Origin: Selenomonadaceae bacterium
Lineage (GTDB): Bacteria; Bacillota; Negativicutes; Selenomonadales; Selenomonadaceae
Length of the DNA: 64,000 nucleotides
Assembly (NCBI GenBank): GCA_017484005.1
Contig: JAFUTY010000004.1
Location: forward strand, 1-64,000
Direction of reading: 5' to 3'
Shown one piece after another: positions 1 through 64,000 of this stretch. A program made the translations under genes and the position numbers. Under the pieces are notes generated by a model. That model was not told where the DNA came from, searched no databases, and saw only the letters and a list, made by a program, of their open reading frames with translations. Within the stretch, counting starts at the first letter, position 1. Each line of letters begins with the position of its first letter.

Positions 1-285
1 GATAAAGCGGTTGGAAATTTATTGACGGCGATCGATCGAAGCAAAAAAAATAATCCAGAACGAATTTTGATCGCGCTCGGAATCAATGGAGTTGGAAATT
101 CAGCAGCGCAGGATTTGATTCAAAAATTCCAGACGATCGAGAGAATTTCCAATGCAGCTCGCGAGGAACTTTTAGATGTGAAAGATCTCGGCGAGACTAC
201 TGCGGATTCAATCAAAAATTTCTTTGCGAATGATAAAATTAAAACTCTAATAGAAAATCTAAAAAATCTCGGTTTGAAAATCTGA
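1..285 (+). CDS. ligA: NAD-dependent DNA ligase LigA, C-terminal end (5' cut by window)
   Basis: The frame is open from base 1, so the start lies outside the window. The remaining 94 residues are the helix-hairpin-helix part of NAD-dependent DNA ligase, which seals nicks in replication and repair. NLLTAIDRSK, ALGINGVG and the second hairpin KDLGETTADSI are typical of the family. The protein stops at GLKI directly after this domain, and a terminator starts about 18 bases later. The BRCT domain of roughly 80 residues that normally closes LigA is therefore absent, and there is no room for a frameshifted copy before the terminator. The family call is firm; the meaning of the missing BRCT is open. 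Confidence 0.85.
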   Translation, partial: DKAVGNLLTAIDRSKKNNPERILIALGINGVGNSAAQDLIQKFQTIERISNAAREELLDVKDLGETTADSIKNFFANDKIKTLIENLKNLGLKI

Positions 286-302
286 TTCGGAAATAAAAAA
301 AG

Positions 303-347
303 AGATCCCCGATAGATCAATTGAGATCTGTCGGGGATCTTTTTTTG
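303..347. terminator. bidirectional terminator between ligA and murD
   Basis: A 16-bp stem (AGATCCCCGATAGATC paired with GATCTGTCGGGGATCT, one G-U pair) around a 6-base loop, with a T-run on the plus side and an A-run on the left that is a T-run on the minus strand. It sits between two convergent genes. Confidence 0.9.
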
Positions 348-357
348 TTCGGAAAAT

Positions 358-1776
358 TTATAGATTGTTGACGATATTTTTGAAATCTTTTCCGCGCTCC
401 TCGAAATTCTGATACATATCGAAACTCGCGCAGGCTGGCGATAATAAAACGATCTGTCCAGATTTAGAGATTTTTCGAGCGAGATCAATTGCCGCTTTCA
501 TATCGAATCCAACATCATGAATCTTTTCAGCCGGATATCCATTCGAAACCGCGTCGCGATGAAATCTTTCAGCTGCCGCACCAATCAAAATCAATTCATC
601 GACGCGCTTTTTGACATGCTCAAACATTTCCGCGAGATCTGTGCCTTTATCATCTCCGCCCGCAATCAAAATCAGATGCCCCTCGTCGAATGCATCAATC
701 GCTTTGATTGTCGAATCAGTATTCGTTGCCTTCGAATCGTTGAAATACTTGACGCCGTCGATTTCGCGGACAAATTCGATTCGATGTTCGACGCCTTGGA
801 ATTCTATCAACACTTCACGAATTTTTTCCGGCTCGACTCCAGCAAGATAAGCCATCATCGCCGCGGCTAGAGCATTTTCAACATTGTGCGAGCCTTTGAT
901 TCCCAATTCCGCGACATTGCAAAGTTTGTAAGATTTTCCATTCCATCGAATCGTGAGCCATCGAGCCTTCGGCATCATTTTTTTAAACGGCAATTCAGCA
1001 TCTTTGGGCGGGACGAATTCGATGAATGCTCCTTTATTGAGCTGTGCTTTGCGGCTGAAAAATACAACGTTGCAATTCTTGACTCGATTTCCAATCTCAC
1101 GCGTCCGAGGATCGTCATAATTCAACACGACATAATCATTGAGCGTCTCATTCGCGAAGATTTTTTCTTTCATCGCTTGATAGACTTCCATCGAGCCGTG
1201 GCGTTTCAAATGATCAGGCGTGACGTTGAGAATCGATGAAACATGCGGCTGAAAGTTCTTGGTTGATTCCATTTGATAGCTCGAAATTTCCAAAGCGATC
1301 GCAGATTTTTCATCGAGTTTTTGAGCTGTTTCGGAAAATGCAATTCCGATATTTCCGCAAACTCCAACTTCCGAAAATTTTTTCTGAAGTAAAAGTCCGA
1401 GGAGAGTTGTCGTCGTGGTTTTTCCATTAGTTCCAGTCACAGCGAAAATTGGTGATCGACAGACTTCAAATCCTAATTCAATTTCCGAAATGATTTCGAT
1501 TCCGCGCTCGATTGCAGTTTGGAGAATTGGAATTTTCAGCGGGACAGCCGGCGAGACGATTATTCGATCGATTCCGTCTAAAAGATCTGAAGTCTGCTCA
1601 CCGAGTTTGACTTCGATTCCATCGAGCGGTTCAGTGATTTCGAGATTCGATTTTGCATCGCTGAGAATGACATTCGCGCCGAGCGATTTTGCAACTCGAG
1701 ACGCCGCGAATCCCGAAATTCCTGCGCCAATCACGAGGATATTTTTTCCCTTCCATCTACTAAGATCAATTGACAT
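358..1776 (-). CDS. murD: UDP-N-acetylmuramoylalanine--D-glutamate ligase MurD
   Basis: Cytoplasmic Mur ligase that adds D-glutamate to UDP-MurNAc-L-Ala during peptidoglycan precursor synthesis, using ATP. The 472-residue protein has the usual length. Visible are the N-terminal Rossmann glycine motif (GAGISGFAASR, about residues 17-27), the ATP loop TGTNGKTTTTT near residue 115, the central NVTPDHLKRH, and the C-terminal NDSKATNTD motif typical of MurD. A good Shine-Dalgarno (GAGGAGGAG) precedes the ATG at 1776. It is the last gene of a minus-strand run murEF-mraY-murD, 55 bases after mraY, and ends at a shared terminator. Confidence 0.95.
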   Translation of the reverse strand: MSIDLSRWKGKNILVIGAGISGFAASRVAKSLGANVILSDAKSNLEITEPLDGIEVKLGEQTSDLLDGIDRIIVSPAVPLKIPILQTAIERGIEIISEIELGFEVCRSPIFAVTGTNGKTTTTTLLGLLLQKKFSEVGVCGNIGIAFSETAQKLDEKSAIALEISSYQMESTKNFQPHVSSILNVTPDHLKRHGSMEVYQAMKEKIFANETLNDYVVLNYDDPRTREIGNRVKNCNVVFFSRKAQLNKGAFIEFVPPKDAELPFKKMMPKARWLTIRWNGKSYKLCNVAELGIKGSHNVENALAAAMMAYLAGVEPEKIREVLIEFQGVEHRIEFVREIDGVKYFNDSKATNTDSTIKAIDAFDEGHLILIAGGDDKGTDLAEMFEHVKKRVDELILIGAAAERFHRDAVSNGYPAEKIHDVGFDMKAAIDLARKISKSGQIVLLSPACASFDMYQNFEERGKDFKNIVNNL

Positions 1777-1831
1777 TGCTATCTCCTCCTCGTGAAAAAT
1801 TTAGACTGATTTAGTTTAATTAGTACAAATT

Positions 1832-2788
1832 TTAAATCGCGAGCAAAACTCCAATCAATCCGCAAATCAAGCCGACCGTCCAAAATACAAATACAACTTT
1901 GACTTCAGACCAGCCGCCCAATTCAAAATGATGATGAATCGGACTCATTCGAAAAACCCGCCTGCCTGTCGTCTGAAATGAAATGACTTGAATTATAACT
2001 GACAAGGCTTCACAGACAAAAATCAAGCCGATAATCGCAAGCAGAACTTCGGTGCGCGTCAAAATTCCAATCGCCGCGAAAGCTCCTCCCAGCGCGAGAG
2101 ATCCAGTGTCGCCCATGAAAACTTTGGCAGGATGAAAATTGAATCGCAAAAATCCAATGCAAGCTCCAGCAATCGCCGCGCAGAAAATCGCCAAATTCGT
2201 CTGTCCCAAAGCGATACAGACAGTCATATAACATCCCGCCGCAATTGCCATCGTGCCGGCCGCTAATCCATCGAGCCCGTCAGTCAGATTCACAGCATTA
2301 CTCGCGCCGACGATAATGAATAAGATGAATGGATAGAACATCGCGCCGATATCGATTTGCTCGTTCAAAATTGGAATCCAAACTGTCGGTTCAAATGACA
2401 ATGCACTTCGAGCAATAAACAGCGTGATCATTGAAATCAGAATTTGTCCGATGAGTTTTTCGCGCGCTTTTAATCCTAAATTCTGTTTTCGAACAACTTT
2501 TCGATAATCGTCGATGAATCCTAAAACGAAATGACCGAGCATTATAAAAAGAGCTAAACCAATTTCGAAATCGAGATCCGTGTTGATTAAAGTTCCAATA
2601 ACGATTCCAGCGATCAAAAAAATTCCGCCCATCGTTGGAGTTCCAGATTTTTTCTGATGCGATTTTGGACCTTCTTCGCGAATCGACTGTCCAAATTTGA
2701 GTTTATGAAGGAAAGGAATTGCAATGATTCCGAGGATCAAAACAGCGATTAATGAAATTCCAAATGCAAAAAACAAATCTCCTGCCAT
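1832..2788 (-). CDS. mraY: phospho-N-acetylmuramoyl-pentapeptide-transferase MraY
   Basis: Integral membrane enzyme that moves phospho-MurNAc-pentapeptide from UDP to undecaprenyl phosphate, giving lipid I. The 318-residue protein has about ten hydrophobic segments and the family motifs KSHQKKSGTPTMGG, FIDDYRK, NLTDGLDGLA and SPIHHHFELGGW. The ATG at 2788 gives the usual MAGDLFF-like beginning and starts one base after the murF stop, so it is probably translationally coupled. A longer frame exists upstream but would run into murF. Confidence 0.95.
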   Translation of the reverse strand: MAGDLFFAFGISLIAVLILGIIAIPFLHKLKFGQSIREEGPKSHQKKSGTPTMGGIFLIAGIVIGTLINTDLDFEIGLALFIMLGHFVLGFIDDYRKVVRKQNLGLKAREKLIGQILISMITLFIARSALSFEPTVWIPILNEQIDIGAMFYPFILFIIVGASNAVNLTDGLDGLAAGTMAIAAGCYMTVCIALGQTNLAIFCAAIAGACIGFLRFNFHPAKVFMGDTGSLALGGAFAAIGILTRTEVLLAIIGLIFVCEALSVIIQVISFQTTGRRVFRMSPIHHHFELGGWSEVKVVFVFWTVGLICGLIGVLLAI

Positions 2789-2789
2789 C

Positions 2790-5588
2790 TTACAGCCTCG
2801 CCACAATTCTTTCCATTCTCATGCCTCTAGATCCCTTCACCAAAATTGTATCGCCGACATCGAGAACGCTTTTCAAAATTTCGAGAGCCTCTTCGTGAGA
2901 TTTTGTTGTCGCGACGAATGGAACTCCAGCTCCCCGCGCGCCTTCAGCGATGTAATCTGCCAATTCTCCGCAGGTTATCACGATCTCGAAATCATTTGCA
3001 CCAAGACACTCGCCGATTTGCCGATGAGCATTCGGAGCGATTTTCCCGAGCTCGAGCATATCTCCCAAAACTGCAACTTTTCGACTCCGCGAAATTTCTG
3101 CAGTTGTCTCGATAGCCGCCCGCATTGATAGAGGGCTCGCGTTATAAGTATCATTGATAATTCGGAATCCATGCCGCTCGATAATTTCAAGACGCATTTT
3201 TGTCGGTGAGAGATTTTGCAAGCCTTCAGCTATTCGTTCTGCCGAGATATTCAGCGCAAATCCAACAGCAATCGCAGCTAGAGCGTCATAAACGTTGTGA
3301 ATCCCGACCATTGGAATTGAAAATTCGCGCGAAAAATTTCCAGATTCAACTTCGAAAGTCGTTCTATGATTTTGAATCAAGACGTTTGAGCCTTGAATAT
3401 CTGCCTTTTTATTGATTCCAAACGTCAAAATTCGAACTTTGGGATTTGCCAATCCTTTCATCGCAGCAACTCGATGATCGTCAGCGTTGAGAATGGCAGT
3501 CCCTCCGGGCGGAATCGATTGAACCAATTCAGATTTTGCGCGCGCGATATTGTCAATCGATCCCAAGAGTTCGATGTGAGTCTCGCCAACATTTGTAACA
3601 ACGCCGATAGTCGGTTCAGCTATCGATGCAAGTGTTGCGATTTGTCCTAAGCCTCGCATTCCCATTTCGACAACTGCCGCCGCATGATTTTCGTTGATCC
3701 CGAACAAAGTCAATGGCAGACCGATTTCATTGTTGAAATTTTCGGCAGTTTTTTGAATTTTTCCAAGCGATGAAATGACTGCTGCCGTGAGATCTTTGGT
3801 TGTAGTTTTTCCATTCGAACCGGTTATCGCGATGACAGGAATATCGAATCGCTCCCGATGAAATCTAGCGAGCCATTGATACGCCTCGAGAGTGTTGGGA
3901 ACTTTGAAAATTTTTCCTTGAGATGGAATTTTTTCAGCTGGACAAGTTTCTGAAACTATGACTCCCGCCGCACCTTTTTCAATTGCATCGATCGCAAAAT
4001 CCTCGCCATTAAATTTTTCACCTTTGAGTGCGACGAATAGACAATCAGGCTCAATCTTTCGCGAATCAGTTACAATTTCGGAAAAATCTCGCGACGCTAA
4101 ACATATAATCGCCTCTCGAGCGGTCTCTCGATCGTCAAAATGAATCGTTCGATCGTTTAAAATCTGATAAGTCTCATGCCCTTTGCCGAGAATTACGACG
4201 ATATCGTCTTCTTCGGCGATGTTTATAGCATGGAAAATCGCTTCCCGTCTTGAGATAATACATTCGTGAGTTTTGTTCTCGATCTTTTCCAAAACTCCGG
4301 CTTCAACTTCATCGAGAATTTTTTGGGGATCTTCCGATCGTGGATTGTCTGAAGTCACGATAACGACATCTGATAATTCAGCCGCCAATCTTCCCATGAT
4401 CGGACGTTTTGTTCGATCTCGATCTCCGCCGCAGCCGAAAACTGTCAAAATTCTTTTCCGAGCGATTTGACGGGCAGTTCTCAAAACATTTGTAACGCCG
4501 TCGGGAGTGTGTGCATAATCAACAATCACCGAGAAATTCTGCCCAACATCGACGCGCTCAAATCTTCCAGGGACGCTCGTGAATTTTTCCAGAGATTTTT
4601 TGACAATCCACGGATCGATGTGTTCAGCCAGAGCAGCAGATGCAGCCGCCATCGCGTTATAAATGTTAAAAATTCCAGTGATTTTTAAATTCAATTCGAG
4701 ATCGAGATGTTTGCTAGTGAATCTGAATCGAGAGCCGATTGAAGTCACATTGATCTCGCTCGCAATAAAATCAGATTCATGCTCAATCGAATAAGTGAAT
4801 TTTTGACAATTTGCATGCTCGAGCATAAATTCGCCTGATGGATCATCTATATTAATGATAGCATTTTTCTCGATTTTGACTCCCTTTCGAGAAACCAAAT
4901 CAAAGAGTTTAGATTTTGCGAGCCGATAATTCTCAATTGTCTTGTGATAATCCAAATGATCCTGCGTGAGATTCGTGAAAATCGCTGTATCGAATTCAAT
5001 TCCCGCAACGCGATTTTGATCCAGCGCATGCGACGAAACTTCCATAATCACATAATCCATATTTTTTTCGCGCATCAGATCTAGAATTTTTTGAAGATCC
5101 GCGACGTCTGGAGTTGTATTGTGAACTGGAAAAATCTCCTCCTCAATCATGATTTGAATCGTGCCAATCAAGCCGACTCGAAATCCTGCAGATCGAAGAA
5201 TCGCTCGAAGTAAATAGCTCGTTGTAGTTTTTCCATTCGTTCCAGTGATTCCAATGATTCGCATGTCTCGCGCCGGATATGAATAATAGAACGGCACAAT
5301 CGCCTCGAGAGCTGGATGAAGATCTGGAACGACAATCGCCGCCATTCCTTCTGGAAGATCGACTTCACCTTTTTCTGGATCGCGAGTTGTAAGAATTGCA
5401 GTTGCACCAGATTTTGCAGCCTGCGCGATGAAATCATGCCCGTCGACATGCGCTCCAGGAATGCAGACAAATAGCGTTCCAAAACGAACATTGCGCGAAT
5501 CGCGTTCAATATCAGTGATAATCGCGTGCCGATCTCCAATAACGCGCGCGCCTGCAACTCTGCTTGCTATATCGCCGACGGTTTTCAT
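2790..5588 (-). CDS. murE-murF: MurE-MurF fusion: tripeptide ligase plus D-Ala-D-Ala adding enzyme
   Basis: One 932-residue reading frame holds two complete Mur ligases. The MurE half (about residues 1-480) has the ATP loop GITGTNGKTTTS, DYAHTPDG and TSDNPRSEDP; DNPR marks enzymes that add meso-diaminopimelate rather than lysine. The MurF half (about 485-932) has a second ATP loop AITGSNGKTTTKD, GMRGLGQIA and NDTYNASPLSM, and adds D-Ala-D-Ala. The two are normally separate neighbouring genes; here no stop, start or frameshift lies between them. The ATG at 5588 follows a GGGGGGA ribosome site. Fused MurE-MurF proteins are known in a few other bacteria such as Bordetella. Confidence 0.93.
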   Translation of the reverse strand: MKTVGDIASRVAGARVIGDRHAIITDIERDSRNVRFGTLFVCIPGAHVDGHDFIAQAAKSGATAILTTRDPEKGEVDLPEGMAAIVVPDLHPALEAIVPFYYSYPARDMRIIGITGTNGKTTTSYLLRAILRSAGFRVGLIGTIQIMIEEEIFPVHNTTPDVADLQKILDLMREKNMDYVIMEVSSHALDQNRVAGIEFDTAIFTNLTQDHLDYHKTIENYRLAKSKLFDLVSRKGVKIEKNAIINIDDPSGEFMLEHANCQKFTYSIEHESDFIASEINVTSIGSRFRFTSKHLDLELNLKITGIFNIYNAMAAASAALAEHIDPWIVKKSLEKFTSVPGRFERVDVGQNFSVIVDYAHTPDGVTNVLRTARQIARKRILTVFGCGGDRDRTKRPIMGRLAAELSDVVIVTSDNPRSEDPQKILDEVEAGVLEKIENKTHECIISRREAIFHAINIAEEDDIVVILGKGHETYQILNDRTIHFDDRETAREAIICLASRDFSEIVTDSRKIEPDCLFVALKGEKFNGEDFAIDAIEKGAAGVIVSETCPAEKIPSQGKIFKVPNTLEAYQWLARFHRERFDIPVIAITGSNGKTTTKDLTAAVISSLGKIQKTAENFNNEIGLPLTLFGINENHAAAVVEMGMRGLGQIATLASIAEPTIGVVTNVGETHIELLGSIDNIARAKSELVQSIPPGGTAILNADDHRVAAMKGLANPKVRILTFGINKKADIQGSNVLIQNHRTTFEVESGNFSREFSIPMVGIHNVYDALAAIAVGFALNISAERIAEGLQNLSPTKMRLEIIERHGFRIINDTYNASPLSMRAAIETTAEISRSRKVAVLGDMLELGKIAPNAHRQIGECLGANDFEIVITCGELADYIAEGARGAGVPFVATTKSHEEALEILKSVLDVGDTILVKGSRGMRMERIVARL

Positions 5589-5690
5589 AAAAAAATCCCC
5601 CCGCACTTTCGAATAGGTTTTCGAGAAAAAAAATTCGCCGCGGATCTATTTGCGACGAAGATCTATTATCGAATGAAAAATTTTAACTGA

Positions 5691-5719
5691 TTGTCTCAAT
5701 TTTTCTCTCGATGTATCAT
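5691..5719 (+). promoter_or_regulatory. possible sigma-70-type promoter for the LysR gene
   Basis: TTGTCT and TATCAT are separated by 17 bases in the divergent murEF/LysR gap. The spacing is ideal but both boxes deviate from consensus, so this is only a candidate. Confidence 0.35.
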
Positions 5720-5765
5720 AACGAGCATAGTTTAGCTTTCGAGAAAATCCTTGTCAAATTCATTC

Positions 5766-5810
5766 GAGGAGGTGAAAGCTGCCGCAAAAAATCTACGGCA
5801 GTCAGCGATG
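5766..5810 (+). promoter_or_regulatory. Shine-Dalgarno, 6-bp hairpin and ATG of the LysR gene
   Basis: A strong Shine-Dalgarno GAGGAGGTG (5766-5774) is 33 bases from the in-frame ATG at 5808. Between them lies a perfect hairpin, CTGCCG (5779-5784) with CGGCAG (5796-5801) around an 11-base loop. If it folds, it removes 23 bases from the path and leaves about 10, a normal spacing. No ATG, GTG or TTG lies at normal linear distance. Folding is inferred. Confidence 0.45.
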
Positions 5811-6710
5811 GAAAACACAATCGGCATGAAGGATATTCGCGCTTTCTATGCCGTCGTCGAAGAGGGAAATATCTCTCACGCCGCGCAGAGACTTGCAATT
5901 GCTCAGCCTGCGCTCTCAAGACAGATGAAACGTCTGGAAGAAATGCTCGGAACAAAATTATTCGATCGAGGTTCAAGACGAATTCGACTCACAGAAGCCG
6001 GGCGAGTATTTTCCGAGCGCGTTGAAAAAATCCTCATGCTTGTCGATGGAACAATTCGCGATATTGAAGAAATCGGCGGCGGAGAAGCTGGAACAATTCA
6101 TCTCGGAACGATAACATCGAGCGGCGCGACTCTGCTTCCAAAATTGATCGCGGAATTTCATCGAAAACATCCAAAAATCACGTTTCAAATTTGGGAGGCT
6201 GAAGGCTCAAGAATTCTCGAGCTGCTCGATAATCGAGTTATTGAAATCGGAATCACACGCACGCAGGTCGATGAACAGATTTACGAGTCGCTGATTTTGG
6301 ATCACGAGCCGTTTATCGTGATGATGCGCGAGGATCAAGTTGTAGGTGATAAGCCGGATGAAGTTGAGCTGACAGATCTTGCGAATTCAGATTTGATCGT
6401 GCCGTTGAGATGGAAATCGCTTGTCATTTCAAAATCGCATGACGCTGGATTTGATCCGAAAATTTTTTGCGTGTCAGATTCAATCGTTCAAGATATTTTG
6501 TTTGTGCGGAATGGATTAGGGCTCGCAATTCTTCCAACATCGTCGCAGGATTTTTTGACGATGGGCGGAATCATTTGCAAGCGGTTAAATCATCCAGAAA
6601 TCACGACGCACACAGTCATTTCATGGAAGAAAAATCGAACATTGTCAAAAGGTGCTGAAAAACTGCTCGATTTACTTCGAGATGCAATATCGAAAGGAGA
6701 GAAAATTTAA
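5808..6710 (+). CDS. LysR-family transcriptional regulator
   Basis: A 300-residue protein with an N-terminal winged helix (DIRAFYAVVEEGNISHAAQR and QPALSRQMKRLEEMLG, about residues 7-50) and a periplasmic-binding-protein-like effector domain. LysR proteins bind DNA as tetramers and respond to a small molecule. The frame is open back to a TTG at 5751, but family proteins start a few residues before this helix, so ATG 5808 is preferred (ATG 5826 is the alternative). It is divergent from murEF and its stop overlaps the galE start (TAATG), so the two are probably co-transcribed. The effector cannot be told. Confidence 0.88.
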   Translation: MENTIGMKDIRAFYAVVEEGNISHAAQRLAIAQPALSRQMKRLEEMLGTKLFDRGSRRIRLTEAGRVFSERVEKILMLVDGTIRDIEEIGGGEAGTIHLGTITSSGATLLPKLIAEFHRKHPKITFQIWEAEGSRILELLDNRVIEIGITRTQVDEQIYESLILDHEPFIVMMREDQVVGDKPDEVELTDLANSDLIVPLRWKSLVISKSHDAGFDPKIFCVSDSIVQDILFVRNGLGLAILPTSSQDFLTMGGIICKRLNHPEITTHTVISWKKNRTLSKGAEKLLDLLRDAISKGEKI

Positions 6711-7708
6711 TGGGAGTTTTAGTCTGCGGCGGAGCTGGATATATCGGTTCGCATTTTGTCAAAGAGATTCTGAAACGCGACGAGGATGTTGTGATTATCG
6801 ATAATCTGTCGACGGGACATCTTGAATCAATTCCTCACCAAAATCCACGCGTCAAATTTTATGAGGACGACATTCGAAATCCTGCAACTCTCGACGAGAT
6901 CTTTTCCGCGAACAAAATCGATACAGTGATTCATTTTGCCGCCGATGCATTGGTCGGCGAGAGTGTCGAAAATCCATTGAAATATTTCGACAACAATACT
7001 GGAGGAATGATCTCGCTCCTCGAATCGATGCGGGATTCAAACGTCAAACAGATCATTTTTTCATCGACTGCCGCGACATATGGCGAGCCGAAATCGATTC
7101 CAATTCTTGAAACTGATCCGAACGAGCCGACAAATCCATATGGCGAATCGAAATTGATGATGGAAAAAATCATGAAATGGGTCGATCAAGCTTATGGAAT
7201 TCGATTTGTTTCACTTCGATATTTCAATGCCGCGGGAGCTAGTGAAGATTCATCAATCGGCGAGGCACATCTTTGCGAGACTCATTTGATTCCATTGATT
7301 CTTCGAGTTCCATTGGGGCAGTCGGATCACATCACAGTTTTCGGCGGCGATTATGACACTCCCGACGGAACATGCATTCGCGATTATATCCACGTGACAG
7401 ATTTAGCCGATGCACATTTAAAAGCGATCGATTATCTCCGCGCGGGAAAATCTTCAGACATTTTCAATCTCGGCAATGGGCAGGGATTCTCGGTGAAAGA
7501 AATGATTTCTGCCGCTGAAAAAGTCACTGGACAAAAAATCAAAACAGTTATCGGCGATCGACGTCCTGGAGATCCAGCTCGACTTGTTGCATCATCTGAA
7601 AAAGCGAAAAAGATTCTCGGCTGGAATCCAAAATTCACGAGCATTGAAAAAATTATCGAGACTGCATGGAATTGGCACGTCAAAAATCCGAAAGGTTATG
7701 AATCATGA
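6710..7708 (+). CDS. galE: UDP-glucose 4-epimerase GalE
   Basis: Extended short-chain dehydrogenase of 332 residues that interconverts UDP-glucose and UDP-galactose with bound NAD. Visible are the NAD-binding GGAGYIGSH at residues 7-15, the catalytic region SSTAATYG and the YGESKLMME tyrosine-lysine pair (YxxxK), then RYFNAAGA and the substrate-binding tail motifs. In an LPS-bearing organism it would supply UDP-galactose for surface glycans, which fits the glycosyltransferases about 9 kb downstream. Start and stop overlap both neighbours, indicating an operon. Confidence 0.93.
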   Translation: MGVLVCGGAGYIGSHFVKEILKRDEDVVIIDNLSTGHLESIPHQNPRVKFYEDDIRNPATLDEIFSANKIDTVIHFAADALVGESVENPLKYFDNNTGGMISLLESMRDSNVKQIIFSSTAATYGEPKSIPILETDPNEPTNPYGESKLMMEKIMKWVDQAYGIRFVSLRYFNAAGASEDSSIGEAHLCETHLIPLILRVPLGQSDHITVFGGDYDTPDGTCIRDYIHVTDLADAHLKAIDYLRAGKSSDIFNLGNGQGFSVKEMISAAEKVTGQKIKTVIGDRRPGDPARLVASSEKAKKILGWNPKFTSIEKIIETAWNWHVKNPKGYES

Positions 7709-8745
7709 AATTCCGAAAAATGATCGCGATTCTAGCATTCACATTTTTACCGACATCAATCGCTTCGGCTGAAATATTAGAAATCGAAACGAGTGGAGAA
7801 TATACAATGGGGAAAAATGAGACTCCACTCGTTGCCGAGAGATTTGCGCGTGAGGATGCATATCGGTTAGCATTAATGCAGGCTGGAGTCTACATCGAAT
7901 CGCGATCCGAAATGGTAGATCATATAATCACGAAGGATGAAGTTCGAGCAGTTGCCGCGACAATCTTGAAAGTTCCAGAGGGAAATGAAACTTACGAGCA
8001 TGAAGTTGTTGGCAATGGCGGAATGAAAGTCAAATGCAAAATCCTCGCGATAATCGATACTGAGGCGGTCGATCTTGAGGCAATTGCAGGTGATAAACGA
8101 AATCTCAATATCCGAACTGGAATGATGAATGAATTTGATCAACTGCAACGCGAAAATCTTGAGCTCAAAGAAAAACTCTCGAAGTCTGAATCTGATTCTG
8201 AACTCCAAAAACAATTTATTGAGAATCAGAAAAAGTTTTTAATCAGATCGTACGAGCAACTCCTATATAACATGTCCTCGAAAGATCTGAATCTAGAAAC
8301 GATCGATAAACTTCGAGAGTTAGATCCTGATGGATATTCCGCCGATTACTTCTTCTATCTCTATTATCATGAACGTGGCGATGATCAAAAAGCTCAAGAT
8401 TCTTTGAAACAAGGCATTCGAACAATAAAAAGGATCTATTCTCCAGAACAAATCAGAAAAATGATAACTGGCATTGTTATCGATTATATATTTATTCCCT
8501 TCAAAATTGATGTTGATGAATTTGATGCCTTTGTGGTTTGGAATACTTGCTTTGATTATAGTAAATTTTACGGGGAATACTACATTTCCAACCGCATCGT
8601 TACTGACGGTTCTATAACAAATGATGAAATCCGAAAATTTTTAGAGAAGAATGGAGTCAATACTAAGGAGCTCGATTGGGATATTTCTGAATTTAAAGAA
8701 GTTAAAGAGATCCTGTTTCTGAAAGCACTTATCGAGGATGTATGA
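7705..8745 (+). CDS. secreted FlgT/LPP20-like protein, copy 1 of a tandem pair
   Basis: A 346-residue protein with a signal peptide (KFRKM, a hydrophobic stretch, then SIASA about residue 21). Residues about 22-135 carry a domain whose pattern (AREDAYRLALMQAGVYIESR, then repeated short strands) resembles the N-terminal FlgT/LPP20-type domain. Residues about 135-175 look like a coiled coil (LQRENLELKEKLSKSES). The C-terminal part is not recognised. The start overlaps the galE stop (ATGA). It is followed after three bases by a paralogue nearly identical at its beginning. Function unknown; a periplasmic or envelope role is inferred from the signal peptide. Confidence 0.75.
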   Translation: MKFRKMIAILAFTFLPTSIASAEILEIETSGEYTMGKNETPLVAERFAREDAYRLALMQAGVYIESRSEMVDHIITKDEVRAVAATILKVPEGNETYEHEVVGNGGMKVKCKILAIIDTEAVDLEAIAGDKRNLNIRTGMMNEFDQLQRENLELKEKLSKSESDSELQKQFIENQKKFLIRSYEQLLYNMSSKDLNLETIDKLRELDPDGYSADYFFYLYYHERGDDQKAQDSLKQGIRTIKRIYSPEQIRKMITGIVIDYIFIPFKIDVDEFDAFVVWNTCFDYSKFYGEYYISNRIVTDGSITNDEIRKFLEKNGVNTKELDWDISEFKEVKEILFLKALIEDV

Positions 8746-8748
8746 ATC

Positions 8749-9795
8749 ATGAAATTCCGAAAATTGATCGCGATTCTAGCATTCACATTTTTGCCGACAT
8801 CGATCGCCTCGGCTGAAATATTAGAAATCGATGCGAGCGGCGATTACACAATGGGAGAAAATGAGAGTCAACTCGCTGCCAAAGCATTAGCTCGAGAAGT
8901 TGCATATCGATCTGCATTAATGCAAGCTGGAGTTTACATCGAATCGCGATCCGAAATGGTAGATCATATAATCACGAAGGATGAAGTTCGAGCAGTTGCC
9001 GCGACGATCTTGAAAATTCCGGATGGAAATGAAACTTACGATCGAGAATTCGTTGGAAATGGCGGAATCAAAATCACATGCAACATTCACGCGATAATCG
9101 ATACAGAAAAAGTCGATCTCGCGGCAATTGCAGGTGATAAACGGAATCTCGAAATTCGAACTGGAATGATGAATGAAGTTGAGCAACTGCAACAAAAAAA
9201 TCTCGAATTGCAGGAAAAACTCTCGAAGGCTGAATCCGATGTAAATCTCCAGCGACAATTCGTTGAGAATCAGAAAAAATTTCTCGTGAAATCATATGAG
9301 TCAATGCTTTTCGAGAAACTGTGTAATGAGCAACTTGATCTTGAAACAATCAATCGTCTCAGTGAAATAGATCCCGAAGGGTTTAAAGCGGATTATTTCG
9401 AATTTGAATTTCATAAATCTCACGACAATAAAGAAAAAATGCTAGAATCTGCGAAACAATGTATCCGCAAAATTCGAAAGGCTTACACGCCGGAACAGAT
9501 AAAAAAGAATCTGGCTCAAGTTTTGTCTAATGGACTACTTTCTTTTCGTCATGACGTTGACGTCTATGAATTTCTTGCAATTACGGAAATCTACATGTAC
9601 CTGTGTGGAGATTTAGGATTAGATCTTGACGTACACAGAATATGTCCCTCGCAAATGACTAAAGAGGATGTGGATGCTTGGTTTTTGAAATTTTTTGGGA
9701 CGACTCCGAATGGATTCGATTTTGATAATGTTTCTGAGATATACAATTCAGGGGAGATAATTTTTGTAGATTGTTACTTCGACGAGGAGGTTTGA
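8749..9795 (+). CDS. secreted FlgT/LPP20-like protein, copy 2 of a tandem pair
   Basis: A 348-residue paralogue of the gene before it. The signal peptide and first 170 or so residues match closely, even at DNA level (the stretch encoding SRSEMVDHIITKDEVRAVAA is almost unchanged). The C-terminal halves have diverged clearly. It has the same layout: signal peptide, FlgT/LPP20-like domain, coiled coil (LQQKNLELQEKLSKAES), then an unknown tail. The conserved head and divergent tail suggest tandem duplication followed by change in the part that probably contacts a partner. Function unknown. Confidence 0.75.
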   Translation: MKFRKLIAILAFTFLPTSIASAEILEIDASGDYTMGENESQLAAKALAREVAYRSALMQAGVYIESRSEMVDHIITKDEVRAVAATILKIPDGNETYDREFVGNGGIKITCNIHAIIDTEKVDLAAIAGDKRNLEIRTGMMNEVEQLQQKNLELQEKLSKAESDVNLQRQFVENQKKFLVKSYESMLFEKLCNEQLDLETINRLSEIDPEGFKADYFEFEFHKSHDNKEKMLESAKQCIRKIRKAYTPEQIKKNLAQVLSNGLLSFRHDVDVYEFLAITEIYMYLCGDLGLDLDVHRICPSQMTKEDVDAWFLKFFGTTPNGFDFDNVSEIYNSGEIIFVDCYFDEEV

Positions 9796-9798
9796 GAT

Positions 9799-10194
9799 TT
9801 GCTCGAAGTTGGAATGACAAATTCAGTCGAAGCGAAAGTGACTCATTCAAACACTGCAAAATCAATCGGGAGCGGCTCTCTCGATGTATTTGCAACTCCC
9901 GCAATGATTGCATTGATTGAAAAAGCCGCGGCTGAATTGATTCAAAAAAATTTAGACGATGGAAAAACGTCAGTCGGAATTTCAGTCAACATCGATCATA
10001 AATCTCCAACACCGATAGGATTGACAGTTCGGGCGGAAGTTGAGATCGTCGAAATCGATGGAAAAAAGATCAAATTCAATGCCCGCGTTTTCGATTCAGT
10101 CAGCGAAATCGGAAGTGGATCGCATGCTCGATTCATTGTTGACTCGAAAAAATTTCAAATGAAAGCCGATTCAAAAACTATTACGCAAGTTTGA
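9799..10194 (+). CDS. hotdog-fold thioesterase, fluoroacetyl-CoA thioesterase (FlK)-like
   Basis: A 131-residue single-domain hotdog protein. VGMTNSVEAKVTHSNTA at the start, SLDVFATPAMIALIEKAA in the middle and GKTSVGISVNIDHKSPTPIG (substrate-facing helix and strand) match the FlK-like family, which hydrolyses acyl-CoA thioesters. The true substrate is unknown, and fluoroacetyl-CoA is unlikely here. The start is TTG at 9799, set by a GAGGAGG site overlapping the end of the previous gene. Confidence 0.8.
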   Translation: MLEVGMTNSVEAKVTHSNTAKSIGSGSLDVFATPAMIALIEKAAAELIQKNLDDGKTSVGISVNIDHKSPTPIGLTVRAEVEIVEIDGKKIKFNARVFDSVSEIGSGSHARFIVDSKKFQMKADSKTITQV

Positions 10195-10212
10195 TCGAGA
10201 GGAGGAATCCCC

Positions 10213-10950
10213 TTGCCAGACGAAAAAATTGAAGAGCAGTCTGAAGAACAATCAGAACCGAAAAGAATTCTCGTTGTCGAAGATGATAAAAAAATTGCGC
10301 GATTTCTGCAGATCGATTTGAATCATTCCGGCTATTCAACGGAAATCGAATTGAATGGCCGGCGCGCTCTGGATAAAATTGTTCAAGGAAATTATGATCT
10401 GATTTTGCTCGACGTCATGCTTCCAGGAATGGATGGACTCACGATTTGTGAAAGAGTTCGAGCAGTTTCAGATGTGCCGATAATCATGCTCACGGCGAAA
10501 GATGACATTTCAGATCGTGTGCAGGGATTAGATATCGGTGCTGATGACTACATCACTAAACCGTTTGCAATGGAAGAACTTTTGGCGCGGATTCGAAATG
10601 TTTTTCGTCAAAGAGAAAGAGAACCAAAAATCGATGAATATAATGAGGATTTCAAATACGTCTTCCGCGATATTGAGCTGTCTCCGGCGCGTCATGAAGT
10701 CAAGATCAAAGGCGAGCGTGTTGAACTCACGAAGAAGGAATTTTCATTAATCGAATATTTGATGAAAAATAAATCGCTCGTTTTGAGTCGGGATCAGATT
10801 TTGCGCGATGTTTGGGGATATGATTATCTCGGCGATACAAACGTCGTCGATGTTTACGTTCGATATCTGCGCACGAAAATCGATGAAAGATTTGGCGAGC
10901 ACTACATCACCACGATTCGTGGAATTGGATATTCAATGAGAGAGGAATAA
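10213..10950 (+). CDS. OmpR/PhoB-family response regulator, orphan
   Basis: A 245-residue response regulator. Residues about 17-130 are the receiver domain (ILVVEDDKK, the phospho-acceptor in LILLDVMLPGMDG, the threonine in MLTAKDD, the lysine in YITKPFAMEELLAR). Residues about 150-243 are the winged-helix DNA-binding domain (LTKKEFSLIEYLMKN, VVDVYVRYLRTKID, TIRGIGY). The TTG start at 10213 is set by the GAGGAGG site. No histidine kinase lies beside it: valS follows after three bases. Its partner kinase must be encoded elsewhere, or it works without one. Confidence 0.92.
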   Translation: MPDEKIEEQSEEQSEPKRILVVEDDKKIARFLQIDLNHSGYSTEIELNGRRALDKIVQGNYDLILLDVMLPGMDGLTICERVRAVSDVPIIMLTAKDDISDRVQGLDIGADDYITKPFAMEELLARIRNVFRQREREPKIDEYNEDFKYVFRDIELSPARHEVKIKGERVELTKKEFSLIEYLMKNKSLVLSRDQILRDVWGYDYLGDTNVVDVYVRYLRTKIDERFGEHYITTIRGIGYSMREE

Positions 10951-10953
10951 TGC

Positions 10954-13596
10954 ATGTCTGAAATGTCAAAAACGTATGAGCCTAAATCGTTTGAAAAAAA
11001 TTGGTATGATTTTTGGGAGTCGAGAAAATTTTTCCATGCAGAACCATCGAATCCCGGCGATCCATTTGCGATTGTGATCCCTCCTCCAAATGTTACTGGA
11101 CAATTGCACATGGGACATGCGCTCGATGAAACTTTGCAGGATATATTGATTCGATACCATCGCATGCGCGGCGAAAATACTCTTTGGATGCCTGGCTGCG
11201 ATCACGCTGGAATTGCAACTCAAGCGAAAGTCGAAGAATCTCTTAGATCCGAAGGTTTAGATCGTCACAAGCTCGGGCGGAAAAAATTTCTCGATCGAGT
11301 TTGGGCGTGGAAGGAAAAATATGGAGATCGAATCGTTCATCAATTGAAAACTCTCGGCTCGAGCTGCGATTGGGATCGACTTCGTTTCACAATGGACGAG
11401 GGATGTTCGCAGGCTGTTCGCGAAGTTTTTGTGTCATTGTATGAAGAAGGATTGATCTACAAAGGAACGCGGATCAATAATTTCTGTCCACATTGCAACA
11501 CTGCGCTATCGGATATCGAAGTCGAGCATGAAAATGATCAATCGAATTTGTGGCATTTGAGATATCCACTCGAAGAAGATCCGTCGCAATTCATAATCGT
11601 CGCAACAACTCGTCCGGAGACAATGCTCGGTGATACTGGAGTTGCAGTTCATCCAGATGATCCGCGATACAAAAATTTAATTGGTAAGAATGTGATTCTG
11701 CCGCTGATGAATCGTCCAATTCCGATTTTTGCCGATGAATATGTTGATCGCGAATTTGGAACTGGCGCGGTGAAAGTGACTCCAGCGCATGATCCGAACG
11801 ATTATGAGATGGGCTTGCGGCATAATCTCGAGCAGATTCGAGTGATTGAAAATGATGGGCGCATGAGTTCTGGACTCGGAAAATATTCGGGGCTGGATCG
11901 ATTCGAGTGTCGAAAAATTATTGTGGAGGATCTAGAATCTCAAGGAGTTTTGGAGAAAATCGAGCCGCATGAGCATGCAGTCGGTCATTGCTCTCGATGC
12001 GGAACAGTTGTCGAGCCATTGATTTCGACGCAATGGTTTGTGAAAATGGAATCTCTCGCCAAGCCGGCTATCGAGGCAGTCAAAGATGGACGTTTGCAAT
12101 TCGTTCCGGATCGATTCTCAAAAATCTATCAGAACTGGTTGGAAAATATTCGTGACTGGTGCATTTCTCGACAGCTCTGGTGGGGGCATCGAATTCCGGC
12201 GTGGACTTGTGAGGATTGCGGAAAAATTTCAGTTTCAAGAATCGATTTGGAAGAATGTCCACACTGTCATTCCAAAAATATTTCGCAGGATGAAGATGTG
12301 CTCGATACATGGTTTTCATCGGCGCTTTGGCCATTCGAAACGCTGGGATTCCCGCAAAAAACTCCGGAGCTCGAAAAATATTATCCAACGTCAGTACTCG
12401 TGACAGGATATGACATCATCTTTTTCTGGGTCGCGCGAATGGTAATGATGGGATTGAAATTCCAAAACGATGTGCCCTTCAAAAAAGTTTTCATTCATGG
12501 ATTGGTTCGCGACGATAAAGGAAGAAAAATGTCGAAATCGCTCGGAAATGGAATCGATCCGCTCGATGTTATCGACAAATACGGCGCAGACAGTCTGAGA
12601 TTCATGCTTGTCACTGGAAACACGCCGGGCAATGACATGAGATTTTATTGGGAGCGCGTTGAATCGGCTCGAAATTTTGCGAATAAAATTTGGAATGCAT
12701 CGCGATTTTTATTGATGAATCTCGAAAAAGTCGATGGCGATCTTGAACGCGGCGAATTGACACTCGCTGATAAATGGATTTTGTCTCGATTCGAAAAGAC
12801 TCGCGCGAATGTTGAAAAAAATCTCGATCGATTTGAACTCGGCGAGGCGGCTCGATCGATTTACGATTTTCTGTGGAGCGAATTTTGCGATTGGTATATC
12901 GAGCTCACGAAATCCAGACTCAACGGCGAAGATCTTTCCGCAAAGAAAACTGCGCTGTCGATTCTCACCGAAATTCTCGAGCGGACTTTGAGACTGCTGC
13001 ATCCATTCATGCCATTCATCACGGAAGAAATTTGGCAAAAACTTCCGAATCGAAAAGCAGAATCGATCATGATTTCAAAATTCCCAGCGCAGGAATTCCA
13101 AATCGATGAATCTGCCGAAAAATCGATGAATGCAATGATGGAAACAATCGTCGCAATTCGAAATTTGAGAGCTGAATTGAATGTCGCGCCAGGTAAAAAA
13201 TCCGAGGCGATCATTTCAATTCAAGATCCGATCATTGGAAAAATTTTCGAGGCAAATCGCGATTATATCGAGCGTCTCGGAAGTTCAGATCCGGTGCGAA
13301 TCACGCATGAAAAACATATTCCAAACGCAATTTCGAGCATCACTTCAACTGCAACGATCTTTTTACCGCTTGCAGGACTGATTGACGTTGAAAAAGAAAT
13401 TTCAAAACTTCAAAAGGAACTTGATAAACTCTCGAGCGAAATTCAAAAACTCGATGCGCGATTGAAAAATGACAAATTCACATCGAAAGCTCCTGCGAAT
13501 GTTGTTGAATCTGAAAGGGCAAAACTCGTTTCATACGGCGAAAAGAAAATCTCGCTTGAAACTCGAATTGAACAATTGAAGGAAGTCTCAAAATGA
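10954..13596 (+). CDS. valS: valyl-tRNA synthetase ValS
   Basis: Class I aminoacyl-tRNA synthetase of 880 residues, the usual bacterial length. It has the HIGH-type motif as HMGH (about residues 52-55), a CP1 editing domain ([11 protein letters not shown]), zinc-type cysteine pairs (CSRCG, CEDCG, CPHCHS), the KMSKS motif near residue 525 ([13 protein letters not shown]), an anticodon-binding domain and a C-terminal coiled-coil tRNA-binding arm rich in lysine. It charges tRNA-Val with valine. Its stop overlaps the folC start by four bases. Confidence 0.97.
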
Positions 13597-14786
13597 CTTA
13601 CAACGAGGCACTCGAATTTTTGGAATCCACTGCGATTTTTGGAATCAAGCCGGGACTCGAAAGAATCTCCCGGCTTCTCTTTTTGTTAAACGATCCGCAG
13701 AAAAAATTCCCTACATTACATGTGGCTGGAACAAACGGCAAGGGATCAGTCTGCGCGATGCTCGAATCAATCTGTCGCGAATCGAATCTCAAAACCGGAT
13801 TATTCACATCGCCGCATTTGACTAATTATCGCGAGCGAATTCGAATCAACGGCGAATTGATTTCCGAAGAAAAATTTGCAGATGGAATCAATCGGATCAA
13901 AAATTTAGGAGTCGATGCAACTCAATTCGAAATTCTGACAGCGTTGGCCTTTTTGATTTTCGCGGAGGAAAAAATCGATGTTGGAATTATCGAGGTTGGA
14001 TTGGGAGGAACTCTCGATTCGACAAATGTTATAATTCCAAAAGTTTCGATAATCACGAACATCGCGGAAGATCATGCTGATAAATGTATCGGCGAGCCTG
14101 GAGATTCTGTCATTGAAGGAATCGCGCGGCATAAATCTGGAATCATAAAATCGAAAATTCCAGTTGTGACAGCTGCTCAGGGCGACGCGTTGAAAATAAT
14201 TTCGAATCGAGCTAAAGATCTGGACGCTCCAATTTCGATTTATGGAAGGGATTTTCAGCCGATCGAATATGATTTGAATTTGCGCGGCGAGTATCAAATT
14301 GAAAATGCATCGGTAGCATCTGAAGCCGCTAGAATCTTTGGAATCTCAAAAGAATCTATTCAATTGGGATTGAAAAAAGCTCGATGGGCTGGTCGATTCG
14401 AGATTTTTAATTATAAAAATCGAATCGTGGTAATCGATGGCGCGCACAATCCCGCTGGAGCTCGAGCGTTGCGATTGAGTCTAGACAAAAATTTTCCAAA
14501 TCAGCGGCGAGTTTTTTTGATTGGAATTCTTCGAGACAAAAATTTTTCCGAGATGTTAGAGATTCTTCTTCGAAAATCAGATTCAGTTGTCGCGACGATG
14601 CCAGATTCTCCTCGCGCTGCATCGGCTGAAGAAATTGCAAACGCTGCATCGAGATTCGCAAATCGAGTCGAGATTGGAAATTTGAATCGCGCATTAGAAA
14701 TTTCAGACAGCGAATCGATTGTCGTGATTGCTGGCTCGCTATATTTGATTGGCAAAATTCGTGGTGAAATAACTCGTGAAAAGTAG
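13593..14786 (+). CDS. folC: folylpolyglutamate synthase / dihydrofolate synthase FolC
   Basis: Mur-ligase-fold enzyme of 397 residues that glutamylates folates (and often makes dihydrofolate from dihydropteroate). The P-loop [15 protein letters not shown] is near residues 42-56. [18 protein letters not shown] and DGAHNPAGA are family motifs. The valS-folC order with overlapping ends (ATGA) is common in Firmicutes. The downstream O-antigen-ligase gene begins inside its 3' end. Confidence 0.93.
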
Positions 14787-16392
14787 AATGGATGTTTTCA
14801 TTCGGCGGCAGCGAATTCAGTCGTGCAAAACGTGGATTGATAGAGCATTAATCGCCGAGGCATTTTTCATCGCAATTCTCCCGAATGCTGCAGTTATCGC
14901 TTTGATTCTCGGAATTTTTGCGTGGATCATTCGACTTCGTCTCGATCGAAAATTTACACTCCGACAGCTCCCGCTCGATTTTCCCGTCGCGCTGTTTGCA
15001 TTGATATCTTTCGCGTCAACATTCAACTCAACTTCGATTGGATTTTCGCTGCTGAGCTGGTTTGAAACAGTTGGATTCTACATCGCGACATATATTTTCT
15101 TTGGACAGAATCTGCGAACTCTCGATCAAATTAAAAATATATCGATCGCACTTTTTGCATCGGCAGGATTCGTCGTGCTATATTCAATCTATCAAATCTT
15201 TTTTGGACTCGATACGGCAGAACTTCCATGGCTCGATCCAAAAATTCAGCCGACTGCGCGAAATCGAATCTATTCAACGTGGACAAATCCAAATTTATTA
15301 GCCGGATATCTCGACGTCTGCATTTGTCTCGCAATTGGAATCATTGAAAACGCCAGCGATTGGATGAAACAGAGCATCTTCACGCTCGCAATAATCACAT
15401 TTGCAATTCTGCTGTCACTGACATTTTCTCGAGCGGCGATTTTGACATTCGCAATTATCTCGATTGTTTACGGATTAAAATTCGATCGAAGGTTAATCGC
15501 GCTGTTCGCAGTGATATCGATAGGAATTTTGTATTTTGAGCCGGGATTAGTCGAAAGACTGCTATCTTCCTTCGATTTTGACGACGATCAATCCTCAATC
15601 GCCCTCAGAGCATCACTTTGGCAATCGACGCTCCTCATGATTTCCGATCATCCATTTCTCGGAGTGGGCTGGGGATCTTATCGATTTGCGTTCGAGCCTT
15701 ACAATTTTTTACTGAATCAATCCCATTCGAGCGCAGAAATCTTCAATGCGAGCAATTTATATCTGAATTTTGCGGCGGAAATTGGAATCGCTGGAATGAT
15801 CTCGATTTTATGGTGCGTCGCTGAACCAATTATCATTGCATTTCGACTTGAATGGCTCGAGGAAAAAATTCAAGCATTTCGAATTCGAATTCAAACGTTT
15901 ATCAAAATCAAAGTGATGAAATTTTTTACTCCGCCCGATGAAAAAATTCCTGATCGTCCAAAAGTCGATTTGAAAAAACATCCAAAAATCGAGTCGAAGA
16001 TCGAAGATCAAATTGAAAAATCTCCCGAACAAAAAAAATCTCTCGAAGTTCAATCTTCCGATAAATCGTCCGATCAATCTCCGAGAGCAACAGTCATTTC
16101 ATTCGAGCAAAAACGTCATGAAAAAATTTCCGAGCAAATGAGTGAAGGATCAATTCGCGATCGATTGAAAACGAATTTGCGAATCGAGAATCTGTTTAAT
16201 TGGACAGAAACTGAATTATTCAATGGTTTACGATTAGGAATTGGATTAGCATTAATCTCAATCTTAATTAATGGATTTGCATATGATCTTCCGAGCAATT
16301 TTGCATCAGCAGTTTTTATTTGGATTCTGATTTCGATTCTAATTTGCGTAAATGAAATTGATTTCAGTGATGACATTGAATCTAAACTTTGA
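14776..16392 (+). CDS. O-antigen ligase (WaaL/Wzy_C)-family membrane protein with a long charged insert
   Basis: A 538-residue polytopic membrane protein with about ten hydrophobic segments and the Wzy_C signature HPFLGVGWGSY (about residues 290-300), typical of O-antigen ligases and polymerases that act at the periplasmic face of the inner membrane. About residues 375-475 form a lysine- and glutamate-rich, probably disordered insert (DLKKHPKIESKIEDQIEKSP), followed by two last membrane segments. Start is GTG 14776, or ATG 14788, overlapping folC. Ligase and polymerase cannot be separated from sequence alone; the neighbouring glycosyltransferases support an LPS role. Confidence 0.78.
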   Translation: MKSRMDVFIRRQRIQSCKTWIDRALIAEAFFIAILPNAAVIALILGIFAWIIRLRLDRKFTLRQLPLDFPVALFALISFASTFNSTSIGFSLLSWFETVGFYIATYIFFGQNLRTLDQIKNISIALFASAGFVVLYSIYQIFFGLDTAELPWLDPKIQPTARNRIYSTWTNPNLLAGYLDVCICLAIGIIENASDWMKQSIFTLAIITFAILLSLTFSRAAILTFAIISIVYGLKFDRRLIALFAVISIGILYFEPGLVERLLSSFDFDDDQSSIALRASLWQSTLLMISDHPFLGVGWGSYRFAFEPYNFLLNQSHSSAEIFNASNLYLNFAAEIGIAGMISILWCVAEPIIIAFRLEWLEEKIQAFRIRIQTFIKIKVMKFFTPPDEKIPDRPKVDLKKHPKIESKIEDQIEKSPEQKKSLEVQSSDKSSDQSPRATVISFEQKRHEKISEQMSEGSIRDRLKTNLRIENLFNWTETELFNGLRLGIGLALISILINGFAYDLPSNFASAVFIWILISILICVNEIDFSDDIESKL

Positions 16393-16408
16393 TATTCTAG
16401 GTGGGACG

Positions 16409-16441
16409 AGATCCTTCAATTCAAAATTGGGGGATCTTCTT
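16409..16441 (+). terminator. weak terminator or attenuator before the glycosyltransferases
   Basis: A 13-bp stem, AGATCCTTCAATT with AATTGGGGGATCT, with two G-U pairs, around the loop CAAA. The following T-run is interrupted (TCTTCT), so some read-through into the glycosyltransferase gene is likely. The gap to the next start is too small for an obvious separate promoter. Confidence 0.6.
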
Positions 16442-16469
16442 CTATCCAAAAATTTGTAGGAGGTCTTGT

Positions 16470-17737
16470 ATGATACACGTTTGCTATGGACTTCGCGACG
16501 AATCTGGAAATTACTCGAAACACACCGGCACATCAATTCAATCGCTTCTTGATAACACTAAGGAAGAAGTCACAATTCATCTGATCCATGATTCAACTCT
16601 CACGGATAAAAATCAGAATAAATTAGCTGGAATTGTCTACGACCACAATCAATCTGTTGAATTTTACAATGTGGAAAAGCTTGTGCCCAAACAAATCGAA
16701 TTTATTCAAAATAAAATTCCAAAGGCAATAAAATATTGGGCAACGATTGCAGGTTTTTATCGATGCCTAGTTTTAGATTTATTTCCACGCGAAATCGATC
16801 GAATGATTTATCTTGATTCCGATATCGTTGTTAATTTGGATATAAATGAAATGTGGCAAATCGATCTTAAAGGACGTCCTCTAGCTGCAATGCCACAAAC
16901 TCCTCCAGATGCAGAGCCAGCAAATTTTCAAAGGAATTTCGCAGTATGCAAGTCTGGAATCATTGATCCACACGATTATTTTAATTCCGGCGTTCTGATG
17001 ATGGATTTGAATTGGCTTCGTTCGCGGGGGGGGGGGGCATCTCCGCAGACAGTTTACTCAATCGTTGCGTAACTATTCTTGCAGAACATCCAGATTATAG
17101 TTATGTGGATCAGGATGCATTGAATGTATTTTTCGCAAATAACTTCGTCAAGTTGCCAGTGAAATTCAATACACCTGTACTTCGAGTTTTAAGAGATCCA
17201 AATTTCAAAATCGAAAAAGTAATTTATCACGCATGGGGATTAGTCCCTAAAGCGTTTCCAGATTTCAACAATCCTTATTATCAGCTTTGGTTCAAATATT
17301 TTTGCAGAACTCCATTTTTTAATATGGATTCGTTCGGCAATTTATGGAATTCATTCGAAGATATTTTCAATAAAACTCGAAATCTCGCGATAGATAGAAT
17401 CAACTTGCTACAGAAAATCTGCAAATTATCGGCGACTAGATCGCGCGTTTTCTGTACTATTCCAAAGGAAGTTGATAAGATTCGCGATTTGCTCGGTAAT
17501 GATTCTCGAGATATTTTCTTTGACGTTTCAAATTCCAAAGCATTCGAAATTTTGATTCAAGATGCACAACAGTTTTCTCAGAAACGATTTTATTGTCTTT
17601 TCATAGATGATAAGATCTGTAAGGATCTGCAGAAAAAATTGTCTGATCTGAAATTGGATTGTTTCAACATACGAATCCTCTTTGAAACGATTCCAGAACT
17701 GCAAAGTTTCAAAAATCAAATCAGTCAAAGTATATAG
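16470..17737 (+). CDS. family 8 glycosyltransferase 1, phase-variable, currently out of frame
   Basis: GT8-type enzyme (LPS galactosyl/glucosyltransferase family) that moves a sugar from a UDP-sugar onto a glycan acceptor. MIHVCYGLRDESGNYSKHTG begins the protein, and YLDSDIVVNLDI holds the DxD metal and nucleotide site near residue 116. A run of 12 G at 17026-17037 interrupts the frame after LRSR, and translation then ends at 17072. The rest (ISADSLLNR to SQSI at 17737) continues in another frame and aligns with gene 2. A run of 13 or 10 G would restore a full protein of about 420 residues. A TAGGAGG site supports the ATG at 16470. Confidence 0.85.
17026..17037 (+). repeat. poly-G tract (12 G) in glycosyltransferase 1
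   Basis: Twelve consecutive G inside the coding region, at the position that encodes four glycines in the in-frame paralogue. Tracts like this change length by slipped-strand mispairing. Twelve G puts this gene out of frame; 13 or 10 would put it in frame. Confidence 0.95.
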
Positions 17738-17747
17738 GAGGATTCAA

Positions 17748-18992
17748 ATGATACACGTTTGCTACGGATTGCGTGATGAATCCGGAAAATACTCAAAATT
17801 TGCCGGCACATCGATTCAATCACTTCTCGACAATACTTCCGAAGAAGTCACGATTCACATTCTCCACGATTCAACTTTGAGTGATGAAAATCGGCGTAAA
17901 TTGACAATTATCACGTATAAACACAATCAGAACATCAAATTCTATAACGTCGAAGAACTTGCGTCAGAAAGAATTGAGTTCGCGAAAAATCAAATCTCAA
18001 ATATCGGGAAATTTTGGGGAACAATTGGAGCTTTGTATCGCACAATGATTCCAGAATTTCTTGACGCAGATCGTGCAATTTATCTCGATACCGATGTCTT
18101 GGTGAATCTAAACATCAAGGATTTTTGGGACATTGATCTCAATGGTAAATCAATCGCGGTTGTTTCTGAGCATGAAAGCGGGGCATCCAGTGAAAGAAAT
18201 GCTTGCACATTTCCATTGTGTAAAATGAAGATTGTAGATCCAAAGAATTATTTCAATTCTGGAGTTTTGTTGATGGATTTGAGTCAACTCAGAAAACTCG
18301 GGGGGGGGGGGCACTCTCTTCTCGAAAGTTGCATAAGAATTCTCGCTGAACATCCAGATTTTCGATTCATGGATCAAGATGCTTTGAATTTTATTTTCAA
18401 AGATGATTGTGTGTTGCTTTCTGCAAAATTCAATCGTATCCTTCAACATATTAAAGAGGACAAGGTTGAGCGCGAAATTTATCATTTCTGTGGAGTCGCA
18501 CATAAACCAGTTCCTGATTTCAAAATTAAGCTGAATCGATTATGGTTTTCGTATTTCGTAAAAACGCCATTCTTCAATTCTCATTCGATCGAAAATTTTT
18601 ATAATGCATTCGAAAGTAGATTTAATGATACTCGTCGACGTGCGATGAATCGAATCGATTTATTGCAAAAAATTTGTAAATTGTCTGCGACTCATCTTCG
18701 TTCATTTTATACTGAGCCCCAAAATGTTGATAAAATTCAAAATCTGCTCGGTGAAAATCCGAATGATTTGTTTTTCAATGCGTCAAATCCCAAAGCGTTG
18801 GATGTTTTGATTCAAGATATCAAAGACTTTCCAGATAAGCGAATCTACCTTTTTTTCATCGATGACAAGCGTTATAGAGATCTGCAGGCAAAATTATCAG
18901 AACTGGGCGCACAATGTTTCAATATAAATTCGCTTTTTGATTCGTTGCCAGATTTGCGAAATTGGAAAAATTTAATCAGTAAAGGAATCTAA
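17748..18992 (+). CDS. family 8 glycosyltransferase 2, phase-variable, currently in frame
   Basis: A full-length 414-residue GT8 enzyme and close paralogue of gene 1: the same start (MIHVCYGLRDESGKYSKFAG), the DxD site in YLDTDVLVNLNI, then YFNSGVLLMDLSQLRKL, four glycines encoded by the G tract, and DFRFMDQDALNF. A C-terminal region of about 120 residues (from CKLSATHLR to the end, with YLFFIDDK) is shared by all three paralogues and looks like a separate small domain. An AGGAGG site lies 8 bases before ATG 17748. It probably transfers a hexose to LPS; the acceptor is unknown. Confidence 0.9.
   Translation: MIHVCYGLRDESGKYSKFAGTSIQSLLDNTSEEVTIHILHDSTLSDENRRKLTIITYKHNQNIKFYNVEELASERIEFAKNQISNIGKFWGTIGALYRTMIPEFLDADRAIYLDTDVLVNLNIKDFWDIDLNGKSIAVVSEHESGASSERNACTFPLCKMKIVDPKNYFNSGVLLMDLSQLRKLGGGGHSLLESCIRILAEHPDFRFMDQDALNFIFKDDCVLLSAKFNRILQHIKEDKVEREIYHFCGVAHKPVPDFKIKLNRLWFSYFVKTPFFNSHSIENFYNAFESRFNDTRRRAMNRIDLLQKICKLSATHLRSFYTEPQNVDKIQNLLGENPNDLFFNASNPKALDVLIQDIKDFPDKRIYLFFIDDKRYRDLQAKLSELGAQCFNINSLFDSLPDLRNWKNLISKGI
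18300..18311 (+). repeat. poly-G tract (12 G) in glycosyltransferase 2
   Basis: Twelve G in frame, read as four GGG codons between LRKL and HSLLES. Loss or gain of one or two G would truncate the enzyme, so this copy is in the ON state. Confidence 0.95.
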
Positions 18993-19010
18993 GAAATTTC
19001 CAAAAGAAGA

Positions 19011-19047
19011 AGATCCCTAGATCAAAAACGATCTGGGGATCTTTTTT
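19011..19047 (+). terminator. terminator after glycosyltransferase 2
   Basis: A 13-bp stem AGATCCCTAGATC with GATCTGGGGATCT (one G-U pair), loop AAAAAC, followed by six T. It lies between the convergent glycosyltransferases 2 and 3. Confidence 0.9.
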
Positions 19048-19056
19048 GGTTCGGAT

Positions 19057-20291
19057 TTACATTGCGTTAGTCAAATCAACGTGGAATTTTTTGATTTCTG
19101 CATCATCTCTCAAAAAGATCATTGCGTTGCAGAAATCTGTATTCTCGACAAATCCCTCTTTGCGAAGTCGATCGCGGATTTGATTGTAATTCTGCATTAG
19201 GATGAATATGAAACTTTTTCCCTTGGATTGTTTCAACTTCTCAAAAAGAGGATCAATCAATTCTGAATCTGCAACACAAAGGATTTCTTCAGATTTTGCA
19301 TCGAACGAATTTTGTATCAAGTCAAGATCTTTCGATTGAGTTACAAACATTCGATTTTTGTGCGCTAGTTGATTTGCAATTTGTCTCGAAAGCGATTGAA
19401 AATCCTCGAAATGTTTTCTAGCACCTGCGATAAGATTCGAAAGAGATTCCGCATCGAAGAATGGAGTTTTCATCAGATATTCGAGAAAAAGTTGATGCAA
19501 TTTATTCGATGGATCAAAACTGTAATTGTGCCCAGCTTGATGGTAAATTATTTTTTCGAGCAATTTGATTCGATCGCGTTGTATATATCGAGTGAAAGTG
19601 TTATATCGATTTGGAAGACTTACATGATTCTTCGCATAAAGAAAATTCAATGAAACTTGATCGAGTAAAGTTGCTCCGGGATTTTTGTGAAGAAATTCGA
19701 TTTGCGATTCAAGAAAGTTGCCCCCCCCCCCCGTGAACGAACTTGTTGTAAATCCATCACGAGAATTCCACAGTTGAAATATTCGGTATTAGTAGCGATT
19801 CCGTTTTTTACAACATATTGATTCGCTAGACTTCCAATTTTATTTCCACCATTGATTAATCCTTCAGGAACGGCAGCGATCGGTTTATTTTCAAGATTCA
19901 ATGTCCAAAGTTCATTTAAATCGAGATTTACAATCGTATCTGAATCGATATAAATTGCACGATCGATTTCAGTCGATAATAATTCAGGAATAAATAATCG
20001 ATAAATCGTTCCAATCGTTAGAAAACTTGTTGAAGTCCATGGAAGTTGCTCGCGAATCCATTGAAGTTTTTCAGGCTTGAGTGTTTCGAGATTGTAAAAC
20101 TGAATCTGTTGTCGATAATTTTCTGCAAGCTCGATAAATTTTTCGCGATTCGATTCAGTCAGCGTATTATCATGAATCAAATGAATCGTGACTTTGGATT
20201 TTGTATTTTCAAAAATCGAGCAAATCGATGCACCGGCGAATTTCGAATATTTTCCAGAACCATCGATGAATCCAAAACAAACATGAATCAT
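19057..20291 (-). CDS. family 8 glycosyltransferase 3, phase-variable, currently out of frame
   Basis: The third GT8 paralogue, on the opposite strand and last in the run mod-tsaB-rimI. ATG 20291 follows an AGGAGTG site and gives MIHVCFGFIDGSGKYSKFAG. The DxD site is in YIDSDTIVNLDL. Translation passes the 12-G tract (19721-19732 on the plus strand as C) and ends at 19647 with a nonsense tail. The other frame continues NFLESQIEFLHKNPG and LDQVSLNFLYAKN to the true end at 19057. A run of 13 or 10 G restores RGGGG-NFLES in frame, exactly as in gene 1. The C-terminal shared domain (FIFILMQNY) is present. Confidence 0.85.
19721..19732 (-). repeat. poly-G tract (12 G on minus strand) in glycosyltransferase 3
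   Basis: Twelve C on the plus strand, equal to twelve G in the coding sense of the minus-strand gene, at the same codon position as in the other two paralogues. In this length state the gene is OFF. Confidence 0.95.
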
Positions 20292-20301
20292 GCAATCACT
20301 C

Positions 20302-20748
20302 CTAAATCTTAGTCTTCCACATGATAATTGCATCCTCGTTATTGTCAACATAATATCGCGGACGCCTTCCAACATTTCGAAATCCAAATTTTTCATAAAG
20401 ATGAATCGCCGAAAGATTTGACGGTCTAACTTCCAGAGTCATTGCTGTAACTCCCAAGGAATTTTTGACGATCGATTCAAATTCCTTGAGCATCAATTCA
20501 CCAATTCCGCGGCGTCTGAAATCTGGATCGACGGCGATATTTGTGATTTGAGCCTCGCCTTGAACAATCCATGAACCGATATATCCAACGATTTTTTGAT
20601 CGATCGTCGCGACGAAATAGAATGTATTTTCATTCAAACACTCCTCGAAAAATGCTCGGCGATCCCATGGCATTGAAAAAGATCGCGACTCGATTTCTGC
20701 AACTTCATCGGCATCTTCGGGAGTCATTTCACGAAATTCAAGATTCAT
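20302..20748 (-). CDS. rimI: ribosomal-protein-alanine N-acetyltransferase RimI
   Basis: A 148-residue GNAT-fold acetyltransferase. SFSMPWDRRAFFEE, ITNIAVDPDFRRRGIGELML (acetyl-CoA loop RRRGIG) and LEVRPSNLSAIHLYEKFGF are the classic RimI motifs. It acetylates the N-terminus of ribosomal protein S18 in E. coli. It overlaps the end of tsaB by 11 bases, a common arrangement in Firmicutes. Confidence 0.93.
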   Translation of the reverse strand: MNLEFREMTPEDADEVAEIESRSFSMPWDRRAFFEECLNENTFYFVATIDQKIVGYIGSWIVQGEAQITNIAVDPDFRRRGIGELMLKEFESIVKNSLGVTAMTLEVRPSNLSAIHLYEKFGFRNVGRRPRYYVDNNEDAIIMWKTKI

Positions 20749-21439
20749 GTTTTCTCCTATCGAATAATTCTTCCGCCTCAGATCGACGAAGATAAAGAGG
20801 CTCGAGATTCATGACTGAATCGATTTTCCCCGCGTCGAATCGAATTCTTCCAGCGATCGCAGCGCATGCAGCTCTCGGCATTCGAAGATGAATCGGCGCG
20901 ATTGATACATTTGAAGGCAGATCGATTTTCCCAAGAATTTTTTTCTCGATAATATCTCCCTGCAGAATGATTGATCGATCAGTTTTTTCCGCCCGATCGA
21001 GAATTTCTTTGATTGGAAGAATTTTGATTTCATCGATCAATTTTGGAAATCCTTGAGCTGCATCGAATTTTCCGAGATATGCAGAATTTTTTTGAGCATC
21101 GATTAACTGCCAAAGTTCAGAATCTGTTTTGAAAAAATGGAATGCCAATGTTTCAGTCGTCGGAATTCCCAAGATTGGAATTTTCCATGCATATGCAAGC
21201 GATTTAGCCGTCGCAAGTCCAATTCGAAGTCCAGTAAAAGATCCTGGACCAATACTGACAGCGATCGCTTTGAGATTTTCGCGATTGACTTCAGTGATTT
21301 TGAAAAGCTGCGCGATGTTTTCGATAAGCGTTGCGGAATGTGAAAATCGAGTATGAATTGAGATTTCGCCCAAAACTCTCGATTCAGATACAATTGCGAC
21401 GCTTGAAACCTGCGACGATGTTTCGATTCCTAAAATCAT
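20738..21439 (-). CDS. tsaB: tRNA threonylcarbamoyladenosine biosynthesis protein TsaB
   Basis: A 233-residue protein of the ASKHA fold. LGIETSSQVSSVAI at the start and SIGPGSFTGLRIGLATAKSLA near residue 65 are the TsaB signature. It is the scaffold partner of TsaD in making the t6A modification of ANN-reading tRNAs. Start ATG 21439 has a GAGGTG site. It lies between the Mod methyltransferase (10 bases upstream) and rimI. Confidence 0.94.
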   Translation of the reverse strand: MILGIETSSQVSSVAIVSESRVLGEISIHTRFSHSATLIENIAQLFKITEVNRENLKAIAVSIGPGSFTGLRIGLATAKSLAYAWKIPILGIPTTETLAFHFFKTDSELWQLIDAQKNSAYLGKFDAAQGFPKLIDEIKILPIKEILDRAEKTDRSIILQGDIIEKKILGKIDLPSNVSIAPIHLRMPRAACAAIAGRIRFDAGKIDSVMNLEPLYLRRSEAEELFDRRKHES

Positions 21440-21448
21440 GACTTCACC

Positions 21449-23254
21449 TCAAATCACTTTGAATCTTGTATTTGGCGAATGGAGTTTGAAAATTTCTCGA
21501 GAATTGATTTTGTCTGAATCGCTCGAAAAACTTTCATCTCTAAAGACTACTCGATTTGGATTTTTCGACGCAATATATTCAATTACACTCTTTGAAATAT
21601 TTTTATCAAAACAGGCGATCAAATCTCCAGCGTTGTAATTCAGAATCGTTGATCCCTCGAATTCTTCCAATTCTAATTTCAAATTCAGCTCGATTCCCCA
21701 ATCAATCAAGCATTCGAAAAGCAAATCGAGAGGAGATCGATCCGATTTTATATTTTCAATCAGATCAAACAATTTCTCTCGAGTCAATTCTTCAGGTGAA
21801 ATTGAAACATCGCGAAAATTTGTAGAATCCAATTTCAAAACTCTAAATCCTCGATCTATATTTTGAAATTTAGATCCTGCGCGTCGAATTCTTTCCTTTC
21901 CGATCTCACAGATTGTTTTGAATCCAGATTTAAACGCCTCGGAATTTTCTGGACAGATCTCGGGCAATTGAACCATGATCCATTTTCGATTTCCATGATC
22001 TTCAGAGTTTAATTGCATAACTGCATGAGCTGTTGTCGCTGATCCACTGAAAAAATCTAAAACGATCGAATCTGGATTTGTTGTAAGCTGAAGTATCTTT
22101 CGAATTAATCGAGTAGGTTTTGGTGTATCGAACGGAGCTTCAGGAATCATTTCCTTGACTTGCATTTTTGCTTCATGATTGTCACCGACTTCTTCTCGAA
22201 ACCAGATCGTTTTTGAGACACTTCCTTGTTTCACATCGGTTAGAAATTTTTTAGCCTGCGGAACACCATTTCCATCTTTTCCAAACCAAATTCGATTATC
22301 TTCATACATCTTCAACATGGTTTCATCGGAATATCGACGATATGTTCCCGCTGGAGGAGACCATGTCACTCCATTTGGAAAAGTAAAACTTGCAGTGCTC
22401 GTTCCACTTTTTGCTTGCAACGTATTTAATTTCCATGCGCCTCGAGGATCGTTATCTGGATTTTTGTATCGAGAATCCATCTCTTGAGTTCTCGGGAGTA
22501 GATTCGGTCGCCAGATCGTTTTGTCTTTTACATAGACGAGGATGAAATCATGAGTATCGGAGAGATATTTTGCATCGTTTTGAGGAGCATATTTTTTCTC
22601 CCAGATCACATTGCATACAAAATTTCTCTCGCCAAAAACTTCATCACAAATCTTTTTCAAATTCGACTGCTCATTATCATCAATCGAGATAAAGATCGCG
22701 CCGTCATCACTCAATAAATTTCTGGCGAGCAATAATCGAGAATAGATCATTGAACACCAATCTGAATGAAATCGAGGATTCGAATCTGAATTCTCAACAA
22801 ATTTTCGATTTCCATTTTCATCAAACAAATCAACTCGATCTGCATATTCCGCTGAATCCATTTCGAATCGATCTTTGTAAATAAAATCATGTCCAGTATT
22901 ATATGGAGGATCGATGTAAATCAATTTGATCTTTTTGAAGTAACTCTGCTGAAGGAGTTTCAAAACATCGAGATTATCTCCCTCGATGTAAAGATTCTCT
23001 GTCGAATCGAAATTCAAACTCGAATCGAGATCTGGACGCAAAGTTTTATCGATCTTTCGATAAGCCTCGATTCTTGCCGAATTTTTTCCAACCCAATCAA
23101 ATCGATAAGCTTCCGGCTCATCAGAAATTTCATCGCCGAGAATCTGTCTCAAAACATCAAAATCGATCGAATGTTTTAGATTTCCATGCGAATCTCTAGA
23201 TTCAGTGACACATTCCGGAAACATTTTCATGAGTTCTTCGATTTTTGAATCCAT
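21449..23254 (-). CDS. orphan type III Mod-like adenine-specific DNA methyltransferase
   Basis: A 601-residue beta-class N6-adenine methyltransferase. Motif IV is DPPYNTG (near residue 124), the S-adenosylmethionine motif I is FFSGSATTAHA (near residue 397), and the target-recognition region lies between them. Length and layout match Mod subunits of type III systems. No Res helicase-nuclease gene is adjacent: tsaB follows after 10 bases and a terminator precedes it. It therefore looks like a solitary methyltransferase in a housekeeping run. A GGAGG site supports ATG 23254. No simple repeat that would make it phase-variable is visible. Confidence 0.85.
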   Translation of the reverse strand: MDSKIEELMKMFPECVTESRDSHGNLKHSIDFDVLRQILGDEISDEPEAYRFDWVGKNSARIEAYRKIDKTLRPDLDSSLNFDSTENLYIEGDNLDVLKLLQQSYFKKIKLIYIDPPYNTGHDFIYKDRFEMDSAEYADRVDLFDENGNRKFVENSDSNPRFHSDWCSMIYSRLLLARNLLSDDGAIFISIDDNEQSNLKKICDEVFGERNFVCNVIWEKKYAPQNDAKYLSDTHDFILVYVKDKTIWRPNLLPRTQEMDSRYKNPDNDPRGAWKLNTLQAKSGTSTASFTFPNGVTWSPPAGTYRRYSDETMLKMYEDNRIWFGKDGNGVPQAKKFLTDVKQGSVSKTIWFREEVGDNHEAKMQVKEMIPEAPFDTPKPTRLIRKILQLTTNPDSIVLDFFSGSATTAHAVMQLNSEDHGNRKWIMVQLPEICPENSEAFKSGFKTICEIGKERIRRAGSKFQNIDRGFRVLKLDSTNFRDVSISPEELTREKLFDLIENIKSDRSPLDLLFECLIDWGIELNLKLELEEFEGSTILNYNAGDLIACFDKNISKSVIEYIASKNPNRVVFRDESFSSDSDKINSREIFKLHSPNTRFKVI

Positions 23255-23300
23255 GTAAAAACCTCCAAATTTTTTATAAAAGGATATCACAAATAAAAAA

Positions 23301-23336
23301 AGATCCGCAGATCATTTTTGATCTACGGATCTTTTC
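23301..23336 (-). terminator. terminator after groEL
   Basis: A stem AGATCCGCAGATC with GATCTACGGATCT and a 6-base loop. In the minus direction it is followed by a T-run, ending the groES-groEL transcript before the Mod gene. Confidence 0.88.
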
Positions 23337-23368
23337 TATTTTGTGGTGATTCTAAAAATTTTTCAGAA

Positions 23369-25013
<1,645 letters not shown>

Positions 25014-25018
25014 TGATA

Positions 25019-25300
25019 TTAGAGAATCGCGAGGATATCACTTTCGCGAATGATCAAATAATCTTCGCCGTCAACTTTGACTTCCGTTCCGGAATATTTG
25101 GAAAAGAGAATTTTATCTCCGGCTTTGACTTCCATCTGTGCGCGCGTTCCATTATCAAGAAGTTTGCCATTTCCAACCGCAATGACTTCACCTTTTTGAG
25201 GTTTTTCTTTTGCGGTGTCGGGGATATAGAGTCCGCCGGCAGTTTTTTCATCGCTCTCGGCGACTTTGATAACGACGCGTTCGCCCAATGGTTTCATCAT
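25019..25300 (-). CDS. groES: co-chaperonin GroES
   Basis: A 93-residue Hsp10 that caps the GroEL ring. [12 protein letters not shown] at the start, [16 protein letters not shown] (mobile loop) and the C-terminal [14 protein letters not shown] are typical. ATG 25300 follows an AGGAGG site at good distance; the open frame extends further upstream, but that part is not family-like. Confidence 0.96.
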
Positions 25301-25363
25301 ACGAATCTGCCTCCTAAGTTTCAGAGAATTTTTCATGCGATTTATCTTTCGCAAGCGAGGGAT

Positions 25364-25391
25364 ATTCTAAAATTTTTAGACAAAAAGTCAA
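25364..25391 (-). promoter_or_regulatory. sigma-70-type promoter of groES-groEL
   Basis: On the minus strand TTGACT and TAGAAT are separated by 16 bases, 64 bases upstream of the groES start. The -35 box nearly touches the end of yitT. No CIRCE inverted repeat (TTAGCACTC-N9-GAGTGCTAA), the usual HrcA operator, is visible between promoter and start. Confidence 0.7.
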
Positions 25392-25405
25392 GGAAAATTT
25401 TTCAA

Positions 25406-26242
25406 TCAATGCTTTCCGTAAGAGAATCCTAAACCTCTAACTTCATTGACTTCCGAGATTGTAAAGAATGCATGGGGATCGACTTCCGAAATCATTTTGC
25501 AAACGTTAAAAAGTTTTCTGCGTGGAATGATACACATGATCCCTCGATCTTTTTTAGATGTGAATCCGCGTTCGATTTGAAACATCGTTGCGCCGGCATC
25601 TTCGAGCAAAATCCTCTCGCGAATGATTTCGATTTCGTCTGAGATTATAAAAATTTGAATCTGAGTTTTGCCGAGGAGCATGATTTTATTCATCGTGAGA
25701 GTTATCAATGCTAAAACGAATATGCCGAGGAAAATCTGTTCGGAATTTGAAAATGGAATTTGCAGGCTCAAAATAATTCCGTCAATGATGTAGAGAATTA
25801 TCGACAGATTGAAATGCAGATGTTTATCGAGAATCAGCGCGAGGATATCTGTTCCGCCCGATGATCCGCCGGTTCTGAGGATCAATCCAACTCCCGCGCC
25901 CATCAATACTCCTCCAAAAATCGCGGCGAGCATGATGTTCGATGTGAGAGTATCAGTTAAAAATCTTTCCAATATAAACATGCAGGCAGGATAGAGAATC
26001 GAGTTTGCGATTGTCGATATTGCAAAATTTTTTCCGAGCGTCATGAATCCAATCAGAAATAGAATTCCATTCACGATCAAAATCATTGTTGAAAGCTGCA
26101 TCGGTATGTAATGAGCTGCGGCGAGTGATATTCCAGTTGCTCCGCCGAGAATCATTCCATGCGGTGCGATGAATCCAATGACTGCCAAGGCGATCAAAAA
26201 ATTACTGAAGATCATTATCGAGATCTTTCTGATAAGTTTCAT
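25406..26242 (-). CDS. YitT-family membrane protein (DUF161/DUF2179)
   Basis: A 278-residue protein with five or six hydrophobic segments (about residues 8-170), the loop TGGSSGGTDILALIL typical of the family, and a soluble C-terminal DUF2179 domain (GATMFQIERGFTSKKDRGIMCIIPRR). The family is widespread in Firmicutes; its transport role is not settled. It stands upstream of groES on the same strand but has its own end before the groES promoter. Confidence 0.88.
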   Translation of the reverse strand: MKLIRKISIMIFSNFLIALAVIGFIAPHGMILGGATGISLAAAHYIPMQLSTMILIVNGILFLIGFMTLGKNFAISTIANSILYPACMFILERFLTDTLTSNIMLAAIFGGVLMGAGVGLILRTGGSSGGTDILALILDKHLHFNLSIILYIIDGIILSLQIPFSNSEQIFLGIFVLALITLTMNKIMLLGKTQIQIFIISDEIEIIRERILLEDAGATMFQIERGFTSKKDRGIMCIIPRRKLFNVCKMISEVDPHAFFTISEVNEVRGLGFSYGKH

Positions 26243-26309
26243 GTTTTTCTCCTATGTAATTTGCTAAAATCAACTAAATCCAAAATTTCAATATAAAGGA
26301 GTGAAATCC

Positions 26310-26384
26310 ATGGCTCGAAAGTATGAGCAGCTCGCCGCGGATATTGTTAAAAATGTCGGCGGAAAGGAAAGCGGTATTTCATGA
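26310..26384 (+). pseudogene. 5' stub of a beta-glucoside-type PTS EIIBCA gene
   Basis: After an AAAGGAG site, ATG 26310 begins MARKYEQLAADIVKNVGGKE, the N-terminus of PTS EIIB of the beta-glucoside/sucrose type. Homology ends there, and the frame closes four codons later at a TGA that overlaps the ATG of the endonuclease. The stub may now serve only as a leader coupling translation to the endonuclease. Confidence 0.8.
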
Positions 26385-27226
26385 TTATTTACGTCATTAT
26401 AAATACAATCAACGGAAAAATTTACATTGGACAGACGACGCGATCTCTTAGTGAAAGAATTTCGGAACATATCAGTAACAAGAAGACTCTCATTGGACGA
26501 GCAATTCAGAAATACGGCTGGACAAATTTTAGCGTCAAAGTTATCGAAGTGTGCGATACCATTGAGCAGCTTAACGAACGCGAAAAATTTTGGATTGCGA
26601 AATATGATTCCATTGTACCGAACGGCTACAACTTGACTGAAGGCGGCAATAATGGAACTCATTCAGCCGATGTGTGCGCCAGATTATCTGCAGCGAATAC
26701 AGGTAAAAAACTTTCAGCAGAGACTTGTAAAAAGATTTCCGAAGCGAAAAAAGGAACTCATCTATCTAAAGAGACTCGTGCAAAAATGTCTGCAATGCGC
26801 AAAGGAAAATCAAAAAGTAATGAGACACGAGCAAGAATGAAATTGGCGCAGACAAAAAATCGAAAAGTGGTTTACTGCATTGAAACGAGACAAACTTTTG
26901 AATCGATTAAGGCTGCAGCTGAAAGTTATGGAATACGAAGCGGCGAAATCAGTTCTGTATGCAACGGCAAAAGAAATACTGCCGGCGGCTTACATTGGGC
27001 TTTTTTGAAAGATTGGTTGACTGCAGACGACAAAACACAAACTGAATTATCGGCAAAACCTTCGCATCGCAGAAAACGCGTTCGCTGCATGGAAACTGGC
27101 GAGGTTTTTCTGTCAACTCGTGCGGCTGCAGAAAAATATAAAACCGATCATAAAAATATTGCCCGTGCTTGCAAAAATTCAACAAGAACCGCAGTAGGAA
27201 TGCATTGGAAATTTCTTGTCGACTGA
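26381..27226 (+). CDS. GIY-YIG homing-type endonuclease with NUMOD DNA-binding motifs
   Basis: A 281-residue mobile endonuclease. Residues 2-90 are a GIY-YIG nuclease domain (IIYVIINTINGKIYIGQTT, the arginine in SLSERISEH, the glutamate-rich EQLNEREKFWIAKY). Residues about 95-155 hold repeated NUMOD3-like motifs (SAETCKKISEAKKG, SKETRAKMSAMRKG, SNETRARMKLAQ). Two NUMOD1/IENR1-like helix-turn-helix units follow (about 165-220 and 232-280: FESIKAAAESYGI and FLSTRAAAEKYKT). Such enzymes cut a target allele and spread by repair. It lies exactly between the two ends of a PTS gene. Confidence 0.9.
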   Translation: MIIYVIINTINGKIYIGQTTRSLSERISEHISNKKTLIGRAIQKYGWTNFSVKVIEVCDTIEQLNEREKFWIAKYDSIVPNGYNLTEGGNNGTHSADVCARLSAANTGKKLSAETCKKISEAKKGTHLSKETRAKMSAMRKGKSKSNETRARMKLAQTKNRKVVYCIETRQTFESIKAAAESYGIRSGEISSVCNGKRNTAGGLHWAFLKDWLTADDKTQTELSAKPSHRRKRVRCMETGEVFLSTRAAAEKYKTDHKNIARACKNSTRTAVGMHWKFLVD

Positions 27227-28031
27227 ACCTGCAATTTACGGTGTAACTCTCCCTCGAAAGAAATATTTTATCATTTCATGTATCGGCGCGGCTATCGGCG
27301 GAGCATTGATGGCTCTGCTCGATGTCAAACTCTACATCTTTGGAGGCTTGGGAATCTTTTGCTATCCTGGATTTATTGATCCTGTCGCGAATGATGTCAG
27401 TGGAATGTACAACTCGATCATTGTTTCATTGATTGCGATGGCTGTTGGATTTGGTATAACTTTCCCAATTTATAAAGATGAAGTTGTCGAAGCTCCAGCT
27501 GCTCCAGTGTCTGAACCTGCACCAGCTCCGCAGCCTGAACCAAAATCTGAACCTGTTGCGACTTCAGAATCCTCTTTGAAATCCGAGATTCTCGCAAGTC
27601 CTCTCACTGGAAAATTAGTCGCGATTCCAGATGTTCCAGATCCAGTTTTTTCGTCGGGAGCATTGGGACAGGGAATCGCTGTTGATCCTTCCGAGGGAAA
27701 AGTTTTTGCACCAGCTGATGCGGAAGTCTCAACTCTATTTCCAACTGGACATGCAATTGGATTGATAACTTCAAACGGCGCAGAAATCTTGATTCACATC
27801 GGCATGGATACTGTTGAAATGAATGGCGATGGATTCAAAACTCACGTCAATCAAGGTGACAAAGTCAAAAAAGGAGATCTGTTAATCGAATTCGATATCG
27901 ATAAAATCAAAGCGGCAGGACATCCAGTTATTACTCCGGTCGTTGTGACGAATCATGCGAATTTCAAAAAAGTCTCGCCGGCATCTCAATCAGTTTCAAG
28001 TGGCGATGATCTGATTTCGATCGAAGTCTAA
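27216..28031 (+). pseudogene. 3' remnant of the PTS EIIBCA gene: end of EIIC plus EIIA
   Basis: Homology resumes at TEPAIYGVTLPRKKYF, within the conserved GITEP signature of PTS EIIC, and overlaps the endonuclease stop. Then come the last EIIC helices, an Ala-Pro-Glu linker (about residues 90-115) and a complete EIIA domain with the phospho-histidine in EILIHIGMDTV. Most of EIIB and about 300-400 residues of EIIC are gone compared with normal EIIBCA, so sugar transport by this gene is lost. The EIIA part could still be a phosphate carrier if it is translated, but no clear ribosome site precedes it. Confidence 0.85.
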
Positions 28032-28046
28032 TTTAGGAAAATTTTT

Positions 28047-28085
28047 CATGGATAGAGTTTAGAATTCTATCCATGATTTTTTTCG
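28047..28085 (+). terminator. terminator after the PTS remnant
   Basis: A 10-bp perfect stem CATGGATAGA with TCTATCCATG, 9-base loop, then a T-run. It is the original 3' end of the PTS gene. Confidence 0.88.
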
Positions 28086-28236
28086 GAGTTATCAATCAAA
28101 ACAAAAAAGGCGATCGAATACATTCTTTTCTATTCGAAAACCAGAAACTCGATCAAATTTCGCGGTTTGCAGAAAAATAGTAAAAGTGGCTAGGAACTAA
28201 AATCTTGATTCGAAACTCGAGCATTCTCTCCATCAT

Positions 28237-28911
28237 ATGAAAAAACTGATTATGATCCGGAAGTGCCATGGAATTTCATCGATAAATCTTTCTGTGTTAA
28301 AACGAATGAGCAAGCAACATCTGAATTGCGACAGATTTTCGATTGAGAAAAATTTTTTGATTTTCCAAAGCCGCCATCATTGATTTCGTAATCTGATAAA
28401 TTTTCTTTGAGATTCAGATTCAATAATTCTCGATGCATTTGCAGGATCTGGAACGACTGGTCAATCAGTTATCGAATTGAATCGAGAGGATTCTGGATCT
28501 CGAAAATTCATTTTGATCGAATCCATGGATTATTGTGAATCGATAACTGCTGAACGAGTTCGTCGAGTTGGTGGAGAATTTTCATTCTATGAATTCGGAG
28601 ATCCAATTTTTATCGAGGATCAATTGAATCCAGAAATATCGAGAGATCTATTTCGAAGATATCTTTTCTATTCGGAAACAAAAAAAGAGATCCCACCGAT
28701 GAATCCCGATGAATCAACATTACTCGGAATTCATGATGGGATCGCTTATCATTTAATCGATGGAGATCTCAATTTCAATTCTCTCGCACAGATCAAAACT
28801 CGATCAGAAAGCTACATTATGTATGCGGAATCATGTACGATATCTCAAGAGACTCGCGATCAATTCAAGATCATTTTTAGAAAAATTCCTCGAGATATTC
28901 GAAGAATCTAA
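28237..28911 (+). pseudogene. decayed C-terminal part of a DNA adenine methyltransferase (Mod-like)
   Basis: The last 144 codons (from 28477) are open, but the coding match begins earlier. In the same frame ILDAFAGSGTTGQSVIELNR carries S-adenosylmethionine motif I, and a different frame before it reads EKFFDFPKPPSLIS, the segment that normally precedes motif I in Mod enzymes. Stops and at least one frameshift lie between these parts, and motif IV with the recognition region is missing. It is therefore a remnant of a second type III-like methyltransferase. It sits next to GmrSD-like genes, as expected in a defence island. Confidence 0.75.
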
Positions 28912-28916
28912 TAAAA

Positions 28917-28958
28917 AGATCCCCGACAGATCACTTTCGATCTATCGGGGATCTTTTT
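28917..28958. terminator. bidirectional terminator between the Mod remnant and the GmrSD-like genes
   Basis: A 16-bp stem AGATCCCCGACAGATC with GATCTATCGGGGATCT, 6-base loop, with an A-run on the left and a T-run on the right. It separates two convergent units and is nearly identical to the terminator at 303-347. Confidence 0.9.
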
Positions 28959-28966
28959 TGTTCGGA

Positions 28967-30578
28967 TCAATATTCAGAATCCCATTTTTTGAAGAGATCG
29001 AGAATTTGATTGATCATTTCATCGCTACGATTTGAAATTGCATTTGCATCCCAAGAATCAAGCGATCCAATTTTCTTCGTCATTGAAATAGAAGATGTTT
29101 GATACCATCCAGTTTTATCATTGAACGATTTGTTTTTCGCGCTGATATTCAAAGATTTTTCAAGCGGCGTGAGATTTCCAATCGCGTTGATAATTGCAGG
29201 ATCTTTTGGCGCGTAATTCTGTTGAAAATTCTGCGGCAGAATATGCTCAATCTCCCATGCCAATGGAAGTTTCGACGGCAAAATAGTTTTTTGATCCGGA
29301 TCGCTGTACGCAATGATTCGCAAAATCGTTCGAGTGATTAATCCATTTTGTCGAATCGCATTATCAACATCTTGATCGGTAAAATCATTCGCTGGAAAAT
29401 TTGGATGATCCGATTTTATCGATTGAATGTTGAGCTCGAGCACCGGAAATCGAATCGAAAGCGCAGTTCCAGTGACCGCATGGATTCGTGTGAGTGTCGC
29501 GATTAATTTATGCAGGAATTTCAAATATTTCGGCTCGAAATCGATTTCACCAGAATGCACGATGTAATAAACAATCGCTGCGGATCTCCAATGATCACTC
29601 GGCGAATTCCAGATGATATCGAGTGCCTGCTGAAGCTCCAAACACCAATTGCTCGAATTTGGATCTTTCATTTTTTGAATGATCTCAGAAATTTTTTCCA
29701 GATCACTCATCGTCACCGGATATCCAAGATAATTTTTGAGGAATTGTCGCATACTTCCGCGCAGATTTAATTTTCCACTCTTCGCCCGAGTGTATGAATG
29801 ATAATACGTGAAGAGCGTCATCATCGATTCGACATCTTCGATGATTCTGCCAGCGATTTATGAATTCTTTCCGAGTCGAATCGTCAAGTTTCGAATAGAT
29901 ATCTGCCTTGAAAATATCTGTATCGCTGAGCTGCAAACCGCGATCATTAATTCTTTCGAAAAGCTCGAGCGTCGATTGAAAATCATTTGCCTGAATTACT
30001 AAAATGTGTGTGGAATTCAAAAGATCGTTGACGAATTTCAAAAATGCATTTTGATTTTTCACGAATCCGCGCAATTGATTTTGGAATAATCGATAATTCG
30101 CAGAATAATTATCGTCACCATTTCCAGCTTTATTTGAGAGGATATCGATGAATTTTTGATTTGCCAAATCACTTGTCGCTTCAGACGAGATCCGAACTTT
30201 ATCCGGCGCAATGATATCTCCCATCAAATTCATTTCCCAAATTATTCCGCGAAGATTCATTTCTAACGGCGAATTTGACTGTAAATGTTCATGAATCGCG
30301 TGAAACAGTAAAAATAATGTCACGATTCGTTGTTGCCCACCGACAATCTCGCGTCTTTGATTTTGATTCGTGTAAAAAACGATCGAGCCGAGAAAATATG
30401 TATCGCTGGGATTCGAATTCGCGCTGAAATCCTTGAGATCTTCGAAGAGCTCCAATGCTTGATCTTTGCCCCAAGAATATGGGCGTTGATATTCCGGAAT
30501 CAGAAATGGTTTTTGAGTGGAATTGAAAAAATTGAAAATCGGCACATCTGCAACTGCTTTAATGCTTGGCAAATTCAA
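28967..30578 (-). pseudogene. GmrSD-like DUF262/DUF1524 protein, copy 1, frameshifted
   Basis: Two frames together give one DUF262-DUF1524 protein, the family of the type IV restriction enzyme GmrSD, which attacks modified phage DNA. The first frame (30578 to about 29850) has FLIPEYQRPYSWG and the NTP-site motif as GGQQR instead of the usual DGQQR, then FERINDRGLQLSDTDIFKA. After INRWQ the frame shifts. The second frame (to 28967) has DVESMMTLF and the DUF1524 nuclease motif IEHILPQ with its histidine. It starts 8 bases after the stop of copy 2, on a TTG with a weak site (AAGGGG). Probably inactive as a single protein. Confidence 0.8.
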
Positions 30579-30586
30579 TCAGCCCC

Positions 30587-32185
30587 TTAATATTCCGAAT
30601 CCCACTTATCCAATATCGCGAGAATTTGATCAACAATCTCCTCATTGCGACTTTGAATCTCGTCAAAACTCCACGAACTTTTTTCAATGAGATTTCTCGT
30701 GACAATTATACCAGATTTTTGATAGCAACTCTTTTTCTCTTCGAAAGATTTATTTTTTGTCTGTGCAAATTCTTTTTCGAGCGGTGTAAAATTCCCAATC
30801 GTTTCAACCAGATCTTTATCGTCGGGATTGTAAGAATTTTTTCTCGGCAGAATCAATTCTAATACACAATTCATAGGCAACAATTCATCCTGATTTGCAT
30901 ATACGAAGATGCTCATCCACATTTTTTGTATCGGTTTTGATTTCGATTGAATCGATTTTGAGATTTCCATTCGAGAAAAATTTTCCGTTGAAAAGCTCGG
31001 ATGAGTATAATGCATTGACTCAAAATTGATATCGATCATGAGTTTTCTGACTGTGGTAGCACTTTTAATCGAATAAGTTTTGGCGAAAGATGAAATCAAT
31101 TTATGAAGGAAACGAGTGAAATTCGATTCGAAATCTTCCTCGTCTTGAGGCGCGAGATAATAAACTGAAACTGCATAGTCCCACCATTCACTCGAAATTC
31201 TTCTGACAATATCGAGTGCCTTGCGAATCTCGATGTTTTGAGACCAAGATTCGCCATCGATCGTATTTTGAGTTTTAATCATGCGAATCAGTTTAAAAAT
31301 TTTTTCGAGATAATTCATCGACGTTGGATATTGAAGTGCATCGAAATTTCTATCGAGAAAATAATTTCGCACGCCATCATTATGAAATATCGCTTGTCGA
31401 TTATCTCTGGCGCGAGCAAAATACATGTAATGATTGAACAGCGTAATCATTGGCTCGTTGATGATATTCATTTTTCGTTCGAGAAGTTTCCAGCGTGCAA
31501 TAAATTCTCGACGCGATATTTCATCGAGTCTCGTATAAATTTTCGATTTGAAAATATCTGAATCGGTTAATTGTCTTCCGCGATCGTTGATTCGTTCAAA
31601 GAGGATAAGAGTCGAATTGAAATCGTCAGCTTTGATTGGTAAAATTGTCGTTAACTCAAGGAGTTTCTTTCGAAAAATCATAATATCGTCGAGATTCGAT
31701 AGCAGTTTTTGAAATTCGCGATAATTTCTTGAATAAAGCTCTGAGCCATCTGCTTTTCCTGTTGCGAGGATGTTGATGAAAGTCTGATTCGCTTCATCAC
31801 TTATCGCTTGCGACGAAATCAGAACTGAATCTGGAGAGATTACATCGCCAGTATTATCATCGAATTTCCAAATTAGTCTTTTCAAATCAGATTTCCAATT
31901 TGTATTTTTCAAAAGCTCATACATCGCTCGAATCAAAAGGAATAGCGAGATAATCCGTTGTTGCCCATCGACGATTTCGCGCTGATGAGTTGTATTTTCA
32001 AAATACATGATCGTTTCGAGAAAATATACCTCTCCCTCGAATTCATGAATATCGTTGAAGAGCGTCACGATTTCTTCAGTCTCCCATTCATATGGACGCT
32101 GATATTCCGGAATCAGAAAGGGTTTGTTGAGCTCACAAAAAAATTCACCAATGGTTTTGGGATCGGATGCGGCAATTCTCTTCAT
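30587..32185 (-). CDS. GmrSD-like DUF262/DUF1524 protein, copy 2
   Basis: A 532-residue intact reading frame, paralogue of copy 1. It has FLIPEYQRPYEWE, the canonical DGQQR at residues 73-77, FERINDRGRQLTDSDIFKS and a shared ending DKWDSEY. In the DUF1524 nuclease domain the motif reads LELILPRKNS where copy 1 has IEHILPQ: the catalytic-type histidine is replaced by leucine. NTP binding may persist while DNA cleavage is probably lost. ATG 32185 follows GAGGAG at 8 bases. Confidence 0.85.
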   Translation of the reverse strand: MKRIAASDPKTIGEFFCELNKPFLIPEYQRPYEWETEEIVTLFNDIHEFEGEVYFLETIMYFENTTHQREIVDGQQRIISLFLLIRAMYELLKNTNWKSDLKRLIWKFDDNTGDVISPDSVLISSQAISDEANQTFINILATGKADGSELYSRNYREFQKLLSNLDDIMIFRKKLLELTTILPIKADDFNSTLILFERINDRGRQLTDSDIFKSKIYTRLDEISRREFIARWKLLERKMNIINEPMITLFNHYMYFARARDNRQAIFHNDGVRNYFLDRNFDALQYPTSMNYLEKIFKLIRMIKTQNTIDGESWSQNIEIRKALDIVRRISSEWWDYAVSVYYLAPQDEEDFESNFTRFLHKLISSFAKTYSIKSATTVRKLMIDINFESMHYTHPSFSTENFSRMEISKSIQSKSKPIQKMWMSIFVYANQDELLPMNCVLELILPRKNSYNPDDKDLVETIGNFTPLEKEFAQTKNKSFEEKKSCYQKSGIIVTRNLIEKSSWSFDEIQSRNEEIVDQILAILDKWDSEY

Positions 32186-32278
32186 GTTTTTATCTCCTCG
32201 ATGTAAACTCAAAATTCAACATTACTATAGACGATCTAATTACACCGATCAAGACAAAATATTTTTCCGAATAAAAAA

Positions 32279-32316
32279 AGATCCACCGATCAATTTTCGA
32301 TCGATGGATCTTTTTT
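32279..32316 (-). terminator. terminator at the 3' end of the DUF927 gene
   Basis: A stem AGATCCACCGATC with GATCGATGGATCT and a 7-base loop, with an A-run to the left (a T-run on the minus strand). The DUF927 reading frame runs into the hairpin and stops inside it, which suggests that the gene's own 3' end was lost. Confidence 0.8.
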
Positions 32317-34748
32317 AGTTTCCAATAATGATCTCGTCTTTATGTGACATGTTTCGTTATCTGTGATGAAATTGCCGTCGTTTCCGGTGTTTCCAACAAC
32401 TCCATCGACGGATAGAAGAATGCAACGAGTTCGCAAGTCATGCGGATCATTTTCATTGAGCAATTCCTTTTCGCTAGTGATAGTAAGAGTTCCGCGATAT
32501 TTTTTGATAGGAACTTGAGATCCGTCGCGATTCTCTTTTCCGCGTGATTTCCCCGATTCGAAAGTTCGAATTAAGTTTTCAGCATATGCAGTTCGATCTT
32601 TTTCGGCGATGTGCTGCCATTCGTTGAAGTTAGTCGGGAGATCATTTCGATCAATGAATCTGTCAACGAGTGATTTCTTTGTTCCGTTGATTTCAATCAT
32701 GAACTCAGGATCTCCAAAGACGGAATTTGCACCAACCATTGCTGCCGTTTTTCCAGATTCAGATTCAGCGCAAATATAGAGAATAGGATTTCTAATTCCA
32801 AGTGGCTTAACGAGTGGTGCTAGAAATTGCATGTTGTACATCGCTCGAGCGTTTTGATATTTGCAAGCGCGTTTCATTAGCTCGATTTCAGATTCAATGT
32901 TACCTTTGCAATGAATATGTGGGACAACATCAGATTGAATAAGTTTGTACAATGCATTTCCAGCGTTGTCGAATTGGAATTCCGGATGAATGAATTCGAA
33001 GTTATCGCACCAACCTAATTTAGTGTATTGCGTAATTGTTTCGATATTATCTTCGTTAGTAGCTAGGAAAGCGATAATGAATTTATTTGCGAGTCGAATT
33101 TGAGACGCATCAACCAAAATTCCATAGTCGAGCAAAGCATTCGCCAGATCTGCAGTTTTGTTAATGATATGTGCGTCAATCAATCGATGAATCCATCGCC
33201 CATTCTTTCGAATAGCAAAATTGTAGTATGCAATGGATTCAGATCCCTCGTTTTGAACTAAGTTTTGAATGGCGAAAGGAGTCAACGAAACTGATTTAGA
33301 TGATTTTTCTGTCACGAGATCGATCCCGTTTTCATACATTTCGAATACATCAGGGATTGAAAGATATTTGATTTGATCTGGTGCGTCGGCAAATCTCTCC
33401 CCGATAGTTCCGCCCAAATCTTGACAGATAGCACGTCGCACGATCGGTGATTTGCGAATAGCATCGGGAGTCTTTTTTCCGAGACTCGCGACAACACATT
33501 CATGCTTTTCGCCACCGTTGCATGAAAGTCCCTTCGCAAGCAAATCTAAGCATTGGGCTGGCGGTAATTTTTTCAGCCCCTCCAGTTGCTTTTCTGTTTT
33601 TGAGATATCGAATTTATCTCCGCGCCAACGTTTGACGAGATCAAAAATAAATTGTTCAGATCCCTCGATTTTCAACAATGTTCGAAGAATCGGTACGACA
33701 ACTGAATATTCTTGCGTCTCGATATTTTCGACAACGTATCTAACTGCTGAGCAATGTTCGCAGATCATTTTTATCTGTTGATTTTCAGTATCGATTGAAA
33801 AAACAGCATTTGATGTGCTATACTTTCCCTCAAGGAACTTACGTTGAGACGTGGAAATCTCACGTGGATTCTTTGATTTTGGAATGAACACTTCGACTCT
33901 CTCTCGAAGTCGCAATTCGAACTCGTCTATCTCAAATGCTGTATTTGACGCTTCAATGCTGTATTTGACGCTTCGACCACTTTGCAGATTGGGGCGTCAT
34001 TTTTGTTTCCGGATTTCCAATTCCGAGTACCTGGCAATCTCAACATTCGCGATAGATCTGATGTTTTATCAATGAAATAACCTTGAGGATTAGATCTGAT
34101 GATTCCCTGCAGTGTCTCAAGAATTCCGTGGAATTGTTTGCAATCTTCATCAGATTCAATTTTAAATAATGAATTGAGAATCCAATAAGCATGGATTCCA
34201 TAGCCAGAATCTATAACTAGCGAAGGTTTCAAATCTTTGCCGAGTTGCGCTGTGATGATTTCACGCGCAATTTCAATTGTCGGTGCGAGTTTTTGATTTT
34301 GCCCATGAACTTCATTCGCAACATCAATATCACACCATAAACACGGAATTGCAACAATATCGGACGATTTAGCTCGCTCGTGAGTTCCGAGAGGATGATC
34401 GATTAAGCCCATGGAAAAAGAAACATTTTTGCTGTCAACATTGATTTGCTTGGCAATGCCCATCATTTTGTTGAGTTCTGAGATTTTGAAAGAATTTGTT
34501 CGTTTGTTGCGATTATCATTATCGCGACTCCAAATATAAGTATAGAGTTTGTCGCATAATTCATCCGGAACAAACTGATAAATTCGATTCAAGAATTCAA
34601 TTGGTGTTATACGTTGATATGATACGAGCGATTTGCATTCCATTGAATCGATCTGGGGTATTTCCGCTGATTTTGTGACATTCGACATTTCTTCAACTGA
34701 ATTTGGTTCACTTTGTATCAATTCGGTTTTGTCTGTTTCCATTTTCAT
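32290..34748 (-). pseudogene. mobile-element primase-DUF927 helicase gene split by a 20-bp duplication
   Basis: The upstream frame (34748-33927, 273 residues) is an archaeo-eukaryotic-type primase/PrimPol domain: the metal pair in LWCDIDV, then SGYGIHAYW and SRMLRLPGTRNWK. The downstream frame (33915-32290, about 541 residues) is a DUF927-type helicase-like domain with a P-loop-like ICAESESGKTAAM. They are out of frame by exactly the extra copy of a 20-bp direct repeat. With one copy removed, the join reads VEASNTAFEIDEFELRLR and gives one protein of about 812 residues. Such proteins replicate plasmids, phages or integrative elements. The C-terminus is also truncated at a terminator. Confidence 0.85.
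33935..33974. repeat. exact 20-bp tandem duplication inside the primase-DUF927 gene
   Basis: AATGCTGTATTTGACGCTTC occurs twice with no spacer (33935-33954 and 33955-33974). Twenty is not a multiple of three, so the duplication shifts the frame. Removing one copy joins the two neighbouring open frames. Confidence 0.95.
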
Positions 34749-34837
34749 AGCCCTTTCTTTTTGGATTTTGGGTTTTAAAACAACTAAAAAATTAATTGAC
34801 GTAAGAGAAATAAATGTTAAACTTCAACACAAGCAGG

Positions 34838-34995
34838 GAGCGGGAGTAGTAGCGGAGGGTAGGAAATCTGGCTGACTCCTGCCGTGATCTGATTAGAGCC
34901 GAATAGAAAATACCTTTTAGCGGAGGGATTTCGATTGAGCTCGCTGGTTAAGCCTCTAAATCGTCGATGTTGGTAGCATCGGCGATTTTTTCGTT
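34838..34995 (+). other. non-coding segment with several possible stems, ending in a terminator
   Basis: This is the main content of the 525-base gap 34749-35273. On the plus strand GCGGGAGT (near 34840) can pair with ACTCCTGC (near 34875), AGCGGAGGG occurs twice, and the segment ends in a strong hairpin (ATCGTCGATGTT and AGCATCGGCGAT) followed by six T near 34985. Together this looks like a small structured RNA, but I recognise no known family, and no promoter was identified with confidence. The open frame across it on the minus strand has no family resemblance. Confidence 0.35.
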
Positions 34996-35058
34996 CGGAA
35001 TGCTTTAGCAAATTATATCACAGAATATTTTATGATGCGATTGTGGACATTCAAAGAA

Positions 35059-35101
35059 AACCCCAAAAGACGGTCGAGGAATCGATCGTCTTTTTGGGTT
35101 T
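35059..35101. terminator. long inverted repeat, terminator-like
   Basis: A 19-bp stem (arms AACCCCAAAAGACGGTCGA and TCGATCGTCTTTTTGGGTT, one mismatch and one G-U) with loop GGAA. It lies in the gap before the decayed genes at 35.3 kb. The rest of the gap, up to 35273, holds only a small inverted repeat (TTGAC and GTCAA, near 35212-35230). Confidence 0.65.
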
Positions 35102-35273
35102 GGTGTGTTGAATCTGATTCAAAATTGTCCCGCTGGAATATTGATATTGTGAATCTGATTTTTATATCATTCTTAGATTAATATTTGAGATTCTTTCAGA
35201 AAAGATACAGCTTGACACTGGGGGTCAACTATACTTGTCATTGAAAATTTGAACATGAATAGGTGATGTCAGA

Positions 35274-35763
35274 ATGAAATTTCCTAAAATTAATTTGCAG
35301 GATGTTTCAGGTGTATTGAAACGTGAAAGCTCTGAAACTGAATCTGAACAAATTCCAGAGTCCCAAACTGACAACATGAGCAATATGGAAAAAGTTAAAT
35401 GCCATGCGATCATTCAACGTTGGATCTGGAGCTTCTGGCTCGATGAGCAACATTCCATTCGGCGTGGATCAATTCTCAATAACGAAAATTCAATCAATGA
35501 TTCTTCATCAGCTCGGTGATATTTTTGGAGTCGAATTCAAAGCAATTGCGGCTGAAGAAGCGATTGTCAAAATGAGTGTTGAATCGGTTTTAAAATCTGA
35601 TGAAGCGCGAAAACTGCCCATGGCGGGAAATATCGCTGGAACATCTGCGGCGATTGTATTTTCAGAAATGGTTTGCTGGCGATTGGCGAATCAATTTGCA
35701 GATCATCGAAATTGCGAAGTCGATATCAAGGGCAAAGAGTTGATTTTCACAAAGAAAAAATGA
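35274..35763 (+). pseudogene. frameshifted gene of unknown function
   Basis: The first frame starts at ATG 35274 (MKFPKINLQDVSGVLKR, then an acidic, glutamate-rich stretch) and runs to 35519. The second frame, open to 35763, carries the better-looking part (ITKIQSMILHQLGDIFGVEF and TSAAIVFSEMVCWRLANQ). No ribosome site precedes the second part, so a single gene shifted near 35395-35410 is likely. The N-terminus and the LGDIFGVEF motif echo the next decayed gene (LKVPKIKFP, LGKIFGIKF), so the two may be distant paralogues. Family not recognised. Confidence 0.55.
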
Positions 35764-35775
35764 GGAGAAATCGGC

Positions 35776-36507
35776 TTGAAAGTTCCAAAAATCAAATTTC
35801 CGAGCAAAGAACAATCGAAAGAAATTGCTGGAAAAGTTGCTAACGTCGCAAAAAATATTGCGGAGAAAGCTTACGAAAAAGTTCCAGCTCGAATTGAAAA
35901 TGTAACGTCGAATGTCAAAGAGACTGTATCAAATTAAACTCATAAAGTCGCTGATCAAACTAAGCAAGTTGCATCGAACGTCAAAGAAAAAGTTTCGGAT
36001 CAAGCAAAGAAACTCCTCGATAAAGCTGAATAAATTGCATGTGATGCAATAATTCAAGCAGCAAAATCAGCAGTTCAAAAAATCTCGATCGATAAACTCA
36101 AAAATTTATTGGTTACAACTCTCGGAAAAATCTTCGGCATTAAATTTACATCTGATTCAGTCAAAGAAAAATTTCTTGGCGAATACAAGGATACCGATGT
36201 TGAAAATTTTGTATGAAGTGTCGTGAAAAATTTCGCGGAACATCGATTCTCGGAAGTGGGATTAGTTTCTGGCGCGATCAATTCTGTCGAGTCGAAACTT
36301 CCGCATGAAAAAATCAACGTCGCAGAAATTGCAAAATCATTCGCGTCGTAACTCAAAGATCTCGCACAAGAAAAAATCGAGAATCAAACTGAAAAGATAA
36401 ATGCAAAGATCGAGCAGAAAAAACGGTCGATCATGATGAAAATTCTGATTTTAGTCATTGGATTGATCGTCATCGCTGGAGTCATTGCGTTTTTTATTTT
36501 GAAGTGA
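35776..36507 (+). pseudogene. helical tail-anchored protein gene with four in-frame stop codons
   Basis: A 244-codon frame starts at TTG 35776 behind a GAGGAG site. It reads as a lysine-rich amphipathic helical protein (KEIAGKVANVAKNIAEKAYE, VASNVKEKVSDQAKKLLDKA) with one C-terminal membrane helix (ILILVIGLIVIAGVIAFFIL). Four stops interrupt it at 35935 (TAA), 36031 (TAA), 36214 (TGA) and 36349 (TAA), with no frameshift anywhere. All four could come from CAA or CGA by a single C-to-T change. The gene begins 13 bases after the preceding decayed gene and ends 22 bases before the radical SAM gene. Confidence 0.7.
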
Positions 36508-36528
36508 ATTTGAGGAAATTTAGGATAC

Positions 36529-37707
36529 ATGCAAATCATTTTAAAACTCACGACAGATTGTAATCTTGCCTGCTCATATTGTAGCGAAGGCAATCAAAAA
36601 TTTAAAAGACTTTCGCCGGAATTTTTCAACAAACTTGTGAAAGATCTCCCAGATTTACTTACATACATTGGAGATAATAGTGCTGATTTTCTATTCCATG
36701 GCGGAGAACCAATGTTATATGGAATGGAAAATCTTCGATCGCTGATGAATTTTGCGCGTGAAAATCTGTCCAATTTAAACTTGAATTTTCTAATGCAGAC
36801 AAATGGAACTTTGATTGATGACGAGTGGATCAAATTTTTTGATACAGAGCAAATTGGAGTTGGAATTTCACTTGACGGCTATCCAGAGATACATAATTCA
36901 AATCGTTGCGATAAGAATGGAAATCCAACTGCACAAAAAATTCTCAACAACATCAGAAAAATGCGTGAATCGAATTTGAATGTTGGAATTTTGATGGTTG
37001 TTACGAAGGATCTCGACGCAGAACGATTGTTTAAATTTATTCAAGACAATGATCTTAACCCGAAAATTCATCCAGTAGTTCCATGTGGTAGGGCAGCAAA
37101 TCGTACCGATTCAATCGAAGTTTATGAATCATACGTTGAAATCATGAAAAAACTCCTCAAATTATCTTTACTAGAGGAGAATGCCAAGATTATTGATCCG
37201 CTCGATGAAATTCTAAACGCAATTCTGGGAATTTCACCAATGCATGAATGTGCATTCGGTGGAACGTGTGGGAAAAATTTCATCTGTCTATATCCTGATG
37301 GTGAAGTTGGATTTTGTGGTCGAGATAATCTTGCGAGATTCTTGACTTATGGAAACATTCAAGATTCAACATTACTTGAACTGTATGAGTCTGACAACGC
37401 CATAAAGATTCGCGATCGTCAAAAAATTTTGCGCGATGGAATCTGTCAGAAATGTTCAGATTGGAATCTCTGTCACGGAGGTTGTGCATTTGAGGCTGTC
37501 AATTCTAACGGAAATCTGAATTCAAAATATCCATTATGTGAATATCGCCGAAAATTTCTCGCATGGCTTAAAGTCGATGGTTTGAAATTATTAAAATCTG
37601 CACTTGTCAAAGCAAAAAAACGAAAGCGTGAATCGATCAAAATGAAGAGACATGCTGTCAATGAGATTGAATCGATGTCATTGGATGAGGTTTTGAATCG
37701 TGCTTGA
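36529..37707 (+). CDS. radical SAM/SPASM-domain protein (peptide- or protein-modifying type)
   Basis: A 392-residue radical SAM enzyme. The cluster-binding CNLACSYC (Cys 11, 15, 18) is at the very start, and FHGGEP and QTNGTLID are family motifs. The C-terminal SPASM region has auxiliary-cluster cysteines (CAFGGTCGKNFIC, FCGR, CQKCSDWNLCHGGC, and a last Cys in YPLCEYR). A basic, alpha-helical tail of about 45 residues (KAKKRKRESIKMKRHAVNE) follows. SPASM enzymes usually modify ribosomal peptides or activate sulfatases; no sulfatase is nearby. It overlaps the next gene by 8 bases. The substrate is unknown. Confidence 0.88.
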   Translation: MQIILKLTTDCNLACSYCSEGNQKFKRLSPEFFNKLVKDLPDLLTYIGDNSADFLFHGGEPMLYGMENLRSLMNFARENLSNLNLNFLMQTNGTLIDDEWIKFFDTEQIGVGISLDGYPEIHNSNRCDKNGNPTAQKILNNIRKMRESNLNVGILMVVTKDLDAERLFKFIQDNDLNPKIHPVVPCGRAANRTDSIEVYESYVEIMKKLLKLSLLEENAKIIDPLDEILNAILGISPMHECAFGGTCGKNFICLYPDGEVGFCGRDNLARFLTYGNIQDSTLLELYESDNAIKIRDRQKILRDGICQKCSDWNLCHGGCAFEAVNSNGNLNSKYPLCEYRRKFLAWLKVDGLKLLKSALVKAKKRKRESIKMKRHAVNEIESMSLDEVLNRA

Positions 37708-39418
37708 TATTCTGTTTTTGAATTTGCATCGGCGATATTTGAACATTGAACCGACTCACGGTGGATTTTTAGGAATATATCTACTCGCGGCATTTACTCG
37801 GTCGGAAGGATTTGAATCGAAAAGCTTTGCTGGATCTCTCGAACGTGGCAAAAGATACCTCGACGAGCTTTGTAATGCTGAAGCTGTTTCAATGATTGGA
37901 CTTTATTGCGACTATGAAAATGTCACCGAGAATATTTTTTTGAGTCGCTACATAAAAGATCAGTTCAAAATTCCAGTGATTGTTGGAGGTCCTCAAGCAA
38001 CTGCGCTCGATGAGGAGTTTTTTCGCAAATCAAAATGTGATGCTGTCGTGAGATTTGAAGGGGAATTGACTGTTCTCGAATTGATGAATTTTTTTCTCGA
38101 AGATGTCGGCAAGCTCGAAAAGATTCATGGAATTTCATATTTGACGTCTGAAGGAATTCAAACAAATCCAGATCGCAAATCGATTCGAAATCTTGATGTA
38201 CTGCCATTCATCAATGAAGATTGTTATCTTGAACCAAAACAATTTTATCGTGGATTGAGTTTAATGACTGGGCGAGGATGTCCATTTCATTGCGCATTTT
38301 GTCACGAAGGATCTCATACTCGAGCGGTTCGTTTCCGTTCAGTCGAAAATATTTTGGCGGAGATCGATGCGTATCTTGAAAAATGGAATGGCGATGATTT
38401 AACAATCTTGTTTACTGACGATACATTTACACTTGATTTAACACGTGTCAAAGAAATTTGCGTGGGATTAGCTGAGCGTCGAAAGTCATATCGATTCAAA
38501 TGGTTTTGCGAGGGACATGTTCATACGTTGTTTCGAAATCCAGAAATGATTAGAGATCTCGCGATGGGCGGCTGTTATCGAATTCAGCTTGGAATTGAAG
38601 CAGGAACATCAAAAGTCTTGCAGTCATATGGAAAACATTCGACTCCGGAAGAGATTTTTGAAGTTGTGAAAATGTGTCGCGATGCATGTATTGAGCAAAT
38701 TTTTGGCAACATAATTCTTGGCGGCGCACATTTTTCTCGAGAGATTTTCGAGGAAGATAAAAAATTTGCGCATGATTTAATTGTTGAAAGTCGCGGGACG
38801 GTTGAAATTGGAACAGTAACATTTTGGCCACTCGCTGAAACTCGAATGACAAGATCGCCGGAAGATTTTGGAATCAAAATTATCGATCCAGAATTTGTGA
38901 CATCAGCGGGAGATTTTCCACAGATCGAGACAACGGAAATCGATCGATTCGAAATCAATGAAATGGAGCGCGAGTTGCGTGAATTCATTGAAAAACAAAT
39001 GCTCGATATGATTGCAACTTGGCAGATTCCAACGTCGCGAATTTTGAGTTGGTTCAAAAATGCACATCGATATCGTGGAATGTGGTTTGCCACTTTGAGA
39101 CGTGACGAGATTCTCTTTTCATATTATGAAATGTTGTCAATCGGCGAAGGATTTCATTCGAGTCAAATCGAGGATTTATCGAGTGCGCATCCAATGAGAG
39201 TTATAGCGTTGAATCTAAATTTATACCGCGAATCGAAATCGAGTATAAAAATTCATGGCGAAAGTTTTGTTGGAATCGAAATCGAGATCATTCTTCTAAC
39301 GACTGGAAAATTGAGCGTCAAAGAAATTGCAGAGCATCTCGACTTGACCATTGATCAAGTGATCGAGTTTTTGAATCAACTTGAAGACATGCATTTGATC
39401 GTTTATTCAAAATATTAG
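37700..39418 (+). CDS. B12-binding-type radical SAM protein with C-terminal winged-helix-like domain
   Basis: A 572-residue protein starting at GTG 37700. Residues about 1-150 look like a cobalamin-binding domain (GGFLGIYLLAAF, VIVGGPQATALDEEFF), though the classic DxHxxG is not evident. Residues about 180-420 are radical SAM with CPFHCAFC (Cys 194, 198, 201) and FTDDTFTLD. The last 60 or so residues (TGKLSVKEIAEHLDLTIDQV) resemble a winged helix or PqqD-like unit. Members often methylate or rearrange unactivated carbons. The order SPASM enzyme, B12 enzyme, then GTPases with minimal gaps suggests one operon. Confidence 0.85.
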   Translation: MLDILFLNLHRRYLNIEPTHGGFLGIYLLAAFTRSEGFESKSFAGSLERGKRYLDELCNAEAVSMIGLYCDYENVTENIFLSRYIKDQFKIPVIVGGPQATALDEEFFRKSKCDAVVRFEGELTVLELMNFFLEDVGKLEKIHGISYLTSEGIQTNPDRKSIRNLDVLPFINEDCYLEPKQFYRGLSLMTGRGCPFHCAFCHEGSHTRAVRFRSVENILAEIDAYLEKWNGDDLTILFTDDTFTLDLTRVKEICVGLAERRKSYRFKWFCEGHVHTLFRNPEMIRDLAMGGCYRIQLGIEAGTSKVLQSYGKHSTPEEIFEVVKMCRDACIEQIFGNIILGGAHFSREIFEEDKKFAHDLIVESRGTVEIGTVTFWPLAETRMTRSPEDFGIKIIDPEFVTSAGDFPQIETTEIDRFEINEMERELREFIEKQMLDMIATWQIPTSRILSWFKNAHRYRGMWFATLRRDEILFSYYEMLSIGEGFHSSQIEDLSSAHPMRVIALNLNLYRESKSSIKIHGESFVGIEIEIILLTTGKLSVKEIAEHLDLTIDQVIEFLNQLEDMHLIVYSKY

Positions 39419-39430
39419 GAGGTGTTTCGG

Positions 39431-40330
39431 TTGAGGGATTACATTCAAGATTTTGTACAGATGCGCGATCAAATCAACGAAGATTCAACGAGCATTCGAA
39501 TAGTCAACGCAGGAATCATGAATTCCGGCAAGAGTTCTCTGTTCAATTCACTTCTCGATCGCTATGAATTTACAGTTCGCGATGCTAGAGAAACGGTTGC
39601 AATTAAACCGATTGAATGGCAACCAGGAGTTTTTTTGATCGATACTCCAGGACTCGAAGCGAATAAAGGCGATGATGCGGAAGCAAATCGAGCATATCAG
39701 CGTGCAAACATGATTGTCTTTGTTCATAAATTGGAAGCGGGCGAATTGCACCAATCAGAAATCAATGCAATTAATCGGCTCAAAAGTTTGTTCGATGATC
39801 CAAAATTTTTCTGGAGACATTTCTGCATGGTTTTTACAGCTCGAGAAAGTCGTAGTGGATTCGAGCAAATTGTTCAAAAATCGTTGTCAGATGTTCAAAA
39901 AGAATGTGGATATTCCGATTTCAAGGTTTTCATTGTTTCAAATACAGATTATGCAGAAGGCACAGATCCAGATGATCCAATTCCAGAACTCGTTGAAGAG
40001 AGTGAAATTCCGGCGTTCAGAAAATTTCTCCAAGACAATTTTGAAATTTGGCGTAAAGAATCAATCATCATCAAGAAAATCAAGATCAATCAAGCAAGAG
40101 AGTCAATTCTGTCTCAATTGAGAATTGAGCGTGATCAGATTTATCGAAATATAGAACGCAAAAAAGAGCAAATTCAAGATCAACAAAGTTATTTTTTGGG
40201 ACGTCTTCGCGATGTTTTCGAATCAACTGACGAGGCTTGGAGAGAATATGATCGAGAAGATGATGAATTGATTGAAATTGGTAACGAACTCGAGGAATTG
40301 AAAGATAAACATAGTCGGGAGGTATTTTGA
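39431..40330 (+). CDS. dynamin-like GTPase A
   Basis: A 299-residue P-loop GTPase. The G1 loop GIMNSGKSS is at residues 28-36, the G3 motif DTPG near residue 72, and SNTD may act as G4. The N-terminal GTPase region is followed by a coiled coil (ERDQIYRNIERKKEQIQDQQ). TTG 39431, 8 bases after AGGAGG, is preferred over GTG 39422, which is too close to that site. It is shorter than GTPases B and C. Its stop overlaps the next start (TGATG). Confidence 0.85.
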   Translation: MRDYIQDFVQMRDQINEDSTSIRIVNAGIMNSGKSSLFNSLLDRYEFTVRDARETVAIKPIEWQPGVFLIDTPGLEANKGDDAEANRAYQRANMIVFVHKLEAGELHQSEINAINRLKSLFDDPKFFWRHFCMVFTARESRSGFEQIVQKSLSDVQKECGYSDFKVFIVSNTDYAEGTDPDDPIPELVEESEIPAFRKFLQDNFEIWRKESIIIKKIKINQARESILSQLRIERDQIYRNIERKKEQIQDQQSYFLGRLRDVFESTDEAWREYDREDDELIEIGNELEELKDKHSREVF

Positions 40331-40728
40331 TGTTTATTGCGGGCGCAGTGGTAATCGGTGGCGCAGCATTAGCTCACGATAATCACTCAAATTATCACGA
40401 TTGGTCGGAGTACAATGAATATCAAGATGCAAAACTGAGAGCTCAGATCGCATCGAAGCAAGATCAATACGATTCTCAATCAAACTACGTAAGTTATTTG
40501 AGAGAACAGATGATCGACAATTTCAACGATGGCATACGCGAATTGAGAAATGAACAATATTACATTGCACTGGATGGAATCAAATGGAGTGACAATTTCA
40601 GTGAAAAATGGGACGAAATCAAGGCAGAAATGAGAGATGATTTGAATCGCGAAATTCAAGCGGAACAATCGGAGCTTGAACAAATCGATCGAATGATTGA
40701 AAAAATCAATGAGCTTGCGATGCAATGA
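40330..40728 (+). CDS. small protein with N-terminal hydrophobic segment and coiled coil
   Basis: A 132-residue protein not recognised as a family member. It starts with a short hydrophobic glycine- and alanine-rich stretch (MFIAGAVVIGGAALAH), then a tyrosine- and asparagine-rich part, and ends in a long acidic coiled coil (REIQAEQSELEQIDRMIEKI). It lies between two dynamin-like GTPases with overlapping ends, so it may be a membrane partner or adaptor for them. This is inference from position only. Confidence 0.7.
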   Translation: MFIAGAVVIGGAALAHDNHSNYHDWSEYNEYQDAKLRAQIASKQDQYDSQSNYVSYLREQMIDNFNDGIRELRNEQYYIALDGIKWSDNFSEKWDEIKAEMRDDLNREIQAEQSELEQIDRMIEKINELAMQ

Positions 40729-40739
40729 AAGGAGATCCC

Positions 40740-42500
40740 ATGAGTTATATCAATGATTGTGCGGATGAATTTATTGGAAAGATGCAAAAACTCCAAACTG
40801 ATCTGGCAAATTTTTCCCGCGATCTAAACAATCGAAGCGATTCAATTCCTCAACTGATCGATGAATTTGAAAATAGAGTGTTTGCATCGCAAGGAGAAAA
40901 TTTTGGGAGCAATGAAGTTGAGAAATTGGTGCAACAATCGCTCGAAAGTTTTCGGCAAACGATTCAAGATTGGCGCAAAAAGGTTGAACAAGATCGCAAG
41001 GGACAGGAATTTTATAAGAAGCATGAAAAATGTCTCGTTGTGATGGTTTTTGGGGCGGTGAAAGCTGGAAAATCTTCGCTCGGAAATTTCATCGCTGGAA
41101 AATCATTATTAAGCGCGAGTTTTGACAATGATTATAAAAAAATCCCGCGTGCCCAATTCGAATCGGAAGAAGAGGGACGTGAGACTGGTGGAATTACTGA
41201 GGATGGATGGTTTCAGCAAGGAGTTACAGATACAACCGGCTCGATTCAATTTTTTACATTGAGCGGATTGAGATGGTTCGATTCGCCAGGAACTGGAGCG
41301 GTGGGAAAATCTGGCGACAAAATCAATATGGATGATCTAGTCAATGAGTATCTTCAATACACAGATCTAGGCGTTTTTCTGATGAATAGTGCGAATCCTG
41401 GACTTCAAGAGGATATGAAATACATGATTCAACTCGATAAGGAAGGGCGCGAATCATTAATCATTATCACGCAATCAGACAAGATGGGAATTAAGCGCGA
41501 TTCGAATGGAAAAGTTGTCAGAGATGCGAATGGAAAAGTTGTTCGTGAGTTGATAGCTAAAGATTCACGCGAAATACAAGAAGAGGATGTCAAAAAGCGA
41601 GCTCGAGAAGGCGATGAGAATATGCCTCCGATCAATGCAAAATTTGGCGTTTTGAGTGTGTCAACTCTATTAGCGGAACAGGCTGTTGCCGAACAAGACG
41701 ATGATAAATTTCGTGCGAGCAATTTGGACAAATTCATGAAACAACTGGGAGACAAAGTGAATTCTCAAGCACTTGAATTGAAACGTAAAAGTCCAGAAAC
41801 TCGACTTAATGCATTCGTTGACACAATCACAGACAATCTGAAAAATTTCAACGTTATGCTCGATGCAATTGAGGAGTCGATTAATGATTACAAATCAAAA
41901 ATCGAGACTCGTGCGCGATCGATCACTTCAAGCGTCATGCGGAAAACTCGAGCAGATGTTCAGTCTCTCGTTAGAAATTGGGATCGACAAGTTAGAGCCG
42001 GTGGCTCATTTGATCGCGATTCAGTGAATTCCGAAGTTTCAAGAATCATGCAACAACACTTGAATTCGGAGATCGATAAGCAATTGCGAACGATTATTTC
42101 TGATTATCAAAGCAGAGAAATACAAGTTGCTCAAGCAAGATTCAATGTAGGTGATTTGTCAAAACAAACTAAACAAGTTGCGCAGGAATATACTGAATTT
42201 GTCAAGGAAAAACGTATAGCTCGAGGCTTTTTTGAAAGTGTTAGAGAAATATTTGGTGCAAAGTTCTATGATACTAAAGCAGTTACGAAAACTAAAATGA
42301 TAACTGTAGAGGCTGGAACAAATCTTCAATTTTTCTTGGATCAACTGATGCCTCAAGTTGAATCTCATGCAAGCGAGCAAGCTGAATCTGCATTGAAGCA
42401 TCTCGAATCCACATATTTCGCTGGACGTGAGAGATTTGTAATTAACACACGTCGCGAGATTGCAACTCTTGATCAAAAATTCCAGAAATTGAAATTTTGA
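40740..42500 (+). CDS. dynamin-like GTPase B
   Basis: A 586-residue large GTPase. A helical N-terminal region (about 1-95) is followed by the G1 loop GAVKAGKSS at 105-113, a switch I threonine region (GVTDTTGS), G3 DSPG and G4 TQSDK. A long helical stalk follows (about 340-586), with coiled-coil segments. No hydrophobic paddle is obvious. ATG 40740 follows AAAGGAGAT, so the longer frame from 40725 is rejected. Length and layout fit bacterial dynamin-like proteins, which act on membranes by assembly and GTP hydrolysis. Confidence 0.87.
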   Translation: MSYINDCADEFIGKMQKLQTDLANFSRDLNNRSDSIPQLIDEFENRVFASQGENFGSNEVEKLVQQSLESFRQTIQDWRKKVEQDRKGQEFYKKHEKCLVVMVFGAVKAGKSSLGNFIAGKSLLSASFDNDYKKIPRAQFESEEEGRETGGITEDGWFQQGVTDTTGSIQFFTLSGLRWFDSPGTGAVGKSGDKINMDDLVNEYLQYTDLGVFLMNSANPGLQEDMKYMIQLDKEGRESLIIITQSDKMGIKRDSNGKVVRDANGKVVRELIAKDSREIQEEDVKKRAREGDENMPPINAKFGVLSVSTLLAEQAVAEQDDDKFRASNLDKFMKQLGDKVNSQALELKRKSPETRLNAFVDTITDNLKNFNVMLDAIEESINDYKSKIETRARSITSSVMRKTRADVQSLVRNWDRQVRAGGSFDRDSVNSEVSRIMQQHLNSEIDKQLRTIISDYQSREIQVAQARFNVGDLSKQTKQVAQEYTEFVKEKRIARGFFESVREIFGAKFYDTKAVTKTKMITVEAGTNLQFFLDQLMPQVESHASEQAESALKHLESTYFAGRERFVINTRREIATLDQKFQKLKF

Positions 42501-42513
42501 GGAGGATGAATTC

Positions 42514-44154
42514 GTGGACGAAGTAAAAGATTATCGTGAACTTCTTCATCGGAAATCGGACGAAGTCGAATCGATCGCACAGCGTTATCCGTTAATGAAA
42601 AAGGCTCTCGAGACATTCCTCGAAATCAATCGAGAGAAAGTTGATGCAACTTCGCCTGAGATCATGTTTTATGGAATTTACAATGCTGGAAAAAGTAGCA
42701 TTCTCAACGAAATTGTCGGTGAGGATATTGCTCCAGTGGGAGATATTCCAACGACGAAAGACATCAGACGTTATCAATGGCGCGGTTATAACATCACAGA
42801 TACTCCAGGAATCGATGCGCCAGTTGCCGATGAAGAAGTTACTCAAAGTCATCTCAAAAAAGCTGATGTCGTGTTATTTGTTATGGGAACTAAGGGGAGT
42901 TATGAAAATCTAACGAATTATCGGCGAATGAAAGAAATTGCAGATGATGGCAAAAAGATCATAATCGTGTTGAATGACATGAATGCATATCTTTCTGAAA
43001 ATCCTGATATGATCGATCAAATCAAGGGAAAAGTCGCGGAGAATATGAGACAGGTCAAGATTCGCGATGTCGATACAAAATTTGAGATCATTGCAGTTAA
43101 TGCTCAAGATGCGAAAGATGGTCGCGAGTGCGATGAGCCGGAATTGATCGCGCAAAGCAGAATCGAATATCTTCGTGGAGCGATATTGCATCAGTTACAA
43201 AGTTCAAATTCATTTCAAATTCTTCGAAATGCAGTTCAAGAAATGGAAAAAATTCTCGATTCAATGATTGAACAGACTGGTGAGAGTTCATCTGGAGAAA
43301 TCAGAAATAGTAGCGAAATTCTCGAGAGATTTGAGGAGCAAAAGAGAATCGCGCGAAAAGTAATCAATGAATTTATTGAAAGTCAGACTGCGAATTTTGG
43401 TAGTGTGATGCCGGCAATTATTTGGGAAGATCGAAGCAATGCAAATCAAATTCTCGAGCGAGAGATCGATAAGCTTAACGACAGAGTGTTGGTCGAATTG
43501 AATCAACAACTTGAGGATATGTATGCAACTCTTCAAGCCGAGTTCAAAGCGATTGACAAATTGCAAGTCACGAATGATATCAATTTCAACGAGATGGCAA
43601 ATCAAACTCAAGCACTCGTTGCAAACACATCGAGTAGTTTCGATTTGAAGGATGCAGTTGATCAGACAAAACAAACGATAGATCTGATCGAACAAGGTAG
43701 CAGTTTGTTGAAAGGCGTAGGTATTGGAACGTTAGTTTCTCAAGTTGCCAAGAAAGTTGGAATTGCGAATCTGATTCCTGGCGGTGGACAGGTTATCACG
43801 GGAATTTTAACTATCGGGACTCTTCTATCAAGTCTCAGCAAGGGAAATCAAGATGCAGTTGAAAAACAGATTGCACAAGCTCAGGCGGCTGAGGAGCGTC
43901 GTCAACGCGAGGAAGAGCGCAAACGTCAAGATCTCGAACAGAAAATGAGATATGTTGCAAATGATATTTCATCGCAACTTAGAAAATCGACAAGTGAGAT
44001 CTTGAATTCGGCGACTGAAGAGATTTTGAAACCATTCAAAGCAAAAATCGAATCCATGAAATCTGAAGGAAAACAAGTTATAGCGGATATTGATAAATTG
44101 CGTGAGATTCGAAACGAATATGATCTAATTAAGATCGATCTCGGTGCGAAATGA
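42514..44154 (+). CDS. dynamin-like GTPase C with a hydrophobic membrane segment
   Basis: A 546-residue GTPase starting at GTG 42514 behind GAGGAGGA. The G1 loop GIYNAGKSS is at 54-62, the switch I threonine in DIPTTKD, G3 DTPG near residue 92, and G4 reads VLND (variant). Residues about 390-450 are hydrophobic and glycine-rich (LLKGVGIGTLVSQVAKKVGI and GGGQVITGILTIGTLLSSL), like a membrane-inserting paddle. Coiled coil follows (EERRQREEERKRQDLEQKMR). B and C could form a heteromeric pair, as in other tandem bacterial dynamins. It ends the operon, before a terminator. Confidence 0.87.
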   Translation: MDEVKDYRELLHRKSDEVESIAQRYPLMKKALETFLEINREKVDATSPEIMFYGIYNAGKSSILNEIVGEDIAPVGDIPTTKDIRRYQWRGYNITDTPGIDAPVADEEVTQSHLKKADVVLFVMGTKGSYENLTNYRRMKEIADDGKKIIIVLNDMNAYLSENPDMIDQIKGKVAENMRQVKIRDVDTKFEIIAVNAQDAKDGRECDEPELIAQSRIEYLRGAILHQLQSSNSFQILRNAVQEMEKILDSMIEQTGESSSGEIRNSSEILERFEEQKRIARKVINEFIESQTANFGSVMPAIIWEDRSNANQILEREIDKLNDRVLVELNQQLEDMYATLQAEFKAIDKLQVTNDINFNEMANQTQALVANTSSSFDLKDAVDQTKQTIDLIEQGSSLLKGVGIGTLVSQVAKKVGIANLIPGGGQVITGILTIGTLLSSLSKGNQDAVEKQIAQAQAAEERRQREEERKRQDLEQKMRYVANDISSQLRKSTSEILNSATEEILKPFKAKIESMKSEGKQVIADIDKLREIRNEYDLIKIDLGAK

Positions 44155-44167
44155 TTTCAACACAATG

Positions 44168-44200
44168 AGGAGTGGAGAAAGTCCACTCCTTTTTTCTTTT
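44168..44200 (+). terminator. terminator of the radical SAM/dynamin operon
   Basis: A 9-bp perfect stem AGGAGTGGA with TCCACTCCT, 5-base loop, then a T-run, 14 bases after the last GTPase gene. Confidence 0.92.
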
Positions 44201-44248
44201 TATCGAGTACATTGACATAAAAATCCAATCGTGTATATTATCGAGCAC
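44201..44248 (+). promoter_or_regulatory. promoter and probable operator of the toxin-antitoxin pair
   Basis: TTGACA (44212-44217) and TATATT (44234-44239) are 16 bases apart. The direct repeat TATCGAGTAC / TATCGAGCAC (44201-44210 and 44239-44248) brackets the promoter, as expected for autoregulation by the Phd-type antitoxin. Confidence 0.65.
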
Positions 44249-44271
44249 ACTATTGCAAAGGAGGTACAAAA

Positions 44272-44559
44272 GTGAATTTTTATTCTATTCGCGATTTGCG
44301 TAGCGAGACGAAAAATATTTGCGAAAAAGTTCGTCAAAATGGAGAAGTTGTCATAACCAATAATGGTAAGCCCTCTGTACTCATGCTTGATATTTCTGAA
44401 GATAATTTTGAAGAGATTATTCGATCAATAAGACAAGCAAAGGCTATGATTGCTTTTAACAGCATGAAAGCTATCGCCGCTACCAATGGTTATATGACCG
44501 ATTCAGAAATTGAAGAAGAGATCAAAGCAGCTCGCTCTGAAAGGCGGGAGCAATATTGA
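44272..44559 (+). CDS. Phd/YefM-family antitoxin
   Basis: A 95-residue protein with the Phd/YefM pattern: IRDLRSETKNICEKVRQNGE, then VVITNNGKPSVLMLDI, and a C-terminal acidic tail that would wrap the toxin. It would bind its own promoter and neutralise the PIN toxin whose start overlaps its end. GTG 44272 follows AAAGGAGG. Confidence 0.88.
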   Translation: MNFYSIRDLRSETKNICEKVRQNGEVVITNNGKPSVLMLDISEDNFEEIIRSIRQAKAMIAFNSMKAIAATNGYMTDSEIEEEIKAARSERREQY

Positions 44560-44951
44560 TTGCTGTTTTGGATACGAATGTCCTTGTATCGGCATTGTGG
44601 ACACCAAATGGTAAAGCGGCTCACATCGTCAATCAGGCTATCTCTGGAAGGCTGAAACTTTGTCACGACTATCGAATATTGGCTGAATATAGGGAAGTAT
44701 TGTCACGCCCAAAGTTCAAATTTTATGATTGGCAAGTAAATTTTCTACTAGAAAGATTGGAAAAAGATGGTATTTCAGTAATTCCCATCGCACTGCCCCA
44801 AGTACCCTTTACCGATGAATCTGATCGCGTATTTTACGAGGTAGCGAAATTTTGTGATGCGCCACTTGTTACCGGCAATCTGAAACATTATCCGCAGGAT
44901 AATTGCGTAGTGACCGTGTCAGATTTTTATGACAAAATTTTAATATCATGA
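44556..44951 (+). CDS. PIN-domain toxin (COG1569-type) of a toxin-antitoxin pair
   Basis: A 131-residue PIN-fold ribonuclease-like protein. The metal-binding acidic residues are in AVLDTNVLVSALW (Asp 5), the glutamate of LAEYREVLSRPKF, and TDESDRVFYEVAK, followed by LVTGNLKHYP. It resembles the COG1569 group of putative toxins. The start is TTG 44556, overlapping the antitoxin stop, with a GGCGGGAG site. A terminator follows. Confidence 0.87.
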   Translation: MIAVLDTNVLVSALWTPNGKAAHIVNQAISGRLKLCHDYRILAEYREVLSRPKFKFYDWQVNFLLERLEKDGISVIPIALPQVPFTDESDRVFYEVAKFCDAPLVTGNLKHYPQDNCVVTVSDFYDKILIS

Positions 44952-44962
44952 CTCACAAATAA

Positions 44963-45000
44963 AAAAGAAGGATCTGTCGTAATAGCAGATCCTTCTTTTA
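44963..45000. terminator. terminator after the toxin gene
   Basis: A stem AAAAGAAGGATCTG with CAGATCCTTCTTTT, 9-base loop, T-run on both strands. It serves the toxin gene and the convergent minus-strand gene. Confidence 0.88.
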
Positions 45001-45025
45001 CATTGAAATAGACAGATTAACAGTT

Positions 45026-45652
45026 CTACCAGCCCATTGCGAGACGTGTCATTTGGAAACTTCTCCAACTTTCTGACATGGATGCTTGAAGTCGTTTCTC
45101 ACGTTGCTCAAAAAAGCGATCAAGAAAACTTTCGAGCCATTGTTGAGGCAATTCGCTACGCTCAGCATCATAACGATAGCGAGAATAAAAACGTTTGACA
45201 TAATCTCTCCGAGCCGCCATTACAACGTGCTCATGTGGACATTGCAAAAAAATCGCTACAGGATAAACCAGATTTCCTCCTGCAAGAAAATTGCATAGCT
45301 CAAAATCATTTTTAGCGGTGCAAAATCCATTCAATGCACTGATAGCCCACTCTCCACTCCAATCAATCTGAGTTAGGCTGAATGATGTTAATTTTTCATT
45401 TTCTCCAGCTTGAAGAAAAGTTGATTCAACGATTGCTTCGGGTAATTGAATGGCTTCAATTCTGGATTCTATGGTTGTATTGTTATCGATATCGTGAAAT
45501 TGCGAGATCATCGCCAACGAACGCAACGTTTCAAAGTCATCGGCACTATAAAGCTTTGCGAAACTGGCAGAACGATGTACAAGCGCATTGTATACATCGT
45601 CGATAGTTTCGCAAAAAGCGATGTTGTTTCGAGTGTTAATCAAGTAAACCAT
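45026..45652 (-). CDS. hypothetical protein downstream of a helicase remnant
   Basis: A 208-residue soluble protein of no family that I recognise. Notable are a tryptophan-rich middle (IDWSGEWAISALNGF) and a basic, aromatic C-terminus (RDYVKRFYSRYRYDAERSEL). The start overlaps the helicase end region and a GGGAGGAA site lies just before it, so the two were co-transcribed. It probably belongs to the same mobile element. Confidence 0.6.
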   Translation of the reverse strand: MVYLINTRNNIAFCETIDDVYNALVHRSASFAKLYSADDFETLRSLAMISQFHDIDNNTTIESRIEAIQLPEAIVESTFLQAGENEKLTSFSLTQIDWSGEWAISALNGFCTAKNDFELCNFLAGGNLVYPVAIFLQCPHEHVVMAARRDYVKRFYSRYRYDAERSELPQQWLESFLDRFFEQREKRLQASMSESWRSFQMTRLAMGW

Positions 45653-45654
45653 GA

Positions 45655-47195
45655 TTATTCCTCCCTCAAAAAATTTTCAATTACTTTTTCCATGTGTTCT
45701 CTTGACAAAATAAGCATTTCGACAAGATGTCCCTGAAGTTTCACACGTTTAAAATAACGTTTACGTGTGCCGCCATTACCATCTTTGTTTTCATAACCTT
45801 TTGAAATGCCTTTCATAAAGAGATCGCGAAAAATGCTTGTCGCATCAGAAACCAACTCACGACCAGAGTTTGTTAATTGTTGACGGACAATTGAGATGAC
45901 TTTATCCGGCACAAGAACATACTTCTCACCATCGCTATCAGATTTGCAAAATCCAATATATTTGCCCCCATGTCTTTCGAATTCATCTTTACTAGTCGCA
46001 ACAATTGCCGTTCCTGTTGCTATAACTTGTTGCAATGCTAGTAAAAATTGTTGCCAAGGTTCAGTAGCAATTGATTCCGATTGATTTCTTAGCATCAGAT
46101 CAGCGATAACTTTGAACCAACATGCCATTTTTTCTTGAGCCTGCTGAGGAGTAATAATGCCAATTTGATGTCCCCAATCAAGTATCAACACAGCTGTGGC
46201 GCAAAAATCGCGGTAGATTTGCTGATGCCTTTTGAATTTCAGTTGCAATGGTGGAGGCTGAAAATTTATTAAAAGATTGGTACATCTTTCATAATTGTCT
46301 TCGAGATAAGAAATCCATGCAGCAAAAATTTCTTGAACAATGGTCGATCTGCCAGCTAATTTTGCATGAATCTTATCCTGTTGAAAGATATTCAACTCCG
46401 CTGTATCAATAGAATCATTTTCAAGAGGGATCGACACATAACGCAGTGCACTGGATTGTTGTGACTCCAAATCATGCTCAGCGGTAACAATGCAACCACC
46501 TTGAACTTTGGTACGGATGATCTCATTGAAATCTTTGCCAGCTGATTTTGCCCTGCCAATTCCTTCACCGAATGCTCTCAGAATATCTTCAAATTTTGTC
46601 ATGTTGGTCGCATTCTTCTTGAAAATATCGTCAACAATCATCGTCATATCGATGCATTCTTCACGATAAATCTCCAAAGCACGACTCGTTGATTCAAAAC
46701 GCAACATTCCACCTTCGTTAAAAGGTTCGGCAAAAGTTTCGCAGATAGTCGTTTTCAAACTTCCAGTTTTGCCAACGAGTAGCAAAAGAAATTGTACCTT
46801 CAAGCCAGTATCGTTGAATAACTTGCAAGCAAAACTGAGATGCAAATATAACCAGAATGGAAGACTTACCTTTAGGCTCTCAGCCTCGTTAAACACACCA
46901 TCATCATTGAAAATGCTTTTTCCAATCTTCAAGATTCTTAGATCGTTTTGCCAAGCGATTCCCATGCGTTCTGAAGGAATTTTAGGAATTGTGACATTGC
47001 ATTAACAATCACTGCGACTATCAGAAAGATAGACCATCTTGCCATTCACTGATTCCCAACCGTGATATGTGAAAATTTCTTCGACTCCATGATTTTGAAG
47101 GAAATAGCGGTAGATAATCGCGCCATATTCCTGTAAGGTACTCTTTGCGATGTTTTTACTCTCGGGACAGATATACGTTTCCTTGAATCTCTGAT
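45655..47195 (-). pseudogene. DUF927-type mobile-element helicase, truncated and with an internal stop
   Basis: The open part (46965-45655, 436 residues) has a P-loop LLVGKTGSLKTT, a Walker B-like MTMIVDDIF and the region GCIVTAEHDLE, typical of the ATPase half of DUF927-type proteins. The same frame continues upstream beyond a TAA at 47004-47002 with EEIFTYHGWESVNGKMVYLS, which matches the part before the P-loop (a GW motif). So a nonsense codon has cut the gene, and its 5' end beyond about 47195 is missing. It is a second element of the same broad type as the primase-DUF927 gene at 32-35 kb, but not a close copy. Confidence 0.7.
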
Positions 47196-47243
47196 TGGTT
47201 ATTTATGACAATGATCCGTTCTTTTATGAATTCAATTGCTTCA

Positions 47244-47859
47244 CTAAACTTCGAGTAATGTAAGTTGTGATCTAAAGAATGATATCTTCAAGAGATCTCC
47301 AAGTCTTACTTGGCACTTGTCGTTGCAGTCATACAAAATTTTGAGAAGTTGCAATGTTTCATACTTCTCGGATTTGGACTCGGATTTAGCGTTGAATTTT
47401 ACGTCAAAAAATTTTTCCATATGCTTTTTGTTTATTTTCCACAATTTATCTCTTATTTCTTTTTCGCCAGTGGAATCATGACAACAAGTATGATCGGGCT
47501 TCAAAAATAATTTTTGACAAATCGACGATAGAACAATCTCCCTCTCCATAACCCAAATAGGAACTGTTGTGGCTATATTTTTCTCCAGCCGAGAATTCCT
47601 TTTGAGAGCATAACATTGCTTTGTACGCGCAAAGCATTGTTATTTTACCCAAAAAACCACTTGGTATATTTTTGTCTACTTTGCCGTAACGGAATTTACT
47701 TAATTCGAATATTTTATGGCATGTTTTAACACAATGATGAAATAACTTAATCCGATCAAATCTTTCGTAATCGAGATCAGCATTAACATAGTCGTATATA
47801 TCTTGGTAAATCTTGTCAGGATCAAAATTGATATAATCAAACGTTTCAGACCTACACAT
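47244..47859 (-). pseudogene. hypothetical gene, probably frameshifted
   Basis: One frame starts at ATG 47859 (MCRSETFDYINFDPDKIY) and runs to 47476. A second frame covers 47549-47244 (LFLKPDHTCCHDSTGEK, IRDKLWKINKKHMEKFFDV). They overlap in an A/T-rich stretch near 47510 where a one-base change could join them. Family not recognised. High A+T and position beside the helicase remnant suggest element cargo. Confidence 0.45.
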
Positions 47860-47994
47860 AATCTATTACCCTTTGTTAAGTTTCTCGCAATATAATCCAA
47901 AATCGAATTTTCGCAAAGACTTTTCGCCAATTTCACCACATATAAAACTTATAAAAAAGCCGATGCATATGGAAGATTTTGTTGATTATTGTCA

Positions 47995-48045
47995 GGCGAA
48001 ATTGGTGAATTTCGGGAAAAAAATAACCTCGACCTGATGAATCGA
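47995..48045 (+). repeat. 51-bp direct repeat, left copy
   Basis: This copy matches 53715-53765 at 49 of 51 positions. It contains a perfect 7-bp inverted repeat CGAAATT-GGTG-AATTTCG and the first arm of a terminator whose second arm is altered here (GAATTTATT). It lies just upstream of the RpiR regulator gene. The rest of the gap 47860-48143 shows no other clear signal. Confidence 0.85.
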
Positions 48046-48143
48046 ATTTATTTGCTTATACGAGAGTATTATTATGACGTTTTTATGAGTAAACAATCAT
48101 TGAAACGCAATTGAACCGTTGCAAAATGAAAGAAGTGAACTTC

Positions 48144-48914
48144 ATGCAGTTTGATGAACTTGTGAATCGTCATAGGGAAAATCTCAATGACACCGATATG
48201 GCGATTTTAAAATATATTCTTCAAAACAGAACAGGAGTCAAGCACATCTCAATTCACACGCTGGCGAAAAATTGTGCTGTTTCGAGCACGGCGATAGTTC
48301 GTTTTTCGCAAAAACTTGGATTTGATGGTTTTGGAGAATTGAAAGCATTTTTAAAAATGGAAAATTCTTCTGCAGAAATTTCATCAGGCGATCTGTTAAA
48401 GAATTTGCAGGATTTTTATTCACAAACAGCAGAAAAAATTTTCAAATGGAATTTTGACGATGCAAATCAATTGATTCATCAGTCCAATCGTGTTTTTGCA
48501 TTTGCATCAGGTTATGTTCAAAGCAACGTTGTACAGGAGCTGAAAAGATTATTTTTCTATGACAACGTTTTGATCTATGAAATTAAAGGGCGTGAAGAAT
48601 TTCGATCGATCCTGCATACATTGACTGAAGACGATTTGTTTATTTTTGTTTCATTGTCCGGAGAACCCCCACTCGTTTTAGATTTTGCCAAGCAATTGCG
48701 GCTTCGAGAAATTCCATTCATCTCAATAACGAAACTGCATGATAATACATTGGCAGGACTTTCAACTGTAAATCTTTACATTTCACCGGTCGAGTTTGAT
48801 ATTCGCGGCGAGGAAATCACTCCAGTTTCATTTAAATCAATGCTGCCGTACTTCATGTTGATTGAAATTTGGTATGTCAAATATCGCAGCTGGTTGAATA
48901 CACAGGAGTCATGA
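48144..48914 (+). CDS. RpiR/MurR-family sugar-responsive transcriptional regulator
   Basis: A 256-residue regulator. An N-terminal helix-turn-helix of the RpiR type (LNDTDMAILKYILQN, SSTAIVRFSQKLGFDGFGEL) is followed by a SIS sugar-phosphate-binding domain (FAFASGYVQSNVVQELKR, FIFVSLSGEPPLVLDFA). It probably senses a phosphosugar made by the adjacent PTS. ATG 48144 is chosen because family proteins begin close to this helix; ATG 48126 is possible. It is upstream of and co-directional with the PTS operon. Confidence 0.88.
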   Translation: MQFDELVNRHRENLNDTDMAILKYILQNRTGVKHISIHTLAKNCAVSSTAIVRFSQKLGFDGFGELKAFLKMENSSAEISSGDLLKNLQDFYSQTAEKIFKWNFDDANQLIHQSNRVFAFASGYVQSNVVQELKRLFFYDNVLIYEIKGREEFRSILHTLTEDDLFIFVSLSGEPPLVLDFAKQLRLREIPFISITKLHDNTLAGLSTVNLYISPVEFDIRGEEITPVSFKSMLPYFMLIEIWYVKYRSWLNTQES

Positions 48915-48925
48915 ACTGAACCAAA

Positions 48926-49013
48926 TTTCACATTTTGAAACAATTTCCGAGATGTGTATATAGTGCCTAAAACCCTTGATACTATTGAACTTATCGAACT
49001 TCATTCCTATAAT
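48926..49013 (+). promoter_or_regulatory. promoter of the alpha-glucoside operon and possible RpiR site
   Basis: TTGAAC (48985-48990) and a perfect TATAAT (49008-49013) are 17 bases apart, 43 bases before the PTS start. Upstream, TTTCA-CATTT-TGAAA (48926-48940) is a perfect inverted repeat of the kind bound by RpiR-type regulators. Binding is inferred. Confidence 0.65.
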
Positions 49014-49055
49014 TCGCTCATCCAAAAAAAATTGTGTTTGGGGGAGGAATGAAAG

Positions 49056-51170
49056 ATGGCACTCGATAAGGACAAGATCATGCAGGGAATGCAGAAATTT
49101 GGCGGTGCGATGTATGCACCAGTAATCTTGTTTGCATTCTTCGGTCTCACGGTGGCACTTTCCATTGTCTGCAAAAACGAGGGATTGTTGGGAAGTCTTG
49201 CGGCTCAGGGAACTGTTTGGTATGACTTCTGGTATGTGGTAGAGCAAGGTGCTTGGACAGTCTTTTCACAAATGCCGATTTTGTTTGCAATAGCTGTTCC
49301 AATCGGTTTTGCGAAGAAAGAACCTGCACGCTGCGCAATGGAAGCATTCGTCATTTACATGGTTTTCAATTATTTCATTTCAGCTTTCTTGACATTGCAC
49401 GGCGATTTCTTTGGAGTCGATTTTTCGCAGGATGCTGGAGCTGGAACAGGACTTGCAATGATCGCCAACATCAAGACTTTGGATATGGGTATGCTGGGAG
49501 CAATTTTCATCGCATGCATCACGGCTTGGCTGCATAATCGATTTTACGATACAGATATCCCTGATTGGCTCGGAATTTTCAAAGGTCCTGCATTTGTCGT
49601 TGCGATCGGCTTTGCAGTTATGATTCCAACAGCGTTTATTTTCTGCGAAGTATGGCCTGCAGTTCAACATGCGATAATGCAATTTCAAGATTTTCTCAAG
49701 ACAAGCGGTATCGTTGGAGTCTGGGCTTATACTTTTTCTGAAAGAATTTTGCTGCCTGCAGGTTTACATCATTTCATCTATCTGCCGTTCATCTTTGGTC
49801 CTGCAGTATGTGATGGAGGAATTCAAGCTTATTGGCTGCAGCATCTTAACGACTTTGCGACAAGTGCACACAGTCTAGTCGAAATGTTCCCTGAAGGAGG
49901 ATTTGCGCTTCATGGCAGTGCTAAAGTCTTTGGATTACCTGGAGCAGCATTGGCAATTTATATGTGTGCAAAGCCAGAGAAAAGAAAGAAAACTGCAGCT
50001 CTTTTAATTCCTGCAACCTTGACAGCTATGCTCTGCGGAATCACTGAACCTTTGGAATTTACATTCTTATTCGTTGCACCTCTTCTTTATGCAGTTCATG
50101 CAGTTTTGGCAGCTACTCTTTCATCGACACTCTACTTCTTCGGACTTTCAGGAAACTTCGGCGGCGGCTTGATCGATTGCTTCGTTCAAAACTGGATTCC
50201 TCTTTTCCCATATCATGCAGGAACTTACGTGATGCAATTGGTAGTTGGATTATGTTTCACGGCGATCTACTTCTTCGTATTTAGATTCTTGATTTTGAAA
50301 TTCAACTATGAAACTCCAGGTCGAACTGCAGATGATGTTGATGACAAGCTTTTCACTAAAGCTGATTATCAAGCGAAAAAAGAAATGGAAGAAATGGGAT
50401 TGGGTGACAATCCTCTCGCAATTAAGGCAAAAGTTTTCCTCGATAATCTCGGCGGTCCGTCGAATATTAAAGAAGTTACAAACTGCGCAACTCGTCTTCG
50501 CGTGACAGTCAACAATCCAGATAAAGTTGCTCCTGTTTCAAAATTTAATAAGGCTGGCGCGTTCGGTCTAGTTAAGAATGGTCATGCCGTTCAAGTCATT
50601 GTTGGACTTTCAGTTCCTCAAGTTCGAAGCTACTTCGATGCTTTCTTGAAAGGCGATACCATTTCTGAAATTCCTGCAGCGAGCAAAGTTTCAAAATCTG
50701 CAAGTGATACAAGTCTCGCAATGAAATTGACAGCTTTCATTTCTGGAAAACTTATCGATATGACTGAAGTTCAAGATGCAATGTTTTCTCAAAAAATGAT
50801 GGGCGATGGCGTTGCGATTGAACCTACAGGCGACACGGTTGTTGCTCCAGCTGACGCTGAAATTACAATGGTCACTGAAGAAAGTTTGCATGCTGTAGGT
50901 TTGAGATTGAATAACGGCGCGGAATTGCTCATTCATATTGGAATTGACACAGTTAATCTCGGCGGCAAAGGTTTTGAACTTTTGGTAAAACAGGGCGACA
51001 TGGTTAAAGCTGGGACTCCACTCGTGAAATTTGATTCTAAGATCATTAAAGAAAATGGTTATCAAAATACTGTAATTCTGGCTGTGACAAATTTCAGCGA
51101 ATATCCTCAAATGAAAAAATCTGAGGATCAAGAAGTCAAGGTCGGCGAATCCGTGATAATGACGTTCTGA
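49056..51170 (+). CDS. PTS alpha-glucoside/maltose-type EIICBA permease
   Basis: A 704-residue PTS permease with domains in the order EIIC, EIIB, EIIA. EIIC (about 1-420) has many membrane helices and the signature CGITEPLEFTFLF near residue 328. EIIB (about 455-540) has the phospho-cysteine in TNCATRLRV at residue 477. EIIA (about 560-704) has the phospho-histidine in ELLIHIGIDTV at residue 627. It imports and phosphorylates a glucoside using phosphoenolpyruvate. The GH13 hydrolase downstream indicates an alpha-linked glucoside such as maltose or trehalose. A GGGAGGA site lies before ATG 49056. Confidence 0.92.
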   Translation: MALDKDKIMQGMQKFGGAMYAPVILFAFFGLTVALSIVCKNEGLLGSLAAQGTVWYDFWYVVEQGAWTVFSQMPILFAIAVPIGFAKKEPARCAMEAFVIYMVFNYFISAFLTLHGDFFGVDFSQDAGAGTGLAMIANIKTLDMGMLGAIFIACITAWLHNRFYDTDIPDWLGIFKGPAFVVAIGFAVMIPTAFIFCEVWPAVQHAIMQFQDFLKTSGIVGVWAYTFSERILLPAGLHHFIYLPFIFGPAVCDGGIQAYWLQHLNDFATSAHSLVEMFPEGGFALHGSAKVFGLPGAALAIYMCAKPEKRKKTAALLIPATLTAMLCGITEPLEFTFLFVAPLLYAVHAVLAATLSSTLYFFGLSGNFGGGLIDCFVQNWIPLFPYHAGTYVMQLVVGLCFTAIYFFVFRFLILKFNYETPGRTADDVDDKLFTKADYQAKKEMEEMGLGDNPLAIKAKVFLDNLGGPSNIKEVTNCATRLRVTVNNPDKVAPVSKFNKAGAFGLVKNGHAVQVIVGLSVPQVRSYFDAFLKGDTISEIPAASKVSKSASDTSLAMKLTAFISGKLIDMTEVQDAMFSQKMMGDGVAIEPTGDTVVAPADAEITMVTEESLHAVGLRLNNGAELLIHIGIDTVNLGGKGFELLVKQGDMVKAGTPLVKFDSKIIKENGYQNTVILAVTNFSEYPQMKKSEDQEVKVGESVIMTF

Positions 51171-51180
51171 AAAATTTTTA

Positions 51181-51215
51181 GGGGTTAGTGAAAAATCTAG
51201 CCCCATCTTTTTTAT
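51181..51215 (+). terminator. intra-operon terminator after the PTS gene
   Basis: A stem GGGGTTAG with CTAGCCCC, 8-base loop, then ATCTTTTTT. It lies between the PTS and hydrolase genes and may lower expression of the downstream genes rather than stop it, since no strong promoter is seen after it. Confidence 0.7.
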
Positions 51216-51234
51216 CAGAAAGGAGAAAAATGCT

Positions 51235-52929
51235 GTGGGAAATTTGAAATGGTGGCAAAAAACTGTTGTCTACCAAGTCTATCCAAAAAGTTTTCTTGAT
51301 ACAACTGGCAACGGTCAAGGTGACATTCGAGGAATCACTCAAAAATTGGATTATCTGAAAAGTCTGGGCATCGGAGCAATTTGGCTCACTCCGATTTACT
51401 CCTCGCCGATGGTTGACAACGGTTATGACATCGCGAATTATACGGCGATTGATCCTTCATACGGCACAATGACAGACTTCGAAAATCTGATTTCTGAAGC
51501 TGACAAACGCGGAATCAAAATCGTCATGGATTTGGTATACAATCACAGCTCAGATCAAAATGCTTGGTTTTTGGAGTCGAAAAAAGATAAAACCAATTCA
51601 AAAGCGGACTGGTATATCTGGCGCGATGCAAAGTCTGATGGTTCAGCACCGACGAATTGGAGAAGTATTTTTGGCGGATCGGCATGGACTTGGTGTGAAG
51701 AAAGACAGCAATTCTATCTGCATACTTTCGCCAAGCAGCAGCCGGATCTGAATTGGGAAAATCCGGAAGTTCGTCAAGCACTTTATGACGCGGCAAATTT
51801 CTGGCTTGATAAAGGAGTGGGCGGTTTCAGAATTGACGCGATTGTTTATATCAAGAAGCCTCAAAATTTTGTCGATGGAAAACCTGATAGTGCAGACGGA
51901 ATGATAAACATTCATTCAATGACTGCAAACACTTCAGGAATTTTGGATTTTCTCCGCGAATTCAAGGAAAAAGTTTTCGAGGGCAAAGATATTTTCACGG
52001 TTGCCGAAGCGAACAGCGTCCGTCCCGATGAACTTGAGCAATGGGTTGGCAAAAATGGTGTCTTTGATATGCTTTTCGAATTTAATCACACGAATTTGGA
52101 GTTTACAAATGGCGAGATCTGGTGTCAAGCGACAGGATATAAACCTGAATTGATTCCTAAACTGAAAAAATGTTTGACTGCTAGTCAAATGGCAACTGCA
52201 AACAATGGCTGGTATCCAATATTTTTTGAGAATCACGATCAACCGCGCTGCACTCGTCATTTCTTTCCGGATAACTCAAATCATTTTGTCACGGCGAAAA
52301 CAATGGCAGCAGTTCTGATGACTTTGCGCGGAACTCCATTCATCTTCGAAGGACAAGAACTCGGAATGGACAATGTGATCTGGGATTCAATTGAAAAATA
52401 CAACGATATTTCTTCACATGGACAATATAATTTAGCAAGAACTGAGGGGTATAACGATGAAGATGCAATGAAATTTATTCATCGTTATAGTCGTGACAAT
52501 GCAAGAACTCCAATGCAATGGTCAACAGGGCTCAATGCTGGATTTACTTCAGGAACGCCTTGGCTGCCTGTTCATGAAGATTTTGCAAATTGCTGCGTTG
52601 AAACGGAAGATATCGACAAAAATTCTGTTTTGAATTTCTATCGTGAGCTTGCAAATTTGAGAATCTCGGAAAAATATGGAGAAATTCTGCAGCAGGGGGA
52701 TTACAAAGAAATTTCACTGAATGAAATGATTTACTCATTCTGCAGAAGTTTTGACAATAAAAAAGTCATAACACTCGCGAATTTCAGCGGCGAAATCTTG
52801 AATTATGATCTGCCGGAAATTTCTCGAGCCGAGATTGTAATTTCGACTCAACAGGGAAATCAGAAAGGGATTCTGCGTCCTTATGAGGCAGTTTGCTATT
52901 ATCTTGAAGAGGAGCGCGACGTCAAATGA
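51235..52929 (+). CDS. GH13 alpha-glucosidase / phospho-alpha-glucosidase (TreC/MalL-like)
   Basis: A 564-residue alpha-amylase-family enzyme. The (beta/alpha)8 barrel starts with WWQKTVVYQVYPKSF. The catalytic nucleophile is Asp 201 in GFRIDAIVY, the acid/base Glu 258 in VAEANSV, and the transition-state Asp 335 in FFENHDQPR. DLVYNHSSDQN is the first conserved region. Beside a PTS it would cleave the imported phosphorylated disaccharide to glucose and glucose-6-phosphate. Trehalose-6-phosphate hydrolase, maltose-6-phosphate hydrolase and oligo-1,6-glucosidase cannot be separated by eye. GTG 51235 follows AAAGGAGAA. Confidence 0.9.
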   Translation: MGNLKWWQKTVVYQVYPKSFLDTTGNGQGDIRGITQKLDYLKSLGIGAIWLTPIYSSPMVDNGYDIANYTAIDPSYGTMTDFENLISEADKRGIKIVMDLVYNHSSDQNAWFLESKKDKTNSKADWYIWRDAKSDGSAPTNWRSIFGGSAWTWCEERQQFYLHTFAKQQPDLNWENPEVRQALYDAANFWLDKGVGGFRIDAIVYIKKPQNFVDGKPDSADGMINIHSMTANTSGILDFLREFKEKVFEGKDIFTVAEANSVRPDELEQWVGKNGVFDMLFEFNHTNLEFTNGEIWCQATGYKPELIPKLKKCLTASQMATANNGWYPIFFENHDQPRCTRHFFPDNSNHFVTAKTMAAVLMTLRGTPFIFEGQELGMDNVIWDSIEKYNDISSHGQYNLARTEGYNDEDAMKFIHRYSRDNARTPMQWSTGLNAGFTSGTPWLPVHEDFANCCVETEDIDKNSVLNFYRELANLRISEKYGEILQQGDYKEISLNEMIYSFCRSFDNKKVITLANFSGEILNYDLPEISRAEIVISTQQGNQKGILRPYEAVCYYLEEERDVK

Positions 52930-53699
52930 AAATTGCAGCCAGCGACTATGATGGAACTTTATTCCGCAATGACGAAATTTCTGCAATTGACGCTGACGGC
53001 GTGAATCAATGGAGAGCTGCAGGAAACAAATTCGGTGTTGTCTCCGGTCGTGACTATGGAATGTTGATGCCCCAGCTCAAGCATTACGGAATTGCATCTG
53101 ACTATGTGATTTGCAATAATGGCGGCTTGATCTGCAAAGTGGATGGAACTGCACTTTGGCAGGGAAATATTCCTGTCGAAATCTTGGCTGAAATTGCATC
53201 TGAACCTTGCGTTCAGACTTCTTTTCATTTTGCATTTTCTGCTGCAGACACGACTTATCTTTGCCATGAAAGCGAAGGCTCTTGGATTATGCGTGAGGCC
53301 AGGCAGTGGGATTTTCAGATAAAAAAAATCACTGAAAAAGAAATTCTAAACCTTCCGCAAATTCATCAATTTTCCTTGGGATATATCACTGCGGAAGAAT
53401 CGTTTTCAGCTAGTGAAATTCTCAATGAAAAATACGGAGAGACAATTCATGCATATCCTAATCGCTGCAGTTTGGATATCACTCCAAGCGCAGTGAGTAA
53501 ACGTCAAGGAATTGAAAAATTGCTTGATCTCATGAATTGGAAAGGCGCGGAAGTCTTTGCTATTGGCGATGAAATAAACGATCTGCCTATGCTCAAAGCA
53601 TTTAACGGCTTTACAGTTGATACTGCGCGAAAAGAAATTCAGCGGCAAGTGAAAAATATTTTTTCAGGAGTCGGTGAAATGTTAATCAAAAACATCTAA
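52926..53699 (+). CDS. HAD-superfamily Cof-type sugar-phosphate phosphatase
   Basis: A 257-residue HAD IIB hydrolase. Motif I is the nucleophile region AASDYDGTLF at residues 4-13, and motif IV is AIGDEINDLPMLKAF with the two metal-binding aspartates. It would remove phosphate from a hexose phosphate, helping to clear phosphosugar made by the operon. It overlaps the hydrolase stop by four bases. Confidence 0.9.
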   Translation: MKIAASDYDGTLFRNDEISAIDADGVNQWRAAGNKFGVVSGRDYGMLMPQLKHYGIASDYVICNNGGLICKVDGTALWQGNIPVEILAEIASEPCVQTSFHFAFSAADTTYLCHESEGSWIMREARQWDFQIKKITEKEILNLPQIHQFSLGYITAEESFSASEILNEKYGETIHAYPNRCSLDITPSAVSKRQGIEKLLDLMNWKGAEVFAIGDEINDLPMLKAFNGFTVDTARKEIQRQVKNIFSGVGEMLIKNI

Positions 53700-53714
53700 A
53701 TCTACTCTTGTTCT

Positions 53715-53765
53715 GGCGAAATTGGCGAATTTCGGGAAAAAAATAACCTCAACCTGATGAATCGA
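53715..53765 (+). repeat. 51-bp direct repeat, right copy
   Basis: The right copy of the repeat at 47995-48045 (two differences). Here it forms the working terminator of the alpha-glucoside operon. The pair brackets the whole regulator-PTS-hydrolase-phosphatase module. Confidence 0.85.
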
Positions 53766-53778
53766 GGTTATTTTTTTT
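53741..53778 (+). terminator. terminator of the alpha-glucoside operon
   Basis: A 10-bp perfect stem AAATAACCTC with GAGGTTATTT, 13-base loop and a run of T. It overlaps the right 51-bp repeat. Confidence 0.88.
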
Positions 53779-53809
53779 ACGAAAGTTGCTGTAACGCTAC
53801 AGTCTGAAT

Positions 53810-54538
53810 TCACCGAAAGACGAAATTTAATTCTTTGAACGAATCCCACTGATGCATTCCAAATATGGAATCGACATCGATACAGTTTTCAACATACTCG
53901 AATCTATCTAATTCATCTACGTCCGAGATAATATCGATAACTTTTTGAATTGTCGCATCAAGTTGTGATCGATCAATATACTCGTGAAGAGTATGTGCAC
54001 TGTAGTATCCACTCGAAAGATTGACTGCCGCTACTCCAAGTTCCGGTGCAAGGAGACTGATATCGGAAAAAGAGCCTCGCGCTGTTTTGAATCCTTTGCT
54101 ACAAATATACGTTTCAAAATCATGGTTGTCGCAATCATAGAAAACAGCGTCATTATTCCCTCTACGATCAATTTCCATAATGAACTTCAATTTGCCGATG
54201 GCTTCAGGTAGCTTTCTTTCCTTGTGCGCAATACAGAAATATTCAGCACCGATGTCACCTATTTCTTCGTCGCAGGTAAACAATAACCATGGTTTGAGTT
54301 CAGAAAGATTGTAAATTTGGACAAGCGCAAAAACACCGCAACGATCGTCTCCACCAATTCCTTGCGGCGACATCAATATATTTCCATCAGCGGAAACGCA
54401 AATATCACGGACAGGTTTTTCATGGACAGTATCAAGATGCGCCACGAGCATGATTGGAATTTCTCCATGCACGAGAATGAAATTCTTGAGATTTTGGATA
54501 GTAATGCTCGCAATGCTCGCAGAAACTATAATATTCAT
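53810..54538 (-). CDS. M20-like metallopeptidase, short form
   Basis: A 242-residue protein with metal-site motifs of the M20 family: LVAHLDTV (His-x-Asp), QGIGGDDRCGVFAL (bridging aspartate) and FTCDEEIGDIGAEY (the Glu-Glu pair). YSAHTLHEYID near the end carries the last histidine. The lid domain is small, so it is shorter than most M20 enzymes. The start overlaps the 3' end of the zinc-ribbon gene. ATG 54538 is the best visible choice, though the first 15 residues are not family-like and the true start may lie closer to the LVAHLDTV motif. Probably cargo of a phage- or ICE-type element. Confidence 0.7.
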   Translation of the reverse strand: MNIIVSASIASITIQNLKNFILVHGEIPIMLVAHLDTVHEKPVRDICVSADGNILMSPQGIGGDDRCGVFALVQIYNLSELKPWLLFTCDEEIGDIGAEYFCIAHKERKLPEAIGKLKFIMEIDRRGNNDAVFYDCDNHDFETYICSKGFKTARGSFSDISLLAPELGVAAVNLSSGYYSAHTLHEYIDRSQLDATIQKVIDIISDVDELDRFEYVENCIDVDSIFGMHQWDSFKELNFVFR

Positions 54539-55787
54539 CCAAACAGCGTTCGCAAACACGAATGTGCTCACCATTGCGATTTATGACTTCGGTAGTTTCA
54601 TAACAATACTCTTCACATTCTTGACAGAGTTCATGCCTGTCAGGATCGCAATCGACGCAATATAATCCCTCAGAAATTTCGCAACCGCACGAGATACACA
54701 ATCCATAATCACCAACGGTAAATGTCTCAAAATCATCAGAATGGTCGGCACGGATTGAAATCTTTGCATCAAAGTCACTATATAGCCAATCAGAATATCC
54801 TCCAAAACTGTAACTTGGTTTTATTGAAACCAATTGATCGTTTCCGCAATATTTTTCTGTCTTCCATAAATTTGGAACTCCCTCAAGTTCTGAAAGCTCG
54901 CGTTGCACCAAATCGCGATAAATTTTCGATTCGGTTTGCGCTCCACGTGTTCCACCTTGAGTATTGTAAAGCCGACTCTGTAAAAGTAGACCATTGTCCG
55001 GCTGATACATGAAAAGTTGTCGCGTTGTTTTTCGATTGTTTAGTGTTTCGGGATTATTTGGATCGGATGCTGTGAATACAATGAAAGTCACTTTATCACG
55101 AGCATAACCGGTGCAACCACAGTTGTAGTTATATTCGGTCGAATTGAAAGAATGACATGAAGTCATCATTGAGCCACGTTTGTCTTCTTTTGGATTGCTC
55201 ATCGTCAGAAAATGCGCAGGATTTATTGACATGAATAACTTAAAGTCAATTTTGCGGCTTGAAAGTTCATCGGCGAATTGCGCAAATAAATGCTGAAATT
55301 CACTGCCTGCAGAGTCGTCTGTCACGTTCAAGGAATCACATAATGCCTTGAAGATCCTGCTACGTTTTTTCCTCGGAGCATATGCAGATGGCGCAAGCTC
55401 TTTTATTGCAGCGATATATTCCTCAGGATTGTCATTAGGCTTCACGAAGAAACAGATGGCACGTTCAATCAAATTACGTTTTTCGTAGTTCGATTCATAT
55501 CTGGCACGCCAAAGAATAGAATTCGCAAGATCGTAAGCAAGTTCATAATCTGGATCGTGTGTTTTTGTTCCATTGATGACTATTGACTGAAGATTTTCAT
55601 CCCAGCCCGCAGATTTTCTGAAGAGTTCACGCAGATCTTGTTTGCTTTTGATTGCATCATCAGCCAAGCAATCGACAAATCCATCTGAAATATCAGAAAG
55701 AATCGTTGTGGCTTTTGTGTATTTGAAATAATCGTTGATGGCAGTTCGGATGTTATCGCGCGTGAGCTTTTTCAATGTATTATCCAT
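54432..55787 (-). CDS. hypothetical element protein with C-terminal zinc ribbons
   Basis: A 451-residue protein of no family that I can name. The middle (FMSINPAHFLTMSNP, TSCHSFNSTEYNYNCGCTGY) looks like a conserved enzymatic or binding core. The last 110 residues hold at least four CxxC pairs (CISCGC, YCVDCD, LCQECE, VCERC, FCEHCE), typical of tandem zinc ribbons. ATG 55787 follows GGAGG at 8 bases. A terminator-like hairpin lies just upstream. It is probably part of a phage- or ICE-derived set with its neighbours. Confidence 0.65.
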   Translation of the reverse strand: MDNTLKKLTRDNIRTAINDYFKYTKATTILSDISDGFVDCLADDAIKSKQDLRELFRKSAGWDENLQSIVINGTKTHDPDYELAYDLANSILWRARYESNYEKRNLIERAICFFVKPNDNPEEYIAAIKELAPSAYAPRKKRSRIFKALCDSLNVTDDSAGSEFQHLFAQFADELSSRKIDFKLFMSINPAHFLTMSNPKEDKRGSMMTSCHSFNSTEYNYNCGCTGYARDKVTFIVFTASDPNNPETLNNRKTTRQLFMYQPDNGLLLQSRLYNTQGGTRGAQTESKIYRDLVQRELSELEGVPNLWKTEKYCGNDQLVSIKPSYSFGGYSDWLYSDFDAKISIRADHSDDFETFTVGDYGLCISCGCEISEGLYCVDCDPDRHELCQECEEYCYETTEVINRNGEHIRVCERCLDEYYSFCEHCEHYYPKSQEFHSRAWRNSNHARGAS

Positions 55788-55803
55788 TGTAAATTCCTCC
55801 ACA

Positions 55804-55840
55804 AATAAAAAAGCCCTGTACAACAAGTACAGGGCTGATA
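55804..55840 (-). terminator. terminator hairpin upstream of the zinc-ribbon gene
   Basis: A perfect 10-bp stem AGCCCTGTAC with GTACAGGGCT, 5-base loop, followed on the minus strand by six T. It ends the preceding minus-strand gene and sits 17-25 bases before the next ribosome site. Confidence 0.85.
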
Positions 55841-55847
55841 AATTTAC

Positions 55848-56384
55848 TTAACGTATTTCAATGAATCGAATATCTGCCTTTTCAAAATCATTCGGAACGG
55901 AATCTAGAAAAGCCAGCAATTGCCAAGTCCATTTACCGACGAATTCATATCCAATTCCATCTTTGTGAAAATCACCGCAACCACGATTATTTCCAATCGC
56001 TGTAAGCAATGGCAGTGGATGAATAATCCAGCCACTGTTATCGACACAGTTTGATTTATATTCGTTGAGATCAATGTATTGACGTGAATCGTAGTTGATC
56101 AAAAATTTGTCATCGAGAGTAAAATCAGATGTTTGACAAGCGATAGATTTAACACGATTCCCCCAAACCTTTTTGTAGCTTGGACGAACAACAGTCGCCG
56201 GCAAGTCAAACTTAAAATCATCTTGCTCATTAGCATAATCTCCAACCCACGCCACTCGACTTGGTATATTATAGAAAAATTCAGAGAATGCGTTGCAAAA
56301 TGGATTTTGCCACCACGAATGCTCTATCAGTTTTGCAAATGTATATTCTCCATCGACGGAGCGATCAAAAACCTTACAGTGCAA
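55848..56384 (-). CDS. hypothetical element protein, 5' end probably damaged
   Basis: The open frame (178 residues, first codon TTG 56384) starts LHCKVFDRSVDGEYTFAKL and is not recognised as a known family. No ribosome site precedes this TTG. A perfect GGAGG site with an ATG lies about 55 bases upstream, but that ATG reads only MGQ and stops. The coding frame itself continues upstream as WGNNFKPIL, then a TGA, then DVYGLHCKVF. This looks like a gene whose start has been lost through a frameshift and a nonsense change. Confidence 0.5.
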   Translation of the reverse strand: MHCKVFDRSVDGEYTFAKLIEHSWWQNPFCNAFSEFFYNIPSRVAWVGDYANEQDDFKFDLPATVVRPSYKKVWGNRVKSIACQTSDFTLDDKFLINYDSRQYIDLNEYKSNCVDNSGWIIHPLPLLTAIGNNRGCGDFHKDGIGYEFVGKWTWQLLAFLDSVPNDFEKADIRFIEIR

Positions 56385-56438
56385 GCCATAAACATCTCAG
56401 AGAATCGGTTTGAAATTATTGCCCCATGCAGATTCCTC

Positions 56439-57326
56439 CTATGCTTCATCCATTTTTGCAATGAGTTTTTGAGCGTGCGGACAATTTTCTCGAGCAACAC
56501 AGTATCCTAAACATTTTTTGTCATTCCATCGCTCGTGCAGAGAACAAATTGGAGGAAGAATTTTCATTTTCAGTGCCGTTTTCAAAGCCTTCGCTTTATG
56601 TGAAAAATATTTTTTCAGCCAAACGTCGCTGATTTTGTTGATCGGAATTATGTAGACAGGTTTGTCGATTCCTCGTTCAGATGCAATTCGAAGATTTGAA
56701 TCTCGACACAATGCTTGAATATACATACGATTAACCTTGAAACCAGTACGTTCAAGCAACATTCGATAGTAATTTAGTTGGATCGCCCAATCTTGCAAAT
56801 CTCTGAATCCATCATATCGAAACTCTTTACGAGTTCTAGATTGACCTTTTCTTGTACCAGTCTTGTAGATTTCACCAGTTGGAACATCGACTTTGTAAAT
56901 GCCCAATGCTTTCATGAGTTTGAAACTCGATGTGACTTTTAAATCACCGAGAACCCCTTCTTCGGAATCAATAATTTTTCCGCACAAATCGAATTGCCCT
57001 GACGTAACATCATCCCTTAGACGATCTTCAGAGAGAATTTCTCCTTGAGTGTTGCATTCGTTGATTGAGTGAATAGCTTGCCCTTGCAATGCATAAAGGA
57101 TCGAGGCAGGCTCTACTGCATAATCAGTGACCTTTTTGAGAAAAGTTTCGCGTGTTCCTGCTATGAGTTCAGTGACAGTTGGTTCGGAAATTTTACGATT
57201 GAGAGATTTTGCAATTGCTCGCAACGTTGGTAAGAACATGCAACGTTGTTGATTTGGACAGCAACGTAGACAATTATGAATTTCGACACGTTGCCCATCA
57301 GGACAAATAAATTGAGTTGCTGGCAT
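56439..57326 (-). CDS. PD-(D/E)XK nuclease-like protein with cysteine cluster
   Basis: A 295-residue protein. GQFDLCGKIID followed by EGVLGDLKVT gives the D...(D/E)xK core of PD-(D/E)XK nucleases. Cysteines near the N-terminus (CPDG, CLRCCPNQQRC) and at the C-terminus (CLGYCVARENC) could hold an iron-sulfur cluster or zinc, as in Cas4/AddB-type nucleases. No cas gene is near, so it is more likely a phage- or element-encoded exonuclease. ATG 57326 follows GGAGG. A strong hairpin stands just upstream of its leader. Confidence 0.7.
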   Translation of the reverse strand: MPATQFICPDGQRVEIHNCLRCCPNQQRCMFLPTLRAIAKSLNRKISEPTVTELIAGTRETFLKKVTDYAVEPASILYALQGQAIHSINECNTQGEILSEDRLRDDVTSGQFDLCGKIIDSEEGVLGDLKVTSSFKLMKALGIYKVDVPTGEIYKTGTRKGQSRTRKEFRYDGFRDLQDWAIQLNYYRMLLERTGFKVNRMYIQALCRDSNLRIASERGIDKPVYIIPINKISDVWLKKYFSHKAKALKTALKMKILPPICSLHERWNDKKCLGYCVARENCPHAQKLIAKMDEA

Positions 57327-57345
57327 AATGCACCTCCACAAATGC

Positions 57346-57378
57346 AAAAGCCCCGACCGAATTGGTCGGGGCTTTTTT
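57346..57378. terminator. hairpin with T-runs on both strands, in the leader of the nuclease gene
   Basis: A 13-bp perfect stem AAAAGCCCCGACC with GGTCGGGGCTTTT and a 5-base loop. No gene ends here on either strand. The hairpin lies about 20 bases before the nuclease start, so on the minus strand it may act as an attenuator. Confidence 0.75.
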
Positions 57379-57577
57379 AGATGATTGACGATTCGACGTT
57401 AAGCTTTAAATTTTATCTATAACATTCGCCTCCTAATAAAACCAAAAGACATGAAATGAATGAGCACCTCTGCTTATTCATATATATAATATGCAATTAA
57501 AAATTTTTACTTTTACGATTCGAACACAAATAAAACTGTATGGTACATTTTTATTGCACTTTAGGAGGAAAAAAAAC

Positions 57578-57940
57578 ATGCCTAACACATACTTCCAAAA
57601 ACGACTCAGAGAACTGAGAATTGGCAAAAGACTCACAATGCAAGAGCTCGCGGATAAAATGGATGTAACTAAAAGCCGAGTGAACATGTGGGAAAACAAT
57701 GGTACTGTTCCGAGAATGAATGTTCTAATCAAGTTAGCTAATTATTTTGGAGTCACAACCGACTATCTACTTGGGAATGACGATACTTCCGGCATATCGC
57801 CTCAAAATCAAAAACTTAACCTACTTCAACGCAATCTTGGCAAACTGAACGCTGAAGAATTAGAAAAAGCCGAAGGTATGCTACGCGCAGTATTCACAGA
57901 CATTTTTGACTCCGAGGACGATGAAAATGACTATATCTAA
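57578..57940 (+). CDS. XRE-family phage/ICE-type repressor
   Basis: A 120-residue protein with an N-terminal Cro/C1-type helix-turn-helix (FQKRLRELRIGKRLTMQELA, TKSRVNMWENNGTVPRMNVL, LANYFGVTTDYLLG), then a short helical and acidic tail. ATG 57578 follows AGGAGGAAAA. The 3' end overlaps the ImmA gene, as in immR-immA pairs of integrative elements, where the peptidase cleaves the repressor after damage signals. It is divergent from the nuclease gene, with the control region at 57380-57577 between them. Confidence 0.9.
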   Translation: MPNTYFQKRLRELRIGKRLTMQELADKMDVTKSRVNMWENNGTVPRMNVLIKLANYFGVTTDYLLGNDDTSGISPQNQKLNLLQRNLGKLNAEELEKAEGMLRAVFTDIFDSEDDENDYI

Positions 57941-58628
57941 AAATTACCAAAAACATCATGACTCTGTGGATTACCAACACGTTTACAATGTTTCAAATGA
58001 ATTCTTGGCTATTTCACATTCTATAAATGGTTTTCCGTTCAAGGTAAAAAAATTCATCCAAGAACAGTCAGACATCAAACTTTGTTCGTTTATTAAAACA
58101 TTTCAATATGGAGTAGACGTGAAAAGTTTAGGTAGCGAATCAGCAATCATTATAGAACAATCTGGAAAATGCATCATTTTTTGTAACCAAGCTGAGCCAA
58201 AGTATCGAGTACGATTTTCCATAATGCACGAATTTGGACATTATATTTTGGGACATATCTCAGATCTACCAAAAACCGATCCGCTATACCAACGCCAAGA
58301 ACTAGAAGCAAACTATTTTGCCGCGCAGATACTTATGCCAGAACAGATTTTGCGCGAATGTATAAAGCGCGAAAAAAGACTGACAACAAATTTCATTCAA
58401 AAATCTTTCGATGTATCAAAAGAAGCCGCTGAAAAAAGAATCCAGACTCTTAGGAAATCTTGGAATTCAATAAAAGACCAAAATTTTGATGACGTTATCC
58501 TTCTCAAGTATGAAGATTTTGTGAATCAAGTCGCTCCTAAAAATTTTTCACGTTATGATGATTTTGAACATGAATTGGAAGTACAAACTAAACAAGATTC
58601 ATGGAGCTTTTTCAGAAATGGGAGATGA
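57921..58628 (+). CDS. immA: ImmA/IrrE-family metallopeptidase
   Basis: A 235-residue protein with the zinc motif HEFGHYILGH and a downstream glutamate in ELEANYFAAQILMP. ImmA-type peptidases cleave the paired repressor to release element genes. The ATG at 57921 lies within the repressor gene (20-base overlap) with a GAGGA site. The C-terminal part is longer than the minimal family, with no recognised extra domain. Confidence 0.87.
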   Translation: MKMTISKNYQKHHDSVDYQHVYNVSNEFLAISHSINGFPFKVKKFIQEQSDIKLCSFIKTFQYGVDVKSLGSESAIIIEQSGKCIIFCNQAEPKYRVRFSIMHEFGHYILGHISDLPKTDPLYQRQELEANYFAAQILMPEQILRECIKREKRLTTNFIQKSFDVSKEAAEKRIQTLRKSWNSIKDQNFDDVILLKYEDFVNQVAPKNFSRYDDFEHELEVQTKQDSWSFFRNGR

Positions 58629-58631
58629 AAT

Positions 58632-59258
58632 ATGACCAGCAATGAAATGCGACAAAATGCATTGTTTATGAGAAATAAATTTGAACCTACTGGGGAATTT
58701 AACATTCCTTTGGTGAGGAAACAATATTTGAATTTCCAAACGATCAAATTAATAGCTTGCTCGAATACTAAAAACAACGATACCGATTTCAATAAAAAAT
58801 GCGGTGTACATTTTTTCGTAGATGACTACCGTTTCAATGGAATTTACTACAATCCTCAAAAAACTTTGGCAAAATTTTCACAATATGCCTTTCTGCTTAC
58901 ACCAGATTATTCGTTGTACGCTGATATGCAATTGTGGTTACAAATTGCAAACGTGGCAAAAAACCGTTGGGTTGGAGCTTATTGGCAAAGCAAAGGACTA
59001 ACGGTAATTCCTACAATAAGCTGGGGAACAGTCCAAAGTTTCAGCTTTTGTTTCGATGGAGTAGAAAAGAATTCAATAGTCGCGATCGGTATGATTGGAA
59101 GTAAGAGAGGTAACTATTTAGGATTTATGAGGGGTTATCAAGAAATGATTAAGAGAATAGAGCCTGAAGCGATTATCTGTTTTGGCGAATCATTCCCAGA
59201 TATGACAGGGAATATTATTAAGATTGCCTACCGTTTTCCAAAAAAGGAGGTTAATTGA
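58632..59258 (+). CDS. DUF4417-type phage/element protein
   Basis: A 208-residue protein. GVHFFVDDYRFNGIYYNPQK, LLTPDYSLYADMQLWLQI and RWVGAYWQSKGLTVIPTISW match the pattern of DUF4417 proteins common in Firmicute phages and integrative elements. Function unknown. It starts three bases after ImmA with a GGGAG site, so it is part of the same operon. Confidence 0.8.
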   Translation: MTSNEMRQNALFMRNKFEPTGEFNIPLVRKQYLNFQTIKLIACSNTKNNDTDFNKKCGVHFFVDDYRFNGIYYNPQKTLAKFSQYAFLLTPDYSLYADMQLWLQIANVAKNRWVGAYWQSKGLTVIPTISWGTVQSFSFCFDGVEKNSIVAIGMIGSKRGNYLGFMRGYQEMIKRIEPEAIICFGESFPDMTGNIIKIAYRFPKKEVN

Positions 59259-59259
59259 T

Positions 59260-59631
59260 ATGGGAGGAAGAGGAACATTTGCGGCTGGAAAAAATGTCGA
59301 ATACAGATACAAAACTGTCGGGATTATTGAAACTGTCAAAGTATTGCAGGGATTAGGCGGATTGCACGGTTTACCCGAAGAAGCACATAGCAGTCAAGCG
59401 TATATAAAACTAAAGCCTAACGGCACTTTTCATGAAATGAGGTTCTACGACAAAGATCATTACCTAACACTGGAGATTGCATATCATAGAGAACCCAGAA
59501 TTTACAAATCAGATAAACCTGTTCTCCATTATCACACCTACGACAGAAACTTTAAACGTTCACCTGCCATAAAAATGCCCAAAGCCATGCGTAAACATTT
59601 TCGCAAATTTTTAAAGGGAGTACTGAAATGA
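59260..59631 (+). CDS. phage-like hypothetical protein starting MGGRG
   Basis: A 123-residue protein beginning MGGRGTFAAGKNVEYRY, a start common among phage and element proteins. It has PEEAHSSQAYIKLKPNGTFH in the middle and a basic end. ATG 59260 follows AAGGAGG at 9 bases. The end overlaps the next gene by four bases. Function unknown. Confidence 0.7.
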   Translation: MGGRGTFAAGKNVEYRYKTVGIIETVKVLQGLGGLHGLPEEAHSSQAYIKLKPNGTFHEMRFYDKDHYLTLEIAYHREPRIYKSDKPVLHYHTYDRNFKRSPAIKMPKAMRKHFRKFLKGVLK

Positions 59632-59906
59632 TAAATGGCAATATTCAAGATTTTTTAGATAATCTCTACTACGGCGCGGAAATGTTTTTCGAATTTGATG
59701 GGAAAAGATATTTTATTCAGGGCTGGTATGACAGTGGAATTCATTACCTTGTTCTAGATTATGCAACAAAGTCAGACAATTATGTTTGGGAATACTCTTC
59801 GGAGGATTCTTCCAAATGCGTAAAAAACTTTTTGAACGCACGTCTATGGAATGGAAAAAAGTTTTATGACGCAGAAAAAGAGATAACTTGGCTTGAACCA
59901 ATGTAA
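59628..59906 (+). CDS. small hypothetical protein, last of the element operon
   Basis: A 92-residue acidic, aromatic-rich protein (LDNLYYGAEMFFEFDGKRYF, YVWEYSSEDSSKC). It overlaps its neighbour (ATGA) and has a GGGAG site. Family not recognised. Confidence 0.65.
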   Translation: MINGNIQDFLDNLYYGAEMFFEFDGKRYFIQGWYDSGIHYLVLDYATKSDNYVWEYSSEDSSKCVKNFLNARLWNGKKFYDAEKEITWLEPM

Positions 59907-59958
59907 GAGTTAAAAGCCGAAAATCGATAGCTCGAAACAATCTTTCTAAGACAAGGGC

Positions 59959-61902
59959 TCAATCTCTCCATTCTCGAGGAGCAAGATCTGATCGAAACGC
60001 GACATCAAAGACACGGTAGAGTTTTTCATAACTAATCTGATTCACGATGATATTTTTCAAATCCTCAATTTGAAGAGGAATTATCTTCATACCATCAACA
60101 AAACTATCGTCGTCGGCAGGATCATAATATCGCTGATTCTTTCTGCCTCTGAAATCTGAAACAACATTCAGATTCAAGTTGTTTGTCGCAAAAACGCAGT
60201 AAGAATTAAAATTTTTTGTTCGAAGCATATGATTCCCAAGATGACGCGATACCGGCTCCATCTCCATGCGCCGCTGGTTGGTTTTATCTGCTAACGTTGC
60301 TTCCAATAGAAGCGAATGAGCGGGATAAAATTTCGTTGACTCATATTCGTAGACAATGTCAGCTTCACCGCCAGCTGCATGCGTTTTTGGTAGCAAATCA
60401 ACGTCCAACGATAATTTCATATAATCGAGAATTTTTCCTTGCCGCTTGCTGACCTTATACCAAAGAATCCCAAGAACATATTCGAAAATCGTTGGAACAT
60501 CAGCATTATCCGTTACCAATCTTTGAATCTCAGCATCCTTACGATTAGAGATTAGTTCTAACAATTTTAAAATCTGTTCATCTGTAAATTTTGAATCTAT
60601 CAAGTGCGTCAGTCTGATGTATCGTTGATTCTCCAAAATCTCCGTAGCATCTTGCAAAGAAGTTAGATTCAATGAAAATTCGCGATTGATTCCGTTCAGA
60701 ATTACAGATTCATTCGGCGCAAGAAAATTAGCAATTTTTTCGAGCGGACAATTCTCTTGTAGAAATTCGGATGTTGTAAAGGCAATATCTAGCAGTTTAT
60801 CTGCAATCGGCGCGAAATAATGTCGCGGAACTATATCAAGTGTGACATTGCCGTCGTTAAATAGAATCGCATCGGACGTTTTCATATATCTACGATTGAG
60901 ATCAAAATAGTCTGATAGACTACGTTTCGCTTTAATAATATGCATGACAGCAAAGAAAATTCGACGAAATTCAAGCTCGGTTGTTGTAGCGTCAAATTTG
61001 TTAGGCTGAATAAATTGCATGGGAGATTTTTTCACTTTGCTGAAGCTCGATTTGCCAAAAAGATATTGTTGCCACAACGTTCCAGTGTTTGACAATTTTT
61101 TCAATGCTACCAGAATTTCTGGGACTGAATCTTTATCCTTCTCCATGTAAAATTTAAATAGTGACTTGTAAAGTGGAAAATATACGAGATCGTAATTTCG
61201 ACTTTTTCTGTTTATGCCAATTTCAGCAATTACTTCCTCGGTCACCGATTCAACATTCAAAAAATAATCCAGCGCAATTTGATAATTTTCTCTATTCATC
61301 AGACGCGCAAAAATGATCTCATCGATGTCAATTTCTTTTTTGCGAAAAGATTTTATATCTTCGACAGCTTTCAATGTGCTTTCGCGACTGATACTCAACG
61401 GCAAAACATAAGTAAACTCATTAAAAGACAGCTCACCCAGTTTCGTTATCAGGTACACCGTAACAATAAATGGACGAATCTCCTTATCCTCGATCGGCAC
61501 TGACGTTTTCAACAACTGCTTGAAATAAATAAAACTATCCGCCGGAATTCCAAAAACATTGTCGGCAGGAAAAACGTTCTGTTCACTCAAGCTTAAAAGT
61601 TCAAGACCCACTGGCGTGAGCCTACATTGCTCGTCGATAAAACCGAGTGAAACTAGTCCAGATGTTTTTTCTCGAGCATCTTTTGCTTTATTTTTGGCAT
61701 CACCATAAAGAAATCCAGTGTCGTGAAGAAAATCATAATACTCAGATTGAACTGTTTCATCCCAACATCTATTCAGAGTATCTTTCATCCTCCAAAAATC
61801 ACGCAAGAGCAAAAGTTGTTGCTCGATCCGCTTGTTAAAATTTTTTGTACGAAAACTCGTTGTGCCTAGACTCCAATAAAAGCTTTTATATGTCAAGTTC
61901 AA
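59959..61902 (-). CDS. AlwI-family type II restriction endonuclease
   Basis: A 647-residue protein beginning YKSFYWSLGTTSFRTKNFNK, the hallmark start of AlwI-type restriction enzymes. The C-terminal region has EADIVYEYES and LLEATLADKTNQRRMEMEP, a likely D...ExT/K-type nuclease site. AlwI recognises GGATC and cuts to one side; whether this enzyme has the same site is inferred. It overlaps the first methyltransferase gene by 17 bases. It comes last in the minus-strand order (methyltransferase, methyltransferase, endonuclease), which would let protection come first. Confidence 0.85.
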   Translation of the reverse strand: MNLTYKSFYWSLGTTSFRTKNFNKRIEQQLLLLRDFWRMKDTLNRCWDETVQSEYYDFLHDTGFLYGDAKNKAKDAREKTSGLVSLGFIDEQCRLTPVGLELLSLSEQNVFPADNVFGIPADSFIYFKQLLKTSVPIEDKEIRPFIVTVYLITKLGELSFNEFTYVLPLSISRESTLKAVEDIKSFRKKEIDIDEIIFARLMNRENYQIALDYFLNVESVTEEVIAEIGINRKSRNYDLVYFPLYKSLFKFYMEKDKDSVPEILVALKKLSNTGTLWQQYLFGKSSFSKVKKSPMQFIQPNKFDATTTELEFRRIFFAVMHIIKAKRSLSDYFDLNRRYMKTSDAILFNDGNVTLDIVPRHYFAPIADKLLDIAFTTSEFLQENCPLEKIANFLAPNESVILNGINREFSLNLTSLQDATEILENQRYIRLTHLIDSKFTDEQILKLLELISNRKDAEIQRLVTDNADVPTIFEYVLGILWYKVSKRQGKILDYMKLSLDVDLLPKTHAAGGEADIVYEYESTKFYPAHSLLLEATLADKTNQRRMEMEPVSRHLGNHMLRTKNFNSYCVFATNNLNLNVVSDFRGRKNQRYYDPADDDSFVDGMKIIPLQIEDLKNIIVNQISYEKLYRVFDVAFRSDLAPREWRD

Positions 61903-62839
61903 TTAAGCGTTCCTGCCTTTTTTCAATTTTGTAATTCACTACCAAGACTTCATCGCTTTCAGAATTTTTATTCGACCGGTGATAATTCGAATTTGAGTAG
62001 TTGTAATTCAAATGAATCGCAGTATACCGGTCGGAATTTTTCTCCAGCCAATTTGCTAAAATTTCATTTGTTTTTCCTTTGCTACTCAGGACGTTTGAAA
62101 GAGCAAATCTTATTCCACCTGCGTTGATCCTATCTAAAAAAAACAGCAGTTCTCCTTCACCAATATCGCTCCAACCACCGTTTTCATTATAAGTTGCACA
62201 GGTTATCAAATACGGTGGATCCGCATAAACGAAATCATTCGGAGAAAAATTTTCAACGGGAAAATCCCTAAAATCTTGACAAATGAATTTATAGTTTTTC
62301 GACTTTATTCTGTCAACAAACGTGACTAGCTTTTCATGCATCCGCGAATTGAAATCTCTCTTTCCAACAGGCAAATTAAACTTGCCAGCAGAATTGAACC
62401 GAATTTGGTTGTTAAATGCATAGACGATTATAGCATACAGCATCACATAATGGCGATAATCGAAATTTTTGCTTCTATTAAAGTCATCACGGAGTTGATT
62501 AAAAGATTCACGATTATAAATTCCAAGTCCGGTATTACTTTCGCAACCATAGAATTCATAACCGTTCCGACTAACCAAGGAGAGTCCATAATGTGAAATG
62601 ATTTCGTAGATCCAAGACAGCAATTCGCTCTTATCCATGTTTTGAAAAGTTTGATATAGGGCGATCAGATGCTCATTATGATCTATAAAAAAGACTTCTT
62701 TACAGTCAGAGTTTATTCCGACGTTGCATCCTCCACAAAAGAAATCGAAAAAGCGATCTATTTTTCGTGGAAACAACGGCAATATCTGTTCAAGCAATTT
62801 ATATTTTCCGCCAGTGTAATTTAGTGGCGATTGAATCAT
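61886..62839 (-). CDS. DNA adenine methyltransferase (D12/Dam class), first of the RM pair
   Basis: A 317-residue alpha-class N6-adenine methyltransferase. PLNYTGGKYKLL and FFDFFCGGCNVG hold the S-adenosylmethionine motif (FxGG type), and YADPPYL is motif IV. It would methylate adenine in one strand of an asymmetric site. It lies one base after the second methyltransferase and overlaps the endonuclease gene. Confidence 0.9.
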   Translation of the reverse strand: MIQSPLNYTGGKYKLLEQILPLFPRKIDRFFDFFCGGCNVGINSDCKEVFFIDHNEHLIALYQTFQNMDKSELLSWIYEIISHYGLSLVSRNGYEFYGCESNTGLGIYNRESFNQLRDDFNRSKNFDYRHYVMLYAIIVYAFNNQIRFNSAGKFNLPVGKRDFNSRMHEKLVTFVDRIKSKNYKFICQDFRDFPVENFSPNDFVYADPPYLITCATYNENGGWSDIGEGELLFFLDRINAGGIRFALSNVLSSKGKTNEILANWLEKNSDRYTAIHLNYNYSNSNYHRSNKNSESDEVLVVNYKIEKRQERLIELDI

Positions 62840-62840
62840 T

Positions 62841-63872
62841 TCAACTCCTCACTTCACATAAGAACAATCGTTCCTCATTTCCGCAAATATTTGATTTGCC
62901 AGTTGAAAATGCTTTATATCTCTCAGAAAAAATTTTAACGTCGCCTTTGGATTCCAGAACTCTAAAAATATCCTCATCTGAAATCCTAGCATTCGACCTC
63001 GGATTACCTTTTTGTGTCATATTGTTATAAGAAAACAAGATATATCGCGCATTGCAATGTTGAATCAGATCTTCAAACGCGATGGTGGCATTTATCGTGC
63101 AATAATCACTCTTCAAATTTTTTCTGTCTAGTTTTAATGCGACACCATAGACTGGTGGTTTTTCCCACCGTGCAACATTTTCTAAAAGATGATATGTGTC
63201 CGAGTACTGTCGAGAATTATACGGGGGATCGATGTAAATCAGATCTGCCTCAATATGTTTTACAATATCGTTAGCATTCTCATTAAAGCAACGATTATTC
63301 TTGTTATTCTCCTCGGGAATATTCAACATAGGCAACACGAGATGACGATCGAAATTTACTCCACGTCGCCAAGCATCATAATGTCCACAAATATTTGCGA
63401 TTTTATCCATTGCATAAATTAACGATGCAACCAAGACAGCTTTTTCTCGTTGCAAAATCTGACCAGATAGAAATTTTTGCTCAATATCTTCACGAATAAA
63501 ACCAATTTTAGAACAATCAGTTTTACTGAAGTATGTTTCAGCAAAATTCTCCGTCATATAGTTTTCTTCGAACATCTCATGCTGATTGTACTCGCTGATC
63601 AGTTTCATTAAAAAATCTAGTCGAACGTGTTCATTGCCGAACCATGCAACATTGCAAAGATAATTGCTATAGAGTAAATCATTGGTAATGATGATTTTGT
63701 CGGCAAATGCAGATACTATTGAACCAGTTCCAGAAAATATATCTGCAATTGTTTCCAGAGAGGAACAGTATAATTGAACAATCTCTCTAATGAAGTTCAA
63801 CAGTTTGAATTTGTTGCCAAGATAGCGTCGATTTTGTATTTCAGCACTGGGAAAATGTTGCTCTGAATTCAC
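62841..63872 (-). CDS. DNA adenine methyltransferase (D12 class), second of the RM pair
   Basis: A 343-residue adenine methyltransferase. RRYLGNKFKLLNFI and IADIFSGTGSIVSAF (motif I, FSGTG) are followed by YIDPPYNSRQYSD (motif IV). It differs clearly from its partner. Two adenine methyltransferases are what an asymmetric site such as GGATC/GATCC would need, one for each strand. The upstream 128 bases to the window end hold no visible gene. Confidence 0.9.
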   Translation of the reverse strand: MNSEQHFPSAEIQNRRYLGNKFKLLNFIREIVQLYCSSLETIADIFSGTGSIVSAFADKIIITNDLLYSNYLCNVAWFGNEHVRLDFLMKLISEYNQHEMFEENYMTENFAETYFSKTDCSKIGFIREDIEQKFLSGQILQREKAVLVASLIYAMDKIANICGHYDAWRRGVNFDRHLVLPMLNIPEENNKNNRCFNENANDIVKHIEADLIYIDPPYNSRQYSDTYHLLENVARWEKPPVYGVALKLDRKNLKSDYCTINATIAFEDLIQHCNARYILFSYNNMTQKGNPRSNARISDEDIFRVLESKGDVKIFSERYKAFSTGKSNICGNEERLFLCEVRS

Positions 63873-64000
63873 TGCATTACTCCAAAATTAATATGGCGAA
63901 GAAACCACATTATATTCCGATAAACAACCGAGCCAAATCATGCGTAACATCTGGAATGTTTTATGACTTTATCACTCATAAAACTAAAAAGAAAGAACAT

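Follow-up and report, generated by a model that had tools for sequence, protein, structure and literature searches.

Poly-G phase variation has been described in Neisseria for lgtA, lgtD and lgtC, the last of which encodes a GT8 α-1,4-galactosyltransferase (PMC6400993). Neisseria genomes carry a mean of 15–19 poly-G tracts, and up to 90 phase-variable genes, all repeat types included, were counted in one N. lactamica (PMC5953494). In Campylobacter jejuni, strain 11168 has 29 poly-G/C tracts of at least seven nucleotides (PMC4965091), and the median is about 20 phase-variable tracts per genome (PMC6321876). Nothing on poly-G phase variation or a phasome in Selenomonas, Negativicutes or rumen bacteria was found in the open-licence literature.

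The Selenomonadaceae genome considered here is probably that of a gut or rumen commensal. Three of its GT8 glycosyltransferase genes (genes 1–3) lie together in the window, the 64-kb stretch of DNA that was analysed as a whole, and each has a G12 tract. With a probability of about 0.88, these genes are poly-G slipped-strand contingency loci and belong to a phasome that spans the genome with about 90 tracts. Gonococcal lgtC, which likewise encodes a GT8 enzyme and has a poly-G tract, is the nearest precedent (PMC6400993). Enzyme family, fold and the coding poly-G are common to both, as frame switching by slippage would be. Unlike in lgtC, the tract is located mid-gene, in a loop between two helices, is read as a glycine stretch when the gene is ON, and recurs in seven paralogues, in a different phylum.

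Slipped-strand mispairing in G12 would add or remove single Gs, each change shifting the downstream frame of the LgtC-like enzyme and toggling it between a whole (ON) and a truncated (OFF) form. Each of the three genes would switch separately, the assembled state being OFF, ON, OFF, and may thereby give the up to eight surface combinations of the original prediction. With about 90 such tracts, most of them inside surface-related coding sequences and others in the spacers of promoters, a clonal population would turn into a mixture of surface types. That tract lengths switch in cells is suggested by the tract positions, the reading frames, the paralogy, the conserved halves, the excess and lengths of the tracts, and their placement in promoters.

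Three G12 tracts in the window

A run scan of the whole window found just three G/C runs of at least eight nucleotides, each of length 12, against an expectation of 0.05 per 64 kb; when the window was simulated with order-1 and order-3 Markov models, the longest run averaged about 6. The tracts exceed chance homopolymer length and, according to frame analysis, sit where length changes alter the reading frame. The features of the locus are:

14776–16392, plus strand: Wzy_C-domain (O-antigen-ligase-like) membrane protein, upstream of gene 1 (PF04932, 71 bits, cut-off 31.7)
16458–16463, plus strand: ribosome-binding site AGGAGG of gene 1 (sequence)
16470–17737, plus strand: gene 1, GT8 glycosyltransferase, out of frame (OFF); N-terminal half PF01501, 97 bits; frames differ by 2 across the tract
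17026–17037, plus strand: G12 tract of gene 1 (run scan)
17736–17741, plus strand: ribosome-binding site AGGAGG of gene 2 (sequence)
17748–18992, plus strand: gene 2, GT8 glycosyltransferase, in frame (ON); PF01501, 113.7 bits; LgtC-like sequence and fold
18300–18311, plus strand: G12 tract of gene 2, codons of Gly185–188 (run scan, structure model)
19010–19047, no strand assigned: inverted repeat with a T-run, resembling a terminator, in the gap between convergent genes 2 and 3 (sequence, by eye)
19057–20291, minus strand: gene 3, GT8 glycosyltransferase, out of frame (OFF); N-terminal half PF01501, 94.5 bits; frames differ by 2
19721–19732, minus strand: G12 tract of gene 3, C12 on the plus strand (run scan)
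20302–20748, minus strand: RimI-like GNAT acetyltransferase, upstream of gene 3 (PF00583)
20738–21439, minus strand: TsaB-like protein (PF00814)

Gene 3 is the last gene after tsaB-rimI. In gene 2, a single open frame of 414 aa crosses the tract and reads KLGGGGH there, which bears out the original prediction that G12 encodes four glycines in a whole protein. Genes 1 and 3 differ: the frame entering the tract ends shortly past it, and the remaining half stays open in another frame, over 232 codons in gene 1 and 220 in gene 3. The in-frame tract length is n = 1 mod 3 in genes 1 and 3 and n = 0 mod 3 in gene 2; the predicted states OFF, ON, OFF and the restoration of genes 1 and 3 by 13 or 10 Gs are arithmetically correct, though each length, and with it each ON/OFF call, may be off by one, as an assembled length can be a consensus or an error. 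The restored junction aligns with that of gene 2, as had been claimed; over the whole C-terminal half the agreement is looser, with the paralogues 23–55% identical.

GT8 family, fold and the tract site

PF01501 (GT8) matches the N-terminal halves of genes 1, 2 and 3, and in gene 2 the match covers residues 14–254, on both sides of the tract. PF01501 scores over the gathering threshold and a DxD motif (YLDTD, residues 112–116, with D114 and D116 invariant) place the proteins in GT8. Gene 2 resembles LgtC by sequence, and its structure model (mean pLDDT 82.7) has an LgtC-like GT-A fold, with TM-scores by target of 0.75–0.77 against 1g9r and 1ss9 (Foldseek). The score against NF011718 (LPS 3-alpha-galactosyltransferase) is 56 bits, below the cut-off of 461 bits, a resemblance at the superfamily level only. 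In the model of gene 2, residues 185–188 belong to a loop between helices 178–184 and 191–201. A DQD motif, aligned with that of LgtC, lies downstream of the tract, so that the OFF product would be without part of the active site. Removal of these residues points to loss of function in the OFF state; a truncated half or transcriptional slippage could keep some activity.

A conserved DLxxLR segment directly precedes the tract in every tract-bearing paralogue; together with the run scan and the PF01501 matches, this position agrees with the earlier claim of three GT8 paralogues with G12 at a common site. The genome has more than 20 GT8 matches, with tandem arrays on contigs 13 and 16 (C13 and C16), and the tract is found at the one site in seven GT8 genes, three in the window, three in the array on C16 and one on C13. 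Such numbers and arrays would suit silent cassettes for gene conversion, in which the tract would be a recombination aid. However, identity among the paralogues with a tract does not exceed 63% in the N-terminal half and 55% in the C-terminal half, too low for recent conversion, and every one of these genes has its own full frame; the cassette explanation is highly improbable. A GT8 gene at G000:C41:8955–9487 is cut by a contig end just before the expected tract position; four other contig ends likewise adjoin tracts.

In other-species homologues within the genus, the site is a short loop with a longest G run of 4, as seen in 28 homologues in which it was located; a further 25 did not match the site-finding motif and were left out of this comparison. 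A pattern search of 189 genomes, one per species, which needs the LR motif and therefore misses variants, found the GT8 tract at this site only in the own genome and once in another genus, and in none of the 65 other genomes of the genus. The nearest named GT8 loci in a contig search are distant (about 33% identity), and three of them come from rumen or reticulum Selenomonadaceae MAGs.

Reading frames beyond the tract

Genes 1 and 3 are both out of frame in the assembly, and a GT8 paralogue on C13 has an in-frame TGA, so decay occurs in some family members. Genes 1 and 3 could on these grounds be ordinary frameshifted pseudogenes in which the tract is a neutral scar. Against this, the C-terminal halves of OFF genes hold zero stops in 220–232 codons (232 and 220 past the tracts of genes 1 and 3), compared with 5–24 stops in the other frames. 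Divergence in these halves is highest at codon position 3, amounting to 0.33/0.25/0.52 at the three positions between gene 1 and the C13 gene, both of which are OFF. The OFF halves evolve as coding sequence, and both halves are open and under coding constraint. Moreover, the frameshift coincides with the tract every time, and roughly a third of the coding tracts are read in frame. Of 42 tracts flanked on each side by 100 or more open codons, 12 are ON, with 11 in one OFF frame and 19 in the other (P = 0.26 for departure from equal shares). There is little chance that genes 1 and 3 are plain pseudogenes. An ON fraction near the neutral expectation is also seen in Campylobacter, there in a large set of isolates.

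Long homopolymers are able to slip during transcription. A stable tract could thereby, or by ribosomal frameshifting, give constant low-level full-length enzyme with no genetic switching, which would also account for the intact OFF halves. Such expression leaves the frame states near one third and the tracts in promoter spacers unexplained, and DNA slippage at poly-G is documented in other bacteria (PMC6400993; PMC5953494); a stable tract of this kind is very unlikely, and slipped-strand switching is retained as the preferred reading.

A genome-wide set of tracts

The own genome has 90 G/C runs of at least eight nucleotides, 86 of them at least ten long. The original prediction undersized the phenomenon, as the tracts of the window are three of about 90. 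In the 571 kb of the genome fetched around tracts, there are 375 runs of 4, 56 of 5, 9 of 6 and 1 of 7, then 18 of 11, 36 of 12 and 18 of 13. The distribution is bimodal, with a geometric fall to the single run of 7, followed by a sharp peak at 12. Loss of mismatch repair as the cause of the excess was ruled out, as MutS1 (991 bits, full length) and MutL are intact; there is thus no general hypermutability by repair loss, and the genome is not an obvious mutator.

With 86 runs of at least ten, the genome ranks first among 189 genomes of the family, followed by genomes with 42, 32, 29, 27 and 26, all of the same genus, and most other genera have 0–3; the ranking is approximate, since the relatives are mostly draft or incomplete and tracts may break contigs. 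The majority of the genomes of the genus carry some poly-G tracts. A different repeat arrangement is found in another genus, where 15 G runs of at least ten lie within about 1.1 kb (G046:C9:3589–4675).

Pfam families at the tract loci include GT8, GT2, GT11, group-1 glycosyltransferases, DUF4422, WcbI, FkbM and other methyltransferases, hexapeptide transferases, TupA-like ATP-grasp, WbqC, TonB-dependent receptors, flagellin, radical SAM enzymes and a type ISP restriction-modification enzyme. By these predicted families, the tract-bearing genes are mostly of surface-glycan type. Four TonB-dependent receptor genes have a tract near the N-terminus (L062:3668, L063:13722, L069:3821 and L074:3488), one identified by Pfam scan and three by clustering with that one. 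An in-frame G10 tract lies inside the type ISP restriction-modification enzyme (L103:834–843), a possible phase-variable restriction system. Two tracts are interrupted, G11-T-G7 at L057:3853 and G9-T-G5 at L087:3465, and may be locked or decaying loci.

Like the Campylobacter phasome, this set is dominated by poly-G, involves surface-modification genes and has both coding and intergenic members. In contrast to it, the tracts are 3–4 times more numerous, their modal length is 12 and not 9, MutS1 and MutL are present, and the host is a probable Gram-negative Firmicute relative. With the Neisseria phasome it shares its large size, its many loci and its occurrence also in a commensal, whereas the nearly 90 tracts here are poly-G alone.

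The mechanism is of a known type, and the interest lies in the boundary bases of the tracts and in the size of the phasome, about 90 tracts being an unusually large switch set for a probable gut commensal. As the host is probably a rumen commensal and the genus is mostly tract-bearing, the question of what drives phasome size becomes testable outside pathogens; possible drivers are phage pressure, protozoal grazing or host antibody.

Tracts in promoter spacers

Meningococcal porA undergoes promoter-spacer phase variation through a poly-G spacer. The own genome has 12 tracts placed in the same way, each preceded by a -35 box (TTGAYN) and followed by a -10 box (TAnnnT), compared with 99 of 200000 random positions (P = 6e-26). 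Their positions in the own genome are:

First six: L053:3476, L055:3445, L080:3585, L083:14029, L084:3511, L090:3419
Last six: L098:13083, L099:3332, L101:5344, L106:3381, L107:7362, L108:3283

Several of the 12 directly follow a terminator hairpin. Spacers in this promoter-like set vary widely, the clearest cases being 14–22 and three of them 16–17, as expected for spacing-controlled promoters; the tracts probably switch transcription through spacer length. Unlike in the porA type, the spacer class coexists here with a frame-switching class, and none of the three window genes belongs to it.

Homopolymers are error-prone, and four contig ends are found some 30 nt or less from a tract where 0.16 would be expected (P = 2e-5), a sign of assembly trouble there. 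Contig ends at tracts fit heterogeneous lengths and also sequencing failure at poly-G. The tracts could on this account be artefacts of the assembly or sequencing, with wrong homopolymer lengths or poly-G read errors. Against this, the tracts lie in contig interiors, recur at a single homologous position in seven genes and also occupy promoter spacers whose -35 and -10 boxes are correct; an artefact is very improbable. Support for the contingency-locus reading, put forward in the original prediction for three genes, comes from the bimodal run lengths, the seven paralogues, the frame thirds, the stop-free OFF halves, the promoter-spacer tracts and the surface-glycan gene types.

Boundary bases of the tracts

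Tallied on the 63 tracts left when homologous tracts were cut to one per family, the own-genome tracts are followed by C in 81% of cases and preceded by C in 73% (pattern C|G12|CA). In G runs of 4–7 of the same genome, the next base is C in 25%, and long and short runs differ after the run (Fisher P = 5e-18) and before it (P = 2e-7). Three relatives have patterns of their own, in tract sets (L226–L283) that include homologous genes and were not reduced: G094 has A|Gn|TA in 33 of the 33 tracts examined, 28 of them exactly G10; in G087, T precedes 13 of 15 tracts (T|G10); and in G065 the base after the tract is mostly C, then A (N|G12|CA). Lengths of 6–9 are nearly absent in all four genomes. 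The boundary bases of long tracts are species-specific, unlike those of short G runs of the same genome.

For the origin of such tract loci, just general possibilities have been proposed so far (PMC6321876). Threshold-dependent slippage can remove intermediate lengths, yet it does not predict species-specific boundaries. Instead of growing from short runs, the tracts of the genus might have been put in place at almost their full length, by a lineage-specific process whose mark would be the species-specific boundary bases; this proposal is tentative and, on balance, unlikely. If it were true, such placement would amount to an active way of creating contingency loci. The boundaries offer a direct handle on the origin of such loci. 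Tract-free orthologous sites were sought in the relative G081, picked for its 91% match at the ligase gene, and none of 25 joined-flank queries found an orthologue there; the two matches were fragments, about 33 nt long, of a single promoter region.

Acceptor glycan and neighbouring genes

In an NCBIfam profile search, neither the GT8 proteins nor the Wzy_C neighbour reached any equivalog cut-off, which leaves LPS, another polysaccharide and flagellin as candidate acceptors. A ligase role of the neighbour is suggested at the domain level only. LpxC was found in the own genome; the cell therefore probably makes lipid A, and a role in LPS is possible. LPS or another surface glycan is a candidate target of the GT8 enzymes. 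Two other genes of the window were noted. An adenine DNA methyltransferase-like protein (21449–23290, minus strand), below NCBIfam cut-offs and without a tract, adjoins tsaB and groEL. An ORF at 26381–27226 on the plus strand, which starts MIIYVIINTINGKIYIGQT, appears by eye to be GIY-YIG homing endonuclease-like.

Follow-up and report, generated by a model that had tools for sequence, protein, structure and literature searches.

A putative free-standing GIY-YIG homing endonuclease where a beta-glucoside PTS gene lacks its centre, in a rumen Selenomonadaceae genus

How does a homing endonuclease gene come to stand where the centre of a sugar transporter gene is expected? The question is raised by positions 26310-28031 of a stretch of 64,000 nucleotides of contig JAFUTY010000004.1 from a Selenomonadaceae bacterium (GCA_017484005.1), referred to here as the window. 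Most known free-standing homing endonucleases come from phages, in which their genes are placed between intact ones. An earlier note on this DNA had recognised that a GIY-YIG homing endonuclease takes the place of the middle of a PTS gene, and the profile matches, the catalytic residues and the two PTS stumps described below bear this out. The picture that has emerged from the comparison with congeners suggests that sugar-uptake genes have been invaded repeatedly and that the broken gene was then trimmed around the invader. In what follows the G, L and C numbers are labels for compared genomes, loci and contigs, G000 being the genome of the window itself. The features of the locus are as follows.

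26310-26384, plus strand: remnant of a PTS EIIBCA gene, comprising the start and 24 codons of EIIB, its terminal TGA overlapping the start of the endonuclease; by alignment the counterpart of codons 1-24 in intact orthologues
26378-26384, plus strand: left junction TTCATGA, PTS homology continuing to a few bases from the endonuclease ATG; the promoter/antisense leader usual in the family is absent
26381-27226, plus strand: putative free-standing GIY-YIG homing endonuclease of 281 aa, identified by profiles and catalytic residues
27216-27226, plus strand: right junction, with the endonuclease stop codon inside the resumed PTS homology (ACTGAACC)
27216-28031, plus strand: remnant of the same PTS gene, comprising the EIIC end from TEPAIYG and a complete EIIA (PF00358, ORF residues 126-249); the ORF is open, with its stop at 28029-28031

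Anatomy of the locus and of the endonuclease

Direct base-by-base reading places the ATG of the beta-glucoside PTS EIIBCA stump at 26310, from where it reads MARKYEQLAADIVKNVGGKESGIS up to a TGA at 26382-26384. The EIIB start had been correctly recognised in the earlier note; its length is 24 codons instead of the 20 given there. This N-terminus is too short for a profile match and was identified by alignment, sharing 71-95% identity with the start of intact orthologues in congeners. The endonuclease ATG at 26381 overlaps the TGA of the stump as ATGA, and the 281 codons of the endonuclease end in its own TGA at 27224-27226. PTS homology resumes at ACTGAACC (27222) as TEPAIYGV and is already running at the endonuclease stop (ACTGAACCTGC...), which agrees with the overlap at both edges reported earlier.

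The tail ORF is open from the TTG at 27216 to the stop at 28031 and holds the last ~265 codons of the gene, the EIIC end and EIIA. The family profile TIGR01995 (PTS-II-ABC-beta) matches this tail only at profile positions 365-617 of 618 (E 4e-77), and the EIIA domain is recovered in the profile search with E 1.3e-52; the PTS sequence is indeed clear from TEPAIYG onward, as first noted. With 260 bits against a family cut-off of 614.7, the locus does not encode a complete PTS EIIBCA. Intact orthologues in the same genus have 644-647 aa, and hence about 350 codons are missing from the focal gene; the view that this is no clean insertion and that most of the permease has gone is thereby upheld. 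Judged by the segments that are left, the remnant cannot transport. It is possible that the EIIA function is kept in the tail, and other EIIA-bearing genes are present in the same genome.

The endonuclease, which is single-copy in this genome, has a GIY-YIG domain at residues 2-84 (E 5.9e-13), NUMOD3 motifs from ~108 (E 2e-6) and two C-terminal NUMOD1/HmuI-like repeats at ~163-210 and ~231-280 (HmuI-type NUMOD, E 1.2e-7). The protein has the separate DNA-binding modules characteristic of the Seg-type class, and in its G076 homologue NUMOD1 is matched. The catalytic residues of that class, Y4, Y15, R26, H30, Y45, E68 and N84, are all present and aligned with those of I-TevI (85 positions, E 5e-4). 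As in the Seg-type class, the gene lies in neither an intron nor an intein; it is found inside a destroyed gene and not between intact ones. Position between intact genes is a habit of the phage Seg-type members and is not required for homing. By its sequence and context we file the insert as a free-standing (intronless) GIY-YIG homing endonuclease, a putative nuclease. Endonucleases of this family are under constraint, with dN/dS values of 0.12-0.28. No close relative outside the genus was found at E<=1e-40 among 189 genomes of the family (and order) from 30 genera.

Two further observations concern the surroundings. The sequence 3' of the PTS tail (window 28025-28300) has further copies in this genome, on contigs C28, C69 and C9 (87-96% identity), and forms a dispersed non-coding repeat. 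On the minus strand at 28967-32212 two or three adjacent DUF262/GmrSD-like frames are read from the sequence, possibly a defence region beside the locus.

Two PTS genes with the endonuclease in congeners

The comparison set consists of 66 genomes of this rumen Selenomonadaceae genus, including G000, all of them metagenome assemblies as far as their titles show. Intact EIIBCA orthologues of ~645 aa are encoded in many congeners, often after licT and before a HAD gene and a 6-phospho-beta-glucosidase-like gene. The comparison with relatives' alleles that had been proposed in the earlier note has, besides these intact alleles, identified three further genomes in which the same PTS gene is broken by the same endonuclease clade, one of them carrying a relic; an allele with only the endonuclease added and both PTS flanks complete is not found among the 12 disrupted PTS loci of the two genes described here. 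In G062 (L064) the PTS gene runs to about codon 97, is followed by the endonuclease and resumes from ~412. In G076 (L106) the order is licT, then the endonuclease joined in frame to an apparent Shine-Dalgarno and start codon of the PTS gene, and PTS sequence from ~337. In G055 (L107) PTS sequence to codon 68 is followed by the last 21 endonuclease codons and by PTS sequence from ~374. The endonucleases closest to the focal one are those of G076 (58%) and G062 (58% overall, up to 74% locally), which like the relic of G055 lie in the same PTS gene. An in-frame TAG and an internal deletion have damaged the G062 copy, and the four carriers form a series of decay from intact (G000, G076) through broken (G062) to relic (G055).

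The right edges of the four loci fall at about codons 337, 374, 379 and 412, and the insertion site in this gene is only bounded, between codons ~97 and 337. The PTS sequence abuts the endonuclease stop in G000, in G055 (+1) and in G062 (<=3), although the PTS edge differs; even the sister carriers G062 and G055 differ in their right edges, both of which lie at the endonuclease stop codon. The tails have kept an open frame and are constrained, with a dN/dS of 0.126 between G062 and G055 as compared with 0.03-0.18 for intact pairs.

A second gene so affected is a trehalose-type EIIBCA gene (TIGR01992, 646 bits), which is intact in seven genomes, including that of the window (contig C35), and disrupted by an endonuclease in eight. 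The endonucleases concerned form a second clade, antisense to the gene and of fixed orientation. In G077, G056 and G069 codons 1-228 of the gene run directly up to the endonuclease stop (0 bases) and EIIA follows from ~524 behind the endonuclease leader. G065 and G052 retain shorter remnants with frameshifts or stops. In G047 and G024 the N-terminal part is lost and the gene resumes at ~codon 239, and in G041 at ~codon 253. Different flanks are thus lost in different genomes, and the flanks combined place the insertion site at EIIC codons ~228-239 (native ...FTVD/MIGYQAQVLP/AILAAL...). The disrupted loci lie on L126-L128, L312-L314, L319-L322 and L121. The homologous position in the beta-glucoside gene falls within the segment missing from all four carriers.

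The trehalose insertion site lies ~160 codons upstream of the GITEP motif. The earlier note had proposed that the right edge of the focal insert marks GITEP as the chosen target; since the trehalose site lies elsewhere and the right edges of the beta-glucoside loci differ, that proposal falls, and the GITEP edge is taken as the end of the loss.

Large losses with no endonuclease in place are also encountered, in the PTS gene and licT of G005, in the HAD gene of G003 and G059 and in the PTS gene of G042, and large clean internal gene deletions seem to be common in this genus. In G042 (L109 ~2900-4100) a glycoside-hydrolase-like frame is followed immediately by the beta-glucoside PTS gene from ~codon 351, a rearrangement of another kind at this gene. 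The HAD gene after the PTS gene lacks its centre, with nothing in its place, on L058 5486-5694 (G003, residues ~33-233) and L108 ~1750-2083 (G059).

Endonuclease genes of the family also occupy other sites in the genus. One lies just upstream of the beta-glucoside PTS start (L056 3150-3930; L107, minus strand, ~2870-3490; L108, minus strand, ~4030-4460), and the upstream porin-like gene is truncated in two of the genomes; G055 has both this upstream endonuclease and the relic inside the PTS gene. Recurrent intergenic sites are found between ilvN and ilvC and between two glutaredoxin genes, in six or seven genomes each (L140, L142, L144, L148, L153, L160, L169; L149, L157, L164, L168, L178, L181). 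A GIY-YIG endonuclease fused in frame to an apparent GH36 alpha-galactosidase has been identified in G002 and G010 (L055 1-2010, minus strand, and G010:C44), where the open frame of 1013 aa runs through a lost stop and the Shine-Dalgarno of the next gene.

Entry, trimming and the rival readings

The three long endonuclease copies from the beta-glucoside gene are monophyletic (SH-aLRT 99) in a tree of 65 relatives, and this tree sorts by insertion site, with 14 label changes against a mean of 31.8 in shuffles (0/200 shuffles as low). The maximum-likelihood tree of the shared PTS tail is different. G062 and G055 group together (98/94), G076 is placed elsewhere and G000 lies with the intact genes of G008 and G018. 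A single clade of the four carriers' tails is rejected by AU tests (p-AU 0.004 with all rows, 0.013 without the distant rows), as is a clade of G000 and G076 alone (p 0.009). A single ancestral disruption inherited by all carriers is thereby ruled out; at least two changes are forced on the tree, three being most likely. As the carriers' tails are not one clade, the trees point to repeated entry of the endonuclease into the beta-glucoside gene. The same endonuclease is found in the same gene in hosts with discordant gene trees, as expected of the Seg-type class, and site-specific spread would be the simplest reading of this discordance.

Most of the relatives at other sites have a conserved leader, present in 25 of 34 upstream regions as compared with 0.16 expected from shuffles. 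It is seen on L053, L099, L102, L056 (3150-3330), L107, L108 and at the majority of the genus's other endonuclease loci. Its predicted layout of ~110 nt comprises a forward promoter TTGAC-N17-TAnnAT, ~60 bases and a reverse promoter pointing back, whose predicted transcript is a ~65-nt hairpin ending in a T-run. Single-sequence folds were made of stretches around the stem that were picked by eye; for nine out of ten examples the fold is 4 to 6.5 SD better than that of shuffles, the stem sequences being different. RNAalifold gave no consensus structure on the MAFFT alignment of the leaders because the stems are out of register in it, and no Rfam match to the leader was found. By these predictions the leader looks like an antisense-RNA control of the homing endonuclease. 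The three PTS-embedded copies (G000, G062, G076) are without the conserved leader, which they have lost to different extents; in G062 just the final bases of a leader-like stretch remain (GCGAGGTAAGCTATG). We infer that the focal lineage arrived with the leader and lost it together with the PTS sequence.

The explanation we prefer, with a probability of roughly 0.6, is that site-specific free-standing homing endonucleases invade EIIC and that the dead gene is trimmed afterwards. A member of an endonuclease clade specialised on the EIIC region of a single beta-glucoside PTS gene of the genus would have invaded an intact EIIBCA gene, with loss of that gene's function; the enzyme would presumably cut uninterrupted alleles in the centre of EIIC, and recombination with the donor would copy the endonuclease in. 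Flanking DNA of the dead gene would then have been lost by deletions ending at the edges of the endonuclease frame, one of which probably took the promoter and antisense-RNA leader of the family. The endonuclease would be left as a cistron behind a 24-codon PTS leader peptide and before the open EIIC-end/EIIA frame, presumably expressed from PTS signals. The earlier note had left two alternatives, imprecise repair that removed the middle and an endonuclease lying in the gene with a deletion following; the latter is favoured because the trehalose loci combine a common insertion site with one-sided losses, and imprecise repair is the less favoured. The trehalose loci are the strongest evidence for insertion first and trimming later.

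Random later trimming does not readily give gene sequence that abuts the endonuclease stop within 0-3 bases while the PTS edges differ, and for this reason a replacement in one step is retained as the main rival, a possibility that we regard as doubtful. A break in EIIC would be resected on both sides and the endonuclease cassette joined in, insertion and loss being one event; in a variant, the repair would be by recombination with a donor allele already without the centre. In either form the ends of the cassette would be fixed and those of the gene variable. The missing clean-insertion allele, the repeated abutment on the stop (0 bases in the trehalose group) and the differing right edges of the sisters G062 and G055 agree with it. 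Against it stand the variable left ends of the cassette, the leader having been lost unequally in G000, G062 and G076, as well as one-sided losses around a common trehalose site and large internal deletions elsewhere in the genus. A more elaborate proposal, which we consider rather unlikely, is that a self-contained cassette for homing has been amplified in the genus, with a GIY-YIG gene behind convergent promoters that would give the hairpin antisense RNA over its own leader. It would spread in bacterial chromosomes by replacing the centres of PTS genes instead of by clean insertion. The endonuclease stop would be the constant end of the cassette, the donor would be immune since the target segment is gone, and the focal copy would have shed the antisense control and be read from PTS start signals.

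Partial domestication, by which the PTS operon would retain the endonuclease for its usefulness, with expression from PTS signals and EIIA preserved, is improbable. The ATGA coupling in G000, the in-frame fusion in G076 and the purifying selection on endonuclease and tail would suit it; the damaged G062 gene and the 21-codon remnant of G055 are what the decay cycle of a selfish gene would leave, and several trehalose-PTS remnants have stops or frameshifts. An assembly artefact, a chimeric contig of two pieces joined at an endonuclease repeat, is highly unlikely even in a multi-contig assembly, since the endonuclease is single-copy in the genome. Further, the same arrangement recurs with different edges in three other genomes, and the other PTS matches of the genome are separate genes and not the missing centre of the focal gene. 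Least credible of all is an endonuclease belonging to a group I intron or intein with the PTS gene functional after splicing. It has in its favour that TIGR01453, which matches the insert with E 7.5e-32, bears the name 'group I intron endonuclease'. Rfam gave no intron in 25200-29200 at E<=1 and no other known RNA at the locus, and PTS coding sequence adjoins the endonuclease at either end, leaving no space for a ribozyme. The stop after 24 codons and the change of frame leave no intein in frame with both exteins and with splicing motifs, and ~350 codons of the gene are missing.

Significance and known systems

In the present case a bacterial genus carries many genes for putative free-standing homing endonucleases, which have repeatedly destroyed two sugar-transport genes. 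The stages can be seen as an intact gene, an endonuclease with one flank, an endonuclease with both stumps, a decayed endonuclease and a 21-codon relic, and with them the cycle of invasion, decay and loss, and insertion followed by deletion versus replacement in one step, can be put to the test in a bacterial chromosome. Stumps of this kind elsewhere may be mistaken for transporters that are truncated or wrongly assembled. What is unusual is the setting: the gene is destroyed and its centre missing, and this recurs in two different transporter genes of one bacterial genus. The literature searched gave no papers on homing endonucleases in PTS genes or on antisense-controlled homing endonucleases.

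The flanks of the focal gene are the start and end of a transporter of the PTS-II-ABC-beta family (TIGR01995), from which it differs in the loss of nearly all of EIIB and most of EIIC. The insert shares the catalytic domain and residues of I-TevI and the group I intron GIY-YIG enzymes (TIGR01453; PDB 1LN0, 1MK0); unlike these it has no intron, its host gene is not restored by splicing and its DNA-binding part consists of NUMOD3 and two NUMOD1/HmuI-like repeats. The best phage relative by score is the SegB-like endonuclease of Staphylococcus phage PH15 (DQ834250), 38% identical over residues 1-209, which adjoins a large-terminase annotation and whose match stops short of the last NUMOD repeat. 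The Seg endonucleases of T4 (SegA-G) are free-standing GIY-YIG enzymes of 'intronless homing' that lie between conserved genes and cut at a distance, several of them being promoter-less (PMC2988022). The focal endonuclease resembles them in the combination of GIY-YIG and DNA-binding modules, with no intron, in or beside target genes, and several of the free-standing T4 genes are, as the focal copy appears to be, promoter-less cassettes read with the upstream transcript. It differs from them in that the focal copy, a putative endonuclease, lies in a destroyed bacterial chromosomal gene whose centre is gone.

Follow-up and report, generated by a model that had tools for sequence, protein, structure and literature searches.

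Two radical SAM enzymes, three dynamin-like GTPases, and a small protein designated SM are encoded by six adjacent genes in an uncultured Selenomonadaceae-type bacterium (genome size 2.44 Mb), and these genes constitute one inherited system. The same six genes are present in about 17 genomes, belonging to the Selenomonadaceae (including Anaerovibrio lipolyticus), Megasphaera, and Veillonella caviae. We consider it probable that the SPASM-type radical SAM enzyme of this system staples SM, that the B12-binding radical SAM enzyme modifies it further, and that the mature SM serves a set of Leo-type dynamins.

Organization of the cassette

The six co-directional genes are tightly packed at positions 36529–44154 of the window, that is, the whole stretch of 64,000 nucleotides that was analysed. 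In the order of the window, the features are as follows:

36529–37707 (+), radical SAM/SPASM enzyme, 392 aa, predicted cyclophane-forming maturase of SM
37700–39418 (+), B12-binding radical SAM enzyme, 572 aa, with a C-terminal winged-helix domain at residues ~497–572
39422–40330 (+), GTPase A, 302 aa, short dynamin-like GTPase with a helical C-terminus
40327–40728 (+), SM, 133 aa, predicted radical SAM substrate; homologues suggest the ATG at 40330 as the start
40375–40428 (+), array of six triplets inside SM (codons CAC GAT AAT ... TAT CAA GAT)
40725–42500 (+), GTPase B, 591 aa, dynamin/mitofusin-like, with a helical trunk and a beta-hairpin tip
42514–44154 (+), GTPase C, 546 aa, LeoA-like dynamin with one hydrophobic segment
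44167–44191 (+), intrinsic terminator-like hairpin at the operon end (consensus scan: 10-pair stem, then T tract; consensus match only)

The first-pass annotation had listed six adjacent co-directional genes, and all of them are found where it placed them, with the domain content that it described: in Pfam, the three GTPases match MMR_HSR1/Dynamin_N, and the B12 enzyme, for which a winged-helix-like tail had been proposed, has the B12-binding and Radical_SAM domains and a weak winged-helix match at its tail. The single terminator said to close the run is likewise recovered, again as a consensus match only. As to the junctions, which had been described as overlaps or spacings of 11–13 bases, the overlaps are there (8, 4, and 4 bases), and the spacings are near but inexact, the two gaps being 3 and 13 bases.

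Two decayed ORFs had also been recognized ahead of the operon, and their decay is evident: the ORF at 35274–35763 is frameshifted, and the second frame (35776–36507) has four in-frame stops (TAA, TAA, TGA, TAA) and no frameshift. Both ORFs (35274–36507) are helical, and stops also occur in some of the weak relatives of the first ORF within the genus. The proposal that they are former substrates or partners is abandoned here, because no relative of either was found at any cassette locus examined, and the weak, scattered relatives within the genus lie on contigs other than that of the cassette. They are bystanders outside the conserved unit.

Conservation and co-occurrence of the six genes

When the B12 enzyme was used to search for relatives, close homologues (57–67% identity, one of them broken) were found in 11 other genomes of the same genus, the remaining matches being distant radical SAM proteins only. 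In nine of these 11 regions the same protein set adjoins the B12 gene, as far as the contigs reach. A wider scan of 84,980 species genomes with the B12-enzyme alignment as query added Selenomonas ruminantium RUG14411, Anaerovibrio lipolyticus An883, Megasphaera sp. UBA1696, and Veillonella caviae DSM 20738, together with a short contig binned as Lachnospiraceae, the assignment of which is uncertain. The usual gene order elsewhere is A-SM-B-SPASM-B12-C, and the window differs in having the SPASM-B12 pair in front. The flanks of the cassette also differ from genome to genome; judging from the sequences, we take them to be tgt and a ygfA-like gene, hypE and clpB, comEC or lepA with hemW, or uroporphyrinogen genes.

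Among 380 genomes of the class, GTPase B is present in 18 and the SPASM enzyme (counted at E at most 1e-60) in 15, all of which are included in the 18. The two genes share one contig in 14 of the 15 genomes, and in the 15th (G025) they are split at contig ends. Three genomes have GTPase B and are outside the SPASM set. In G007 the contig stops inside the SPASM gene, in G034 the SPASM and B12 genes are broken, and in G224 GTPases A, B, and C are kept and the genes for SM and both radical SAM enzymes are all missing. A profile search that recovered SM in five genomes used as positive controls found no SM in G224 or G034; the result in G034 is weak because its contig ends just upstream of GTPase B, which leaves G224 as the single clean case in which SM and the two radical SAM genes are absent together. 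In 12 complete cassettes (incomplete loci were left out), the pairwise distances of all six proteins correlate with one another (r 0.80–0.95), which is the pattern expected of a unit inherited together and which the shared ancestry of the hosts (vertical inheritance) could also give by itself. In the same set, mean identity is highest in the radical SAM enzymes (0.52 and 0.56) and lowest in SM (0.34).

These observations show that the radical SAM genes and the GTPases belong to one conserved system, spread over several genera between unrelated flanks. An accidental grouping is rejected, all 15 SPASM-containing genomes of the 380 also carrying GTPase B. Outside this class, GTPase B was not found at E 1e-15 in 397 further Bacillota genomes. 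Carriage by phages or plasmids finds no support: neither the B12 enzyme nor GTPase C has a relative in scans of IMG/VR, and searches of plasmids and phages gave, among the matches listed, distant generic dynamins or radical SAM proteins only (<30% identity).

The small protein SM and its triplet array

An alignment of eight homologues reveals the plan of SM: a hydrophobic, Gly-rich N-terminus of 14–18 residues, an array of aromatic triplets, and a coiled-coil tail with a conserved IDxMIxxIN motif. The array reads HDN-HSN-YHD-WSE-YNE-YQD in the window, HGN HSD YSC HSR HSN YRE YGD at locus L034, and HSD HSD YSD followed by YYSDY in Veillonella; triplets such as YSD, HSN, HSR, and YGD are seen in other SMs. 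Position 1 is filled by Y, H, or W, and at position 3 the residues D, R, N, and E predominate. The middle position is most commonly Ser and varies to G, D, N, R, H, and Q, and only two triplets of the window array have Ser there. In 15 of 17 SM homologues, an aromatic run at a spacing of three is rare in shuffled sequences (P 2e-4 to 5e-3), the exceptions being L047 and a second SM copy in L035. Across the loci examined, runs of four triplets occur in 11 of 2393 ORFs, and nine of these 11 are SM. Because the codons of the array are mixed, the repeat is kept at the protein level and is not a DNA repeat. Two homologues, in L047 and L114, have two triplets only, and the second copy in L035 has none.

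Two unusual forms of SM should be mentioned. At L114 (1728–2180 of the reverse-complemented locus), a Pro-Lys-Glu-rich stretch replaces most of the array. At L038 (6362–6907), the C-terminus of SM runs into a second copy of GTPase B's tip segment, a partial duplication that contains in-frame stops.

SM thus supplies the adjacent gene with aromatic-X-X motifs that is seen in three-residue cyclophane systems, and it is the likely substrate, judging from its sequence; the first-pass annotation had called it simply a small hydrophobic/coiled-coil protein. No leader peptide, protease, or exporter is conserved in the cassette loci, and the cassette is therefore not a normal RiPP cluster. The earlier suggestion that the radical SAM enzymes modify a protein serving the GTPases fits the array of SM and the joint absence in G224; the part of it that named the front ORFs as substrates does not stand.

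The two radical SAM enzymes

The SPASM enzyme matches Radical_SAM (3e-15) and SPASM (2e-6) in Pfam. The CxxxCxxC motif and the SPASM cysteines C-x2-C-x5-C-x3-C are conserved across its relatives. Its ranking among the NCBIfam models is headed by DynA (193 bits), the anaerobic sulfatase maturase (164), YhhB (148), and DarE (141), with GrrM/OscB and AmcB also among the closest; all the scores are below cut-off, so that no cyclophane model reaches its own threshold and the sulfatase maturase comes second. The same models match all 15 SPASM relatives. By profile, the closest solved structure is an anaerobic sulfatase maturase (4k37, 2e-43). PADLOC matches to Viperin do not identify this enzyme, because they cover the radical SAM core and the SPASM maturase models score far higher. 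Two of the known cyclophane enzymes are instructive: YxdB joins Tyr to Asp, and YhhB joins Tyr or His to Arg, in each case within three residues (PMC11002830). The pattern of these bonds is that of the SM triplets, which supports cross-linking of SM by the SPASM enzyme.

The B12 enzyme matches Radical_SAM (6e-19) and B12-binding (3e-8) in Pfam, and CxxxCxxC is invariant in 17 of its relatives. The nearest solved folds to its AlphaFold model (pLDDT 88) are TsrM, MgmA, OxsB, and CysS, which are mostly methyltransferases; OxsB illustrates that radical reactions other than methylation are possible in this group. In the model, the tail forms a winged helix behind a three-stranded sheet (strands at 508–524, then three helices). 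An HMM-HMM comparison matched the tail to PqqD (86% locally and 58% globally, with no other winged helix as a control), and Pfam assigns generic winged helices instead of PqqD, so that a relationship to the PqqD-type recognition domains (RRE) is suggestive only.

The B12 enzyme is also found in other settings. At three loci (L043, L044, and L049) it occurs without SPASM or dynamin genes and also without SM or an array. A glycine-rich hydrophobic protein is encoded ahead of it at these loci, with a CxxCxxCC protein between the two in two cases, and at L043 (the same locus as L030) a P-loop NTPase resembling a GTPase lies upstream. The N-termini of the glycine-rich proteins, MAIPFLAVIVGG and MAVPFILGGAAA, recall the SM N-terminus MPFVAIIGGAVVVGG in L111. 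These resemblances are a hint, and no more, that the hydrophobic N-terminus may be the target of the B12 enzyme and the array that of the SPASM enzyme. B12 radical SAM genes of the same family also form tandem arrays of five to seven, arranged as two opposed runs, at L050, L051, L052, and L053 (Wallbacteria, Acidobacteria, and other MAGs). At L054–L071 (Acetobacterium, Sporomusa, Synergistaceae, and others), B12 radical SAM genes recur in a constant combination, one of them coding for a double-length protein of ~1,200 aa.

The dynamin-like GTPases

The description of A, B, and C as three dynamin-like GTPases is borne out by PADLOC and Pfam matches and by the fold predicted for GTPase B. GTPase A matches MMR_HSR1 (6e-11, Pfam) and LeoA (1.7e-16, PADLOC) and conserves the P-loop and DTPG; GTPase B matches LeoBC (1.5e-13, PADLOC); and GTPase C matches LeoA (1.2e-37) and LeoBC (4e-36) in PADLOC and Dynamin_N (3e-16) in Pfam. 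The Veillonella GTPases likewise match LeoA/LeoBC in PADLOC, and GxxxxGKS and DxPG are invariant in the alignments of all three proteins. The AlphaFold model of GTPase B, with a pLDDT of only 75, has a G domain, a long helical trunk, and a beta-hairpin tip; its best Foldseek matches are BDLP, IniA, mitofusins, the Campylobacter DLP pair, and LeoA, and against mitofusin-1 it gives a VIA Z of 16.9 over 313 residues (rmsd 6.1). The three GTPases are nearest to the LeoA/LeoBC (Eleos) defence dynamins. From the PADLOC matches and the fold of GTPase B, we therefore read A, B, and C as a heteromeric dynamin set, the predicted output of which is membrane remodelling.

A proposed mechanism and its alternatives

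We infer the following reaction, substrates, role of SM, and output. Most likely, the SPASM enzyme would cross-link a triplet by a bond between the ring of its first residue (Tyr, His, or Trp) and the beta-carbon of its third (Asp, Asn, Arg, or Glu), and successive cross-linked triplets would convert the flexible stretch behind the hydrophobic N-terminus of SM into a rigid polycyclophane. The B12 enzyme, whose C-terminal winged-helix domain could bind the substrate, would then modify SM a second time, by methylation or by some other radical reaction; the site may be the hydrophobic N-terminal segment. The mature, membrane-anchored SM, held by its coiled coil, may anchor, gate, or trigger GTPases A, B, and C at the membrane, resulting in membrane remodelling, plausibly for envelope protection or phage defence.

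One alternative concerns the chemistry. The SPASM enzyme might act on SM or a GTPase by oxidizing Ser/Cys to formylglycine, by forming thioethers, or by making a dynobactin-like His-Tyr link between neighbouring triplets. The second-best NCBIfam model and the closest solved structure are sulfatase maturases, the middle position of the triplets is most often Ser, and the best model, DynA, is that of dynobactin, a product with both a C-C and a C-N cross-link (PMC11002830). The conserved residues, however, are the aromatic one and the acidic, amide, or basic third one, and the middle Ser varies, down to two in the window array; we regard such chemistry as unlikely. A still less probable reading makes the array a metal-binding or pH-sensing His/Tyr/Asp linker and gives the radical SAM enzymes another target, for instance a lipid or a component of a phage. 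Metals are commonly bound by His, Asp, and Tyr, and the B12 enzyme also occurs without SM, beside the glycine-rich hydrophobic proteins, but a strict period of three residues, with Tyr or Trp often replacing His, ill suits a metal site, and SM and both radical SAM genes are jointly missing in G224, which keeps the GTPases.

One might also argue that the radical SAM pair and the GTPases are independent modules and chance neighbours, given that the pair stands in front in the window and between B and C elsewhere, and that single parts occur alone (L043, L044, L049, and L106). An interdigitated order kept in several genera, overlapping reading frames, and a patchy joint distribution make this very improbable. 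The stapling of SM for the use of the dynamins is the reading that we prefer.

Possible function and genomic neighbourhood

The surroundings of the cassette in the window bear on its role:

29703–32212 (-), two tandem GmrSD/DUF262-type genes, ~4 kb upstream of the cassette and on the opposite strand; the gene at 30587–32212 (-) is complete (GmrSD_N and GmrSD_C)
32290–33915 (-), DUF927 protein flanking the cassette
44272–44951 (+), Phd/YefM antitoxin gene and an overlapping 131-aa ORF, directly after the terminator
45655–46965 (-), flanking protein with a weak DUF927/VapE-like match only

The 131-aa ORF is presumably PIN-like, and together with the Phd/YefM gene it is likely to be a toxin-antitoxin pair. 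The DUF927-type flanks suggest plasmid- or satellite-type neighbours. Several observations speak for a role in phage defence: the GTPases are related to Eleos, the cassette is patchily distributed, the GmrSD genes and the Phd pair lie beside it in the window, and a NERD-helicase follows it in Veillonella. This view is weakened by the housekeeping genes around most other copies and by the few PADLOC matches in 76 flanking proteins (read without a matched control set). Phage defence, and envelope or vesicle remodelling without defence, appear to us equally plausible, each at somewhat below an even chance.

If the proposed mechanism is true, radical SAM cross-linking would no longer be confined to secreted peptides but would also act on a protein that stays in the cell as a partner of dynamins, and it would provide a new way to equip a membrane-remodelling, perhaps anti-phage, machine. 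SM is a concrete, testable candidate substrate, and because the cassette is present in the isolates Veillonella caviae DSM 20738 and Anaerovibrio lipolyticus An883, the chemistry and a possible phage phenotype can be tested directly.

Comparison with known systems

Each ingredient has precedents by itself: paired dynamins, maturases that form cyclophanes, and conflict systems that include radical SAM enzymes. No published account of the union of dynamins, SM, and radical SAM enzymes was found in the open literature, in agreement with the earlier remark that no described system was known to join dynamins and radical SAM enzymes.

The cassette shares with LeoABC/Eleos the tandem dynamin-like GTPases in one operon, which match the LeoA and LeoBC models, and its short GTPase partner recalls the split LeoC/LeoB. 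It differs in having three GTPases plus SM and two radical SAM enzymes. Eleos is defined as a two-component system without further conserved genes, whereas six genes are conserved here. LeoABC is the known precedent for a heteromeric dynamin set, and, as far as the accessible part of its description goes, neither an SM-like gene nor radical SAM enzymes are reported in the conserved leo neighbourhood (Michie 2014, PMC4159319).

As in the triceptide clusters (YxdB, YhhB, HaaB, XncB, and OscB), a SPASM enzyme adjoins a gene with repeated aromatic-X-X motifs, the third residue being D, N, or R. The putative substrate in the cassette, however, is not a leader-core precursor but a coiled-coil protein of 133 aa whose N-terminus is hydrophobic, and its partners are dynamins in place of an exporter or protease. 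The maturases of dynobactin and darobactin, DynA and DarE, are among the closest models, but the SPASM enzyme scores far under their cut-offs of 450 and 650 bits, and the cassette has neither an antibiotic precursor nor a transporter. In the FtsH ternary conflict systems, which are NTPase-driven, a radical SAM enzyme likewise accompanies a standalone peptide effector, its proposed target (Kaur 2020, PMC7159879), but their core is vWA-MoxR/FtsH and not dynamins, and a SPASM/B12 pair is not named there.

We place the cassette with the Leo-type dynamin systems as a variant; the chance that it is a new kind is nonetheless real. What would be new, and what we put forward tentatively as a possibility that falls short of an even chance, is a set of dynamins with a resident, genetically encoded membrane partner, a radical-SAM-stapled polycyclophane protein that acts as a structural or trigger element and bears a second, B12-dependent modification, used for anti-phage or envelope defence.
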